From a virus: a stretch of DNA of 41,729 bases. Below, in pieces: positions 1 through 41,729 of this stretch (its first letter is position 1; every line of letters starts with the position of its first letter). The notes under the pieces were generated by a model. That model was not told the origin of the DNA. It was given only the letters and a program-made list of their open reading frames with translations, and did not search any database. The DNA is taken from the IMG/VR virus record IMGVR_UViG_3300012011_000002, positions 1 to 41,729 of that record, one strand, 5' to 3'. A program made the position numbers and the translations under genes.

Positions 1-113
1 TCGCGCCCCCTACGCCGCGCTTCGAGCGCGGCACCGGCCTGGGCGAGCGCATCATCTTGCGCAAGCGCCACCTGGTGTCCTGGACGCCGGGCGTGGCCGG
101 CCCCGTGCGCTAG
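1..113 (+). CDS. C-terminal end of an unidentified protein (partial)
   Basis: A reading frame is open from the window edge and stops at TAG 111-113, giving 36 codons. The visible tail is basic and ends in GVAGPVR. No start is in the window and no domain can be recognised. It runs in the same direction as the HTH gene at 260, from which it is separated by about 146 bases with a possible promoter. The short length makes this a modest call; the codon usage (G/C at third positions) agrees with the neighbouring genes. Confidence 0.5.
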   Translation, partial: APPTPRFERGTGLGERIILRKRHLVSWTPGVAGPVR

Positions 114-166
114 CGGCCGGGGCGCCGTGCGCCAATCGTCCTGCCTGCATCGCCCGTGCTGCCCCC

Positions 167-193
167 TTTTCCGCCCCGCTGTCCTGGTATCAT
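167..193 (+). promoter_or_regulatory. Possible extended -10 promoter for the HTH gene
   Basis: TATCAT at 188-193 is preceded by TGG, forming an extended -10 element (TGnTATnnT). A weak TTTTCC lies at 167-172, only 15 bases upstream. It sits in the only non-coding stretch (114-259) before the HTH gene at 260. The TGG-TAnnnT form recurs at the dnaB and XRE promoters. Confidence 0.4.
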
Positions 194-259
194 CGGGACA
201 GCGTGGCATACACCGCGCGGCAGGCCCCGCGCGGCGTCAGGACAAGGAGCAGCGGTGGC

Positions 260-826
260 ATGGACAACGTGGAGGCAGAGACCGAATTAGTCGAACTGGC
301 GGAGGCGGGACGCCGCCTGGGCTGCAAGCCGGAGGCGCTGCGCAAGCGCATCCAGCGCGGCACCCTGCAGGCCGTCAAGATCGACGGGCTCTGGCATATC
401 ACCCTGCCGCGCCTGCTGTCGCCCCCGGACGCCCCGCCGCCAGAACCCGGCCCGCCGCTCCTGGAGGCTGTCGCCGCGACTCCGGCGCTCGCTCCCGGTA
501 TCGACGGCGTGGGCCTGGCCATCGCTGGGCAGGTCGTCTTGCAGCGCCTGAGCGAGCAGGGGAGCGAGCTCGCCCACCTGCAGGAGGACTACGCCGTGCT
601 CCAGGATGAGCACCAGTACCTGCGCAGCCAGTACGACCGCCTGATGCTGGCCCTGCGGGAGCAGACCGCCAACATGCAGGAGGCCCAGCATCTGGTCCAG
701 CGCGCCCTCTCGCTGGGCCGGGGGGAGCAGCCGGAGCCGCCGTGGCACGGGAGCATCGAGCCGGTGCCACCCTCAGCGAGCTGGTCCTTCCTGCGGCGCA
801 TCCGGGCCTGGCTGAGCGGGCGCTGA
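260..826 (+). CDS. Helix-turn-helix DNA-binding protein with coiled coil
   Basis: The 188-residue protein starts at ATG 260, with AAGGAG at 244-249 ten bases before it; an in-frame start at 203 has no such site. Residues 8-48 look like a MerR/excisionase-type winged HTH (VELAEAGRRLGCKPEALRKR followed by a G-T-L-x-A-V-K-I-D-G-x-W strand). A proline-rich linker follows, then a glutamine-rich coiled coil at about 100-150 and a basic C-terminal amphipathic helix ending RIRAWLSGR. Proteins of this build are usually small DNA-binding regulators or partition-like factors. The last 54 bases overlap the end of the convergent YkgJ-type gene. The target is unknown. Confidence 0.75.
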   Translation: MDNVEAETELVELAEAGRRLGCKPEALRKRIQRGTLQAVKIDGLWHITLPRLLSPPDAPPPEPGPPLLEAVAATPALAPGIDGVGLAIAGQVVLQRLSEQGSELAHLQEDYAVLQDEHQYLRSQYDRLMLALREQTANMQEAQHLVQRALSLGRGEQPEPPWHGSIEPVPPSASWSFLRRIRAWLSGR

Positions 827-1357
827 CCCGGCCACCGGCGCCGTTCCCGGCGGCCAGGCGAGGGGCGGGAACATGCGCCAGTAGGAGCAGGCCCGAAAGT
901 TGCCGATATTGCGTGGTCGGGGCGCCTCGCCGTACCAGGGGAAGCCCTGGCAGACCGGCGGGCGCTCGGCGTAGACGGTGCAACGGCGGGTGGCGGGATC
1001 GTAGGCGTCGCATTGGTAGTAGTTTGCCCAAGGGCCCGGCTCCTCCACCAGGTGCGGGTTGATCGCCCCGGCGACCTCCGCGCTGATCGGCCGCCAGTGG
1101 CTTGCGATGAAGGTCATGTCGGCGCGGTAGCGAGCACTGGGGCGCTCCGCCTCGATCCGGGCCTGGTCGTCCGGGCTGGGCTCGGGTAGGTCCGCAATCG
1201 ACGCCTCCCAGGCGTCCCACTCCTGCAGCCAGGCGATGGACGCCGCAATCTCCTGCGGGCTGTATTTCAGGCTGATCGCCGCGCAGCAGGCGCCGCAGCC
1301 ACCGCAGCCCGGATCGGCGGCGGGGGTGAGCAGGGGGAGGAGGGGGCCAATCGTCAT
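773..1357 (-). CDS. YkgJ-type cysteine-cluster protein
   Basis: This 194-residue protein carries CGGCGACC near residue 18 and, further on, a second set, C-D-A-Y-D-P-A-T-R-R-C followed by RPPVCQGFPW and a later Cys. That arrangement (CxxCxxCC, then C-x-Y-x-x-RP-x-x-C-x-x-FP) is the signature of the YkgJ / CxxCxxCC family, thought to bind a metal ion or Fe-S cluster. The reaction is unknown for most members. A proline/alanine-rich tail after residue 165 is not part of the family core. It is the last gene of a minus-strand series; 9 bases separate it from the small membrane protein upstream. The family assignment is good, the role in a phage is open. Confidence 0.75.
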   Translation of the reverse strand: MTIGPLLPLLTPAADPGCGGCGACCAAISLKYSPQEIAASIAWLQEWDAWEASIADLPEPSPDDQARIEAERPSARYRADMTFIASHWRPISAEVAGAINPHLVEEPGPWANYYQCDAYDPATRRCTVYAERPPVCQGFPWYGEAPRPRNIGNFRACSYWRMFPPLAWPPGTAPVAGSAPAQPGPDAPQEGPAR

Positions 1358-1366
1358 GGCGCCAGT

Positions 1367-1549
1367 CTACCTGGCGTCCCACTCCCGCAGCCAGGCCAGC
1401 AGCAGGACGGCGGCCAGGACAAACGTCCCCAGCTGGAACCAGGAGGACGTGCTACTCAGTGTCGTAAGCGCGAAGGCCAGGAAGCAGACCAGGAAGGCCA
1501 GCAGCAGGGCGTCGCGCCGCCCGCTGGGGCGCGGGGTGGGCTTGTTCAT
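1367..1549 (-). CDS. Small membrane protein with two predicted TM helices
   Basis: A 60-residue protein begins MNKPTPRPSGRRD and then has two hydrophobic stretches at about residues 14-31 and 39-54, joined by a Ser/Thr-rich turn. Both ends look cytoplasmic by the positive-inside rule (GRR before, REWDAR after). Its ATG overlaps the TGA of the gene at 1546-1980 by four bases, implying translational coupling. Size and topology would suit a holin or an inner-membrane accessory protein, but nothing ties it to lysis; the endolysin lies 7 kb away on the other strand. Confidence 0.65.
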   Translation of the reverse strand: MNKPTPRPSGRRDALLLAFLVCFLAFALTTLSSTSSWFQLGTFVLAAVLLLAWLREWDAR

Positions 1550-1980
1550 ACCGGCGAGACGCCCTGCCAGGTGCCGCCCGCCAGGTAGGCCCGGACGGCT
1601 GCGCGATCGGCCTCCAGCACGCGCCGCTTGGCGTCGGTGACGCGGGCGAGGGCCGGCTCGCTGCGCTCCAGGTAGCGCTCCAGGGCCAGCGGCGCGTCCT
1701 GCAGGTCGCCGCCCAGCAGGCGCAGGTAGATTTCGCGCGGCGCCGGCTCCCAGGCCACGCTGTGGTACTCCATGTCGGGCTTGGCGCCGGCAAAGACGGC
1801 GGCCGGGTCGGTGCTGTCGGCGTAGGAGGCCACGGCGCGTGGCAGGCTGTCCGGGGCCGTCTGGGCCATGAGCCTGGTGTAGACCTCCTCCGTCAGCGCG
1901 CGCACGCGGCTACCGTAGTAGACGACGTTGCGGTGGTCTTGCCGCGCCAGGCGGTAGCGCTCGGTGGGTAGGCTAGCCAT
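1546..1980 (-). CDS. Hypothetical protein, 144 aa
   Basis: The start ATG at 1980 is preceded by an AGAGGAG-type ribosome site. The protein is soluble and mixed charged, with predicted helices (RALTEEVYTRLMAQ, LALERYLERSEPALAR, TDAKRRVLEADRAAVRAYL). No family is recognised. It is coupled by an ATGA overlap to the two-TM membrane protein that follows, so the two products may act together. Confidence 0.65.
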   Translation of the reverse strand: MASLPTERYRLARQDHRNVVYYGSRVRALTEEVYTRLMAQTAPDSLPRAVASYADSTDPAAVFAGAKPDMEYHSVAWEPAPREIYLRLLGGDLQDAPLALERYLERSEPALARVTDAKRRVLEADRAAVRAYLAGGTWQGVSPV

Positions 1981-2009
1981 GGTCGTGCTCCTCTTGCTCT
2001 TGCCGGGCT

Positions 2010-2270
2010 CTATTGCCGGGCCGCAACGGCGCCGGACCGCTGCGTCTCTGGTAAGGAGGGCATGGGTACGTTATTCAGCCATAACGTACCCCTGGCCCCG
2101 CGCCACCAGCGGCGCAGTGTCTCCCGCCAGGAACAGCGGCCCCGCCCGCCGCAAGCCGGGCAGCGCGGCCGGCCGGCGCCGGCACCGTAGCCCCAGCCGC
2201 CACAGGTGCGGCAGCGCCGGGCGGGACGCAGCCAGGGGTAGGCGGGGCGACAACCGACAAAAGCGTTCAA
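2010..2270 (-). CDS. Small zinc-finger protein (DnaJ-type CxxCxGxG repeats)
   Basis: The frame holds CRTCGGWGYG and, ten residues later, CPACGGRGRC, two CxxCxGxG units like those in the DnaJ zinc-binding domain. This identifies the coding frame among three open ones. The favoured start is TTG at 2270, which overlaps the TGA of the preceding gene (TTGA) and gives 86 residues; there is no good ribosome site, consistent with coupled re-initiation. The C-terminal half is basic with a tryptophan-rich helix (ETLRRWWRGARG). Probably a metal-binding accessory protein of unknown role. Start choice is uncertain. Confidence 0.55.
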   Translation of the reverse strand: MNAFVGCRPAYPWLRPARRCRTCGGWGYGAGAGRPRCPACGGRGRCSWRETLRRWWRGARGTLWLNNVPMPSLPETQRSGAVAARQ

Positions 2271-2662
2271 TGCACGACCGGTGGCGACTTCGCCGTCTGA
2301 TCCAGCCCGATCTGCATGCCGTGCGGCTGCAGCTGCCGGTTGACGTGGGCCAGGCACGCCTGGCTGCCCTGCTCGTAGCCGGTCATGAGGCCGTGCTGGT
2401 AGCCCTCCACGACGCCCTGCTGGTGGGCGTGGGCGATGCGCCGGTTACTCTCCTGCAGCAGCCCCTGCGCGTAGCGGTCGGGATGCATGCGGGCGGCGTG
2501 GTAGCGCCAGGCCAGCCGCCGCCTGGCCCGCAGCAGCAGGTGGAGGGGGGCCAGGGCAAAGATCGCGTCCGGCTCCTGCAGCCAGTAGCGCACGTAGGCC
2601 AGGGCGTAAGGGGGAGGAGGGACCTCCCTCCCTGCCTGGACGATGACTTGCCAGCCGCGCAT
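2267..2662 (-). CDS. Hypothetical protein, 131 aa
   Basis: Translation from ATG 2662, behind a GGAG-type ribosome site, gives a soluble helical protein. The longer open frame (to 3031) runs antisense through the coiled-coil gene and is not used. The central part is rich in Arg/Ala/Leu and the second half in Gln/His (RRIAHAHQQGVVEGYQHG, MTGYEQGSQACLAHVNRQLQ). It has no recognised domain. It heads the minus-strand series 2662-773 and faces the coiled-coil gene across a divergent promoter region that contains a palindrome shared with other promoters. Confidence 0.65.
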   Translation of the reverse strand: MRGWQVIVQAGREVPPPPYALAYVRYWLQEPDAIFALAPLHLLLRARRRLAWRYHAARMHPDRYAQGLLQESNRRIAHAHQQGVVEGYQHGLMTGYEQGSQACLAHVNRQLQPHGMQIGLDQTAKSPPVVH

Positions 2663-2708
2663 CGAGGTGCTCCGTTCGTCCCGGCCGGGCTCGCGCCCGA
2701 TCTGCCCA

Positions 2709-2759
2709 AGTATAGCGTATGGGAGTACGCAAGCAGCAGGACTCGTCCCGTTGTATACT
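2709..2759. promoter_or_regulatory. Divergent promoter region with palindromic operator candidate
   Basis: The intergenic span holds TATACT -10 boxes on both strands: minus strand at 2714-2709, plus strand at 2754-2759. Between them is GCGTA-TGGGAG-TACGC (2715-2730), a perfect inverted repeat abutting the minus-strand -10. The same GCGTA-N6-TACGC layout occurs at the 8.5-kb and 15.9-kb promoters. Clear -35 boxes are not visible. It would serve the genes at 2662 (minus) and 2813 (plus). Confidence 0.5.
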
Positions 2760-2812
2760 GGCAGTAGCCGCGCACTCGGTTGGAGCCGGGACAGGCGGCC
2801 GAAGGAGTCACT

Positions 2813-3589
2813 ATGACAAGTCCCAGTCCCGAGGTCTCCCAGGCATTGCTGGGGGTTCAGTCCGTCCTGGAGGATCGCCTGAAGCAGTTGACGGCTGCCC
2901 AGGCGGCGCTGCAGGAGCAGGCCGACCAGGACACGGCGCAGGTCGCGGCACTGCAGGAGCGGCTCAGTCAAACCCAGGCGGCCCTGGACACCAACAAGAC
3001 CACCATCCAGGCCGATAACGACACCCAGCACCAGCTCACCTCCCTCTTGCAGGGCTACGCGACAGCGCCGGTGGTGGTCGCGTCAAGCCTGCCCGTGGTG
3101 GAGGCGGCCGGCCCGCCGGTGACGGCATCGAGCCCGTCGTTGGAGGCGTCGATGGCGCCGTCTGCGGCGTCGAGTGTGCTGCCCGAGGCGTTCGGCGCGC
3201 AGGCGGAGGCGCCCATCCGGCCGGTGCCGGCTACCAGCCCGTCGTTTGAGACGACCTGGCAGCCGACTGAGGCGGCGAGCGCACCGGTCGAGACCACCTG
3301 GCAGCCGCCCGAGGCGCTGAGTGCGCCGAAGTCCGGCACGCCGCTAGAGTCGCCGACCCTCCCCCAGGACGTGACGACGCCGCCGTCAGAGGCCGCGGGT
3401 CTCCCCATGGAGGCGACGAGTCCCCTGATGGCGACGCCAAGTCCGTCCTCGGACGCACCGTGGCAGTCGCCGTCGCTGGCGCCAATTCTGTCGCCGGAGC
3501 CGGCGGCCGAGCCCGCCCTGTCCCCGCAAGCGTCGGTCCCGCCGCCCGAGGCGACGTGGCAGCCGCCGATCGGCCGGGCCGCGAGCTAA
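2813..3589 (+). CDS. Coiled-coil protein with low-complexity TWQP-repeat tail
   Basis: ATG 2813 follows GAAGGAG, giving 258 residues. Residues 1-85 form a likely coiled coil (EDRLKQLTAAQAALQEQADQ with heptad leucines). The remaining two thirds are a Pro/Ser/Ala/Thr-rich disordered tail in which ETTWQP, ETTWQPP and EATWQPP recur with related PWQSP segments. The layout resembles a virion fibre or linker, or a sticky assembly factor, but no family is recognised. It is alone on the plus strand. Its TAA (3587-3589) interlocks with the TAG of the convergent clamp gene, so the two share a three-base stop overlap and no terminator lies between them. Confidence 0.7.
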   Translation: MTSPSPEVSQALLGVQSVLEDRLKQLTAAQAALQEQADQDTAQVAALQERLSQTQAALDTNKTTIQADNDTQHQLTSLLQGYATAPVVVASSLPVVEAAGPPVTASSPSLEASMAPSAASSVLPEAFGAQAEAPIRPVPATSPSFETTWQPTEAASAPVETTWQPPEALSAPKSGTPLESPTLPQDVTTPPSEAAGLPMEATSPLMATPSPSSDAPWQSPSLAPILSPEPAAEPALSPQASVPPPEATWQPPIGRAAS

Positions 3590-4722
3590 GCGCCGAGCGG
3601 TTGGATGTAGTGGTGCGCCCGGCTCTCGCCCTCCGGCGCCAGGTGGACGACGCTGCGCGCCGTGCTCTTGGCGGTCAGGCGCACCTGGTCCTGGGGGATC
3701 GCCCCCAGGGCATCCAGCAGGTAGGCATTGTCCAGGTGGATCGTCAGGTCGCCGCCCTGCGGGTCCAGGGCGGCGACTTCGGCGGTCTGCTCGCCCATCC
3801 CCGCCCCGGCTGAGGCCACGACCAGCACTGGGCCCTTGCCGCCCGCCGGCCGGAAGGTGAGGGCGACCTTGCGTATCTCGTCGCTGGAGACCAGCGCGGC
3901 CAGGCGAGCCGCCCGGCGCAGGTCCTCGGTTGCTACCGTCGCCGCCGTATCGTTGCCGGCAGCGGTCTGCGGGACGATCTCGTAGGCCAGGTAGCGCCCG
4001 GCCAGCAGCGTCGAGTTGACTACCGTCTCCCCCCAGCCGAAACGCACCTGGCGATCGGAGTAGCTGAGCGCCACCGGGCCGGTCACGCCGTTCAGCAAGC
4101 GCATGACCTCACGCATGGCCGGGACCGGCACCACCAGCTCGATCTGGCGCCCCTCCTCGAGCGGCAACGGGACCTCGGCCACGGAGAGATGAAACTTGTC
4201 GCTCGCCGCCAGCGTGAGCAGGTCCGGCGCCAGGCGCAGGCAGATCGAGACCAGGAGGGGGTACTCGTTGCTGCGCGCCGCTGCTCGTTGCACACTGTCG
4301 ATAGCCTGCCGCAACGAGTCGGCGTCCAGGTCGGCCCGCGCGGTCAGCGTCTGGCTGGTCCCGGAAGGGAACTCCGACGGGTCGAGGCCGTTCAGGCGCA
4401 TGGTCTGCCCGGGCGCGGAGAGGGTCAAAGATTGGCGGCGCGGGTCTACGCGCAGGCGCACCTGCTCCCCGCGCACGCCCCCGACGCCGTCCGTCAGGAG
4501 GCGCGCCGGGATCGCCAGCGATCCCTCGCTGGCCAGGACGGCCGTCAGCGCCTGGGTCACCGTCAGGTCGCCGTCGGTGGCGGTCACCAGCAGCCGGCCG
4601 CCTTTGGCGCGCAGCAAGAACATGGGGCTGCCCTGGGCCCCCTTGGCGGTGGGCACGATGCGCACGGCCGCCTGCAGCAGCTTCGCCAGCGGCTCCCGCT
4701 CGACCGTCAGATCAAAGGTCAC
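3586..4722 (-). CDS. dnaN: DNA polymerase III beta-type sliding clamp
   Basis: At 378 residues it has the usual size of bacterial DnaN (about 365-380). Family hallmarks are present: an N-terminal FDLTVEREPLAKLLQAA helix, TDGDLTV in domain 1, a three-fold repeat of beta-rich domains, the ASDKFHLSVAEVPLP strand of domain 2, HLDNAYLLDALGAI of domain 3, and a C-terminal HHYIQPLGA that corresponds to the hydrophobic-pocket strand. The clamp encircles DNA and tethers polymerases and other proteins by short QLxLF-type peptides. It is the third gene of a minus-strand operon with the KGG and ubiquitin-like genes, overlapping the latter by ATGA (4719-4722). A phage-borne clamp suggests replication that is partly independent of, or competes with, the host clamp. 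Confidence 0.85.
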   Translation of the reverse strand: MTFDLTVEREPLAKLLQAAVRIVPTAKGAQGSPMFLLRAKGGRLLVTATDGDLTVTQALTAVLASEGSLAIPARLLTDGVGGVRGEQVRLRVDPRRQSLTLSAPGQTMRLNGLDPSEFPSGTSQTLTARADLDADSLRQAIDSVQRAAARSNEYPLLVSICLRLAPDLLTLAASDKFHLSVAEVPLPLEEGRQIELVVPVPAMREVMRLLNGVTGPVALSYSDRQVRFGWGETVVNSTLLAGRYLAYEIVPQTAAGNDTAATVATEDLRRAARLAALVSSDEIRKVALTFRPAGGKGPVLVVASAGAGMGEQTAEVAALDPQGGDLTIHLDNAYLLDALGAIPQDQVRLTAKSTARSVVHLAPEGESRAHHYIQPLGA

Positions 4723-5030
4723 CAGAGTGGCCGTTGCTCGGCCGAGTGCAGGGGCCGGGGGCGTCGGCGGGTGCGGAAGGCTGTCCCGTTGGGGGCGGGC
4801 AGGGTGGCGCCGCCGTCGATGGTGTCCAGGTTGGTCACCTGCTGTCCGGCCACGAGCAAGAGGGTCGCCACGTCGCGCGTGAGGCCGGCCGCTGCCAGGA
4901 CGCCGTCGCTGGTCAGCGGCTGGTCGGATCGCCAGTCGTAGCTGACCCCATTGACGCTAAAGCGGCGCAGGGGCCGCGGCACCAGGGTGTTGCCGGGCGC
5001 GTCGGCCGCAAACAAGGAGAGCTGGGGCAT
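4719..5030 (-). CDS. Ubiquitin-like (multi-ubiquitin type) protein with N-terminal clamp-binding motif
   Basis: The 103-residue protein begins MPQLSLFAAD. QLSLF at residues 3-7 is the canonical beta-clamp-binding pentapeptide. Residues 22-88 (RRFSVNGVSYDW ... LTSDGVLAAAGL ... LLLVAGQQV ... TID ... FRTRRR) follow the layout of prokaryotic multi-ubiquitin / beta-grasp domains: VNG-x-x-Y-x-W strand, T-x-x-x-I-L-x-x-A-G-L helix, a hydrophobic strand, and a final F-R-T strand. A basic tail ends RPLW, not the Gly-Gly of conjugated ubiquitins. It lies between a KGG-repeat protein (ATGA overlap at 5030) and the clamp gene (ATGA overlap at 4722). The simplest reading is a clamp partner; conjugation is not supported. 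Fold assignment is by eye. Confidence 0.7.
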   Translation of the reverse strand: MPQLSLFAADAPGNTLVPRPLRRFSVNGVSYDWRSDQPLTSDGVLAAAGLTRDVATLLLVAGQQVTNLDTIDGGATLPAPNGTAFRTRRRPRPLHSAEQRPLW

Positions 5031-5338
5031 CAGACCACCTCCTCGACGGCGGGCAGACGGGCCGCGTTGCGGGCGCGCGCGCCGCGCCGGGCCAGGGTGG
5101 AGTAGTAGGCGCCGTCGTGGCTGGAGCGCGTCTGCTTGCCGCCCTTGCGCCCGATCTCGCGCATGTGCTCGCTGCCGTGGGCGGCCTGCAGCGCCTTGCC
5201 GCCCTTGCGGCCTAGCTCGCGGAAATAGTCGCTGCCGTAGCGGTCGCGCAGCGCCTCTCCGCCGCGCGGCTGGCCATCCGTCTCGCCGAGCGGCGGCACG
5301 GCCGCCTCGAGCAAGAGTTGGGCTGGGGTACTGGTCAC
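5030..5338 (-). CDS. KGG-repeat protein (stress-induced/acidophilic-repeat-like)
   Basis: The 102-residue protein contains three tandem units: YGSDYFRELGRKGGKAL, HGSEHMREIGRKGGKQT, and a degenerate HDGAYYSTLARRGARAR. The [YH]GxxxxxxIGRKGGK pattern is that of the KGG / stress-induced bacterial acidophilic repeat, found in small, charged, probably disordered proteins such as Con-10-like and general stress proteins. Its biochemical role is unclear. An AAGGAG site precedes ATG 5338, and a consensus sigma-70-type promoter lies directly upstream (5393-5422). It is first in the operon with the ubiquitin-like and clamp genes. Confidence 0.75.
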   Translation of the reverse strand: MTSTPAQLLLEAAVPPLGETDGQPRGGEALRDRYGSDYFRELGRKGGKALQAAHGSEHMREIGRKGGKQTRSSHDGAYYSTLARRGARARNAARLPAVEEVV

Positions 5339-5392
5339 GGGAACTCCTTACGCTCTGGTATTGATGTGGCGGGCGCTGCCTGCCGTCCTGTC

Positions 5393-5422
5393 AGCATACC
5401 GCCCGCGTCGTGCGGTTGTCAA
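5393..5422 (-). promoter_or_regulatory. Sigma-70-type promoter of the KGG / ubiquitin-like / clamp operon
   Basis: On the minus strand TTGACA (5422-5417) is followed after 18 bases by TATGCT (5398-5393). Just upstream is a sequence that reads TTGTGATGG on the plus strand (5427-5435), related to a motif at three other promoters. The promoter overlaps the 3' end of thyX and gives the clamp operon its own transcription start. Confidence 0.75.
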
Positions 5423-6303
5423 GTCGTTGTGATGGCGATGTGATGCTTGTCCGGGGGCTCGGCCGGGGGCAGCGTGACACCCAGGACGCTCTGGAAGCGC
5501 TCGCGGGTCTCCTGCCCCTCACCGCCAGCCGGCAGGGCGGCGTGCGGCCGGTTGGCCAGCAGGCTCCGCAGCAGCGCGATCTCGTCGCGGGAGAAGGTGA
5601 CGGCGTCGCGCTCGAAGTCCACCCAGGCTTCGTAGCAGAGGGGGAAGCATTGGGCCACGATCTGCTGCAGGGCCTCAGCGTAGGCGCGGATTTCCTGCTG
5701 GGCGTGGGCGTCCAGGCGCAGCCCCAGGAAGTGCAGCAGGTTGCGCAGGTTGATCGACCAGTAGAACTCGGTATAGAGGGCGAGCGGCAGGTTGATGCGG
5801 GCGAGCTCGCGGGCCACGCCGAGGCCCAGGTAGGTGCGGTAGGCGTCGTCCAGGTGTTGCTGGTCGGTCGCCATGTCCTGGACCACGTCAAACTCCGGGC
5901 TGGGCGGGAGTGTCGTGCCGCTCGACCCCTGGCGGTTACTGGTGCTCTGCAGGCGCACCCCGTCATGGGGCGGCAGGTAGCACTCGTCCGTCATCTCGCT
6001 GTAGCGCCCGGAAATCTCGTTGATGGAGACCGTGCGGTGGCGCATGAGCTGCCGGGCGACGAAGATAGGGCACTTGATATGGTAGACCTGCTGGCACATC
6101 TCGAAGGGCGTCATGTGCTGGTGGCGCATGAGGTAGCGCAGCAGGGCGCGGGATGAACGGCGCGGGGTGCTGGTGGGGCCGTAGCTGACGCGGGCGCTGC
6201 GGATCACCGCCGCGTCGCTGCCCAGCATGTCCTCCAGGCGCACGAAGCCATGGTCCAGGACAGGACGTATCTCGAAGCGGTCGTCGGGAGCGGTGGTCGC
6301 CAA
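5419..6303 (-). CDS. thyX: FAD-dependent thymidylate synthase ThyX
   Basis: ThyX makes dTMP from dUMP using methylene-tetrahydrofolate, FAD and NADPH. The diagnostic motif RHRxxSxNExSxRY is present as RHRTVSINEISGRY at residues 88-101. Other family features include the N-terminal SARVSYG, RYLMRHQHMTPFE (substrate/flavin region) and a C-terminal ARINLPLALYTEFYWSINLRNLLHFL block. The best start is TTG 6303, with AAGGAG (CTCCTT at 6310-6315) six bases away, giving 294 residues; the longer frame to 6378 lacks a ribosome site. It is well conserved and looks functional. It sits among replication and DNA-modification genes, consistent with thymidylate supply during infection. Confidence 0.93.
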   Translation of the reverse strand: MATTAPDDRFEIRPVLDHGFVRLEDMLGSDAAVIRSARVSYGPTSTPRRSSRALLRYLMRHQHMTPFEMCQQVYHIKCPIFVARQLMRHRTVSINEISGRYSEMTDECYLPPHDGVRLQSTSNRQGSSGTTLPPSPEFDVVQDMATDQQHLDDAYRTYLGLGVARELARINLPLALYTEFYWSINLRNLLHFLGLRLDAHAQQEIRAYAEALQQIVAQCFPLCYEAWVDFERDAVTFSRDEIALLRSLLANRPHAALPAGGEGQETRERFQSVLGVTLPPAEPPDKHHIAITTT

Positions 6304-6407
6304 TCTGCTCTCCTTCTCCTGCGGCGCGACACACGCGCGCCGTCGTCCCATGATACATCGGGCGGCCGTCGCTGCCATGACTGCGCCCGGCGCGACGCAG
6401 GGCCGTT

Positions 6408-7148
6408 CTAGGCGACGGCCGGCGCCTCGCAGTGGCGGGAGTTCCGTACCACGATCCAGTAGCAGTGCGACTTGCGCAGGTGCTTGATCTGCCTCCAGAG
6501 GCTGGACTGCAGGTGCCCGCCCTGGGGGTCCCCTTTCACCACCATGTCACAGGCGGTCATGCCGCCCGCGCGCACGGCGTTGATGAAATCAACGTGCTGC
6601 CACTGGTAGCGGTGGTTGTGGGTCAGGTCAGCGATTTTGGCGAGGACGATGCCGTCCGGCACCAGCACGCGGGCCGCCTCGGCCAGAAAGGGGGCAAAGA
6701 GGCCGCTCACGTTGGCCCCGTCGCGCCCCACACCGCGCGCCGCCGTGAGGCCGTAGGCGTCGTTCCAGGACGCCTTGGTCGTGGAGTGCCCGTCGGCCGG
6801 CAGGTGCGGCGGATCAAAGACCAGGACATCGAAGGCGGCGTCCCGGAAGGGCAGGGCGCGGAAGTCGCCGACCAGGTGCGGGCCGACGGTGCGGTCGCAG
6901 TCCAGGCGCGTCACCGCGTAGGGCAGCCCCCGCCACATGACGCCCTGGTTACAGGTCACGTCCAGGATGCGGGGGCTGCGGGTGGCGGCGTGCATGGTGA
7001 GCAGGACGGGAAGCACGTCACTGTCGCGGGCTAGCATGAGTGAGCGGGGTCGCCGGGGCGCCGGCAGCACAGCCGGCTCCAGGAAGGCCGGCGGCCCGTC
7101 GCCAAAGTCCAGCTCGTCGTCCGGCTGGAACACCAGCTGGCGTGCCAT
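6408..7148 (-). CDS. SAM-dependent DNA methyltransferase (DPPH type)
   Basis: The 246-residue protein has the class I fold order of motif I (ILDVTCNQG, residues 61-69) followed by motif IV (VLVFDPPHLPADG, DPPH at 112-115). Motif IV therefore reads DPPH rather than DPPY/F/W. Later segments include a strand with PDGIVLAKIAD and a C-terminal SHCYWIVVRN typical of these enzymes. It probably methylates adenine N6 or cytosine N4 in DNA; the target sequence cannot be read from the protein. It has its own promoter (7203-7232) and lies upstream of thyX. No restriction partner is visible, so it is a solitary methyltransferase. Confidence 0.78.
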   Translation of the reverse strand: MARQLVFQPDDELDFGDGPPAFLEPAVLPAPRRPRSLMLARDSDVLPVLLTMHAATRSPRILDVTCNQGVMWRGLPYAVTRLDCDRTVGPHLVGDFRALPFRDAAFDVLVFDPPHLPADGHSTTKASWNDAYGLTAARGVGRDGANVSGLFAPFLAEAARVLVPDGIVLAKIADLTHNHRYQWQHVDFINAVRAGGMTACDMVVKGDPQGGHLQSSLWRQIKHLRKSHCYWIVVRNSRHCEAPAVA

Positions 7149-7202
7149 GGTCGTCCTTACTGCGACGCGCGGGCCGGATCGGCACGGCCCGCGTGTCCTG
7201 CC

Positions 7203-7232
7203 AGTCTAGCGCCCCCGGCGCGCCGTTGTCAA
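7203..7232 (-). promoter_or_regulatory. Sigma-70-type promoter for the DPPH methyltransferase
   Basis: On the minus strand TTGACA (7232-7227) is followed by an 18-base spacer and TAGACT (7208-7203). Upstream on the plus strand are TTGTGGT (7238-7244) and TTGTGATGCCC (7248-7258); the latter 11 bases recur exactly upstream of dnaB at 17063-17073. The leader to ATG 7148 is about 50 bases and contains a G+C-rich inverted segment (GCGGGCC ... GGCCCGCG). Confidence 0.75.
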
Positions 7233-7290
7233 TCTTTTGTGGTGCTGTTGTGATGCCCGCCCGTCAGGGACGCCGGCCGATACCGGCCAG

Positions 7291-7527
7291 TCACGCCGGC
7301 GGCGTGTCGTCCTCGTTGGCCGGGCGCACCGCACTACCGACCTCGGCTCGGGGGCTGTCGGTGCGGAAGCGCAGCACCTCGGGCGTCGGTGGCCGCGCCA
7401 GATCGAAACTGAGGCGGGCGAGCGGCACGGTCGCCTCCATGAGGGCTTGCGCCGCCTCTGGGCTCGCGGCGGTCACCAGCATGCGGCCCGCGCCGCTGTA
7501 GTCAAAGGCAATGCTATATGTCGGCAT
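7291..7527 (-). CDS. Hypothetical protein, 78 aa
   Basis: A short protein beginning MPTYSIAFDYSGAGRMLVTA, with a predicted beta-alpha-beta start (SIAFDYSG, then SPEAAQALMEATVPL) and an acidic, disordered C-terminus (NEDDTPPA). Its ATG lies 14 bases inside the end of the upstream methyltransferase, in keeping with the tight packing. No family is recognised. Confidence 0.6.
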   Translation of the reverse strand: MPTYSIAFDYSGAGRMLVTAASPEAAQALMEATVPLARLSFDLARPPTPEVLRFRTDSPRAEVGSAVRPANEDDTPPA

Positions 7528-8254
7528 ATGCGGCCATCCTACTCATGATCCCCTCGCTGCTGGCCAGGAGCCGCTCCAGGCGGCCGGCCGCTTTCTCGCA
7601 CGTTGCTTCCTCGACCTCAATGCCGACTGCTGTGCGCCCTTCGCGCCAGGCAGCCTCCAGCGTCGAGCCGCTGCCGGCAAAAGGATCGAGCACCCGCTCC
7701 CCGATGATACTGGAGGACTCGATCAGCTGGCGCAGCAGCAGGACCGGCTTCTCCGTTGGGTGAAGGGCGACCTGGCCACTGTGCAGGCGCTGGCAGTGGA
7801 TGATCGACCCCCGGCGCAGGCGGGCCGCCAGGTTGCCCGCCCCCTTGGCCCGGTTGGCCTTGCTGTGTTCGTAGACGCCGAAGGTGATGATCTCGTGGCT
7901 ACTCCCCCAGGGGAGGGCCAGGTCACCCAGGCCGATAATGCCCTTGTCCCAGATCAGCTCAGCGAGCCCGCACAGGGGCAGGGCACTGAGGTCGGCCGGG
8001 CCAAAGACGTAGGCGTGGCGGCTCCGGCGCATGGTCTTGAGCGCCAGCGCCAGACAGGCCGCGATGTCCAGGGAGCCGTCGTCCCCCGCCATGACGGCGA
8101 AGGGGACCGCCCGGCGCCTCCCGCTCGTCCACTGCTGCCCGTAGGGCGGGTCGGCGATCAGCAGGTCGCTGCTGTCGGCAGCCAGGGACGGCAAGACCTC
8201 CCGGCAGTCGCCATAGTACAGGGTCATGCCCCCGGCCTGGAAATAGGGGGTCAT
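7514..8254 (-). CDS. DNA adenine-N6/cytosine-N4 methyltransferase (DPPY, beta-class order)
   Basis: The ATG at 8254 starts MTPYFQAGGMTLYYGDCREV, the usual N-terminus of this family. Motif IV is LLIADPPYG (DPPY at 35-38). The target-recognition middle leads to HPTEKPVLLLRQLI and motif I VLDPFAGSGS (from residue 188). Motif IV before motif I is the beta-class order, seen in many phage N6-adenine and N4-cytosine enzymes. The longer open frame to 8494 lacks family similarity and overlaps the zinc-protein gene. The start overlaps that gene's TGA (ATGA), so the two are coupled. No cognate endonuclease is adjacent. Confidence 0.88.
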   Translation of the reverse strand: MTPYFQAGGMTLYYGDCREVLPSLAADSSDLLIADPPYGQQWTSGRRRAVPFAVMAGDDGSLDIAACLALALKTMRRSRHAYVFGPADLSALPLCGLAELIWDKGIIGLGDLALPWGSSHEIITFGVYEHSKANRAKGAGNLAARLRRGSIIHCQRLHSGQVALHPTEKPVLLLRQLIESSSIIGERVLDPFAGSGSTLEAAWREGRTAVGIEVEEATCEKAAGRLERLLASSEGIMSRMAAYADI

Positions 8255-8436
8255 CCGGCGACGGGTACGGCGCACTCGCAGTGCTTCAGGCACTTGGTGC
8301 AGGTCCGGCAGGCGGGTGGCCAGCAGAGATGGTTGCCGGCTCGCTGCTGGACGCCGCAGCACCAGCAGGTCTCGCTGAGCAGCGGATGGTACTCCGTGGG
8401 GGTGTAGGGAACACCGGCTGGCGTGGGGGCGGGCAC
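8251..8436 (-). CDS. Small cysteine-rich zinc-binding protein
   Basis: Translation from GTG 8436, with AAAGGAG (plus-strand CTCCTTT, 8444-8450) seven bases upstream, gives 61 residues. Cysteines are arranged CWCCG, LCW, CRTCTKC and CEC, enough for one or two zinc sites. It is the first gene under the minus-strand arm of the divergent promoter at 8.5 kb and is coupled by ATGA to the DPPY methyltransferase. It may be a DNA-binding or structural accessory to that enzyme; this is inference from position. Confidence 0.65.
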   Translation of the reverse strand: MPAPTPAGVPYTPTEYHPLLSETCWCCGVQQRAGNHLCWPPACRTCTKCLKHCECAVPVAG

Positions 8437-8479
8437 GGGACAACTCCTTTGCCCTGGGCGACGACACCGCCGCCGTTGC

Positions 8480-8529
8480 TTGCGTTGACCGCATCTGCGT
8501 ATTATACTACGCGCTGGACATAGCGCCAA
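8480..8529. promoter_or_regulatory. Divergent overlapping promoters with palindromic core
   Basis: Plus strand: TTGCGT (8480-8485), 17-base spacer, TATACT (8503-8508), driving the lysin operon. Minus strand: TTGGCG (8529-8524), 17-base spacer, TATAAT (8506-8501), driving the zinc protein / methyltransferase genes. The two -10 boxes overlap. They lie inside the perfect inverted repeat GCGTA-TTATAC-TACGC (8497-8512), so a factor bound there would block both directions at once. Confidence 0.7.
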
Positions 8530-8551
8530 ACGGCGCGCAATGGGGGGACGC

Positions 8552-10927
8552 ATGGCAGCGGCATCGCTCGGACTGCACGCCCAAGTGCTTTCTCCGGCTG
8601 TGCTCGACCTCTGCCGCCGTTTGCAACCAGCGCTACTGGTCACCACCGACCTCGATCCCGGCCGCCTGCAAACCGCCGCGGCCTCGACCGGCCTGCTGGT
8701 GGGGCGCGTGTACATAGCTGACGAGACGGTCTGGTACGGGCACGGCACCGCCCTGGGGCAGCACTTGCTGGACGCGCTCGGCCCGGGCGCGGCCTTTGTG
8801 GACGTGGTGCAGGTGCTCAACGAGCCGGTGCTGCGCGCGGGCGACGTGGCGCAGGCGAGCCTGGTGGCGCAGACGATCGTCGATGCCTGCGCGGTGCTGG
8901 CGGCGGCCGGGCACGCCACCGTGGTCGGCAACTTTAGTCGGGGGACGCCGCCGCTCGTGACCGACGACGGCGGGGCGGTGCTGACCGCGCTGCTGCCGGC
9001 CTTCCGTGCCGCTACCTACGTCGGCCTGCACGAGTACGGCGTCCACTTTGTCCAGGACGGCCAGCCCTACCTCTGCGGGCGCTTCGTGAGCCTGCTGGCC
9101 TTCTGCGGCGACCATCATCTCTACCCCCAGGTCCTGATCACGGAGTTCGGCATCGACCTGGGCGTAGACTCGGCCCTCTCCGGCTACCGCGCCGTCGGCG
9201 TGAGCGACATGATCTACTTCGACGGCATCCGTTGGTATGCGGGGCTGGTCGCCGCCTACCCCCAGGTGCGCGGCTTCGCCCTCTTTGAGGTCGGGGCCTA
9301 TCCGCCCTTTGCCAGTTTCGATGTCCTGGACGGCACGCTGCCCGACCGGCTGGTGGTCTGGCAAGACGCCAACCGCCCGACGCCCGCGCCGGTACCCACG
9401 CCCGCGCCAGTGCCGCTTCCCGCTCCCGTGCCGGCGCCCAGGCCGGTCCCGCTCCCGGCCCCCGTACCCGTGCCCCCACCCCTCCCAACGAAAGGACCTC
9501 CGATGCCCGCACCTGACTACGCGCCGGCGGTTTGGCTCGGCAGCCCGCACAGCTGGCCCGGCCGGCCCGGCCCGATCACCCACCTGGTCCTGCATGGCAC
9601 CGGCTCCCCGGACGGCCGCGGCGCCCTGGGGGTCAAGAGCGTCACCAACACTTTCCAGGACCCCAACGCCGTCAACCCGGTCTCGGCGCACTACCTGGTG
9701 ACCTCCCTGCCGGACCCCCGGCGACCAGGCATGACCATCGTGCAGCAGTACGTGCATGAGGGCGACCAGGCATGGGCCAACGGCATCCCGGAGCCGGGCG
9801 CCGACGCCCAGTTCCTGGACGGGCGCAACCCGAACGCCTACACCATCGCCATCGAGACGGACAACGATAGCGCCAACGATCTCGACCTGACGCCGCCCAT
9901 GCTGGTGACGCTGCTGGCGCTGGCGGAGGACATCCTCGCGCGCCATACCAGCATCCCGCGCGACGACATGCACGTCGTCGGGCACTACCGCATCAGCCCG
10001 CAGAGCCGGGCGCGCTGCCCCGGTCTCAACTTTCCCTGGTGGGAGGTCTATGCTGCCCTGCACGTGCAGGAATCGGCCCCAGGTGACACGCAAGGGCACT
10101 GGGACGTACCGGTACTCGACCAGGGCTTCGGCGCCGGCCTGAACACGCTGCACTGCGGCGACACGGCGGCGGCCGAGGTCCTCCAGGCGCTGGGCAAGCG
10201 CCCGGCCGGCCTGGACGACAAAACCTGGATCGAACAGGTCTTTGCCTGGGTCCACCCCGGCTCCCCCTGGAGCGACATCGGCATCCTGACCACCCCCCAG
10301 CAGATCGTCAGCGCCGTGCAGGGGCGCTTCCCCGACGTGCGGGCGACCCTGCTCACCAGCGAGGCGAGCCTGGAGACCGCCCTCGCCCAGGGCGCCTACG
10401 TGGAGGGCTTCGTCCGCCAGTCCACCCTGGACGGCAGTGGCGCCGACACCTTCAACCACTTCGACGTGGCGGAGGGGATCGAGGGCGGCCAGGTCAAGGT
10501 CGTGGATAGCGACCGGGCCATCGACTACGGCACCAATGAATACCCGCTCACCGTCTTTCGGGCGGGCGAGGAGGCAGCCCCGGCGCTCGGTTATGGCGTC
10601 GCGTTCTGGAAGGAAAACATCGTGGACCCAGACATCGCAGCGGCGCGCGCGACCCTGCTGGAGGGCAACCCGAACGCCGTCTACGACGAGGCCGGGGCGC
10701 TCTTTGCCGAGTATCTGATCATTCACAAGAATTGGATAGCGACCGGCAAGCGTGCGTCGATGTTCCCCGGCTACCTCTTGCGTAACGAGTGGGCCAACGG
10801 GACGGACGCCTACTGGGCGCTGGGTAACGCCGTCGTCCTGCACTGGCATGGCGGCCTCGTCTCAGCAGCGGAGGCCAAGGAGCGCAGCTCGATCTTCCTG
10901 CGCTGTGGTTGGGGCCCGTCATCGTGA
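8552..10927 (+). CDS. Modular endolysin: glycosidase-like, amidase and C39-like peptidase domains
   Basis: The 791-residue protein has three catalytic-looking modules. Residues 1-270 resemble a clan-A TIM-barrel glycosidase: VQVLNEP (acid/base Glu 91) and LITEFGID (nucleophile Glu 198). A proline/valine linker (about 275-315, PAPVPTP repeats) leads to an N-acetylmuramoyl-L-alanine amidase (amidase_2 type): VLHGTGS (His 348), TIAIETDND, and VVGHYRISPQSRARCPG (His 478). The last part has LNTLHCGDTAAAEVL (Cys 535) and NHFDVAEG ... VKVVDSD (His 636), the pattern of C39-like papain-fold peptidases. There is no signal peptide, so release would need a holin. ATG 8552 follows a GGGGGG stretch; ATG 8540 is an alternative. 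The amidase call is firm, the other two less so. Confidence 0.8.
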   Translation: MAAASLGLHAQVLSPAVLDLCRRLQPALLVTTDLDPGRLQTAAASTGLLVGRVYIADETVWYGHGTALGQHLLDALGPGAAFVDVVQVLNEPVLRAGDVAQASLVAQTIVDACAVLAAAGHATVVGNFSRGTPPLVTDDGGAVLTALLPAFRAATYVGLHEYGVHFVQDGQPYLCGRFVSLLAFCGDHHLYPQVLITEFGIDLGVDSALSGYRAVGVSDMIYFDGIRWYAGLVAAYPQVRGFALFEVGAYPPFASFDVLDGTLPDRLVVWQDANRPTPAPVPTPAPVPLPAPVPAPRPVPLPAPVPVPPPLPTKGPPMPAPDYAPAVWLGSPHSWPGRPGPITHLVLHGTGSPDGRGALGVKSVTNTFQDPNAVNPVSAHYLVTSLPDPRRPGMTIVQQYVHEGDQAWANGIPEPGADAQFLDGRNPNAYTIAIETDNDSANDLDLTPPMLVTLLALAEDILARHTSIPRDDMHVVGHYRISPQSRARCPGLNFPWWEVYAALHVQESAPGDTQGHWDVPVLDQGFGAGLNTLHCGDTAAAEVLQALGKRPAGLDDKTWIEQVFAWVHPGSPWSDIGILTTPQQIVSAVQGRFPDVRATLLTSEASLETALAQGAYVEGFVRQSTLDGSGADTFNHFDVAEGIEGGQVKVVDSDRAIDYGTNEYPLTVFRAGEEAAPALGYGVAFWKENIVDPDIAAARATLLEGNPNAVYDEAGALFAEYLIIHKNWIATGKRASMFPGYLLRNEWANGTDAYWALGNAVVLHWHGGLVSAAEAKERSSIFLRCGWGPSS

Positions 10928-11913
10928 GTGCGGCGGCCTCGCTGCAGGCCGCGCCGGTGGTCTCCATCACCCCCGCCGACGCGCTTGCCTGCTACCCCTC
11001 CTGGCCGGCGCCGCACTGTATTGTGGCGGACGGCGCCTACGGCCTGGCCGGCTTCCCGGGCGATCCCCGTTCGCCGGAGGCCCTGCCGGCGTGGTACGCG
11101 CCGCACCTGGCGGCCTGGACCGCGGCGGCGCAGCCGGCAACAGCGCTCTGGTTCTGGAATAGCGAGGTCGGCTGGGCCACCATGCACCCCAGCCTGCACG
11201 CAGCCGGGTGGGACTACCGCGTCTGCCATATCTGGGACAAGGGCAAAGGACATATCGCCGGGCGCGTCAACAGCAACACCGCTCGGTCCTTTCCCATCGT
11301 CACGGAGGTCTGCGTCTATTACAGCCGCCCGGCAGTCTTCGTGCGCCCGGACGGCGAGGCGCAAACGACCCAGCAGTGGCTGCGTGCCGAGTGGCAGCGC
11401 ACCGGCCTCCCCTTCTCCTCCGCCAACACGGCATGCGGCGTGGTGGACGCGGCCAGCCGGAAGTACCTGAGCGCCGACTACCGCTGGTACATGCCGCCGC
11501 CAGACCAGCTGGCGCGCCTGACTACCTATGCCAACCGCTACGGGCGACCAGAGGGGTCGCCCTATTTTCAGCTCCCTGCCGGGTTGCAGGCAATCCCCTG
11601 GGAACGCCTCTGGACAACCTGGAACTACAGTCACGGCATCACCAACGTCTGGTGTGAGCCGGCCCTGCGCGGGAAGGAGCGGCTCAAGATCGGCGCCGGC
11701 CGCACCCATCCCAACCAGAAACCCTTGCGTCTGATGGAGCGGATCGTGGCGGCGTCCACCCGGCCGGGTGATGTCGTCTGGGAGCCCTTCGGCGGGCTCG
11801 GTACCGCTGCTCTGGCGGCGGCGCGTCTCGGACGCGCGTGCTACAGCGCCGAAATCGACCCGACCCTGGCCAGCCTGGCCCGTGCGCGGCTACTGACCCG
11901 GGCCGCCGCCTGA
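10924..11913 (+). CDS. DNA methyltransferase with variant motif IV (DGAY)
   Basis: The GTG at 10924 overlaps the lysin stop (GTGA), giving 329 residues. A late HPNQKPLRLMERIV segment followed by VWEPFGGLGTAALAAARLGR is the C-terminal motif I block of beta-class N6/N4 methyltransferases. Where DPPY is expected there is IVADGAYGLAGFPG (DGAY at 36-39), so the catalytic loop keeps D and Y but not the two prolines. The middle (VCHIWDKGKGHIAGR, TWNYSHGITNVW) probably recognises DNA. Activity may be altered; it could also act on an unusual base. An alternative TTG start lies at 10909. Confidence 0.75.
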   Translation: MSAAASLQAAPVVSITPADALACYPSWPAPHCIVADGAYGLAGFPGDPRSPEALPAWYAPHLAAWTAAAQPATALWFWNSEVGWATMHPSLHAAGWDYRVCHIWDKGKGHIAGRVNSNTARSFPIVTEVCVYYSRPAVFVRPDGEAQTTQQWLRAEWQRTGLPFSSANTACGVVDAASRKYLSADYRWYMPPPDQLARLTTYANRYGRPEGSPYFQLPAGLQAIPWERLWTTWNYSHGITNVWCEPALRGKERLKIGAGRTHPNQKPLRLMERIVAASTRPGDVVWEPFGGLGTAALAAARLGRACYSAEIDPTLASLARARLLTRAAA

Positions 11914-11949
11914 GCAACGCCGCCGGTGTGCGGCAGAAACGAGGATGTC

Positions 11950-12144
11950 ATGGCCTACGATCGTTCCGGCATCGCCGATCCTCCCCGGCTGGACCGGCCC
12001 TGTACCGGGCCCGATGGGCACCACCATATCGTCATCGCCGACCGCTCGGACGGTCAGGAACAGCCGGTCTGCATGCACTGTGGCGCGGTCGGCGCTGTGC
12101 TGCAGCGCGGCCAGAGTAATGCCCCCCGCGTCCTCAGCAAGTGA
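11950..12144 (+). CDS. Small zinc-binding protein
   Basis: ATG 11950 gives 64 residues, with an ACGAGGA ribosome site upstream; an earlier in-frame ATG at 11926 is less well placed. Residues C-T-G-P-D-G-HHH-I-V-I-A-D and V-C-M-H-C-G-A-V-G form a likely Cys/His zinc site ending in a CxxC knuckle. The stop overlaps the GTG of the next methyltransferase (GTGA), so they are probably co-translated. The role is unknown. Confidence 0.65.
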   Translation: MAYDRSGIADPPRLDRPCTGPDGHHHIVIADRSDGQEQPVCMHCGAVGAVLQRGQSNAPRVLSK

Positions 12145-12989
12145 CCGATCACGTCCCGGCCAGTAGCGCCGAGCTTGATCTGGCGGACTGGCGGGCCAGT
12201 GATCTCCTGACCGACTCCCTCTGGCATCTCGGCGCGCGCGACCGCAGCGGGCCGCCCCTGGCCGGCTTCTACGGCGCCTTCGTGCCCCAGATACCCAACC
12301 AGCTGCTGCGTCGCTACACCCAGCCCGGCGACACCGTGCTGGACCTCTTTTCCGGCAGCGGCACCACCATGGGCGAGTGCCTGCGCCTGGGCCGCCACGG
12401 CTACGGGGTAGACCTGGACCAGGGCGTCCTGGATCGCTCCCGCAGCTGGCTCGACCAGCAACACAACCCCGGCGCCGTCACCATCACCCTCTTTCGGGGG
12501 GACGCCACCCAGCAGCAGACCGAGCAGGTGCTCACGGCCGCGATGCTGGCCGAAGGGCGCCCGGCCCCCAACCTGATCCTCCTGCACCCGCCCTACCACG
12601 ACATCATCCGCTTCGGCACCGACCCGGCCGACCTCTCCAATCTGGCCACCGTGACCGACTATCTGGCCGCCATGCACGAGGTCGCGGCGCAGACCATGAC
12701 CCTGGTGGCGCCCCGTGGCCACGTGGCCCTGGTCATGGGCGACATCTACCACGACGGCGAGTTGATCCCGCTGGCCTTCCTCACCATGGCCGTGCTGCAG
12801 TCCTCCGGCCTGACCCTCAAGGCGATCTGCCTGAAAGACCTCGCCGGCAACGAGCACGGCAAGGGCAAGAGCGGCCAGCTCTGGCGCTACCGGGCGCTCA
12901 AGTTCGGCCTCTATCTCATGGCCCACGAGTACATCTTCATCTTCCAGCGCCCGCCCGCGCGCCGGCGCGCAGCCCGCGCCCTTCCTTAG
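12141..12989 (+). CDS. DNA methyltransferase with HPPY motif
   Basis: The 282-residue protein starts with GTG overlapping the preceding stop. SLWHLGARDRSG and FVPQIPNQLLRRYTQPGD precede motif I VLDLFSGSGTT (66-76) and LGRHGYGVDL, then motif IV LILLHPPYHDII (HPPY at 149-152). This is the common phage/plasmid N4-cytosine or N6-adenine type in which motif I precedes motif IV. The first position is His instead of Asp/Ser/Asn. A C-terminal strand EYIFIFQRP is typical. It forms a coupled pair with the small zinc protein and follows another methyltransferase. Confidence 0.85.
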   Translation: MTDHVPASSAELDLADWRASDLLTDSLWHLGARDRSGPPLAGFYGAFVPQIPNQLLRRYTQPGDTVLDLFSGSGTTMGECLRLGRHGYGVDLDQGVLDRSRSWLDQQHNPGAVTITLFRGDATQQQTEQVLTAAMLAEGRPAPNLILLHPPYHDIIRFGTDPADLSNLATVTDYLAAMHEVAAQTMTLVAPRGHVALVMGDIYHDGELIPLAFLTMAVLQSSGLTLKAICLKDLAGNEHGKGKSGQLWRYRALKFGLYLMAHEYIFIFQRPPARRRAARALP

Positions 12990-13053
12990 TCATGCCCCGG
13001 TGGCCTACCCGCGAGGGCTGCCGGGACCGTATCGCCCCAGAAAGGTTCCCCGC

Positions 13054-14994
13054 ATGTTGCAACCCTGGTCTTTGATGGACGACGCCCCCGCCCCTATGCC
13101 CGACCCCACGCCGGGGGCCTTCCCGAACGCCCTGGCCGAGTTCGTGTTTGTGCGCACCTATGCGCGCTGGCGACCGGACCTGGACCGGCGCGAGACCTGG
13201 CCGGAGTGCGTCGAGCGCGTCGTCGCCTACCTGGCCGAGACGGCCGGCCCCGCCATCAGCGCCGCCGAGTGGGCGGTCGTGCAGGACGCGATCCTGCAGC
13301 ACCGCGTGCGTCCCTCCTCGCGCCTGCTCGCCATGGCGGGGCCGGCGGCCGACGCCTGCCACATCACCGCCTACAACTGCAGCTACCTGCCTATCGACTC
13401 CGTGGAGTCCTTCGCCGAAGTGCTCTACATCCTCATGGCCGGCACCGGCGTCGGCTTCAGTGTGGAGCGCCGCTACATCGAGCAGCTGCCGGTGGTGCAG
13501 CTGCAGTGTGCCCAGCCCACCGTCATGACCTTCCTGGTCCCGGATACGACCGAGGGCTGGGCCGACGCCCTCAAGTTCGGCCTCAACGCCTGGCTGGCCG
13601 GCGTGGATGTCCGTTTCGACTACCGGCGCGTGCGCCCGGCCGGTGCGCGCCTGATGACCAAAGGCGGGCGGGCCTCCGGCCCCGCACCCCTGTGCGGCCT
13701 GCTGGACTACTGCCGCGATCTGGTGCTGGCTGCTCAGGGTCGTCAGCTGACCTCTGCTGAGTGTCACCACATCGTGACCAAGATCGGCGATGTCGTCGTC
13801 ATGGGCGGGGTGCGGCGCAGCGCCGAAATCTCCCTCTCCGACCGCGACGACACGGCTATCCGCGACATCAAGCAGTTCGGCTACTGGGAAACGGCGCCGC
13901 ACCTCTCCATGGCCAATAACAGCGCTGTCTACGAGGTCAAACCGGGCGCCGAGGACTTTGCTGCCGAGTGGGAGGCGCTGGCGCGCTCCGGCTCCGGCGA
14001 GCGCGGCATCTTCAACCGGCAGGCGGCACACGACCTGCGCCCGGCGCGGCGCAACAGTAACACATTTGGTACAAATCCCTGCGGTGAAATAACACTACAA
14101 TCGCAACAACTCTGTAATCTCTCTGAGGTGGTGGCCCGCGCCGACGACACGGCGGCCAGCCTGGCCGAGAAGGTCAGGATTGCCAGCCTGATCGGCACGG
14201 TCCAGAGTATGCTGGTGGACTTTCCCTACCTGCGCCCGGCCTGGCGCCTCCATTGTGAGGAGGAGCGCCTGCTGGGGGTCTCCGTCACCGGGCAGATGGA
14301 CTGTCCGGCCTTCCGCGACGCCGACACCATGGACGCCCTCTTGCGGGTGGCCCTGGAGACCAACCGCCAGTACGCCGAGCGCCTGGGCATCGCCCAGTCG
14401 GCGGCCGTGACCTGCGTCAAGCCCAGCGGCAACAGCAGCCAGATGGCGGACTGTGCTTCGGGCATGCACCCGCGCTATGCGCCGTACTACCTGCGCCGCG
14501 TGCGGATCGCCAGCACCGACCCCCTGTACCGCCTGGTCCGGGACTCCGGGGCGCCGCTCTACCCGGAGAACGGGCAAACCCCTGCCAACGCGACCTCCTG
14601 GGTGACGGAGTTCCCGGTGGCGGCGCCGGCCGGCGCCATGACGCGCGAGGCCATGACGGCCCTGGAGCAACTGGAATACTGGCTGCTCGTCAAGGAGCAC
14701 TGGACAGAGCACAACCCGTCCCAGACGATCTATGTCAAGACCGGCGAGTGGGACCTGGTGCGGGACTGGGTGTATGACCATTGGGAGCGGATCGGGGGCC
14801 TCTCCTTCCTGCCCTTTGACGACCATATTTACCCGCTCGCCCCCTATCAGCCGATCAGTGCGGAGGAGTACACGCGCCGCATGGCCGACTTCCCCGTCAT
14901 CGACTACCGGCTGCTCGGCCTGTACGAGCGGGAGGACGAGACCACCGGTGCGGGCGAGTTCGCCTGCGTCGGGCCGCAAAGCTGCGACATCTGA
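13054..14994 (+). CDS. nrdJ: Adenosylcobalamin-dependent ribonucleotide reductase (class II)
   Basis: This enzyme reduces ribonucleotides to deoxyribonucleotides using a thiyl radical made from coenzyme B12. The catalytic NPCGE is at residues 341-345 (Cys 343, Glu 345). The redox pair is Cys 109 (AYNCSYLP) and Cys 354 (QLCNLSEV); the 11-residue gap from Cys 343 to Cys 354 equals that in the Lactobacillus leichmannii enzyme (C408/C419). Other blocks are GTGVGFSVE, GGVRRSAEISL and CVKPSGNSSQMADCASGMHPR. At 646 residues it is shorter than the 739-residue reference. ATG 13054 has AAAGG eight bases upstream. The C-terminal CVGPQSC probably shuttles electrons. A 75-base AT-rich patch covers the NPCGE to Cys 354 region. 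Confidence 0.92.
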   Translation: MLQPWSLMDDAPAPMPDPTPGAFPNALAEFVFVRTYARWRPDLDRRETWPECVERVVAYLAETAGPAISAAEWAVVQDAILQHRVRPSSRLLAMAGPAADACHITAYNCSYLPIDSVESFAEVLYILMAGTGVGFSVERRYIEQLPVVQLQCAQPTVMTFLVPDTTEGWADALKFGLNAWLAGVDVRFDYRRVRPAGARLMTKGGRASGPAPLCGLLDYCRDLVLAAQGRQLTSAECHHIVTKIGDVVVMGGVRRSAEISLSDRDDTAIRDIKQFGYWETAPHLSMANNSAVYEVKPGAEDFAAEWEALARSGSGERGIFNRQAAHDLRPARRNSNTFGTNPCGEITLQSQQLCNLSEVVARADDTAASLAEKVRIASLIGTVQSMLVDFPYLRPAWRLHCEEERLLGVSVTGQMDCPAFRDADTMDALLRVALETNRQYAERLGIAQSAAVTCVKPSGNSSQMADCASGMHPRYAPYYLRRVRIASTDPLYRLVRDSGAPLYPENGQTPANATSWVTEFPVAAPAGAMTREAMTALEQLEYWLLVKEHWTEHNPSQTIYVKTGEWDLVRDWVYDHWERIGGLSFLPFDDHIYPLAPYQPISAEEYTRRMADFPVIDYRLLGLYEREDETTGAGEFACVGPQSCDI

Positions 14995-15048
14995 GGAACG
15001 ACCCGCCCTGGCTGGTGCGGTCGAACGAGAGGAGAAAGGAACCCACGC

Positions 15049-15654
15049 ATGCTTGCCTACACCGCCAATAGCTACTGGTACTGCGCCCTGGGCGGGGGCG
15101 AGGACGCCGCTGTGACCATCCTGGGACCGTTCCTGGACGTGCCCAGCGCTGCCTTCCAGATGTACGAGCGCAAGGCGGGCCATCATGGCTACTTGCACAC
15201 CCTGACGACGGTCTGGCAGGTGCGCGGCCCGGGCGGGCTGACGCGCCTCTGTATCGAGCAGGAGTTCATCAGCAAGGTCGCCTCCCCGCCCGCCCTGGAG
15301 GAATACCAGACCGGGCGAGAGACACTCGCCGCCTTCCCGCCCGGCATCGCTCTGGGCGGCGGGCAGATCGACGTAGCGGTGCGCCCCGCCCTGGGTGCGC
15401 CGCCCGACCAGCGCGTCATGCTCTCCGGCGACTACGGCGCCCTGGGCGGCAACGCCCTGATCACGTTGCCTGTGGCTCCCCCAGCGGCTGCGGAGGCGCC
15501 GGAGACCCCTCTGGCCGCGCCGCTGGCGCCCGGGACGCCGCCGGAGCCGGAGGCGCTGGGCGACCCCAGCCCGCCGGAGCCGGAGCCGCTGCTGGCCGAG
15601 CCGGAGCCGCTGCGCCGGCCCGGCCGGCTGGCGGTACGCCATGCGCCGTCCTGA
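15049..15654 (+). CDS. Hypothetical protein with Pro/Glu-rich tail, 201 aa
   Basis: The start ATG 15049 lies behind AGGAGAAAGGA. The first 140 residues look like a folded beta-rich domain (ANSYWYCALGGGEDAAVTIL, VWQVRGPGGLTRLCIEQEFI). From residue 145 the chain turns into Pro/Glu/Ala repeats (PEPEALGDPSPPEPEPLL), probably disordered. No family is recognised. It follows the reductase by about 55 bases and overlaps the next small gene by 14 bases. Confidence 0.65.
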   Translation: MLAYTANSYWYCALGGGEDAAVTILGPFLDVPSAAFQMYERKAGHHGYLHTLTTVWQVRGPGGLTRLCIEQEFISKVASPPALEEYQTGRETLAAFPPGIALGGGQIDVAVRPALGAPPDQRVMLSGDYGALGGNALITLPVAPPAAAEAPETPLAAPLAPGTPPEPEALGDPSPPEPEPLLAEPEPLRRPGRLAVRHAPS

Positions 15655-15928
15655 GCAGGCGGCGAACCTGGGCCGGGTCGGCAGCTGCGCCGACCGGGGA
15701 GAGGGCGGCCTGGCCGCCCTGGCCGCCGCCGTCATCATCGTTGCCCGCCAGGACGCCGACGGCCGGGAGCGGGGCTACCTGGCCGCGCCTGGCCCGGCCC
15801 AACACTGGCTGCGCGCCGTCGGCGCGCACTGGCTGCGCGACATCCTGGGCGCGAGCGACGCGCAGGTGGACGCCCTGCTGGCCGGCCTGCCGCGCATGGA
15901 CAGTGACCCCTCGGGTTGCGTACAATAG
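15641..15928 (+). CDS. Hypothetical protein, 95 aa
   Basis: The ATG at 15641 lies within the end of the preceding gene. The product has a short hydrophobic run (LAALAAAVIIVARQ) and a helical C-terminal half (AQHWLRAVGAHWLRDILG, AQVDALLAGLPRMD). No domain is recognised. Its last codons overlap the promoter-like palindrome at 15918-15933. Confidence 0.5.
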   Translation: MRRPEQAANLGRVGSCADRGEGGLAALAAAVIIVARQDADGRERGYLAAPGPAQHWLRAVGAHWLRDILGASDAQVDALLAGLPRMDSDPSGCVQ

Positions 15929-15933
15929 TACGC
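15897..15933 (+). promoter_or_regulatory. Promoter with palindromic operator candidate before the holin-like gene
   Basis: TGGACA (15897-15902), an 18-base spacer and TACAAT (15921-15926) make a sigma-70-like promoter. The -10 lies inside TGCGTAC-AATA-GTACGCA (15917-15934), a perfect 7-base-arm inverted repeat. Its core GCGTA-N6-TACGC matches those at 2715-2730 and 8497-8512. A leader of about 35 bases leads to ATG 15968. Confidence 0.6.
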
Positions 15934-15967
15934 AGACGCCTGTGGCGTCGCACGCGAGGGGACCGCC

Positions 15968-16438
15968 ATGACCAATAAGGCCCTACCTCATATCCTGGCC
16001 AGCCTGGGCGCCACCGTCGCCGGCGTGATCGTCGCCGGCTTGGTGCAGCTCTTGTTTGCCGCCAGCCACGCCAGTTTGACCTGGCCGGAGGCGGGCGGGA
16101 CTTTCCTGTTCGGGGTGATCTCCTGCCTGAGCCTGCTCTACACGGCCAAGCCGGGCAGCGCCGCGAGCCAGCAGGCGCGCACGGCGGCCGTGCTGCAGTC
16201 GGTACTGAGCGGCCTGGGGATGCTCCTGCCGAGCGCGATCCAGCCACTGGCGGCGCCCAACCTGACGCCCGCCCAGAACGCCCTGATCGACCAGACGATC
16301 AGTGGTATCCTGACCACCGTCGTCGGGATGGCCAACACGCACCTGGCCACGGTCGCCGTGACGCCGGTCGGGCCGATACTGACCGTACCCCCCACGCGCT
16401 CGATCGCTAGCCTGGCGCCGCTCGCGCCGGGCGGCTGA
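15968..16438 (+). CDS. Membrane protein, holin candidate
   Basis: The 156-residue protein has a hydrophobic stretch at residues 10-31 (LASLGATVAGVIVAGLVQLL), another at about 43-60 (GGTFLFGVISCLSLLY), then a soluble, weakly hydrophobic C-terminal half. The short N-terminus, two helices and hydrophilic remainder would suit a class II-like holin that lets the lysin reach the wall. It has its own promoter, as timing control of lysis might require. No sequence family is recognised, and the lysin is 5 kb upstream, so the holin label is inference. Confidence 0.55.
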   Translation: MTNKALPHILASLGATVAGVIVAGLVQLLFAASHASLTWPEAGGTFLFGVISCLSLLYTAKPGSAASQQARTAAVLQSVLSGLGMLLPSAIQPLAAPNLTPAQNALIDQTISGILTTVVGMANTHLATVAVTPVGPILTVPPTRSIASLAPLAPGG

Positions 16439-16448
16439 GCCCGGCCGC

Positions 16449-17051
16449 GTGCCCCAGGAGCGCCGGGGGCTCGACCTCTCCCGGCTGGTGCGTGCCGTGG
16501 AGGCGGCGCAGGCGGTCCTGCCCGCCATGGCCGCTTCCCGGGAGACCGGCGCCCAGGACGGTGCCGGTGACGGCGGTGCGGCCGACGAGGCGCCGGACGG
16601 CGGGGCCTACGACATGAAGCCGGGCCTGCTGGCCGGCCCGGCCCACCGCCTGACCAAGACCGGACAGCCCTACACGATTGTCCCCTTGCGCCAGGGCACG
16701 CCGGGCGCCAAGCGGCTGACCCCCATGCCCTGGTCGGTCTACCGTGTTGCCCGGCGCACCGCACCGGGCGGCGTGGTCGAGCTGCCCGACGACCTGGCGG
16801 CCATCGGGCAGGGGGTGCAAAACCGCATGGGCTATAGCCGGCAGACCGGCACCTATGCCGGCATGGTCCGGCAGCCGGCCGGGCGGGGCAGCCGCTACAC
16901 CGTCTTTCGCACGGTCTCCATGCGCAGCGATCCCATGAGTTGGTGGCGCAGCGCCCAGGTGGCGCCGGCCGCCCCGGAGGCGGCGCCACCACCTCGCAGC
17001 GGCGCGTCGCTCGTCACCCGCATCGGCCAGATCATGGCGGGCCGGCCCTGA
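16449..17051 (+). CDS. Hypothetical protein, virion-associated candidate
   Basis: The frame from GTG 16449 gives 200 residues. The core (MKPGLLAGP, SKTG-like TKTGQPYTIVPLRQGTPG, MPWSVYRVARR, YTVFRTVSMRSDPMSWW) follows a pattern I associate with small phage structural-region proteins: KPG ... G-x-x-Y-x-x-I-P-x-R ... FRT-V-S-x-x-S-x-P-x-S-W. The first 55 residues and the Pro-rich tail are less ordered. The start is uncertain; ATG 16528 or ATG 16614 would keep the core. Genes around it are lysis- and replication-related, so virion placement is unproven. Confidence 0.55.
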   Translation: MPQERRGLDLSRLVRAVEAAQAVLPAMAASRETGAQDGAGDGGAADEAPDGGAYDMKPGLLAGPAHRLTKTGQPYTIVPLRQGTPGAKRLTPMPWSVYRVARRTAPGGVVELPDDLAAIGQGVQNRMGYSRQTGTYAGMVRQPAGRGSRYTVFRTVSMRSDPMSWWRSAQVAPAAPEAAPPPRSGASLVTRIGQIMAGRP

Positions 17052-17062
17052 GCAAGCGGCTA

Positions 17063-17096
17063 TTGTGATGCCCTTGCCAGAGCTTTGTGGTAGCAT
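17063..17096 (+). promoter_or_regulatory. Promoter/operator region of dnaB
   Basis: An extended -10, TGG-TAGCAT, ends at 17096. Immediately upstream is TTGCCAGAGCTTTG (17074-17087), matching a block before the XRE gene (18486-18508) at 18 of 23 positions. TTGTGATGCCC at 17063-17073 is identical to a sequence upstream of the methyltransferase promoter at 7248-7258. There is no good -35 at normal spacing, so an activator or the extended -10 may compensate. Confidence 0.55.
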
Positions 17097-17123
17097 GACG
17101 GCCGGAGCATGGAGGACCAGCCG

Positions 17124-18464
17124 ATGCCGACGCCGTTAGAGCCGTTACTGCCACCCCACGACATCGTCGCCGAGGAGGCGCTGCTGGGCAGCGTTCTGCT
17201 GGACGGCAGTGTGCTCGCGCTGGTGGGCGACCGGCTGCAGCCAGGCGATTTCTACCGCGAGCAGCACCGTCTGCTCTACGCGGGGATACTGGACCTGGCG
17301 GCGCGGGGCAGCGCGATCGACATTGTGACGGTGGAGGCGGCGCTGCGCGAGCGCCTGCCCGAGATCGCCCTGCTGGCGATCAACCTGCTCAACCGGGCGC
17401 CGGTGAGCGTCCATGCTCCCCATTACGCCGAGATCGTGCGCCAGCACGCCGCCCGGCGACGGCTGTTGCAGACTGCCTTGCGCATCAACACCATGGCCGG
17501 GGACACCGAGCGCTCGTTTGCTGAGGTGTTGACGGAGAGCCAGGCACTGCTGCTGGACGTGCAGGACCCCACCAGCCGGGGTGACTTCCGCGACCTGGGC
17601 AGCCTCATCCATGACGTGCTGGACCAGCTCGGCGACAGCGCGAGCGCGGGGCCGCCCCAGCAGCCGCTCCGCTTCGCCACCGGCTTGCTGGACCTGGACC
17701 GCCTGCTGGGCGGCTTCGGGACGGAGGACTTGATCATCGTTGGGGCGAGGCCAAGCGTCGGCAAAACGGCCCTGGCCGCCTCGATCGCCCACAAGAGCGC
17801 CCTCAAGCACCAGCGCACGATCGGCCTGTTCTGCCTCGAGATGTCGGCCCTGGCGATGGCGGGCCGTCTGCTCAGCCTGGAGTCCGGCCTCGAGGGGCAG
17901 CGCTGGCAGCACGGCGACCTGGACGACCGGGAGTGGGAGCGCCTGATCGAGGCGGCGGGGGTGCTCACCTCCTGTCGTATCCATATTGACGACTCGCCGG
18001 GGCTGACCGTGGCCGAGGTGCGGGCGCGCAGCCGCCGTCTGGCCCAGCGCGAGCCGCTCCACCTGATCATTGTCGATTATCTGCAACTCCTGCTGGGGCG
18101 GCGCGAGCGGGGGGAGGCCAACCGTCAGGCCGAGGTCGCCGACATCTCGCGCTCGCTCAAGCTGCTGGCGCGGGAGCTGCATGTGCCGGTGCTGGCCCTG
18201 GCCCAGGTCTCGCGCGGGGTGGAGCAGCGCGCCGACCACCGCCCTATGCTGAGTGACCTGCGGGAGAGCGGCGGTCTGGAGGCCGACGCCGACGTAGTCA
18301 TGTTCATCTACCGCGACGAAATCTATAACCCGGAGAGCGCCGACCGCGGCACCGCCGAGCTGATCGTCGCCAAACACCGCAACGGCCCCACCGGCACCGT
18401 CAAACTGTTCTGGAACGAGCGCCTGGCCCGCTTCGGGGACCTGGCGTTGTTGACGCTGGACTGA
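17124..18464 (+). CDS. dnaB: Replicative DNA helicase DnaB
   Basis: DnaB is the hexameric 5'-3' helicase of the replication fork. The 446-residue length is standard. The N-terminal domain starts PPHDIVAEEALLGSVLLDG. The RecA-like domain has TGLLDLDRLLGGF, Walker A GARPSVGKT (207-214, Lys 213), FCLEMSA, Walker B LIIVDYLQLL, ALAQVSRGVEQR, and the arginine-finger region MFIYRDEIYNPES. The start is ATG 17124, seven bases after GGAGGA; ATG 17109 would bury that site. It has its own promoter. No loader, primase or polymerase is visible in the window, so those are presumably elsewhere or from the host. Confidence 0.93.
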   Translation: MPTPLEPLLPPHDIVAEEALLGSVLLDGSVLALVGDRLQPGDFYREQHRLLYAGILDLAARGSAIDIVTVEAALRERLPEIALLAINLLNRAPVSVHAPHYAEIVRQHAARRRLLQTALRINTMAGDTERSFAEVLTESQALLLDVQDPTSRGDFRDLGSLIHDVLDQLGDSASAGPPQQPLRFATGLLDLDRLLGGFGTEDLIIVGARPSVGKTALAASIAHKSALKHQRTIGLFCLEMSALAMAGRLLSLESGLEGQRWQHGDLDDREWERLIEAAGVLTSCRIHIDDSPGLTVAEVRARSRRLAQREPLHLIIVDYLQLLLGRRERGEANRQAEVADISRSLKLLARELHVPVLALAQVSRGVEQRADHRPMLSDLRESGGLEADADVVMFIYRDEIYNPESADRGTAELIVAKHRNGPTGTVKLFWNERLARFGDLALLTLD

Positions 18465-18485
18465 GCACGACAGAAACGGGCGGCA

Positions 18486-18508
18486 TTGTCAGGGCCTTGT
18501 GGTACTAT
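18486..18508 (+). promoter_or_regulatory. Promoter/operator region of the XRE regulator
   Basis: TGG-TACTAT forms an extended -10 ending at 18508. The 23-base block that contains it begins TTGTCAGGGCCTTG and agrees with the dnaB promoter block at 18 of 23 positions. The leader contains a small hairpin GGGGC-AAC-GCCCC (18521-18533). Sharing between the regulator gene and dnaB suggests common control, possibly by the XRE protein. Confidence 0.5.
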
Positions 18509-18547
18509 ACAGGGAGCAACGGGGCAACGCCCCAGGAAAGAGGACGG

Positions 18548-18862
18548 GTGATACCCCTGGACCCCACGATCGCCCCCTCGGCGTCCGTGCCGGCACGCCG
18601 TGACGACATGACGGCCGATGAGGCGATCGCTTTCCTGCGTGACCGTCGCTACATCGGCGCCCGGCTCTGCATGCTGCGCGCCCGCGCCGTGATTACGCGC
18701 GAGGACCTGGCGAAGCGCGCCAACATCAGCGTCTCCGGCCTCTACTATATCGAGCACGACCTGCGACGGCCGCGCTTTTCTACCCTGCGCACCCTGGCGG
18801 AGGCGCTGGCCGATCTCTCCGGCCAGCCCATCACCGTCCAGGACCTGCTGCAAGGCGCCTGA
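18548..18862 (+). CDS. XRE-family (Cro/C1-type) transcriptional regulator
   Basis: GTG 18548, behind AGGAAAGAGG, gives 104 residues. An N-terminal extension of about 35 residues leads to the HTH: ARLCMLRARAVITREDLAKR, A-N-I-S-V-S-G-L-Y-Y-I-E-H-D-L-R-R-P-R, STLRTLAEALA. This is the canonical XRE five-helix order (R-x-x-R ... T-x-E-x-L-A ... G-x-S-x-x-T-I-x-x-I-E ... P-x-x-x-T-L-x-x-L-A-x-A-L). It lacks the C-terminal peptidase/dimerisation domain of lambda CI, so it is Cro-sized. It likely binds operators near its own gene. The downstream gene starts on its stop codon. Confidence 0.85.
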   Translation: MIPLDPTIAPSASVPARRDDMTADEAIAFLRDRRYIGARLCMLRARAVITREDLAKRANISVSGLYYIEHDLRRPRFSTLRTLAEALADLSGQPITVQDLLQGA

Positions 18863-19107
18863 TGGTCACCTGCTATTTTCAGGGCGGCCCCGAAGGCGGC
18901 AGCATGCGCACGCTGGAGCCGCCGCCCCTCTCCTACACCGTGGTCGATCACACCGCGCTGCTCCGCGGGGACCTCCGCTTATCGCTCTACACGATGGCAG
19001 GGCGCTCGGAGGACGGGCGCACCGTCACCTATCGCTACATACCGACCTGGGGGGACGCCCAGCACGGCAACCGCTGGACCGGGGACCCACCCCGCCCCCC
19101 AGCCTGA
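18862..19107 (+). CDS. Hypothetical protein, 81 aa
   Basis: ATG 18862 shares its A with the stop of the XRE gene (TGATG), implying coupled translation. The product is short and polar, with probable beta strands (YTVVDHTALLRGDLRLSLYT, RTVTYRYIPTW) and a proline-rich end. No family is recognised. Position suggests an XRE partner such as an antirepressor or co-regulator; this is only inference. Confidence 0.55.
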   Translation: MVTCYFQGGPEGGSMRTLEPPPLSYTVVDHTALLRGDLRLSLYTMAGRSEDGRTVTYRYIPTWGDAQHGNRWTGDPPRPPA

Positions 19108-19142
19108 CGGATCGAGACGAGGACCAACGGAAGGAAACGCCG

Positions 19143-19565
19143 ATGCGCACGTTGACACGACGGGGACTCCTGGCCCGGGCAGGCCAACTCACACCACTGG
19201 TTGTCGCCGCCGGGATGCTGGGGCGGTTTGTTGTTCCGGTTGCGCAGCCAATCGAGCAAGCTGTGCTCTCTGACGCCGTACCAATGCAAGAGGCAGTCAT
19301 TGGCTGGGTCGATGCCGAGCCGGTGTACGACCAGGCGGCGTTCTTTTCCACGTCTACGGAGGGAGGCTGGGACGGCTGGATGGTTCGCGGGCCTGGACAG
19401 TTGTTGTCTCAGGCGCAAGCCGTGGGCCAAAGGATCGAGGGTGGGCGCAGCATACTCATGCGCTCTATCTCAGATGGCAGTGTGTTCAGGTGGGGAGTCG
19501 GGATTGACTCTACGGCCAGCGCACAACTGACGAAACTCTTTATGCCGGTCATGCGCTTGCGATGA
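19143..19565 (+). CDS. Exported protein with Tat-type signal peptide (moron candidate)
   Basis: ATG 19143 follows GGAAGGAAAC. The N-terminus MRTLTRRGLLARAGQL, then a hydrophobic core PLVVAAGMLGRFVVPVAQ, fits a twin-arginine signal (T-R-R-x-L-L). The mature part (about 105 residues) has no recognised family. The gene is visibly richer in A and T, especially at third codon positions, than flanking genes, suggesting recent acquisition. Single exported proteins inserted between phage operons are often host-surface or superinfection-exclusion factors; that role is not shown here. Confidence 0.65.
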   Translation: MRTLTRRGLLARAGQLTPLVVAAGMLGRFVVPVAQPIEQAVLSDAVPMQEAVIGWVDAEPVYDQAAFFSTSTEGGWDGWMVRGPGQLLSQAQAVGQRIEGGRSILMRSISDGSVFRWGVGIDSTASAQLTKLFMPVMRLR

Positions 19566-19855
19566 AAGGCAAGGAGCGCGTAAGTGCCGGCCCTGCGCCT
19601 GCCGTGACCCTGCCCATCCTGCCAATCGCCTGGTCGCCCCGGGATCAGGAGCTCGCCGCGCTCCAACGCCGGCACCAGGAGGCGATCTGTGCCGCGTTCG
19701 CGCTGCCAGCACACATGCTCGTCGTTTCGGTTGGAACCATCACAACCGCACCACAACGACTTGACAAAGCCATCACTTATGCCGTATCGTACTGGAGTGA
19801 CGACGCAGACGTAAGGGACGATGATGGTAACGATAGGACGACCCAACCCGGCTAG
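19562..19855 (+). CDS. Hypothetical protein, 97 aa
   Basis: ATG 19562 overlaps the previous stop (ATGA). The protein has a helical centre (PRDQELAALQRRHQEAICAA then FALPAHML) and an acidic end (SDDADVRDDDGND). Its last 35 bases overlap the MoxR gene start in another frame. Base composition matches the lower-GC exported-protein gene, so the pair may have come in together. The AAFALPAHML segment faintly recalls part of HK97-type portal proteins, but the rest of a portal is absent. Confidence 0.5.
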   Translation: MKGKERVSAGPAPAVTLPILPIAWSPRDQELAALQRRHQEAICAAFALPAHMLVVSVGTITTAPQRLDKAITYAVSYWSDDADVRDDDGNDRTTQPG

Positions 19856-21029
19856 CCACGGCGATCTGGCCGTGATCGCCTGGCAGATCGGCCTGCAGAC
19901 CGGTCTGCCGACGATGGTGCAGTCTACCTTCGGCGAGGGTAAGACCCAGACTTTACACATGTTTGGGCGCATCCACCAGCGCTATAGCGAGGTGGTGATC
20001 GCCTCCCTCTACGACGTGCAGGACTTCCTGGGCTACCCGTCGGAGCAGCCGGACGGTGACATGGCCTTCCGGCCCGCCCCTTTCCTGAAGCGCCTGCGCA
20101 ACGCCGGCCGGCGCGGCGAGCCCTGCATCCTGGGGCTAGACGAGATCACCACGGCGGCGCCGGAAGTGCAGAAAGCGCTCCTGCGCGGCCTCAACGAGGG
20201 TATCTTCGGCGAGACGCCGCTGCCGCCGGGTACCTGGATCGCCCTGGCCGGCAACCCGGCCGACATCGCCACCGATGGCTCGCCGCTCACCGGTGCCTTC
20301 ATGAATCGCATCATTCAGTTCGATTTCGCCACCAGCGACGAGGACTGGCTGGTCCAGCGCACGATCGGCTTCCCGGACGTGCTGCCGACCGTGCTGCCCG
20401 CCACCTGGCGCGCCGACCACCTGCCCGCCCAGATGCTGGCGACCACCGACTTCCTGGCCGCCAAGCCCAGCTTGATCCGCGACGTGCCGAAAACGGAGGC
20501 CGGGCGCAGCCAGCCCTTCGCCACGCGGCGCAGTTGGGATAGCGTGGCCCTGGCGCTGGCGGCCTGCGCCAGCGTCGGCTACCAGCACAGCGACAGTATC
20601 GCGGCGCTGCTGGTGGACGGTCTCGTCGGCAAGCGCTGTGGTGATCAACTGCGGGTCTACCTGACCATGCGCGATCTGCCCAACCCGGCCGAGGCGCTGG
20701 CCAACCCGGACGCCTTCGTGCTGCCGACGCGCGGCGACCGCATCCTGGTGGCGCTCACCAGTATCACCGCCTACGTGGAGGAGGCCCGCCAGCGGGCGCT
20801 GCTGACCGGGGAGGCCGCCGAGTGGCGCGACCGCTGGCAGCGCGCCACCCGCCTCTTTGCGCGGGTGGGGCGCCAGGGCGACCGCAGCCTGGTGGCGCTG
20901 GCCGTGCGCCCGCTGCTGCGTCAGCAGCCGCACGGGGAGCGCCCGCCGGCCGAGCTCGCCGAGTTCTTGCCGCTGCTGCACCAGGCAGGGGTCGATCAAA
21001 CGGTGCCGGTGTTGGCGCGCATGCGCTAA
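19824..21029 (+). CDS. MoxR-type AAA+ ATPase
   Basis: The protein (401 residues from ATG 19824, five bases after AAGGGA; ATG 19821 is adjacent) is a AAA+ ATPase. Walker A is STFGEGKT (Lys 40) with Ser instead of the first Gly. Walker B is CILGLDEIT (Asp 106, Glu 107), with EVQKALLRGLNEG after it, sensor 1 ALAGNPAD (Asn 144) and GAFMNRI as arginine-finger region. MoxR ATPases act as chaperones that mature enzymes, usually with a VWA partner. The partner is present two genes on (22080-23774). The C-terminal 150 residues are helical and not conserved with textbook MoxR. Confidence 0.82.
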   Translation: MVTIGRPNPASHGDLAVIAWQIGLQTGLPTMVQSTFGEGKTQTLHMFGRIHQRYSEVVIASLYDVQDFLGYPSEQPDGDMAFRPAPFLKRLRNAGRRGEPCILGLDEITTAAPEVQKALLRGLNEGIFGETPLPPGTWIALAGNPADIATDGSPLTGAFMNRIIQFDFATSDEDWLVQRTIGFPDVLPTVLPATWRADHLPAQMLATTDFLAAKPSLIRDVPKTEAGRSQPFATRRSWDSVALALAACASVGYQHSDSIAALLVDGLVGKRCGDQLRVYLTMRDLPNPAEALANPDAFVLPTRGDRILVALTSITAYVEEARQRALLTGEAAEWRDRWQRATRLFARVGRQGDRSLVALAVRPLLRQQPHGERPPAELAEFLPLLHQAGVDQTVPVLARMR

Positions 21030-21040
21030 GCACGGGCGTA

Positions 21041-21064
21041 CCCGCGGCAGGGGACTGCCGCGGG
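21041..21064 (+). terminator. Perfect 10-bp hairpin after the MoxR gene
   Basis: CCCGCGGCAG, loop GGGA, CTGCCGCGGG form a perfect stem 11 bases after the MoxR stop. No T-run follows, so it is more likely an RNA stabiliser or partial terminator than a full intrinsic terminator. It would let the ATPase be made in a different amount from the downstream genes. Confidence 0.5.
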
Positions 21065-21093
21065 CACGCCATGGGAAAAGAAGGGGACGCTCC

Positions 21094-21888
21094 ATGATGC
21101 CGGATCGAGACGGCCAACATCAACAAGCAGGCACGCTGGTCAGCTTACGCTGCGGGCGCCAGCAGCACCGCCTCCGCCTGGGGCGGCAGGGCGAGGTGAC
21201 CCTGCTCGACCACGACCTGGCGGCTGAGCAGGCCGCGCTGGGCCTGGGCGGGCGGGAGGCGGGTTGCCTGCACTGGCTGGCCGCGCTGCGCCAGCCAGAC
21301 CGCCTGCTGGGCCTGGCCGGCGACGACCTGGTACCCAACGCGCTGCGGCCGCGCATGCGCGCCGCCCAGGCCCAGCGCCTGTGCCACGAGTTGAGCGGCT
21401 TTGTTCCCAACGTGGGGCCGTACAGCCGCCGCCCCTACGGGCGCGGGCAGCGCCACGTCGAGCCGCTGCGGCGGGGGATCAACCGGGACGACCCGCTCGA
21501 GGACGCCCTGATGGACGATCTGACCTGGGGCTCCTATGCCGCCCCGGTGGCGCGGCTGCTGCAAACGGCGCGCCGCTTGCTACCGGCCACCATGCCGGCT
21601 GGGGTGCGGGGCACCGTGCGCTATACCCGCCTGGCCCCAGCCTGCTTGCTGGTGGGGCAGCGCCTTACCATGCTGGTCGGCAAGGACTGGTGGCGTGTCT
21701 ACTACCGCGGCCTGGCGGTCCTGGACGGCTGGCCGGTGCTCGCGCTCCTGCCGAGCGAGGGGCCGGGCCAGCGCGTGCTGGCGGCGCGCTGGGAGCTGCG
21801 CTTTGGACAGATGGTGGTGGCGCAGCCCTGGCCCGCCATCTGGCAGGACGGTGTCCTGCGCTGGGACGCCGGCTGGACGGGGCGCTAG
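21094..21888 (+). CDS. Hypothetical protein in the MoxR/VWA cassette, 264 aa
   Basis: ATG 21094 (or 21097) follows AAGGGGAC. The N-terminal 60 residues are beta-like (GTLVSLRCGRQQHRLRLGRQ). The middle has an Arg/Tyr/Pro-rich stretch (VGPYSRRPYGRGQRHVEPLR), and the end repeats tryptophan-containing strands (DWWRVYYRGLAVLDGWPVLA, WPAIWQDGVLRWDAGW). No family is recognised. Lying between the AAA+ ATPase and the metallopeptidase-VWA protein, it could be a client or adaptor of that module. Confidence 0.65.
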   Translation: MMPDRDGQHQQAGTLVSLRCGRQQHRLRLGRQGEVTLLDHDLAAEQAALGLGGREAGCLHWLAALRQPDRLLGLAGDDLVPNALRPRMRAAQAQRLCHELSGFVPNVGPYSRRPYGRGQRHVEPLRRGINRDDPLEDALMDDLTWGSYAAPVARLLQTARRLLPATMPAGVRGTVRYTRLAPACLLVGQRLTMLVGKDWWRVYYRGLAVLDGWPVLALLPSEGPGQRVLAARWELRFGQMVVAQPWPAIWQDGVLRWDAGWTGR

Positions 21889-21889
21889 G

Positions 21890-22087
21890 ATGGCCCTCCT
21901 GGAGCGCACGGTCTGCGCCGCCGGACACACGACTACGGCGAGCGATTACACCCGGCTCCCCAACGGTCGCCGCGTCTGCTTGCGTTGCTTAGCAGCGCGC
22001 GGCGCTGCACGCCCGTTAGCTATGACAAAAGCATCACAATATGCTACACTGCCAAGAGACGTGGAGGAGGAGACATCGCATGCCTGA
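21890..22087 (+). CDS. Small zinc-binding protein (HNH-like treble-clef remnant)
   Basis: ATG 21890 immediately follows the TAG of the preceding gene. The 65-residue product has VCAAGHTTTASDYTRLPNGR followed by RVCLRC: Cys-x3-His, an Asn-Gly-Arg turn, then CxxC. This C-G-H ... G-R-R-x-C-x-x-C pattern is common in small phage proteins and in the zinc knuckle of HNH nucleases; the catalytic HNH residues are missing. Its 3' half contains the promoter of the next gene. Confidence 0.6.
   Translation: MALLERTVCAAGHTTTASDYTRLPNGRRVCLRCLAARGAARPLAMTKASQYATLPRDVEEETSHA
22022..22050 (+). promoter_or_regulatory. Promoter of the metallopeptidase-VWA gene
   Basis: ATGACA (22022-22027), a 17-base spacer, and TACACT (22045-22050) with TGC before it (extended -10). 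The spacer holds GCATCACAA (22031-22039), the reverse of the TTGTGATGC motif seen upstream of dnaB and at 7248. The segment TATGCTACACTG (22040-22051) occurs again at 40259-40270. The promoter lies inside the coding end of the small zinc gene. Confidence 0.6.
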
Positions 22088-23774
22088 CACCCTGCCGGCC
22101 GCCTGGGACGTGGCCACGCAACAGTATTGGGAAGCCATGCGCGTGGCAGCCTGTACGGCTTGGCCCTACCTGAGTGAGGGCTTTGCCGCGCTCGTGCCCT
22201 GCCACGACCCCAGCGAGTCAACGATCAGCGTTGATCGCTACTGGCGCGTCTACGTCAACCCGGAGGTCCTGCTGCGCTGGCCTATCGCGCAGGCGGCGGT
22301 GGCGCTCTACCACGAGCTCTGGCACCTGACCCGCGAGCACCCCCAGCGCTACCTGGCGGTCGCCGGCGACTACCCGGCGCTCAGCAACGACCTGGTGCTG
22401 GAGCTCTGGCAGCAGGCGTGCGAGGCGGAGTGCAACGCCCTGATCCTGGAGGAAGGGCTGACCCTGCCGGTGGAGCCGGTGACGGCGGAGACGCTGCGCC
22501 TGCCGCCCCACGGCACGGCCGAGGAGTACCTGGCCCTGCTGGTGGCGCGCCAGCAGCAGCAGCAAGCCCGGGCGGAAAAGCAGCAGCAACAGCAGGCGCA
22601 GACCCAGCCCGGCCAGCCGCAGACAGGACAGGCCCAGGCGGGCCAGCAGGCCCAGGCCGGACAGCCGCAGCCAAAGCCCGGCCAGCAGCCCGGCGAGGGC
22701 GGTGGCCAGCAGCCCCAGGCGGGCGCGCGGCCCGGCCAGCAGCCGGGCGGCCAGGCGGGTCAGCCCGGCACCGACACGTCGGGCACGGGGGGGCCATCAA
22801 CAGACGGCGCGGCCGCTCCCCGTCCGGGGGACCCGGCAGGGCAGGTCCCTGCCGGCGCCTCTGACCACCCGGCCGCCCCGTCGCCCGCACCTGCCGGCCG
22901 CTTCGGGAGTCGGGCGTCCGCGCCCGCTCGCCATGCGGCGGCAGGTGCGCCAGCGAGTCCCCCCGCGCCGGACGCAGCGGGCACGGGCGAGCAGGCTGGA
23001 CCGCACGATTGCGGCTCCGCCAGTGGTGGCCCCCGGCGACGCTGGGAGCGCGGCCACCCCGACCAGGAGCAGGACGCCCCTGGCCTCTCGGAGAGCCAGA
23101 TCGGCACCGTCCTGGACGCGATGGCTCACCGCATCGAGGAGAATACCGATCAGTACGGCGACATGCCTGCCGCCTGGCGGCGCTGGGCCAGCGTGCATGG
23201 GCGCGTGGTGGTCAACCGACGCTTGCTCTGGAGCAACGCCGTCGCCCAGCACCTCTACTACGTGCGCGGCCAGGGGGCCGCGACGTTCCGCCGCCGCTCA
23301 CGCCGCCAGGGCATGGTGCGGCGTCAGCCGGGCCTGGGGCGACCTGTCCTGCCCGGTCGCCGCCGCCCGGTGCCGAGCGTGACGGTCTGCATCGACACGT
23401 CGGGCAGTATGGGCGACGCCCGCGTCAGCCACGCCCTGACCTGGACCCAGGGTGCGCTGGAGGCGCATGGCATCCGCCGGAAGGTGCGTGTCGTCACCGG
23501 CGGGACCGGCGTCGCATCGGCTGCCAGTGTCTGGCACGCCAGCCAGGTGATCCCGCTGGGCGGCGGTGGCACAGACATGGGCGCGCTGCTCACGGCGGCG
23601 ATCGAGATGACGCCGCCCAGCGACGTGATCATCTGCCTCACCGACGGTCTCACGCCGCGCTGGCCCGAGCGCCCGCAGCGGCACGTGCGCGTGCTGGTCG
23701 GCCTCTATGGCCGTCCGTCCTTCCCGCTCCCAGACTGGCTGGAGAGCTTCGCCCTGATCGAGGAGGCCGCCTGA
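22080..23774 (+). CDS. Metallopeptidase-like / von Willebrand factor A domain protein
   Basis: ATG 22080 follows GGAGGAGGAG and yields 564 residues. The N-terminal domain carries YHELWH (HELWH at 78-82), a HExxH zinc-protease motif, with DLVLELWQQACEAECNALI downstream as a likely third-ligand helix. Residues 160-330 are a Gln/Gly/Pro-rich linker with GQ-P/A-Q-A-G-Q repeats. The C-terminal VWA domain has the MIDAS sequence CIDTSGSMGD (Asp 439, Ser 441, Ser 443) and later GGGGTDMGAL and CLTDGLTP. The architecture matches the DUF2201 / VWA-like family that is genomically linked to MoxR ATPases, here two genes upstream. Whether the peptidase is active is unknown. Confidence 0.82.
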   Translation: MPDTLPAAWDVATQQYWEAMRVAACTAWPYLSEGFAALVPCHDPSESTISVDRYWRVYVNPEVLLRWPIAQAAVALYHELWHLTREHPQRYLAVAGDYPALSNDLVLELWQQACEAECNALILEEGLTLPVEPVTAETLRLPPHGTAEEYLALLVARQQQQQARAEKQQQQQAQTQPGQPQTGQAQAGQQAQAGQPQPKPGQQPGEGGGQQPQAGARPGQQPGGQAGQPGTDTSGTGGPSTDGAAAPRPGDPAGQVPAGASDHPAAPSPAPAGRFGSRASAPARHAAAGAPASPPAPDAAGTGEQAGPHDCGSASGGPRRRWERGHPDQEQDAPGLSESQIGTVLDAMAHRIEENTDQYGDMPAAWRRWASVHGRVVVNRRLLWSNAVAQHLYYVRGQGAATFRRRSRRQGMVRRQPGLGRPVLPGRRRPVPSVTVCIDTSGSMGDARVSHALTWTQGALEAHGIRRKVRVVTGGTGVASAASVWHASQVIPLGGGGTDMGALLTAAIEMTPPSDVIICLTDGLTPRWPERPQRHVRVLVGLYGRPSFPLPDWLESFALIEEAA

Positions 23775-24013
23775 TGAACGATGAGAGTTTCCACCTGGTA
23801 CGTCTCTCCGGGGAGACCACCGTCCATATCCTGATCGGCGGCGATTCCGCCGCCGGGGAGGACCCTGATTGGGACGTGGCCATGTGTGGCATGTCTCTGG
23901 GTATTGACCGCCACTGGGCAGCCTTCGCCGCCCTGGAGCATGGCATGACGGTGAGCGACATGTGCATAGAGTGCTTCAAGAGTTTCGGAGCAGGCCTCGA
24001 GGCGGTCCGATGA
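23774..24013 (+). CDS. Small Cys-containing protein, 79 aa
   Basis: ATG 23774 overlaps the preceding TGA. The product has AMCGMSLG in the middle and MCIECFKSFG near the end, a possible C ... CxxC zinc site, joined by a segment with HWAAFAALEHG. N-terminal strands (FHLVRLSGETTVHILIGG) suggest a small beta domain. No family is recognised. It opens a run of coupled small genes reaching 31.4 kb. Confidence 0.65.
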   Translation: MNDESFHLVRLSGETTVHILIGGDSAAGEDPDWDVAMCGMSLGIDRHWAAFAALEHGMTVSDMCIECFKSFGAGLEAVR

Positions 24014-24238
24014 CTCCCACGTCGCCCGACAACATCCTGCCCCCCCGGCTGGGGCTACCCGTTCAACAGCCGCAAGGCCCACTACTTCCTGGTAGGGGAG
24101 ATGGAAAGTCTCTGCGGCCACTGGCTCTTTAGCGGCGAGCGCTTCGACACGATGCACGACAACCGCGACAACTGTATGGAGTGCCGCCGCAAGCGGGACC
24201 GCCTGGCGGAAAAGGAGGGACACGATGCCGCGCACTGA
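24010..24238 (+). CDS. Zinc-binding protein split by a frameshift at a C7 run
   Basis: ATG 24010 (ATGA overlap with the previous gene) reads MTPTSPDNILPP and then leaves frame at seven Cs (24040-24046). The +1 frame continues with GWGYPFNSRKAHYFLVGEME, then SLCGHWLFSGERFD and NCMECRRKRDR to TGA 24236-24238. The joined product (about 75 residues) has a CGHW ... CxxC zinc pattern like neighbouring proteins. With six Cs the gene would be intact. Causes may be a homopolymer sequencing error, a real mutation, phase variation, or programmed frameshifting. A start at ATG 24101 would give only 45 residues and has no properly spaced ribosome site. Confidence 0.6.
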
Positions 24239-24422
24239 GCGCCAGATCGAGGGGCTCCGCCGCGCCAATACTGCGACCAGCCGCTATACATCGGACGGGC
24301 GGCGCAAGTCGTCACAGGCGCACACCCGTCATCTCCACGACTGCCCGCGCTGCGGGCGGCGCATCGCCGGCAACGGCTACTACCGGCACGCGCAGGCGTG
24401 CCGGCAACAGGAGACGCCATGA
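24225..24422 (+). CDS. Small C2HC zinc-finger protein, 65 aa
   Basis: ATG 24225 is preceded by AAGGAGG and overlaps the previous gene by 14 bases. The N-terminus is basic (RTERQIEGLRRANTATSRYT). The C-terminus CPRCGRRIAGNGYYRHAQAC is a clean C-x2-C-x12-H-x4-C zinc finger. It is likely DNA- or RNA-binding. The stop overlaps the next start (ATGA). Confidence 0.7.
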   Translation: MPRTERQIEGLRRANTATSRYTSDGRRKSSQAHTRHLHDCPRCGRRIAGNGYYRHAQACRQQETP

Positions 24423-25093
24423 CCTCTGCAACCGACCAGCGCGAGTTGAACACCACCACCGAGCAGCGCGATCTGGACGCCGCGCCCGCGCACATCGCGG
24501 ACCTGCGGAACATCCTCTGGCGCTACGGCGACCTCAACTGGCGGCGCGGCAACAGCCGGGGTAACCAGGCACGCAAGGAAGCGCTGGAGGCGGCGGCCAG
24601 CAAGGAGGAGGAGACGCTGCTGGCCGCGCTGGCGCGCGTCCCGGCGCCGGAGGACGCCCTGCCGCCGCCGACCTTGGAGCGGCAACTGGCGAACGCCCTC
24701 CACACCTGCCTGCGCTTCCTGCAGTGGGTGCTGCCCTCGGCGCAGGAGCAGGAGGAGGACATACGGCGCCAGTACGGCTACCTGCAGTACCTCTGCTACC
24801 TGGCGCTGCGGCGCTACGACGTGGCCGACCGCCCGGAGGTCGCGGAGGGGTCGCCGGACTGGCTGTTTAGCCTCCACGATCTGGAGCGCCTGCTGGGCGA
24901 CGAGGCCCTGGCCGGGGCGTTGAGCAGCATTGCCGGGGAGGCGGCCCTGGCCCTGCACGAGCAGGGCGTCACCACCTGGGACGAAGGTGGGCCGCTGGCC
25001 GATACCCTGCTCGCCATTATCGACCGCTGCCAGACGGCAGTGCCGGCGCTCATTCCGCCGCGCTGGCCTAGCAAGAAAGGACCCACAGCATGA
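24419..25093 (+). CDS. Hypothetical helical protein, 224 aa
   Basis: ATG 24419 overlaps the previous TGA. The protein is largely alpha-helical and acidic, with segments RELNTTTEQRDLDAAPAHIA, EALEAAASKEEETLLAALAR, QYGYLQYLCYLALRRYDVA and LADTLLAIIDRCQTAVPAL. No domain is recognised. It is coupled by ATGA to the MazG-like gene; a role in the same pathway is possible but not shown. Confidence 0.65.
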   Translation: MTSATDQRELNTTTEQRDLDAAPAHIADLRNILWRYGDLNWRRGNSRGNQARKEALEAAASKEEETLLAALARVPAPEDALPPPTLERQLANALHTCLRFLQWVLPSAQEQEEDIRRQYGYLQYLCYLALRRYDVADRPEVAEGSPDWLFSLHDLERLLGDEALAGALSSIAGEAALALHEQGVTTWDEGGPLADTLLAIIDRCQTAVPALIPPRWPSKKGPTA

Positions 25094-25452
25094 ACGAAAC
25101 CCCCCCCGCCTATACCCTGCCGCCCGGTGTGCCGGACAGCGCCATCGAAGCCAAGGGCTGCCTCGACCTGGTGGAGGTCGAGCGCCACCGCCAGCGGCAG
25201 CGCTGGGGTATCTCGCGCAACCTGCACCCGCAGCTCTGGCTACCCGTCCTCACGGAGGAGGTCGGCGAGGTCAGCAAGGCCATCCTCAAGGGGAACCCCG
25301 CGAACTACGAGGAGGAGCTCGTCCATGTCGCCGCCGTAGCCCTCGCAGCGCTGGAGGACTGGCGCTGGCAGCAGCGCTGGCGGCGGCAACTCCCACCGCC
25401 CCAACTGGTCGCCTTTGGCTGGCAGCGCATGGAACTGGAGGGCAACGCATGA
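25090..25452 (+). CDS. MazG-like nucleotide pyrophosphohydrolase
   Basis: The family hydrolyses (d)NTPs or damaged nucleotides to monophosphates. The 120-residue protein has the small phage MazG-like layout: VERHRQRQRWG, then LTEEVGEVSKAIL (E-E-x-x-E metal site), then NYEEELVHVAAVALAALE, where the usual ExxD reads E-L-V-H. The substitution occurs in related phage proteins, but activity is uncertain. Overlaps at both ends (ATGA) place it in a coupled string. It fits with ThyX and the reductase as a nucleotide-pool gene. Confidence 0.72.
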   Translation: MNETPPAYTLPPGVPDSAIEAKGCLDLVEVERHRQRQRWGISRNLHPQLWLPVLTEEVGEVSKAILKGNPANYEEELVHVAAVALAALEDWRWQQRWRRQLPPPQLVAFGWQRMELEGNA

Positions 25453-25688
25453 CTGATCTGCCGACCCGGGCGCTGCTGCGCCCGCTGGTCGCCCCCGACA
25501 CGCCGTCCCACCTGCGCGCCGCCCTGCGCGGCCTGCTGGTGGCGGACACCGGTCTCGCCCATGCCCGCCAGGCGCTTGCCCAGACACCGGCAGACGCCGA
25601 CGATCGAGACGATCTGGCCCTGGTCCAGCAGACCCTCAACCGGATCAGTGACCGGCTGCAAAAGCAACTCTGGAGGGACCTGAGATGA
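25449..25688 (+). CDS. Hypothetical protein, 79 aa, paralogue of the next gene
   Basis: The product contains LVADTGLAHARQALAQTP and a helical end QQTLNRISDRLQKQLWRDL. The pattern VADT-x-LA-x-A-x-x-x-L and the L-x-x-R-L-x-K ending recur in the next gene, so the two probably arose by tandem duplication. They overlap by ATGA. Both look like small two-helix proteins of unknown role. Confidence 0.6.
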   Translation: MTDLPTRALLRPLVAPDTPSHLRAALRGLLVADTGLAHARQALAQTPADADDRDDLALVQQTLNRISDRLQKQLWRDLR

Positions 25689-25900
25689 GCCGCACCGGGG
25701 ACCTACGCATGGCGCTCCAGGCCCTGCACGTCGCGGACACCAGCCTCGCCCAGGCCGGCACGTTGCTCGCCTGCTGGTCGGACCTGGTGGTGGAGGGCCA
25801 GGCCATTGCGCTGCAGCGGGCGACGATGCAAGGAACGATCGCCTTGCTGCAGCAGCGGCTGCGGAAGGGAGCACCCTATCAAGACTCAGCAGACGGTTGA
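25685..25900 (+). CDS. Hypothetical protein, 71 aa, paralogue of the previous gene
   Basis: It contains HVADTSLAQAGTLLACWSD and ends IALLQQRLRKGAPYQ, resembling the preceding 79-residue protein in spacing and sequence. Its start overlaps that gene's stop. Within its 3' end lie the ribosome site and apparent ATC start of the next gene. Confidence 0.6.
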   Translation: MSRTGDLRMALQALHVADTSLAQAGTLLACWSDLVVEGQAIALQRATMQGTIALLQQRLRKGAPYQDSADG

Positions 25901-26213
25901 GCAGAGCGGCGCGGAGCGGCGACCACCCCTCCTGCGCATCCGGCAGTCCCGGCGGCGCTTTGGCTCCCGCTGGGCGCTGACCCTGACCCTGGTCTGCCCG
26001 TATTGCGACCGGCTGTTACTCGACAGTGGGAGCGCCCTGGAATACCCGCAGGAAGTCTACTGCTCGCCCTGTCGCATGCGCTTCATGGTCTTTGTCCATC
26101 AGGATCACGAGAAGGGGGAGGAGCCGGGCGTGACGTTCGGTCTGCATAGCCAGCTCTGGTTGGGCGAGCGCATGCTGGCGGAATGGAAAGGGAAGGAGTA
26201 CGACCGTGCATGA
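25878..26213 (+). CDS. Zinc-ribbon protein with apparent ATC start
   Basis: The frame contains CPYCDRLLLDSGSALEYPQE then VYCSPCRMRF, a CxxC ... CxxC zinc ribbon, followed by FVHQDHEKGEEPG and a C-terminal WKGKEYDRA. No ATG, GTG or TTG occurs in frame after TTG 25806, which would overlap the previous gene by 95 bases. GGAAGGGAG (25863-25871) stands six bases before ATC 25878, which gives 111 residues and a 23-base overlap. ATC is a rare but known initiation codon. The zinc ribbon is clear; the start is inferred. Confidence 0.6.
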   Translation: MKTQQTVEQSGAERRPPLLRIRQSRRRFGSRWALTLTLVCPYCDRLLLDSGSALEYPQEVYCSPCRMRFMVFVHQDHEKGEEPGVTFGLHSQLWLGERMLAEWKGKEYDRA

Positions 26214-26646
26214 TCGGAAGCAGGAATGGCAGGGGGCGGCGCTGCACGTCGCCATACGGGACATCGTGCGCGAGCGCTACACCCCGGACGTGGCGCCGCC
26301 CTGTGCCTGTGGCCTGCCGATGTACCGGATCGCTCTCGGGCAGTGGGGCGTCTCCGGCTGGCTCTGCGCCTCGCTGGAGGTAGACCCGGAGCGCGCCGCC
26401 CACCTGCGCCCGCGCCAGGCCGCTGACGCCCCGCCCCTGCCCCACCCGGGCCATGAGGACGAGTGCCGCATCCACTGGCTCCACGACGGCGATCCCGAGG
26501 TCCTGACGGTGCTAGATACGCTCGGCGCCCTCCTCGTGGCGCAGGCGGTGGAACTGGGGCGCCTGCAGGTGGCGCTACGGCAGCGCCGGCAAGAGGAGTT
26601 CACCAACCTGCGTGCCGCCTGGCGGCGTGGACGGGGGCTGCGATGA
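26206..26646 (+). CDS. Hypothetical protein, 146 aa
   Basis: GTG 26206 follows AAGGAG. The N-terminus (HDRKQEWQGAALHVAIRDIV) is helical; a CACG segment and an isolated Cys in GWLCASLE are the only cysteine cluster before H-P-G-H-E-D-E-C. The C-terminal half is a long helix (LDTLGALLVAQAVELGRLQV). No family is recognised. It overlaps its neighbours by 8 and 4 bases. Confidence 0.6.
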   Translation: MHDRKQEWQGAALHVAIRDIVRERYTPDVAPPCACGLPMYRIALGQWGVSGWLCASLEVDPERAAHLRPRQAADAPPLPHPGHEDECRIHWLHDGDPEVLTVLDTLGALLVAQAVELGRLQVALRQRRQEEFTNLRAAWRRGRGLR

Positions 26647-27512
26647 CCGACATGCCACCTCCCGGTCCCCAGGACGGCGCTCTGCAGCGCCTGCGCCGGG
26701 CGATCCAGCTGGCCTACCGGGCACGCGAACAGCCGGACACCGAGCTGGCCGACGCCGTCCGGGAAGCGGCCGACGACCGGGTAGCGGTCTGTCTCACCGT
26801 CCTGGAGGACGCCATGACCATGCCGACCCTGCCGGCCCAGGGAACGACGGCCGCCCAGCGCGCCGCCCTGGCCGCGCTCATGCAGACGGCGACCGCAGCG
26901 CCCTGGTCGGTGGAGCAAAGCGAGCTCTCCGGCGAGTGGGACATCGCCGGCGACACCAACCAGGACGGCGGCGCGCACGACGGCCTGGGCTGGGTCGCCG
27001 GACTCTCCCTGGCCGGCGAGATGGACGCCCGCCTGATCGCAGCCATGCGCAATGCCTTGCCGGCGCTGCTGGCGGACGGGGAGGCCCTGGTCACCTGCGC
27101 CGTGGAGGACGGCCGCCTGCGCGACCTCCAGTCACGTATCGAGCACGCCATGCAGCGCCTGTGGGCCGACGGCTGGCGCGATGCGCAGCAGTGCATCAAC
27201 GCGATCGCCGACATCATCGTGCCGGACGGTACCTGGGCCGGGCGCTGGCAAGGCCCGGTCGGCCCAGCCATCCTGCGCCTGGTCGGGCCGGTCACGAGCG
27301 GCCCCGGCGGCGTCCTGGGCGGCGAGGCGGGCGTCTGGCGTATCATGGACCAGGATGCTGAGACACTGGCGTCCCACTACTGTTCTGGCGCCATGTGGGC
27401 GGTCGAGGACCTGGTCCGGCGCCGCTCGGAGCGGCAGACGGCATGGCGGGAACGCTACGGCCCTTTCCGGGTCGTCAACGAGGGTGAGGAGATCGTCTTT
27501 GTCAGCGTCTGA
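26643..27512 (+). CDS. Ea22-like phage protein
   Basis: ATG 26643 overlaps the preceding TGA, giving 289 residues. AALAALMQTATAAPWSVEQS, later D-A-R-L-I-A-A-M-R-N-A-L-P-A-L-L-A, match the A-T-x-x-P-W ... D-x-x-x-I-A-x-x-R-N-A-L-P-x-L-L pattern of ead/Ea22-like early phage proteins, whose function is unknown. The C-terminal third adds TWAGRWQGPVGPAILRLVG and a charged ending. It fits an accessory early operon. Confidence 0.65.
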   Translation: MTDMPPPGPQDGALQRLRRAIQLAYRAREQPDTELADAVREAADDRVAVCLTVLEDAMTMPTLPAQGTTAAQRAALAALMQTATAAPWSVEQSELSGEWDIAGDTNQDGGAHDGLGWVAGLSLAGEMDARLIAAMRNALPALLADGEALVTCAVEDGRLRDLQSRIEHAMQRLWADGWRDAQQCINAIADIIVPDGTWAGRWQGPVGPAILRLVGPVTSGPGGVLGGEAGVWRIMDQDAETLASHYCSGAMWAVEDLVRRRSERQTAWRERYGPFRVVNEGEEIVFVSV

Positions 27513-29040
27513 GGACCAGCCGACCGTGCCAGCGCCACCCGCCGGGAGCACGGCGGAGACGTGGCGCTGGCACCACGCGCTGCGCTACATCGCGCGCTAC
27601 GGGCAGCCGGAGGATACCCCGCTGCGCCTGGGGGTCCTGGATCACCTGCACCACCTGGTGGACACGGCCCGGGCGGCGCTGGCCGGCGAGCCTCTGCCTA
27701 TCTGGATCGTCCCACCCCAGGCAGGCGGCCTGACGGATGAGGCGCTGCACCACGAGCTGGTGCGCCTGTGCGCCATCTGCCAGCGCATCACCGGCCTGGC
27801 TGCGCTCGGTCCGCTCTCGACCGTGCAGGCCGTCTACTTCCAGCGTATCCTTGAGGAGGCCACGAGCGGCCTCCAGCCCCCCGCCCCCCCCGGTGTCTCC
27901 GCCGTGAGGCCGCCTCCGCAGCCCACCCCCGTCAGTGTCGATTACAGCCGGCTGCGCCTGGGCAGCCGCCCTCACGGTGGCGGCCCTATCGTCGTCTGCC
28001 CGGTTTGTGGTAAGAAAGGGATCAGCGTCGCGGCGTGGACCAACGCCGCCGGGGTTCTGGTCCATCCCGCGCTGATCGAGCACGCTGGCCACGATAGCCG
28101 GATCGGTACCCACCAGCGGGACGTGGTCTGTCTGTTGCCGGATCACGAGAGCGAACGCGACGAGGAGGAGCGCATGTCCTTACCAACCGAGCGAACCACG
28201 GCCGGCGGCGCCGCGCCCGATCAGCCGCCCTCGATCCCCAACGACAGCCCGCCACCCTTCGTCGCCCAGACGAGCGTCGCCCAGCGCCTCCTCTTACGCC
28301 GGCTGCACGAGGAGGCGCTGCAGGCGATCCTGACCAGCAAGGAGCGCGGCGGCGACCGCATCGCCGCCGTGCGGCGCGCCTCCCACAACTACAGCGACGC
28401 CTTCATGGACAGCGCCATGGACCTGCTGGACGACGCCGACGCGCTGCCGGCGGCGCTGCAGGCGCGGCAGGAGGCAGTGCAGGAGCACCTGCGCGATGCC
28501 GAGTATTTTGAGCAGGCGCTGGAGCAACAGCGCCGCATCAACGACGAGCAGGCGGAGGACCTGAACCGGGTCTGGAGTGAGGGGGTGCAAAGGGCGCTCC
28601 ACGAGTGGCTGGATATTCGGGGGCGCGAGCAGCAGGAGGTGCCCACCACCTGGCGGCAACTGCAGGCCGATGTCGCCCACAGCGCGCTGCTGGCCCGGCT
28701 CCTGGCGGGCAAGGCCCCGTTACCCCAGGCCCCGCCGCGCTCCTATTCGTATCCCTGGTACTCCCTGATCGAGAATGGTGGGGAGGGGGACTGCGAGGTC
28801 TACATGAACGGCGCCGCCGCCGAGACCGTTCATGGCGCCGTCGTGACCATCAACCAGTCCCACTGGGAGCTCGTGGCCTGTAGCGCCAACGTCTGGATCG
28901 TCCGCCACCCCGGCGCCCCCGGCGCCTGGCGCCTCTGGCAAAACGAGCCGGAGCAGGGGGCGCACGGCTGGCGCCTGGAGCGCCTGAACGACTCCGAACC
29001 CCGCCCTGCCCTGCTCGGCCCGGGAGCGCCCCATGGCTGA
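27499..29040 (+). CDS. Large hypothetical protein with central zinc knuckle and internal start
   Basis: TTG 27499, seven bases after GAGGAG, begins a 513-residue frame. The first part has a helical domain (ETWRWHHALRYIARYG, ELVRLCAICQRITGL). Next comes a Pro linker, then VVCPVCGKKGISVAAW with a late His (EHAGHD). From residue 226 (ATG 28174, directly after GACGAGGAGGAGCGC) a second module starts: MSLPTERTTAGG, coiled-coil helices (EHLRDAEYFEQALEQQRRIN), and a C-terminal tryptophan-rich domain (QSHWELVACSANVWIVRHP). The strong internal ribosome site suggests a second, shorter product. No family is recognised. Confidence 0.6.
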   Translation: MSASEDQPTVPAPPAGSTAETWRWHHALRYIARYGQPEDTPLRLGVLDHLHHLVDTARAALAGEPLPIWIVPPQAGGLTDEALHHELVRLCAICQRITGLAALGPLSTVQAVYFQRILEEATSGLQPPAPPGVSAVRPPPQPTPVSVDYSRLRLGSRPHGGGPIVVCPVCGKKGISVAAWTNAAGVLVHPALIEHAGHDSRIGTHQRDVVCLLPDHESERDEEERMSLPTERTTAGGAAPDQPPSIPNDSPPPFVAQTSVAQRLLLRRLHEEALQAILTSKERGGDRIAAVRRASHNYSDAFMDSAMDLLDDADALPAALQARQEAVQEHLRDAEYFEQALEQQRRINDEQAEDLNRVWSEGVQRALHEWLDIRGREQQEVPTTWRQLQADVAHSALLARLLAGKAPLPQAPPRSYSYPWYSLIENGGEGDCEVYMNGAAAETVHGAVVTINQSHWELVACSANVWIVRHPGAPGAWRLWQNEPEQGAHGWRLERLNDSEPRPALLGPGAPHG

Positions 29041-29476
29041 GGCCGTCGTGCTCACCGCCGACCAGCAGGTCTCCTTGCTGACCGACGCCTTACTGCTGCT
29101 GACGGACGCCGGCGAGGAGCTCCAGCGCCCCCTCGCCCCCATGGTCAGCATGCCGCGCCCGCGGCTTATGCCCATCTCGGCCGACGTGACCTGGCCCCGC
29201 CTGCACGCCGGCGAGATCGACTGGACGGCCTTCTCCAACGGGGTCAGCTTCGGCGATCGCCGGGCCGCGCGCCGGGTGGCCTTACTCGTGGTCCAGAACG
29301 CTCGCGGCCGCCCGCGCACCGTGCTCGCCTTCCTGCGGCGCATCCAGGCCGCCAGCGACTGGTGCCTGGCGCGCCGCGATGGCCGCCTGCGGGCGGCACG
29401 CACCCTGGCGTCCCAGCAGGACCGCCATAGCCGGCTCTTGCAGGCCGAGGTCGTCGCCGCTGTGTTGCGGCGTTAG
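29033..29476 (+). CDS. Hypothetical protein, 147 aa
   Basis: ATG 29033 overlaps the previous gene by 8 bases. The protein starts with a helix (TADQQVSLLTDALLLLTDAG) and ends in a basic helical stretch (RRAARRVALLVVQNARGRP, TVLAFLRRIQAASDWCLARR). No family is recognised. Confidence 0.6.
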   Translation: MAEAVVLTADQQVSLLTDALLLLTDAGEELQRPLAPMVSMPRPRLMPISADVTWPRLHAGEIDWTAFSNGVSFGDRRAARRVALLVVQNARGRPRTVLAFLRRIQAASDWCLARRDGRLRAARTLASQQDRHSRLLQAEVVAAVLRR

Positions 29477-29484
29477 GAGGCACC

Positions 29485-29790
29485 ATGGAGATACTGCACC
29501 CCCTGGCGGATGGCCGCTGGCACCTGGAGGGGACCGACACCACCGGCACCATCATCGCCCTCAACCGGGACGCTCTCGTACTCAAGGTCCCCGGCGGGCA
29601 CTATTTCGGCGGGCAGGGCCAGGTGCGTCCCTATGCGCCCATGCGCTACCAGGTCTACCGGCTCCTGCGCCGGGCCCGGGGGCATGACTTGGTGGTGGAG
29701 CCGTTGCTCACCTTCCACCCCAACGGGCCGCTGCTGGACGTGGCGGCCGTGCTCACTCGCCTGGGATTGCCGGAGGCCCCCGATGCGTAG
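29485..29790 (+). CDS. Hypothetical protein, 101 aa
   Basis: ATG 29485 follows TAGGAGG. Short beta strands (GRWHLEGTDTTGTIIALNRD, ALVLKVPGGHYFGGQG) suggest an OB- or SH3-like beta barrel; the C-terminus is helical (VAAVLTRLGLPE). No family is recognised. It overlaps the next gene by 8 bases. Confidence 0.6.
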   Translation: MEILHPLADGRWHLEGTDTTGTIIALNRDALVLKVPGGHYFGGQGQVRPYAPMRYQVYRLLRRARGHDLVVEPLLTFHPNGPLLDVAAVLTRLGLPEAPDA

Positions 29791-30109
29791 CCTCTTCACG
29801 ATCATCGACACAGCGCGGGACGGCCAGCGCCCCAGTGCGGACGAGAGCTACCACGCCATGCTGGTGCTGGCCAGCCTCCTAACGATGGCGAGCAGCGACG
29901 CAGGCGCAATGGCCTACGACTTGCTCGACCCGGCGGCGCGGCAGCGCCTGGCAGAGGAAGGGCATCGGCGCTGCCAAGCGGCCATGGCCGTTGCCCCCGA
30001 GGCCTACCTGGGTACGAACGTGCCGGGCAACCCGACCAACGACCGGCTGCGCCGGATCGCCAAGGCGGTGCTGGCGCACGTCGAGGCCCAGAGCGATACA
30101 GTACGCTAA
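29783..30109 (+). CDS. Hypothetical helical protein, 108 aa
   Basis: ATG 29783 follows GGAGG. The protein is alpha-helical (SLFTIIDTARDGQRPSADES, YHAMLVLASLLTMAS, RQRLAEEGHRRCQAAMA) with no recognised domain. It is the last small gene before the fifth methyltransferase. Confidence 0.6.
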   Translation: MRSLFTIIDTARDGQRPSADESYHAMLVLASLLTMASSDAGAMAYDLLDPAARQRLAEEGHRRCQAAMAVAPEAYLGTNVPGNPTNDRLRRIAKAVLAHVEAQSDTVR

Positions 30110-30135
30110 CACGAGACGCGCAGACAGAGGACACC

Positions 30136-31431
30136 ATCACCGACAGGACGCCCTACCACACCACCCCCGCCGGGCGCGGCCAGCTCTGGCTCGGTGACGC
30201 GGCGCTGCTGCTGCCCGAGATCGCCCCGGCCTCAGTAGACCTCATCATGACCAGCCCGCCCTTCGGCCTCGTGCGTAAGAAAGCCTATGGCAACGCCGAC
30301 GCCGACGCCTACCTGGAGTGGTTCCGGCCCTTCGCCGCCGCCTGCAAGCGGGCGCTCAAGGACAGCGGCAGCCTGGTCATCGACATCGGCGGCGCCTGGG
30401 TGCCCGGCCAGCCGACGCGCTCCCTCTACCACTTCAAGCTGCTCATCATGCTCTGCGAGGAGTTCGGCTTCCACCTGGCTCAGGAGTTCTATTGGTGGAA
30501 CCCGGCCAAGCTGCCCACGCCGGCGGAGTGGGTGACGGTGCGCCGCATCCGGGTCAAGGACGCCGTGAACACGGTCTGGTGGCTCTCGCCGACCCCCTGG
30601 CCCCGCGCCTCCAACCGCCGCGTGCTCCAGCCCTATAGCGATGCCATGAAAGCACTGCTCAAGAACGGCTATAACGCCCGGTTGCGCCCGTCGGGACACG
30701 ACATCAGTGAGCATTTCTCGACGGACAACGGCGCCGCCATCCCGCCGAACCTGCTGGCGCTGGCGCACACCGAGTCCAACAGCGCCTACCTGCGCCACTG
30801 CCGGGAGCGCGGTCTACCCGTGCATCCCGCCCGCTTCCCGGCCGGCTTGCCGGAGTATTTCGTGCGCATGCTGACCGACCCGGGCGACCTGGTGGTGGAC
30901 CCCTTCGCCGGCTCCTGCGTCACCGGGGAGGTCTGCGAGCGGCTGGCCCGCCGCTGGGTCTGTATCGAGGAGCAGGAGGACTACCTGTTGGGCGCCCTCG
31001 GCCGCTTTGCGCCGCCGGGCGATGCTCCGAAACGGGTGTCCGGTGGGGAGGATGCGTACCGCGTGCCGCGCGTCGGCCTGCACTGGACGGCGGCGGTGCC
31101 ACCACCGCTAGCGCCGGATGGGGGACGGGTCCGCCCACCAGCGCAGCAACCCGGCAGGGGCCAGCCCGCCGGGACGCCACTAGCGGCCCCCGACCGTTCC
31201 TGGCGCGCCATCGGGGCTGCCGCTGGCGGCCGCGTCGGGTCCGCGGCCAACCGTGAAGTGCCGGCCCACTGCCCAACCCAGGCCGGCGCCCGCAACGCCG
31301 GCCGGCACCAGACGGAGGATCAGTCCCCCCGGTCACCAGGCATGTGCGCCACAGCCACTATACTACCGCAGACGGGTCCGGCCGGGCAACTGGTGGCCGC
31401 TGCGCTTGACAGCGCCGCGCGCAGTCCGTAG
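30136..31431 (+). CDS. DNA methyltransferase (TSPPF type) with apparent ATC start
   Basis: Family conservation starts well before the first ATG (30247): GQLWLGDAALLLPEIAPASV leads to VDLIMTSPPFGL (TSPPF at 39-43). Upstream there is no ATG, GTG or TTG in frame clear of the previous gene; ATC 30136 follows AGAGGA by four bases. Motif I DPFAGSCVTGEV (255-260 and on) lies at the C-terminal side, followed by RRWVCIEEQEDYL. TSPPY/F with this order is typical of N4-cytosine enzymes. After about residue 300 the chain becomes a Pro/Gly-rich tail of roughly 130 residues outside the family. A strong terminator follows. Confidence 0.82.
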   Translation: MTDRTPYHTTPAGRGQLWLGDAALLLPEIAPASVDLIMTSPPFGLVRKKAYGNADADAYLEWFRPFAAACKRALKDSGSLVIDIGGAWVPGQPTRSLYHFKLLIMLCEEFGFHLAQEFYWWNPAKLPTPAEWVTVRRIRVKDAVNTVWWLSPTPWPRASNRRVLQPYSDAMKALLKNGYNARLRPSGHDISEHFSTDNGAAIPPNLLALAHTESNSAYLRHCRERGLPVHPARFPAGLPEYFVRMLTDPGDLVVDPFAGSCVTGEVCERLARRWVCIEEQEDYLLGALGRFAPPGDAPKRVSGGEDAYRVPRVGLHWTAAVPPPLAPDGGRVRPPAQQPGRGQPAGTPLAAPDRSWRAIGAAAGGRVGSAANREVPAHCPTQAGARNAGRHQTEDQSPRSPGMCATATILPQTGPAGQLVAAALDSAARSP

Positions 31432-31468
31432 GCTGAACACAGACTAGCAAGGGCCGCCCCCAGGGGGC

Positions 31469-31515
31469 AAGGGCCGGACGCACCGGGAAACCGGCGCTCC
31501 GGCCCTTTTCTTGTG
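31469..31515 (+). terminator. Strong intrinsic terminator
   Basis: AAGGGCCGGA (31469-31478) pairs with TCCGGCCCTT (31498-31507). Inside are CCGG-GAAA-CCGG, a GNRA-capped inner stem, and TTTTCTTGT follows. The symmetrical A/T flanks would allow function on both strands. It separates the early/middle operon from the virion module. Confidence 0.85.
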
Positions 31516-31579
31516 TCTGCTTGCGTAGACCACGACGCTACGACTGCGGCGGCTCAGCAGTGCCGGCCAAGGAGGATGC

Positions 31580-32098
31580 ATGCCTGATTACGTCGGACCG
31601 GTCCCAGTGCTCACGTCGCTCATCAAGACGGCGATCACGCCGAAGTTTCGGCGCCTGATCAATAGCGATAGCACGGCTAACCGCGCCGCCAACCTGGGCG
31701 ACGCCATCGCCTTGATTCAGCAGGTGCCAGACGCCATACAGGCGCTCACGCCGGTCAACGGCGGGGAGATCGTGCTGGGCATCGTGCCGGCCTCCGTCAC
31801 CGTCACGCTCGGCGCCGTCGTCCTGGCCGCCGGGTCGGTGGCCGTCGCCGCCGCCGGCGGCGTCAACTATGTCACGGTCAACGTCAATAAGCGCACGGCC
31901 GGCGGCAACGCCGTCCTGCTGGCCAGCCTGAACGACCAGGCGGGCTTCGCCGCCTTCACGCCGCTCGCCCTTACCCTCGCCAGCGTCGCCCCGCAGCTCG
32001 CGGCCGGCGATGTCATTACGGTCTCCGTGGTTGCCACCGGCACAGGTACCCTGGCGGCCGGCGCCGCGCTGGTCAGCGTGCAGCTGAAGGCCAACTGA
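31580..32098 (+). CDS. Hypothetical virion-module protein, 172 aa
   Basis: ATG 31580 follows AAGGAGGATGC. After a helical start (LTSLIKTAITPKFRRLINSD) the protein is made of Ala/Val/Thr/Gly-rich beta strands (VTVTLGAVVLAAGSVAVAAA, VITVSVVATGTGTLAAG), like capsid-decorating or fibre-associated phage proteins. No family is recognised. As first gene after the terminator and two bases before the protease gene, it is probably a structural or assembly protein. Confidence 0.6.
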   Translation: MPDYVGPVPVLTSLIKTAITPKFRRLINSDSTANRAANLGDAIALIQQVPDAIQALTPVNGGEIVLGIVPASVTVTLGAVVLAAGSVAVAAAGGVNYVTVNVNKRTAGGNAVLLASLNDQAGFAAFTPLALTLASVAPQLAAGDVITVSVVATGTGTLAAGAALVSVQLKAN

Positions 32099-32100
32099 GC

Positions 32101-32907
32101 ATGGCCCAGCCAGACGGTTTCTCGTTCTACATGCCCTTTGCCAAAAGTATGGTCTCCGCCGGCGGCAGTAGCCGCATCCTGGAGGGGATCGCCAGTACCG
32201 AGGGCTTGGACCAGCAGGGCGAGCGTCTGCTCCAGAAGGGGATCGACATGGCCCCCTTCCTGGACAACGGCTATATCGACTGGGACCACGGCCAGAAGCA
32301 AGGGCCGGCCTTCATTATCGGCAAGCCGTTGGAGGCGCGCATCGAGACCTACCAGGGCGGCCCCGCCCTCTTTATGAAGGGCATGCTCTGGGAGGGCCAT
32401 CGCGGCGCCGACGACGCCTGGGACCTGATCAATGCGATCGAAAAGAGTAATGCCGTCGGGCCGCAGCGCCGCCTGGGCTGGAGCGTCTTCGGGGCGATCC
32501 TGGCCAAGGACGGCGAGTACCTGACCAAGAGCGTGCTCACTCACATGGCGCTGACCCATCAGCCGGTCAACGTGGAGTCCTTCGCTAGTATCGCCAAGAG
32601 CCTGGCCAAGGCGCTTGGCACCACGTCCCCCCAGGGGTTCGGCGACTACGGCCTCACCGATACCAACCCGGCGCCGGGCGGCCTCGGCGCCATCAACAGC
32701 CAGAACCTCTGGGGCGGACGGCCCATGCCGCTGGAGGCGATCCGTCTGGCCCTCTGGGGGCCCTGCCTGGAAGGGCACCAGGACCTGGCCGGGCACTTTG
32801 CCGCCGGGCGCACCGGCATGCTGACCCACCTGATCAAGTGTCGGGGCGCGTCCCCCGACGACGCCCGCACCCTTGTGCGCGACCTCTATCACGAGGTGCG
32901 CGCCTAA
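32101..32907 (+). CDS. Prohead maturation protease
   Basis: The 268-residue protein has the HK97/U35-like pattern: ILEGIASTEGLDQQGERLLQ, IDWDHG (catalytic His 63), AFIIGKP, ALFMKGMLWEGH, LGWSVFG (catalytic Ser 128) and THQPVNVESFASIAKSLAKA. Such serine proteases cut the scaffold and capsid N-termini during head maturation. The neighbours agree: a scaffold candidate follows 55 bases downstream and the capsid gene after that. ATG 32101 lies two bases past the previous stop. Confidence 0.8.
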   Translation: MAQPDGFSFYMPFAKSMVSAGGSSRILEGIASTEGLDQQGERLLQKGIDMAPFLDNGYIDWDHGQKQGPAFIIGKPLEARIETYQGGPALFMKGMLWEGHRGADDAWDLINAIEKSNAVGPQRRLGWSVFGAILAKDGEYLTKSVLTHMALTHQPVNVESFASIAKSLAKALGTTSPQGFGDYGLTDTNPAPGGLGAINSQNLWGGRPMPLEAIRLALWGPCLEGHQDLAGHFAAGRTGMLTHLIKCRGASPDDARTLVRDLYHEVRA

Positions 32908-32962
32908 CTGGCACGACGGACACGCCACGCTGCCGTCGGTTCGGTAGCAGGAGAAGGAGCAC

Positions 32963-34156
32963 ATGATGGCCCGCGCGATGATTGTCAGCCCCGATCAGTT
33001 GACGGACGCCTCTGCGCGTCTGGACGAGGAAGTCGAAGCGATCGACCGCCAGGACCCCCAGGGCATGCTGGAGAAGGCCGTGCGCCTGCTCTCCGGCTCG
33101 ACGCTGCTCAAGGGGATCACCAAGAACAACGCGGTCGGCGTCAAGAAGGGCACCGCCGTCTCCGGCAGCGGCCCCGCCATCAAGCGCAGCAACGGCAACG
33201 GCTACTCCGGGGAGGACGCCATTGACGACGCCGACGAGGAGGAGGACGGCAACGACCCGCCCACCAAGGAGGAGGTCGAGTCCGACGCCGCCGCCAATAT
33301 CGCCCGCGCCAAGAGCAGGGGCAAGGGTGGCGAGGCCGCCCTGCCGCCGATCCACAAGGCGATTCCCACCGCCAAGAGCAAGGGTGCCCTGCCCCCGCCC
33401 CCGCCACCGGAGGAGGAGGAGGACGACGAGCCCGAGGACGACGAGGCCGAGGAGGACGAGGCGCGCGACGGCGACGAGGACTCCAGCGGTGAAGACGAGA
33501 ACGACGACACCGACGGCGAAGCCGCCGACGAAATCGCCGCCGAAACCGCCAAGGCCCGCATCGGCCGCCGCGCCGCCAAGAGCGTCGCCGCTGCTGCCCC
33601 CGCTGAGGCCCCCCTGGCCAAGGCCCAACCCGTCGCCGTGGCGGAGTTTCAGGCCGGCCTGGAGGAGTTCCCGGAGTTTGGCAGCTATATGGACGCCTCC
33701 GACATCGTGAAGCACCTGGCCGACACCATGGCGAAGAGCCTGGGCAGCCTGGAGCGTCGCACGGCCAGCCGGGAGCGCCAGTTGCGCCTGGAGCTGCACA
33801 ACGTGCAGACCGAACTGGCCGGCCTGCGCGCGAGCCAGCAGAGCGACCTGCAGAAGTCGCTCGCCCCCCTCGCCCAGGGCCTGCTCGCCCTGCTCAGCGC
33901 CCAGAGCACGCTCGTCAAGAGCGCGGCCGACCTGCCGGTGCCCGTCCAGCGCGGCATCGTCTACGTCGAGCGCACCGAAGCCGACGGCTCCAAGAAGTCC
34001 GAGGGCATCAGCCGGATGGAGGTGGCGAACCGCCTCAAGAAGGCCGTCGATGAATTCCCGGACGCGCCCCGCTACCTGGCCAAGCTAGACACCCAGCCGC
34101 TCGAGGCCGTGCTCAGCCAGATGCCGACCAACCTGCGCAAGGCCATGGACCTGTAA
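32963..34156 (+). CDS. Scaffold protein candidate (acidic, coiled-coil)
   Basis: The 397-residue protein (ATG 32963 or 32966 after AAGGAG) has a 70-residue helical start, then a very acidic low-complexity region (about 75-185, runs of Glu/Asp with PPPPPP). This is followed by a coiled coil (SLERRTASRERQLRLELHNV) and a helical C-terminus ending MPTNLRKAMDL. Acidic, helical proteins between protease and capsid genes are usually scaffolds, removed by the protease. No sequence family is recognised, so placement is the main evidence. Confidence 0.65.
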   Translation: MMARAMIVSPDQLTDASARLDEEVEAIDRQDPQGMLEKAVRLLSGSTLLKGITKNNAVGVKKGTAVSGSGPAIKRSNGNGYSGEDAIDDADEEEDGNDPPTKEEVESDAAANIARAKSRGKGGEAALPPIHKAIPTAKSKGALPPPPPPEEEEDDEPEDDEAEEDEARDGDEDSSGEDENDDTDGEAADEIAAETAKARIGRRAAKSVAAAAPAEAPLAKAQPVAVAEFQAGLEEFPEFGSYMDASDIVKHLADTMAKSLGSLERRTASRERQLRLELHNVQTELAGLRASQQSDLQKSLAPLAQGLLALLSAQSTLVKSAADLPVPVQRGIVYVERTEADGSKKSEGISRMEVANRLKKAVDEFPDAPRYLAKLDTQPLEAVLSQMPTNLRKAMDL

Positions 34157-34166
34157 CCCTGCCCAG

Positions 34167-34183
34167 GGCCCTGCAGCAGGGCC
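34167..34183 (+). promoter_or_regulatory. Hairpin between scaffold and capsid genes
   Basis: GGCCCTG-CAG-CAGGGCC is a perfect 7-bp hairpin 11 bases after the scaffold stop and about 70 bases before the capsid gene, without a T-run. It may stabilise or process the capsid mRNA, allowing higher capsid expression. Confidence 0.4.
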
Positions 34184-34250
34184 GGATGCGTACTGAAGGA
34201 CGCTACCAGGAGACTAAAGCACCCGGCTTCTCGGGATGAGGGAGAACATG

Positions 34251-35804
34251 ATGCAAACGGAACTCGCGCAGCGCGACACGGCGGGCCTGCCCCGTCTGGT
34301 CAAGAGCTACCAGGACATCTGCCAGGCCACCTGGGGTGGTGGCTTCGACCTGGACAACTACGTGGCGCGCGACCTGATGAAGGCGCTCACCACGACCACG
34401 CCCCAGTCGAACACCACGATCAGCAGCACCAACCCAGGGCCGGGCGGGCTCTCCGCCATCGAGCTGCAGAACCTGGACAACACCATGACCAGCGTGCTGT
34501 TCGAGGAAGCCCACCTGGAGATGTTCAACTTCATCGCCAAGGTGCCCTCCAGCACGATCTACTACGAGTGGAACCGCCGCAACCGCTATGGCTCCGCCCG
34601 CCGCAACGCCGGCTTCGCTGAGGGCAGCGCGCCCCAGGGTGGCAGCGTGTCCTTCACGCGCAACGGCGCCTACATCCGCTTCATGGGTACCAAGCGTGGT
34701 GTCACCCACCCTATGCTCATCACCGGGCAGATGGCGGGTACCCAGGTTGACCCCTACGAGGAGGAAAACCGCGACGGCACGCTGGAGCTGCTGGAGAACA
34801 TCGAGCGGTCGATGATCTTTGGCGACACCAACATCGGCGACATGAGCAACAACACCGTCAACTACGACGGCTTCCTGGCCAGCATGATCAAGAACTACCC
34901 CCAGAACGTCATTGACATGGGCGGCGCGCCAATGAGCTTCGACGCCATGGAGGACCTGGGCTTCTACTACTACCAGACCGCCAAACTGCGCGACTTCAAG
35001 AAGTTGCGTCTGTTCATGACCGGTTCGGTGCTGGGCGATATGTCCAAGCTGAAGTTCAACGCCGACCGCCGCATGCTGCAGGGTGAGGAATACGCCGAGG
35101 TGCGGACCGGTACGCCGCTCAACGGCCACCAGTCCAACTGGGGCTTCCTGCCCTACGCGACCAGCATCTTCATGGAAGATGTCGAGGGCGGCCTGCCGCT
35201 CAGCACCCCCGACAACGTGGTGGGCGGCACCGTGCCGGCTGCCTACGCCAACGGCGCCGTGTCGGCGGCCGTGGCGGCAGCGCCGGGGACGGTCACCAGC
35301 GCACTGGTGCCAGGCACCTACTACTACGCCGTGGCCGGCATCAACGACTACGGGGAGAACGTGCCGGTTGTGCAGACCGCCACCGCCACCATCACCACGG
35401 GCGGGCAGGCCGTCACCCTGACCGGCGCCGCCGCCGACTCCAGTGTGACCTTCTACCGCGTCTACCGCGGCCAGCTGGCCAGCGGGGCTGACCTGCAGTG
35501 GGTCGGCAAAATCGCCGCCGGGTCGGCCGCCGGGCTGATCTACAACGGCGGCACGCTCTCCGTCGTGGGAGGCGCCTTCAAGTACGTGGACTACGGGTTC
35601 TGGAACCCGACGGCCAAGGGTCTCTTGATCGCCTTCGACAACGACCCTCGCAACACCTGTATCGCCCAGATGTCGCCGCTGCTGCGCTGGCCTCTGCCGA
35701 TCAACAAGACCCAGATCGAGTGGCTCTTGATCCTCTACCACACGCTGGTCATCAAGGCCAGCGAGCGGGTGCGGATTTACAAGAACATCGGTCCATTGAC
35801 GTAG
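34251..35804 (+). CDS. Major capsid protein (HK97-fold) with inserted Ig-like domain
   Basis: The 517-residue protein is the main shell subunit. Supporting blocks are LSAIELQNLDNTMTSVLFEE, FIAKVPSSTIYYEWNRRNRY, GGSVSFTRNGAYIRFMGTKR, LLENIERSMIFGDTNIGD (E-loop/spine-helix area) and a final WLLILYHTLVIKASERVRIY. Residues 325-445 form an inserted beta domain (VPGTYYYAVAGINDYGENVP, VTFYRVYRG), fibronectin/Ig-like, as in some large-phage capsids. ATG 34251 lies six bases after AGGGAG; ATG 34248 and 34236 are alternatives. The order protease, scaffold, capsid supports the call. Confidence 0.85.
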   Translation: MQTELAQRDTAGLPRLVKSYQDICQATWGGGFDLDNYVARDLMKALTTTTPQSNTTISSTNPGPGGLSAIELQNLDNTMTSVLFEEAHLEMFNFIAKVPSSTIYYEWNRRNRYGSARRNAGFAEGSAPQGGSVSFTRNGAYIRFMGTKRGVTHPMLITGQMAGTQVDPYEEENRDGTLELLENIERSMIFGDTNIGDMSNNTVNYDGFLASMIKNYPQNVIDMGGAPMSFDAMEDLGFYYYQTAKLRDFKKLRLFMTGSVLGDMSKLKFNADRRMLQGEEYAEVRTGTPLNGHQSNWGFLPYATSIFMEDVEGGLPLSTPDNVVGGTVPAAYANGAVSAAVAAAPGTVTSALVPGTYYYAVAGINDYGENVPVVQTATATITTGGQAVTLTGAAADSSVTFYRVYRGQLASGADLQWVGKIAAGSAAGLIYNGGTLSVVGGAFKYVDYGFWNPTAKGLLIAFDNDPRNTCIAQMSPLLRWPLPINKTQIEWLLILYHTLVIKASERVRIYKNIGPLT

Positions 35805-35819
35805 GCCCGAACGCCAGGA

Positions 35820-35879
35820 GGCCCGGCAGGGTGTGATCCTGCCGGGCCCCTCGCCGAGCACCCGCGACGGTGGCTCGGC
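35820..35879 (+). terminator. Paired hairpins after the capsid gene
   Basis: GGCCCGGCAGG (35820-35830), loop of 7, CCTGCCGGGCC (35838-35848) is a perfect 11-bp stem. A second stem GCCGAGCACC / GGTGGCTCGGC (35853-35879, one bulge) follows. No T-run is present. They probably attenuate transcription or protect the capsid message from exonucleases. Confidence 0.55.
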
Positions 35880-35990
35880 ATGGCGATGATGGCGCCGACG
35901 CAACGCGCCAGCTTCAAGGAGGATGCCCCCCCGAGGAGTTTCGCCCCACTCCTGCCGGGAGTGTACCAGACGAAAGGGGACTATCCAACC

Positions 35991-36263
35991 ATGGCAACGA
36001 TCCGCCACAGTCAGATGCGCGGCCACATCACGGCCGTCGCCGTCGATGGCCGGCCTTACCGCATCCGCTTCGACCATGAGGGGCTGGCCCAGGTGCCTTT
36101 GCACCTAGCCGAAGCGCTCCAGCCGATCCCCGGCTTTCACGTCGTCTCCGGCGAGGAGGGCAAGGAGGAGGACTACGACCTCGTGCCCGAGGCCGTGCCT
36201 TCCAGTGCGCTCGCGCCCAGCCGCTACGACACCGACGCCCGGCCCAGCCGGCGGACGCGGTAA
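35991..36263 (+). CDS. Small virion-module protein, 90 aa
   Basis: ATG 35991 has AAAGGGGA 11-18 bases upstream. The frame is open to ATG 35880, but that N-terminus is Pro-rich and lacks a ribosome site. The product has beta strands (GHITAVAVDGRPYRIRFDHE) and LPGFHVV-like PIPGFHVV, then a polar tail. Small proteins after the capsid gene are often head-completion factors; no family is recognised. Confidence 0.55.
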   Translation: MATIRHSQMRGHITAVAVDGRPYRIRFDHEGLAQVPLHLAEALQPIPGFHVVSGEEGKEEDYDLVPEAVPSSALAPSRYDTDARPSRRTR

Positions 36264-36269
36264 CTCCTG

Positions 36270-36686
36270 ATGGCACTGCAAAGTTTCAACACCTACCGCA
36301 AGGCCCTGGCCACCGGCCAGGGCTCCTCCAGCAAGGCGCTCGCCAATGCGGAGTATTCAGCGGCGTTGGCGCGCGTGCAGTGGCCGCTCAGCCTGACCCT
36401 AGCGGCCAATCAGGCGGCCGGGCAGAGCGACGGCGGCAACCAGGATTACTACGATCTCGGCGGGCGCGACTGGCTCAGCTACCATATCGACGGCGTCTTC
36501 ACGGCCTCCCTGCAGTGGGTGGTCAGCAACGACGGCCTGCACTGGTTCACGCTGGGCGTCGCCATCACGGCGCCGACCGCTGCACCGGTGGTGGTCACCC
36601 AGCTCTACTACCGCTATCTCGCCCTCGCGGTCAGCGGCTATACCGCCGGCCCCATCAATGTCCACATGCTGATCGGCAAGGTGTAG
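36270..36686 (+). CDS. Virion-module protein, 138 aa
   Basis: ATG 36270 follows the previous stop by six bases. The second half is rich in Trp/Tyr beta strands (SLQWVVSNDGLHWFTLGVAI, VTQLYYRYLALAVSGYTAGP), a beta-sandwich look common in decoration or connector proteins. No family is recognised. Placement between capsid and tail genes suggests a head or head-tail protein. Confidence 0.6.
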   Translation: MALQSFNTYRKALATGQGSSSKALANAEYSAALARVQWPLSLTLAANQAAGQSDGGNQDYYDLGGRDWLSYHIDGVFTASLQWVVSNDGLHWFTLGVAITAPTAAPVVVTQLYYRYLALAVSGYTAGPINVHMLIGKV

Positions 36687-36689
36687 GAC

Positions 36690-37349
36690 GTGCTCGGTGG
36701 ACAGTTTCTGCTGCAAGACATCCTGCGCCAGGGCTTTACGTTACTGGCCAACTATCCGTCGGCGGTGACGCGCGTCTTTGACGGGCTGCCGCCCGCCAAG
36801 AGCACCGAAGCCCAAGCCTGGCTCACTGCCCAGGCGGCGGCGATCGCCACGCGCCCGGGCGTGATCACGCTCGGTATGCCCAACCGCCCGATCCAGGAGC
36901 TGGCCGTCTCGATCTGCCAGGATCGCTCCCCGGAGGACCTGCAGTTCGTCGGTAGCGGCGTGCAGCCCGATCAGCAGCAGGTGACCCAGGGCTGGTCCAA
37001 GGCCACCCTCTTTCGTCCGACCTTTCGCATCGTCTGCCTCGCTGCCGACGATTTTGAGACCAGCCTCTTTCTGCAGCTGGCCGTGGGCTGGGTGCTGCTC
37101 TACGCTCGGGAGAGCCTGCAGAGCCCGGACTACGGCTACGGCCTGATGGAGCAACGGCTCGACCTGAGCGACATGGGCCACGTGGAGTACCTGGACGCCG
37201 AGTTCGGCTTCGCCACCACGGTGACCCTGCATGCCGCCATCTTTGCCGAGACCAATACCAGCGACACGCTGATCACCAGCGCGACCTACGTGGAGCAGAC
37301 GCTCTTTGTGGATAGCGCCGGTCAGGTCTACTCCGACACAACGACTTGA
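36690..37349 (+). CDS. Connector / tail-completion candidate, 219 aa
   Basis: GTG 36690 starts three bases after the previous stop. The protein mixes helical (LLQDILRQGFTLLANYPSAV) and beta segments (SKATLFRPTFRIVCLAADDF, VTLHAAIFAETNTSDTL). No family is recognised. Size and position between capsid and sheath resemble neck or tail-terminator proteins of myoviruses. Confidence 0.55.
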   Translation: MLGGQFLLQDILRQGFTLLANYPSAVTRVFDGLPPAKSTEAQAWLTAQAAAIATRPGVITLGMPNRPIQELAVSICQDRSPEDLQFVGSGVQPDQQQVTQGWSKATLFRPTFRIVCLAADDFETSLFLQLAVGWVLLYARESLQSPDYGYGLMEQRLDLSDMGHVEYLDAEFGFATTVTLHAAIFAETNTSDTLITSATYVEQTLFVDSAGQVYSDTTT

Positions 37350-37374
37350 TGCCGGACCCAGGAAAGGACCTACC

Positions 37375-37707
37375 ATGAGCCTGCCAATCGACACGGTGAC
37401 CGGCGCCGGTTACCCGCCCATCGCTACCAGCCCCACGTCGGCCGCCGTCCCGACCAGCCATCCGGTGGCGGCGCCGTCTTCGTTCAGCGCCCCGCCGCCA
37501 CCGGCCCCGGTGAGCGCTCCGCCGGCCAACGCGCCGATCGAGTTCCCTCTGCACCTGGACGACTTCCTGCGCAGCCACGCCCGGGACATCGGCCCCGAGC
37601 TGCGGGGCATGTACCGCCACTGGGCGCGCGAGCAAGGCCACCTGACCGACACCATCAGCGGCTTCATCCGCTCGATCCACGAGTTTCGCCAGCAACCGAC
37701 CAAGTAG
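37375..37707 (+). CDS. Hypothetical virion-module protein, 110 aa
   Basis: ATG 37375 lies ten bases after GAAAGGA. The first 60 residues are Pro/Ala/Ser-rich and disordered (SAPPPPAPVSAPPANAP). The last 50 are a helical domain (FPLHLDDFLRSHARDIGPEL, RHWAREQGHLTDTISGFIRS). A disordered N-terminus with a folded anchor suits a small assembly linker; no family is recognised. Confidence 0.55.
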   Translation: MSLPIDTVTGAGYPPIATSPTSAAVPTSHPVAAPSSFSAPPPPAPVSAPPANAPIEFPLHLDDFLRSHARDIGPELRGMYRHWAREQGHLTDTISGFIRSIHEFRQQPTK

Positions 37708-37762
37708 CCACTCACCACGGCGCCGGGGGTGCCAGCCAGCAACGGTAAAGGAGTTCGTCTAG

Positions 37763-39565
37763 ATGCAGGAATGGCAGGGACAGAGCCTCATCCTCCCGGG
37801 CGCGTATAGTTCGATCAACGACTCCGCGCTGTCCGGTCCTTCCTCCCCCGGTACCGGCATCGTCGCCGTGCTCGGCCTCTCCGCCATGGGTGGGGGCGTG
37901 CTGCGCAAGACGCCGATCCCCGTATCCGACGCCCAGAGCGGGCGGCGTCTCTTTGGCACGGGCCCGCTGGCCGATGGCATCGACCGCGCCTTCTCCCACG
38001 GCGCGCCCCAGGTGATCGCCGTCTCCGTCAACCCGGCCCTGCAGAGCCAGGCGGCCCTCTCCGACGCCTCGACGATCGCCACCATCAACCTGCTCACCAA
38101 CGATAGCGGCCAGTGGACCGCCGGCATCCGGGTGCGCATCGACCCGGCCACCAACGCCGCCATCAACACCGGCGCGCTCAAGGTGACGATCACCACGCCC
38201 ACCGTCGGCCCCAACCTGGGGCAGGCCATCGTGGGGGACAACCTCTACCTGGCACCCTTTACCCTCTACTACAGCGGCGCCGGCACCGCGCCCGGTGTCA
38301 CCATCACCGGCACCCAGTTGACGACAGCCGTCACCGGCGATGTCCCCTCCGTCCTGACGCTCCCCTTTGCCACCTACCCGACGGTCGCCGACCTGGTGAG
38401 CGCCCTCAACGCCGGGGGCAAGTGGGTCGCCACGGTCCAGGGAGGGGCCAGCACGCTCGCCTCGAGCGCCCTGGACGGTCTTGCCGCCATCGTGGTTTCC
38501 ATCGTCTCCACCGCCCCCACCCCCATCACCGCCATCCGCCAGACGGTGATCAACTGGTTCAACAGCACCGGCAGCGCCAATGTCTTTCAGGCGTCGAGCG
38601 GCGCGCTGGGCAGCCTGACCGCCGCCACCAGCTTGCTCCCCCCGGCCACCATCGCCACGGTGCCCCTTACGGGCGGCGTTGATGGCACCACCACCCCCAC
38701 GGACTGGGCGAACGCCCTCTCCTCCTTGCAGCAGCAGAACTGCGACCTGGTGGTGCCCATGAGCGGTGACCCGGCGGTGCATGCCGCCACCCAGGCCCAC
38801 GTGGACTACATGTGCGGCCCCGGCAAGAAGGAGCGTCTCGCCATCGTCGGCGGCTTCCTGGGGGAAACACTGACCACCTTCGTCGCCGCCAACTCCGCCT
38901 CGCGCACTGTCACGGCGCGCGCCAGCACCCTCAACGACCAGAACATGCTGCTGGTCTGGCCCGGTCCCCAGGACTACGACTGGCAGGGGGTGCTCGCCTA
39001 CCGCGACGCCTTTTACGCGGCGCCCATGGTGGCGGCGCGTCTGGCGGCCGGCGGCGTGCAGCGCGCGGCGACGCATGCGCCCCTCAACATTGCCGGGCTG
39101 GAGCTCCAGAACGGCATGATCATCCAGTCCTCCACCGTCAGCCAGGCCCTCCTGAGCGGCGTCTGCTGCCTGGAGTACGCCAACTACTTCGGTTCCAAGG
39201 GGTTCCGCGTCGCGCAGTCCATTACGACCTGGCTGAACGACCTCAACTACGCCAAGCGGGAAGCCTCCACCGTGCGCACCAAGTATTTCGTGGTGCGCTC
39301 GATCCGGGAGGCCATCGACAGCCAGCTGATCGGCCACGGCGTCGCCAGCCAGGGTGCCGAGGATCAGGCCAAGACCATCGCCACCGGCATGCTGACGACC
39401 TTTACGGACGCCGGCATGCTGGTCGGCAACGCCGCCAACCCGGCGTTCAAGAACATCACCACCAGTGTCAGTGGCGACACCATGCAGGTCGGCTGGTCTT
39501 GCAGCGTGGCGATCCCTCTGAATTACGCCGAACTGTCCGCCAGCATCACCGCGTTCGCTGGTTGA
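37763..39565 (+). CDS. Contractile tail sheath protein
   Basis: The 600-residue protein shows the sheath layout: N-terminal ILPGAYSSINDSALSGPSSP with GIVAVLGLSAMGGG. There is a long variable middle domain of beta strands (about 110-300). The conserved C-terminal block has VWPGPQDYDW, YRDAFYAAPMVAARLAAGG, VRTKYFVVRSIREAIDSQLI and GDTMQVGWSCSVAIPLNYAE. Sheath subunits wrap the tube and contract during DNA injection, so this defines a myovirus-type tail. ATG 37763 is preceded by AAAGGAG. The tube gene follows after a small membrane-protein gene. Confidence 0.85.
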   Translation: MQEWQGQSLILPGAYSSINDSALSGPSSPGTGIVAVLGLSAMGGGVLRKTPIPVSDAQSGRRLFGTGPLADGIDRAFSHGAPQVIAVSVNPALQSQAALSDASTIATINLLTNDSGQWTAGIRVRIDPATNAAINTGALKVTITTPTVGPNLGQAIVGDNLYLAPFTLYYSGAGTAPGVTITGTQLTTAVTGDVPSVLTLPFATYPTVADLVSALNAGGKWVATVQGGASTLASSALDGLAAIVVSIVSTAPTPITAIRQTVINWFNSTGSANVFQASSGALGSLTAATSLLPPATIATVPLTGGVDGTTTPTDWANALSSLQQQNCDLVVPMSGDPAVHAATQAHVDYMCGPGKKERLAIVGGFLGETLTTFVAANSASRTVTARASTLNDQNMLLVWPGPQDYDWQGVLAYRDAFYAAPMVAARLAAGGVQRAATHAPLNIAGLELQNGMIIQSSTVSQALLSGVCCLEYANYFGSKGFRVAQSITTWLNDLNYAKREASTVRTKYFVVRSIREAIDSQLIGHGVASQGAEDQAKTIATGMLTTFTDAGMLVGNAANPAFKNITTSVSGDTMQVGWSCSVAIPLNYAELSASITAFAG

Positions 39566-39621
39566 TAGGAACGATCACCGGGCAGGGCAGCGTGAGTGTT
39601 GCTCGGAAAGGGAGGATGTTG

Positions 39622-39744
39622 ATGGTATCTCGACTGGTGCATCTCGTGCCGTCGCCGCGGCTCCTCCTGTTGCTGCTCGGGCTCAGTGCGCAGCGGTATC
39701 GGTCCTCCTGGTTGAGCCGCCAGCCCCACACCGCCTTCGTGTAA
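39622..39744 (+). CDS. 40-residue single-TM microprotein
   Basis: GGGAGG (39610-39615) is six bases from ATG 39622, which opens MVSRLVHLVPSPRLLLLLLG, then LSAQRYRSSWLSRQPH and TAA at 39742-39744. A short basic N-terminus, one hydrophobic helix and a basic tail make a plausible membrane microprotein. It fills the gap between sheath and tube genes. The start at ATG 39616 is too near the ribosome site. Length limits certainty. Confidence 0.45.
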   Translation: MVSRLVHLVPSPRLLLLLLGLSAQRYRSSWLSRQPHTAFV

Positions 39745-39756
39745 AGGAGAACCCTC

Positions 39757-40248
39757 ATGGCACTGCCGATCCCGGGCAATCAGACCAACGCGGTTGCGCC
39801 CTACTACAACTACAAGAGCCACACCGGCAACCGCATCATCATCCGTTTCAACGGGGCTATCGTGGGGCTCGTGCAGTCGCTGCGCGCCAGCGAGGACTTC
39901 GGTGTGCAGGGGCTCTACCAGGTGGGCGACATCCAGGCAGCCGAACTGGTGCCGACGCAGGCCCAGTACACCCTGACCGCCGACATGATCTTCCTCAAGA
40001 CCGACACGTTCTACAGCGGCTTCGGCAGCAGCACGCCGCTGGCGCCGGTCGATCCCTACGGCGCCCTCTACTTCAAGCCCTTCCAGGTCGCCATCTACGA
40101 CAGCGACACCATGAAGCTGATGCGCTACTGGGATGGCTGCTACTACAGCCAGGGCGACCTCCAGATCAGTATGAACGCCGTGCTGACCGGTTCCTGCACC
40201 TTCCGCGCCATTACGGCGAGCGGCAGCATGCAGACGCTCGGCGCCTAG
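39757..40248 (+). CDS. Tail tube protein
   Basis: ATG 39757 follows AAAGGAGA. The 163-residue protein matches myovirus tube subunits in size and features: TGNRIIIRFNGAIVGLVQSL, ASEDFGVQGLYQVGDIQAAE and YTLTADMIFLK, then a C-terminal beta part (DLQISMNAVLTGSCTFRAIT). The strands V-G-L-V-Q-S-L ... Y-Q-V-G-D are typical of the tube fold. It follows the sheath gene as in other contractile-tail phages. Confidence 0.75.
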   Translation: MALPIPGNQTNAVAPYYNYKSHTGNRIIIRFNGAIVGLVQSLRASEDFGVQGLYQVGDIQAAELVPTQAQYTLTADMIFLKTDTFYSGFGSSTPLAPVDPYGALYFKPFQVAIYDSDTMKLMRYWDGCYYSQGDLQISMNAVLTGSCTFRAITASGSMQTLGA

Positions 40249-40270
40249 CGTACTCCGGTATGCTACACTG
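40248..40270 (+). promoter_or_regulatory. Possible promoter with palindrome in the tail operon
   Basis: TGC-TACACT forms an extended -10 (40264-40269) within TATGCTACACTG, also found at 22040-22051. It overlaps TAGCGTAC-TCCG-GTATGCTA (40246-40265), an inverted repeat with one mismatch whose core GCGTA-N6-TATGC resembles the palindrome at three other promoters. No -35 is clear. Confidence 0.4.
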
Positions 40271-40313
40271 ATTGCGTCGATCGAGACGCACACCGAGCAT
40301 CTGGAGTAATGCT

Positions 40314-40661
40314 GTGGCCGTTTCTGAGGCGACGGTTGCCAAGGCGACCGCCGCCGAATTCCACTACGAGAATAGCCTGGGAGTTTTCCTCCTGCGCCGG
40401 GGCACCTTCATGGACACCCTCAAGGTGGCCCAGGGAAAGCAGCAGGTGCTGCGCGCCGCCGGGATTGTGCCCGAGGATGCCGACGCCAGCGCCATCTACC
40501 TGGCCGTCGCGGCGGCCACGCTGGACTTGCTCGCCGTCGAGAAGCCGGACTACGACCTGGAAAAGTTGGAGGCGGTAGACGCCCTGCTGGAGGTGTACCA
40601 GAAGTTCGAGGAATGGCGCGCTAGCTTTCGTGCGCCCGGAGATCGTCCGAGCGCTGCGTAA
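40314..40661 (+). CDS. Tail assembly chaperone candidate (first of pair)
   Basis: GTG 40314 has GGAG eight bases upstream; the frame opens at TTG 40272. The 115-residue product is helical (FLLRRGTFMDTLKVAQGKQQ, LEAVDALLEVYQKFEEWRAS). Its position between tube and tape-measure genes and the overlap with the next frame are typical of the G/GT-type chaperone pair of tailed phages. The overlap spans 40630-40661. No sequence family is recognised; context is the evidence. Confidence 0.6.
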   Translation: MAVSEATVAKATAAEFHYENSLGVFLLRRGTFMDTLKVAQGKQQVLRAAGIVPEDADASAIYLAVAAATLDLLAVEKPDYDLEKLEAVDALLEVYQKFEEWRASFRAPGDRPSAA

Positions 40662-41196
40662 GGCGGCCCGGCTAGAGGCGAAGGGGGCCCGCTGGTGGTA
40701 CCGCCAGTTCTACAAGCTCCCGGAGACCGACCCACGCTGGCTGGCGCTGGACGACCTGACCGTCGCGCGCGAGCACTTCACCTGGGTGGAGTGGACCCTG
40801 GCTCAGCAGCGCGGCCCGCAGGGCGAGAGCGAGGACTTCGAGGCGAGCGAGGAGTTCTTTCAGGAGGCGCTCGGCCGCGCCCAGCGCGGCGAGAGCCTGG
40901 ACCATATCCTGGGGCTGGATCGCCTGGACCACAACCCCTTCGACCGCCAGATCGCCGCGGCCCAGCAGCAGCGCCGGCAATCGACCGAGGAGCGCATCGC
41001 CCAGGCCAACGCCGTGCCGGCGCCGGACCGAGCCGCCCTGGAGCGCCAGCACGCGACCGCCATGGCCGCCCTGGAGCCCCGCTTCCGGCCGGCGGGCGTC
41101 CCCAACTATACGCCGCCGCCGGACGACCTGGAGGACGTGTTCCGCCTGCCGGGCGCTGCCGAGTTTGCTGCCCGCCTGGCCGGTCCGCCGGACTAG
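40630..41196 (+). CDS. Tail assembly chaperone candidate (second of pair)
   Basis: GTG 40630 begins inside the previous gene, in the +1 frame, which is open back to 40579. The 188-residue product is highly charged and helical (RPEIVRALRKAARLEAKGAR, FQEALGRAQRGESLDHILGL), with a Gln-rich centre and a Pro-rich end. There is no ribosome site clearly dedicated to it, so it may be made as a frameshift extension of the first gene, for example at TTT-C just before GTG 40630. The tape-measure gene follows 12 bases on. Confidence 0.6.
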   Translation: MRPEIVRALRKAARLEAKGARWWYRQFYKLPETDPRWLALDDLTVAREHFTWVEWTLAQQRGPQGESEDFEASEEFFQEALGRAQRGESLDHILGLDRLDHNPFDRQIAAAQQQRRQSTEERIAQANAVPAPDRAALERQHATAMAALEPRFRPAGVPNYTPPPDDLEDVFRLPGAAEFAARLAGPPD

Positions 41197-41208
41197 GGGA
41201 GCACGCCC

Positions 41209-41729
41209 GTGGCTGATCCCCTCAACAGCGAGGACCTGAGCAAGGTCAAGTCCCTCCTCTCCGACATCTTGCTGCACACCAAGAATGTCCAGCAGGCCAT
41301 GGACGCGGCCGGCCGCTCCACGACCGGTGTGGCGCGCGGCATGGGCGACAGCGCGAAGGACGTGGCGGCGCTGGGCAGCGCCCTGAGCCAGGCCCTGACC
41401 AGCCTCAAGGCGCTGGGCGACCTCGCCAAGATGCCCGGCGCCAACCTGCGCAGCACGATCCAGCCGCTGGCCGACATCCAGAAAAGCACCGAGACGATCT
41501 ATGCCGGCCTGCGCCGGATCAACCAGTCCGGCGCCAGCCTGAGCAGCGCCTTCAAGGACGGCGGCCGCGCCGCCCAGGACATGCTGCGCCAGGTCGAGCA
41601 GATCGCCAAGGGCGCGGCGGCTACCGTCGCTAGCTACGAGAAGCACGGCGCGGCCGGCGCCACCTCCCCCGGCGGGCGGCGCCCGGCCGGCGGCAGCTAC
41701 AGCGGGCCGGTCGGCGGCGGCCTCTCGCC
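41209..41729 (+). CDS. Tape-measure protein candidate, N-terminal part (partial)
   Basis: GTG 41209, behind AGGGGAG, opens a frame that runs to the window edge (173 codons seen). The visible part is nearly all helical with repeating hydrophobic/charged heptads (VKSLLSDILLHTKNVQQAMD, VAALGSALSQALTSLKALGD, AGLRRINQSGASLSSAFKDG), then a Gly/Pro-rich hinge. The gene after the chaperone pair in tailed phages normally encodes the long tape-measure protein that sets tail length; completion lies outside the window. Confidence 0.65.
   Translation, partial: MADPLNSEDLSKVKSLLSDILLHTKNVQQAMDAAGRSTTGVARGMGDSAKDVAALGSALSQALTSLKALGDLAKMPGANLRSTIQPLADIQKSTETIYAGLRRINQSGASLSSAFKDGGRAAQDMLRQVEQIAKGAAATVASYEKHGAAGATSPGGRRPAGGSYSGPVGGGLS

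Follow-up and report, generated by a model that had tools for sequence, protein, structure and literature searches.

A small gene directly ahead of a phage dnaN, here called W, encodes a protein that opens with a peptide of the type used to dock on bacterial sliding clamps. This raises the question of whether W is a clamp ligand, what the rest of the protein is and which clamp it would serve. The locus lies on the IMG/VR record IMGVR_UViG_3300012011_000002, a virus contig of 41,729 bases with 70% G+C that was analysed at its full length and is referred to below as the window. The contig is part of a contractile-tailed phage, because it encodes an SPO1-type major head protein, a tail sheath, a DnaB helicase, a class II ribonucleotide reductase and ThyX; its sheath is nearest to those of phages of ~90 kb, e.g. 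Aeromonas ST4 and Bordetella PHB04. On the minus strand, the gene order is thyX, a KGG-repeat gene, W and dnaN (Table 1).

Table 1. Coordinates of W, its neighbours and the sequence elements discussed in the text (positions in the window).
Feature	Position	Strand	Remarks
ThyX-type thymidylate synthase	5419..6318	-	Upstream of W, same strand
KGG-repeat (GsiB/LEA_5-like) protein	5030..5338	-	Stop overlaps W start (TGATG)
Shine-Dalgarno-like GAGGAGGTGG	5034..5043	-	Upstream of W start codon, within KGG gene
W, 103-aa orphan protein	4719..5030	-	N-terminal clamp-binding motif, linker, putative Multi_ubiq-like body, Arg/Pro-rich tail
QLSLF codons (residues 3-7), canonical bacterial clamp-binding motif	5010..5024	-	
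W residues 22-88, full-length alignment to PF14452-type beta-grasp domains	4767..4967	-	
Phage DnaN sliding clamp, 378 aa	3586..4722	-	Start overlaps W stop (GTGA); peptide pocket off usual residues

The product of W is MPQLSLFAADAPGNTLVPRPLRRFSVNGVSYDWRSDQPLTSDGVLAAAGLTRDVATLLLVAGQQVTNLDTIDGGATLPAPNGTAFRTRRRPRPLHSAEQRPLW, and codon usage marks its frame as the only coding one (+0.22, compared to -0.13 to -0.71 for the other five frames). The first-pass annotation described the gene as coupled on both sides, and both junctions bear this out: the stop codon of the KGG-repeat gene and the start codon of W share a single base in TGATG (1 nt overlap), and a 4-nt overlap, GTGA, joins the stop of W to the start of dnaN. 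A strong Shine–Dalgarno site, GAGGAGGTGG, is found just ahead of the W ATG, whereas the GTG start of dnaN has none of its own; the arrangement therefore fits a predicted translational coupling of dnaN to W. The neighbours are also those that had been named. KGG repeats are present in the upstream product, and the downstream product is a DnaN in which all three DNA_pol3_beta domains (PF00712, PF02767 and PF02768) score above the Pfam cut-off, with a match to phrog_947 at 9e-42. The KGG-repeat gene is itself of note as a GsiB/LEA_5-like stress protein gene that occurs in a phage and appears translationally coupled to W, with no relative among GenBank phages.

Clamp ligands are recognised by a free end or loop that carries QL[S/D]LF or QxxLF, and translation of the ORF places QLSLF at residues 3–7, exactly as claimed, within the N-terminal peptide MPQLSLFAADAP that supplies Q3, L6 and F7. 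The bacterial clamp-binding consensus is QL[S/D]LF, and free clamp-binding peptides of QLSLF sequence bind bacterial clamps with KD values of <1 to ~4 μM (PMC12309361). The motif of W is the sole instance of QL[SD]LF among the 55 called genes, where residue frequencies predict ~0.016 occurrences in all genes, 1.2e-4 in W and, for the two neighbours of dnaN, 4e-5 in their first 20 residues. Short motifs are easily gained through mutation, as noted for transposases (PMC4549789), and no conserved homologue backs the motif in W, so QLSLF could in principle be coincidental and W an unrelated small protein that merely precedes dnaN. Against such an origin stand the very low expectation at this position and the agreement with the consensus at all five residues, and we consider it improbable. 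Judged by its sequence, the motif is very probably functional.

The pentapeptide is identical to the motif of Bacillus subtilis PolC (PMC12309361). PolC, a replicative polymerase, has it at the C-terminus, whereas in W it is N-terminal. The clamp-binding protein Hda carries QLSLPL near its N-terminus, and Hda and W are thus alike in having a QLSL-type peptide at the extreme N-terminus that docks, or in the case of W is predicted to dock, on the beta-clamp. Hda is, however, an AAA+ protein that regulates DnaA, and W has no AAA+ domain.

The motif is followed by a linker of ~15 residues, AADAPGNTLVPRPLR, and then by a body that had been likened to prokaryotic Multi_ubiq beta-grasp domains. The HMM check proposed for this likeness gave a negative answer, as PF14452 returns no match at E ≤ 10 (cut-off 24.5 bits), and the body is not recognised by Pfam, PHROGs, NCBIfam or PDB sequence searches. 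As a reference set, 30 PF14452 domains were taken from genomes of Bacteroidota. With a local HMM of ten short repeats, W ranked first of 569 window frames and third against 20,000 shuffles, just above noise, and hhalign of W with Multi_ubiq gave a probability of 38% and an E-value of 3.4e-4, both scores drawing on the first half of the domain only. The local HMMER test was superseded by semi-global alignment over the whole domain, in which W residues 19–92 scored z = 6.0 (5.9–6.6 against Multi_ubiq repeats) and none of 20,000 shuffles was as good. A broader Multi_ubiq profile gave z = 6.6, a separate subgroup profile z ~4 and a long C-terminal-type profile z = 2.8–3.6, while the controls, W in reverse and five more small proteins of the window, stayed at z ≤ 2.5. 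With the first profile, recognised divergent members of the family reached z = 6.8–7.8, and a few weaker ones fell below W. Of 1,027 real phage frames scored, one was as extreme as W (z = 6.25) and three more reached 5.6–5.8.

Residues 22–88 cover PF14452 from end to end, and alignment with the nearest repeats needs a single gap of one residue. W and these repeats have in common F-x-[IV]-N-G-x-x-Y-[ED]-W, an L-T/I-T that precedes the helix, AGL and a final L..P....F-[RY]-[TS]. W differs from Multi_ubiq proteins in being a single domain, phage-borne, at most 28% identical, equipped with an additional clamp-binding motif and without adjacent conjugation genes. AlphaFold models from the single sequence, for W as a whole and for residues 20–90 alone, had pLDDT values of 50–55, too low for a fold search; they contain a beta-hairpin and helices only, and the first 20 residues of the trimmed model have pLDDT ~70. 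The modelled hairpin and helix fit a beta-grasp and prove nothing. The claimed likeness is thus upheld by the full-length profile test and left without a match by the Pfam model itself; the ubiquitin-like body is statistically supported from sequence comparison, and a beta-grasp seems probable. We do not rate it higher, because the family was suggested by the first-pass annotation and was not found blind.

An alternative is that the motif is real and the body is not ubiquitin-like, with W being a fast-evolving tethering factor in the manner of T4 gp33. Phages do use clamp-binding motifs in this way: gp33, an RNA polymerase-binding protein, has a clamp-binding motif, and gp33 and gp55 serve late transcription (PMC7892883). 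The T4 proteins and their clamp gp45 resemble W in combining a small phage protein and a terminal clamp-binding motif with a phage-encoded clamp, and the lack of a PF14452 match, together with the occurrence of VNGxxY[DE]W-type strings in unrelated phage proteins, would agree with such a factor. However, a full-length z of ~6 is hard to reach by chance. Furthermore, gp33 consists of helices throughout and has its motif at the C-terminus, whereas for the start of W a beta-hairpin and then a helix are modelled at low confidence. The T4 clamp gp45 is also of a different type, a trimer. We judge this alternative unlikely.

Multi_ubiq domains occur in operons with E1/E2 enzymes, and the resemblance of W to them raises the idea that W becomes conjugated as a ubiquitin-like modifier, or that it acts as a decoy of a host defence system based on ubiquitin-like proteins. 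The C-terminus, RPLHSAEQRPLW, is an Arg/Pro-rich tail that ends in RPLW and, as had been pointed out, has no Gly-Gly; a processable glycine is absent as well. The genes annotated on the record, which may be a fragment, include no E1, E2, JAB or related gene. On these two grounds covalent conjugation of W appears unlikely, in agreement with the first-pass annotation, and the modifier or decoy reading is disfavoured to the point of being very improbable.

Searches for relatives of W returned no homologue in IMG/VR (8-mers), GenBank phages, plasmids or GTDB genomes. Those of IMG/VR and GTDB required exact 8-residue matches and thus detect close relatives only. IMG/VR was also scanned with degenerate DNA patterns of the N-terminal motif and of VNGxxY[DE]W, and the matches were chance, antisense or unrelated proteins. 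A ThyX-based scan yielded 80 phage loci, one of them with thyX and dnaN together and without W; in this record (L066:7923-9955) a canonical dnaN comes immediately after thyX, and the two small genes that separate the pair in the window are missing. A sheath-based scan gave another set of 80 loci, many from phages of ~90 kb. W was absent from 50 records (49 related by sheath, plus L066), in which DnaN gave weak matches only, L066 excepted. A search with the alignment of W and Multi_ubiq in 50 records, comprising most of the same set and eight further thyX-bearing ones, found nothing credible. Two sheath-related phages of ~92 kb encode a shortened DnaN-like protein (L246:1531-2292 and L247:1081-2223) that matches the later clamp domains only (..DIRYYLNGVYVEP..VATNGHAMGVW.. 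to ..VIMPLRD), domain I seemingly missing.

To see which clamp the motif might suit, we compared the peptide pocket of the phage DnaN with that of E. coli DnaN. The phage protein has K, F and H at 174–176 and ends in QPLGA where E. coli has MPMRL, which gives the changes R365G, M362Q, G174K, R176H and N320D (E. coli numbering). Arg365, Met/Leu362, Arg176 and Asn320 are common to the other clamps compared and are all replaced here, and at G174 the phage protein departs from most, though not all, of them. The pocket keeps L155, L177 and P363, and the replacements P242L and V247I are still hydrophobic. By sequence, the phage pocket can still take hydrophobic side chains, whereas its glutamine-binding half differs. 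Since the pocket is altered yet still hydrophobic, QLSLF could target either the phage clamp or the host clamp.

The case for the host clamp is that the motif is canonical while the phage pocket is not. W would then block the pockets of host DnaN against host polymerase and repair partners, and the altered phage clamp would escape and serve phage replication. The motif is the consensus of ordinary bacterial clamps (PMC12309361), the phage DnaN departs from other clamps at the equivalents of R176, M/L362 and R365 and from most at G174, and the strong Shine–Dalgarno site on W, with none on dnaN, suggests that W may be made in excess. However, coupling to dnaN suits a partner of the phage clamp equally, the phage pocket has kept its hydrophobic part and W has no known inhibitor homologue. 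We regard a host-clamp target as rather unlikely, though the most serious of the alternatives. Somewhat more weight is given to the phage clamp because of the translational coupling to dnaN.

The explanation we favour, tentatively and at slightly less than an even chance, is that W is a co-translated ligand or adaptor of the phage clamp with a Multi_ubiq-like body. We infer binding, target and outcome as follows. The N-terminal QLSLF of this small ligand would dock in the beta-clamp peptide pocket, the linker would tether the body to the docked peptide, and the single beta-grasp body would offer a second binding surface. As W is translated right ahead of the clamp and dnaN seems to rely on coupling, W would most likely work as a partner specific to the phage-encoded clamp, either recruiting another protein (a polymerase, a nuclease, RNA polymerase or a regulator) or filling spare pockets. 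Several findings argue against this explanation: the searches gave no homologue that would show conservation of motif or body, PF14452 does not match, the local HMM score barely exceeds noise and the AlphaFold confidence is low. In addition, the phage clamp is without R365 and M/L362, common to the other clamps compared, so that QLSLF may not suit it, and the other phage with adjacent thyX and dnaN does without W. In a broader form, to which we give a little less credence still, the phage may have joined a bacterial Multi_ubiq-type fold to a clamp-docking peptide, yielding either an adaptor that acts non-covalently on the phage clamp or a pocket-blocking poison of the host clamp to which the pocket-altered phage clamp is immune. 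If true, a ubiquitin-like domain would have a non-covalent role in phage replication, as part of a clamp ligand with such a body, for which we found no describing paper in a partial coverage of the literature. With a ligand encoded next to a pocket-altered clamp, the locus would also lend itself well to testing whether phages take over the host replisome by a 'poison plus resistant replacement'.

Finally, two further features of the window concern other parts of the phage. A MoxR-like AAA ATPase (19821-21029, plus strand) is followed by a DUF2201_N metallopeptidase/VWA protein (22041-23774, plus strand), a chaperone-like pair that is unusual for a phage. DNA methyltransferase matches are found in at least four genes or gene parts (7514-8494, 10909-11913, 12141-12989 and 30247-31431), which suggests heavy DNA modification.
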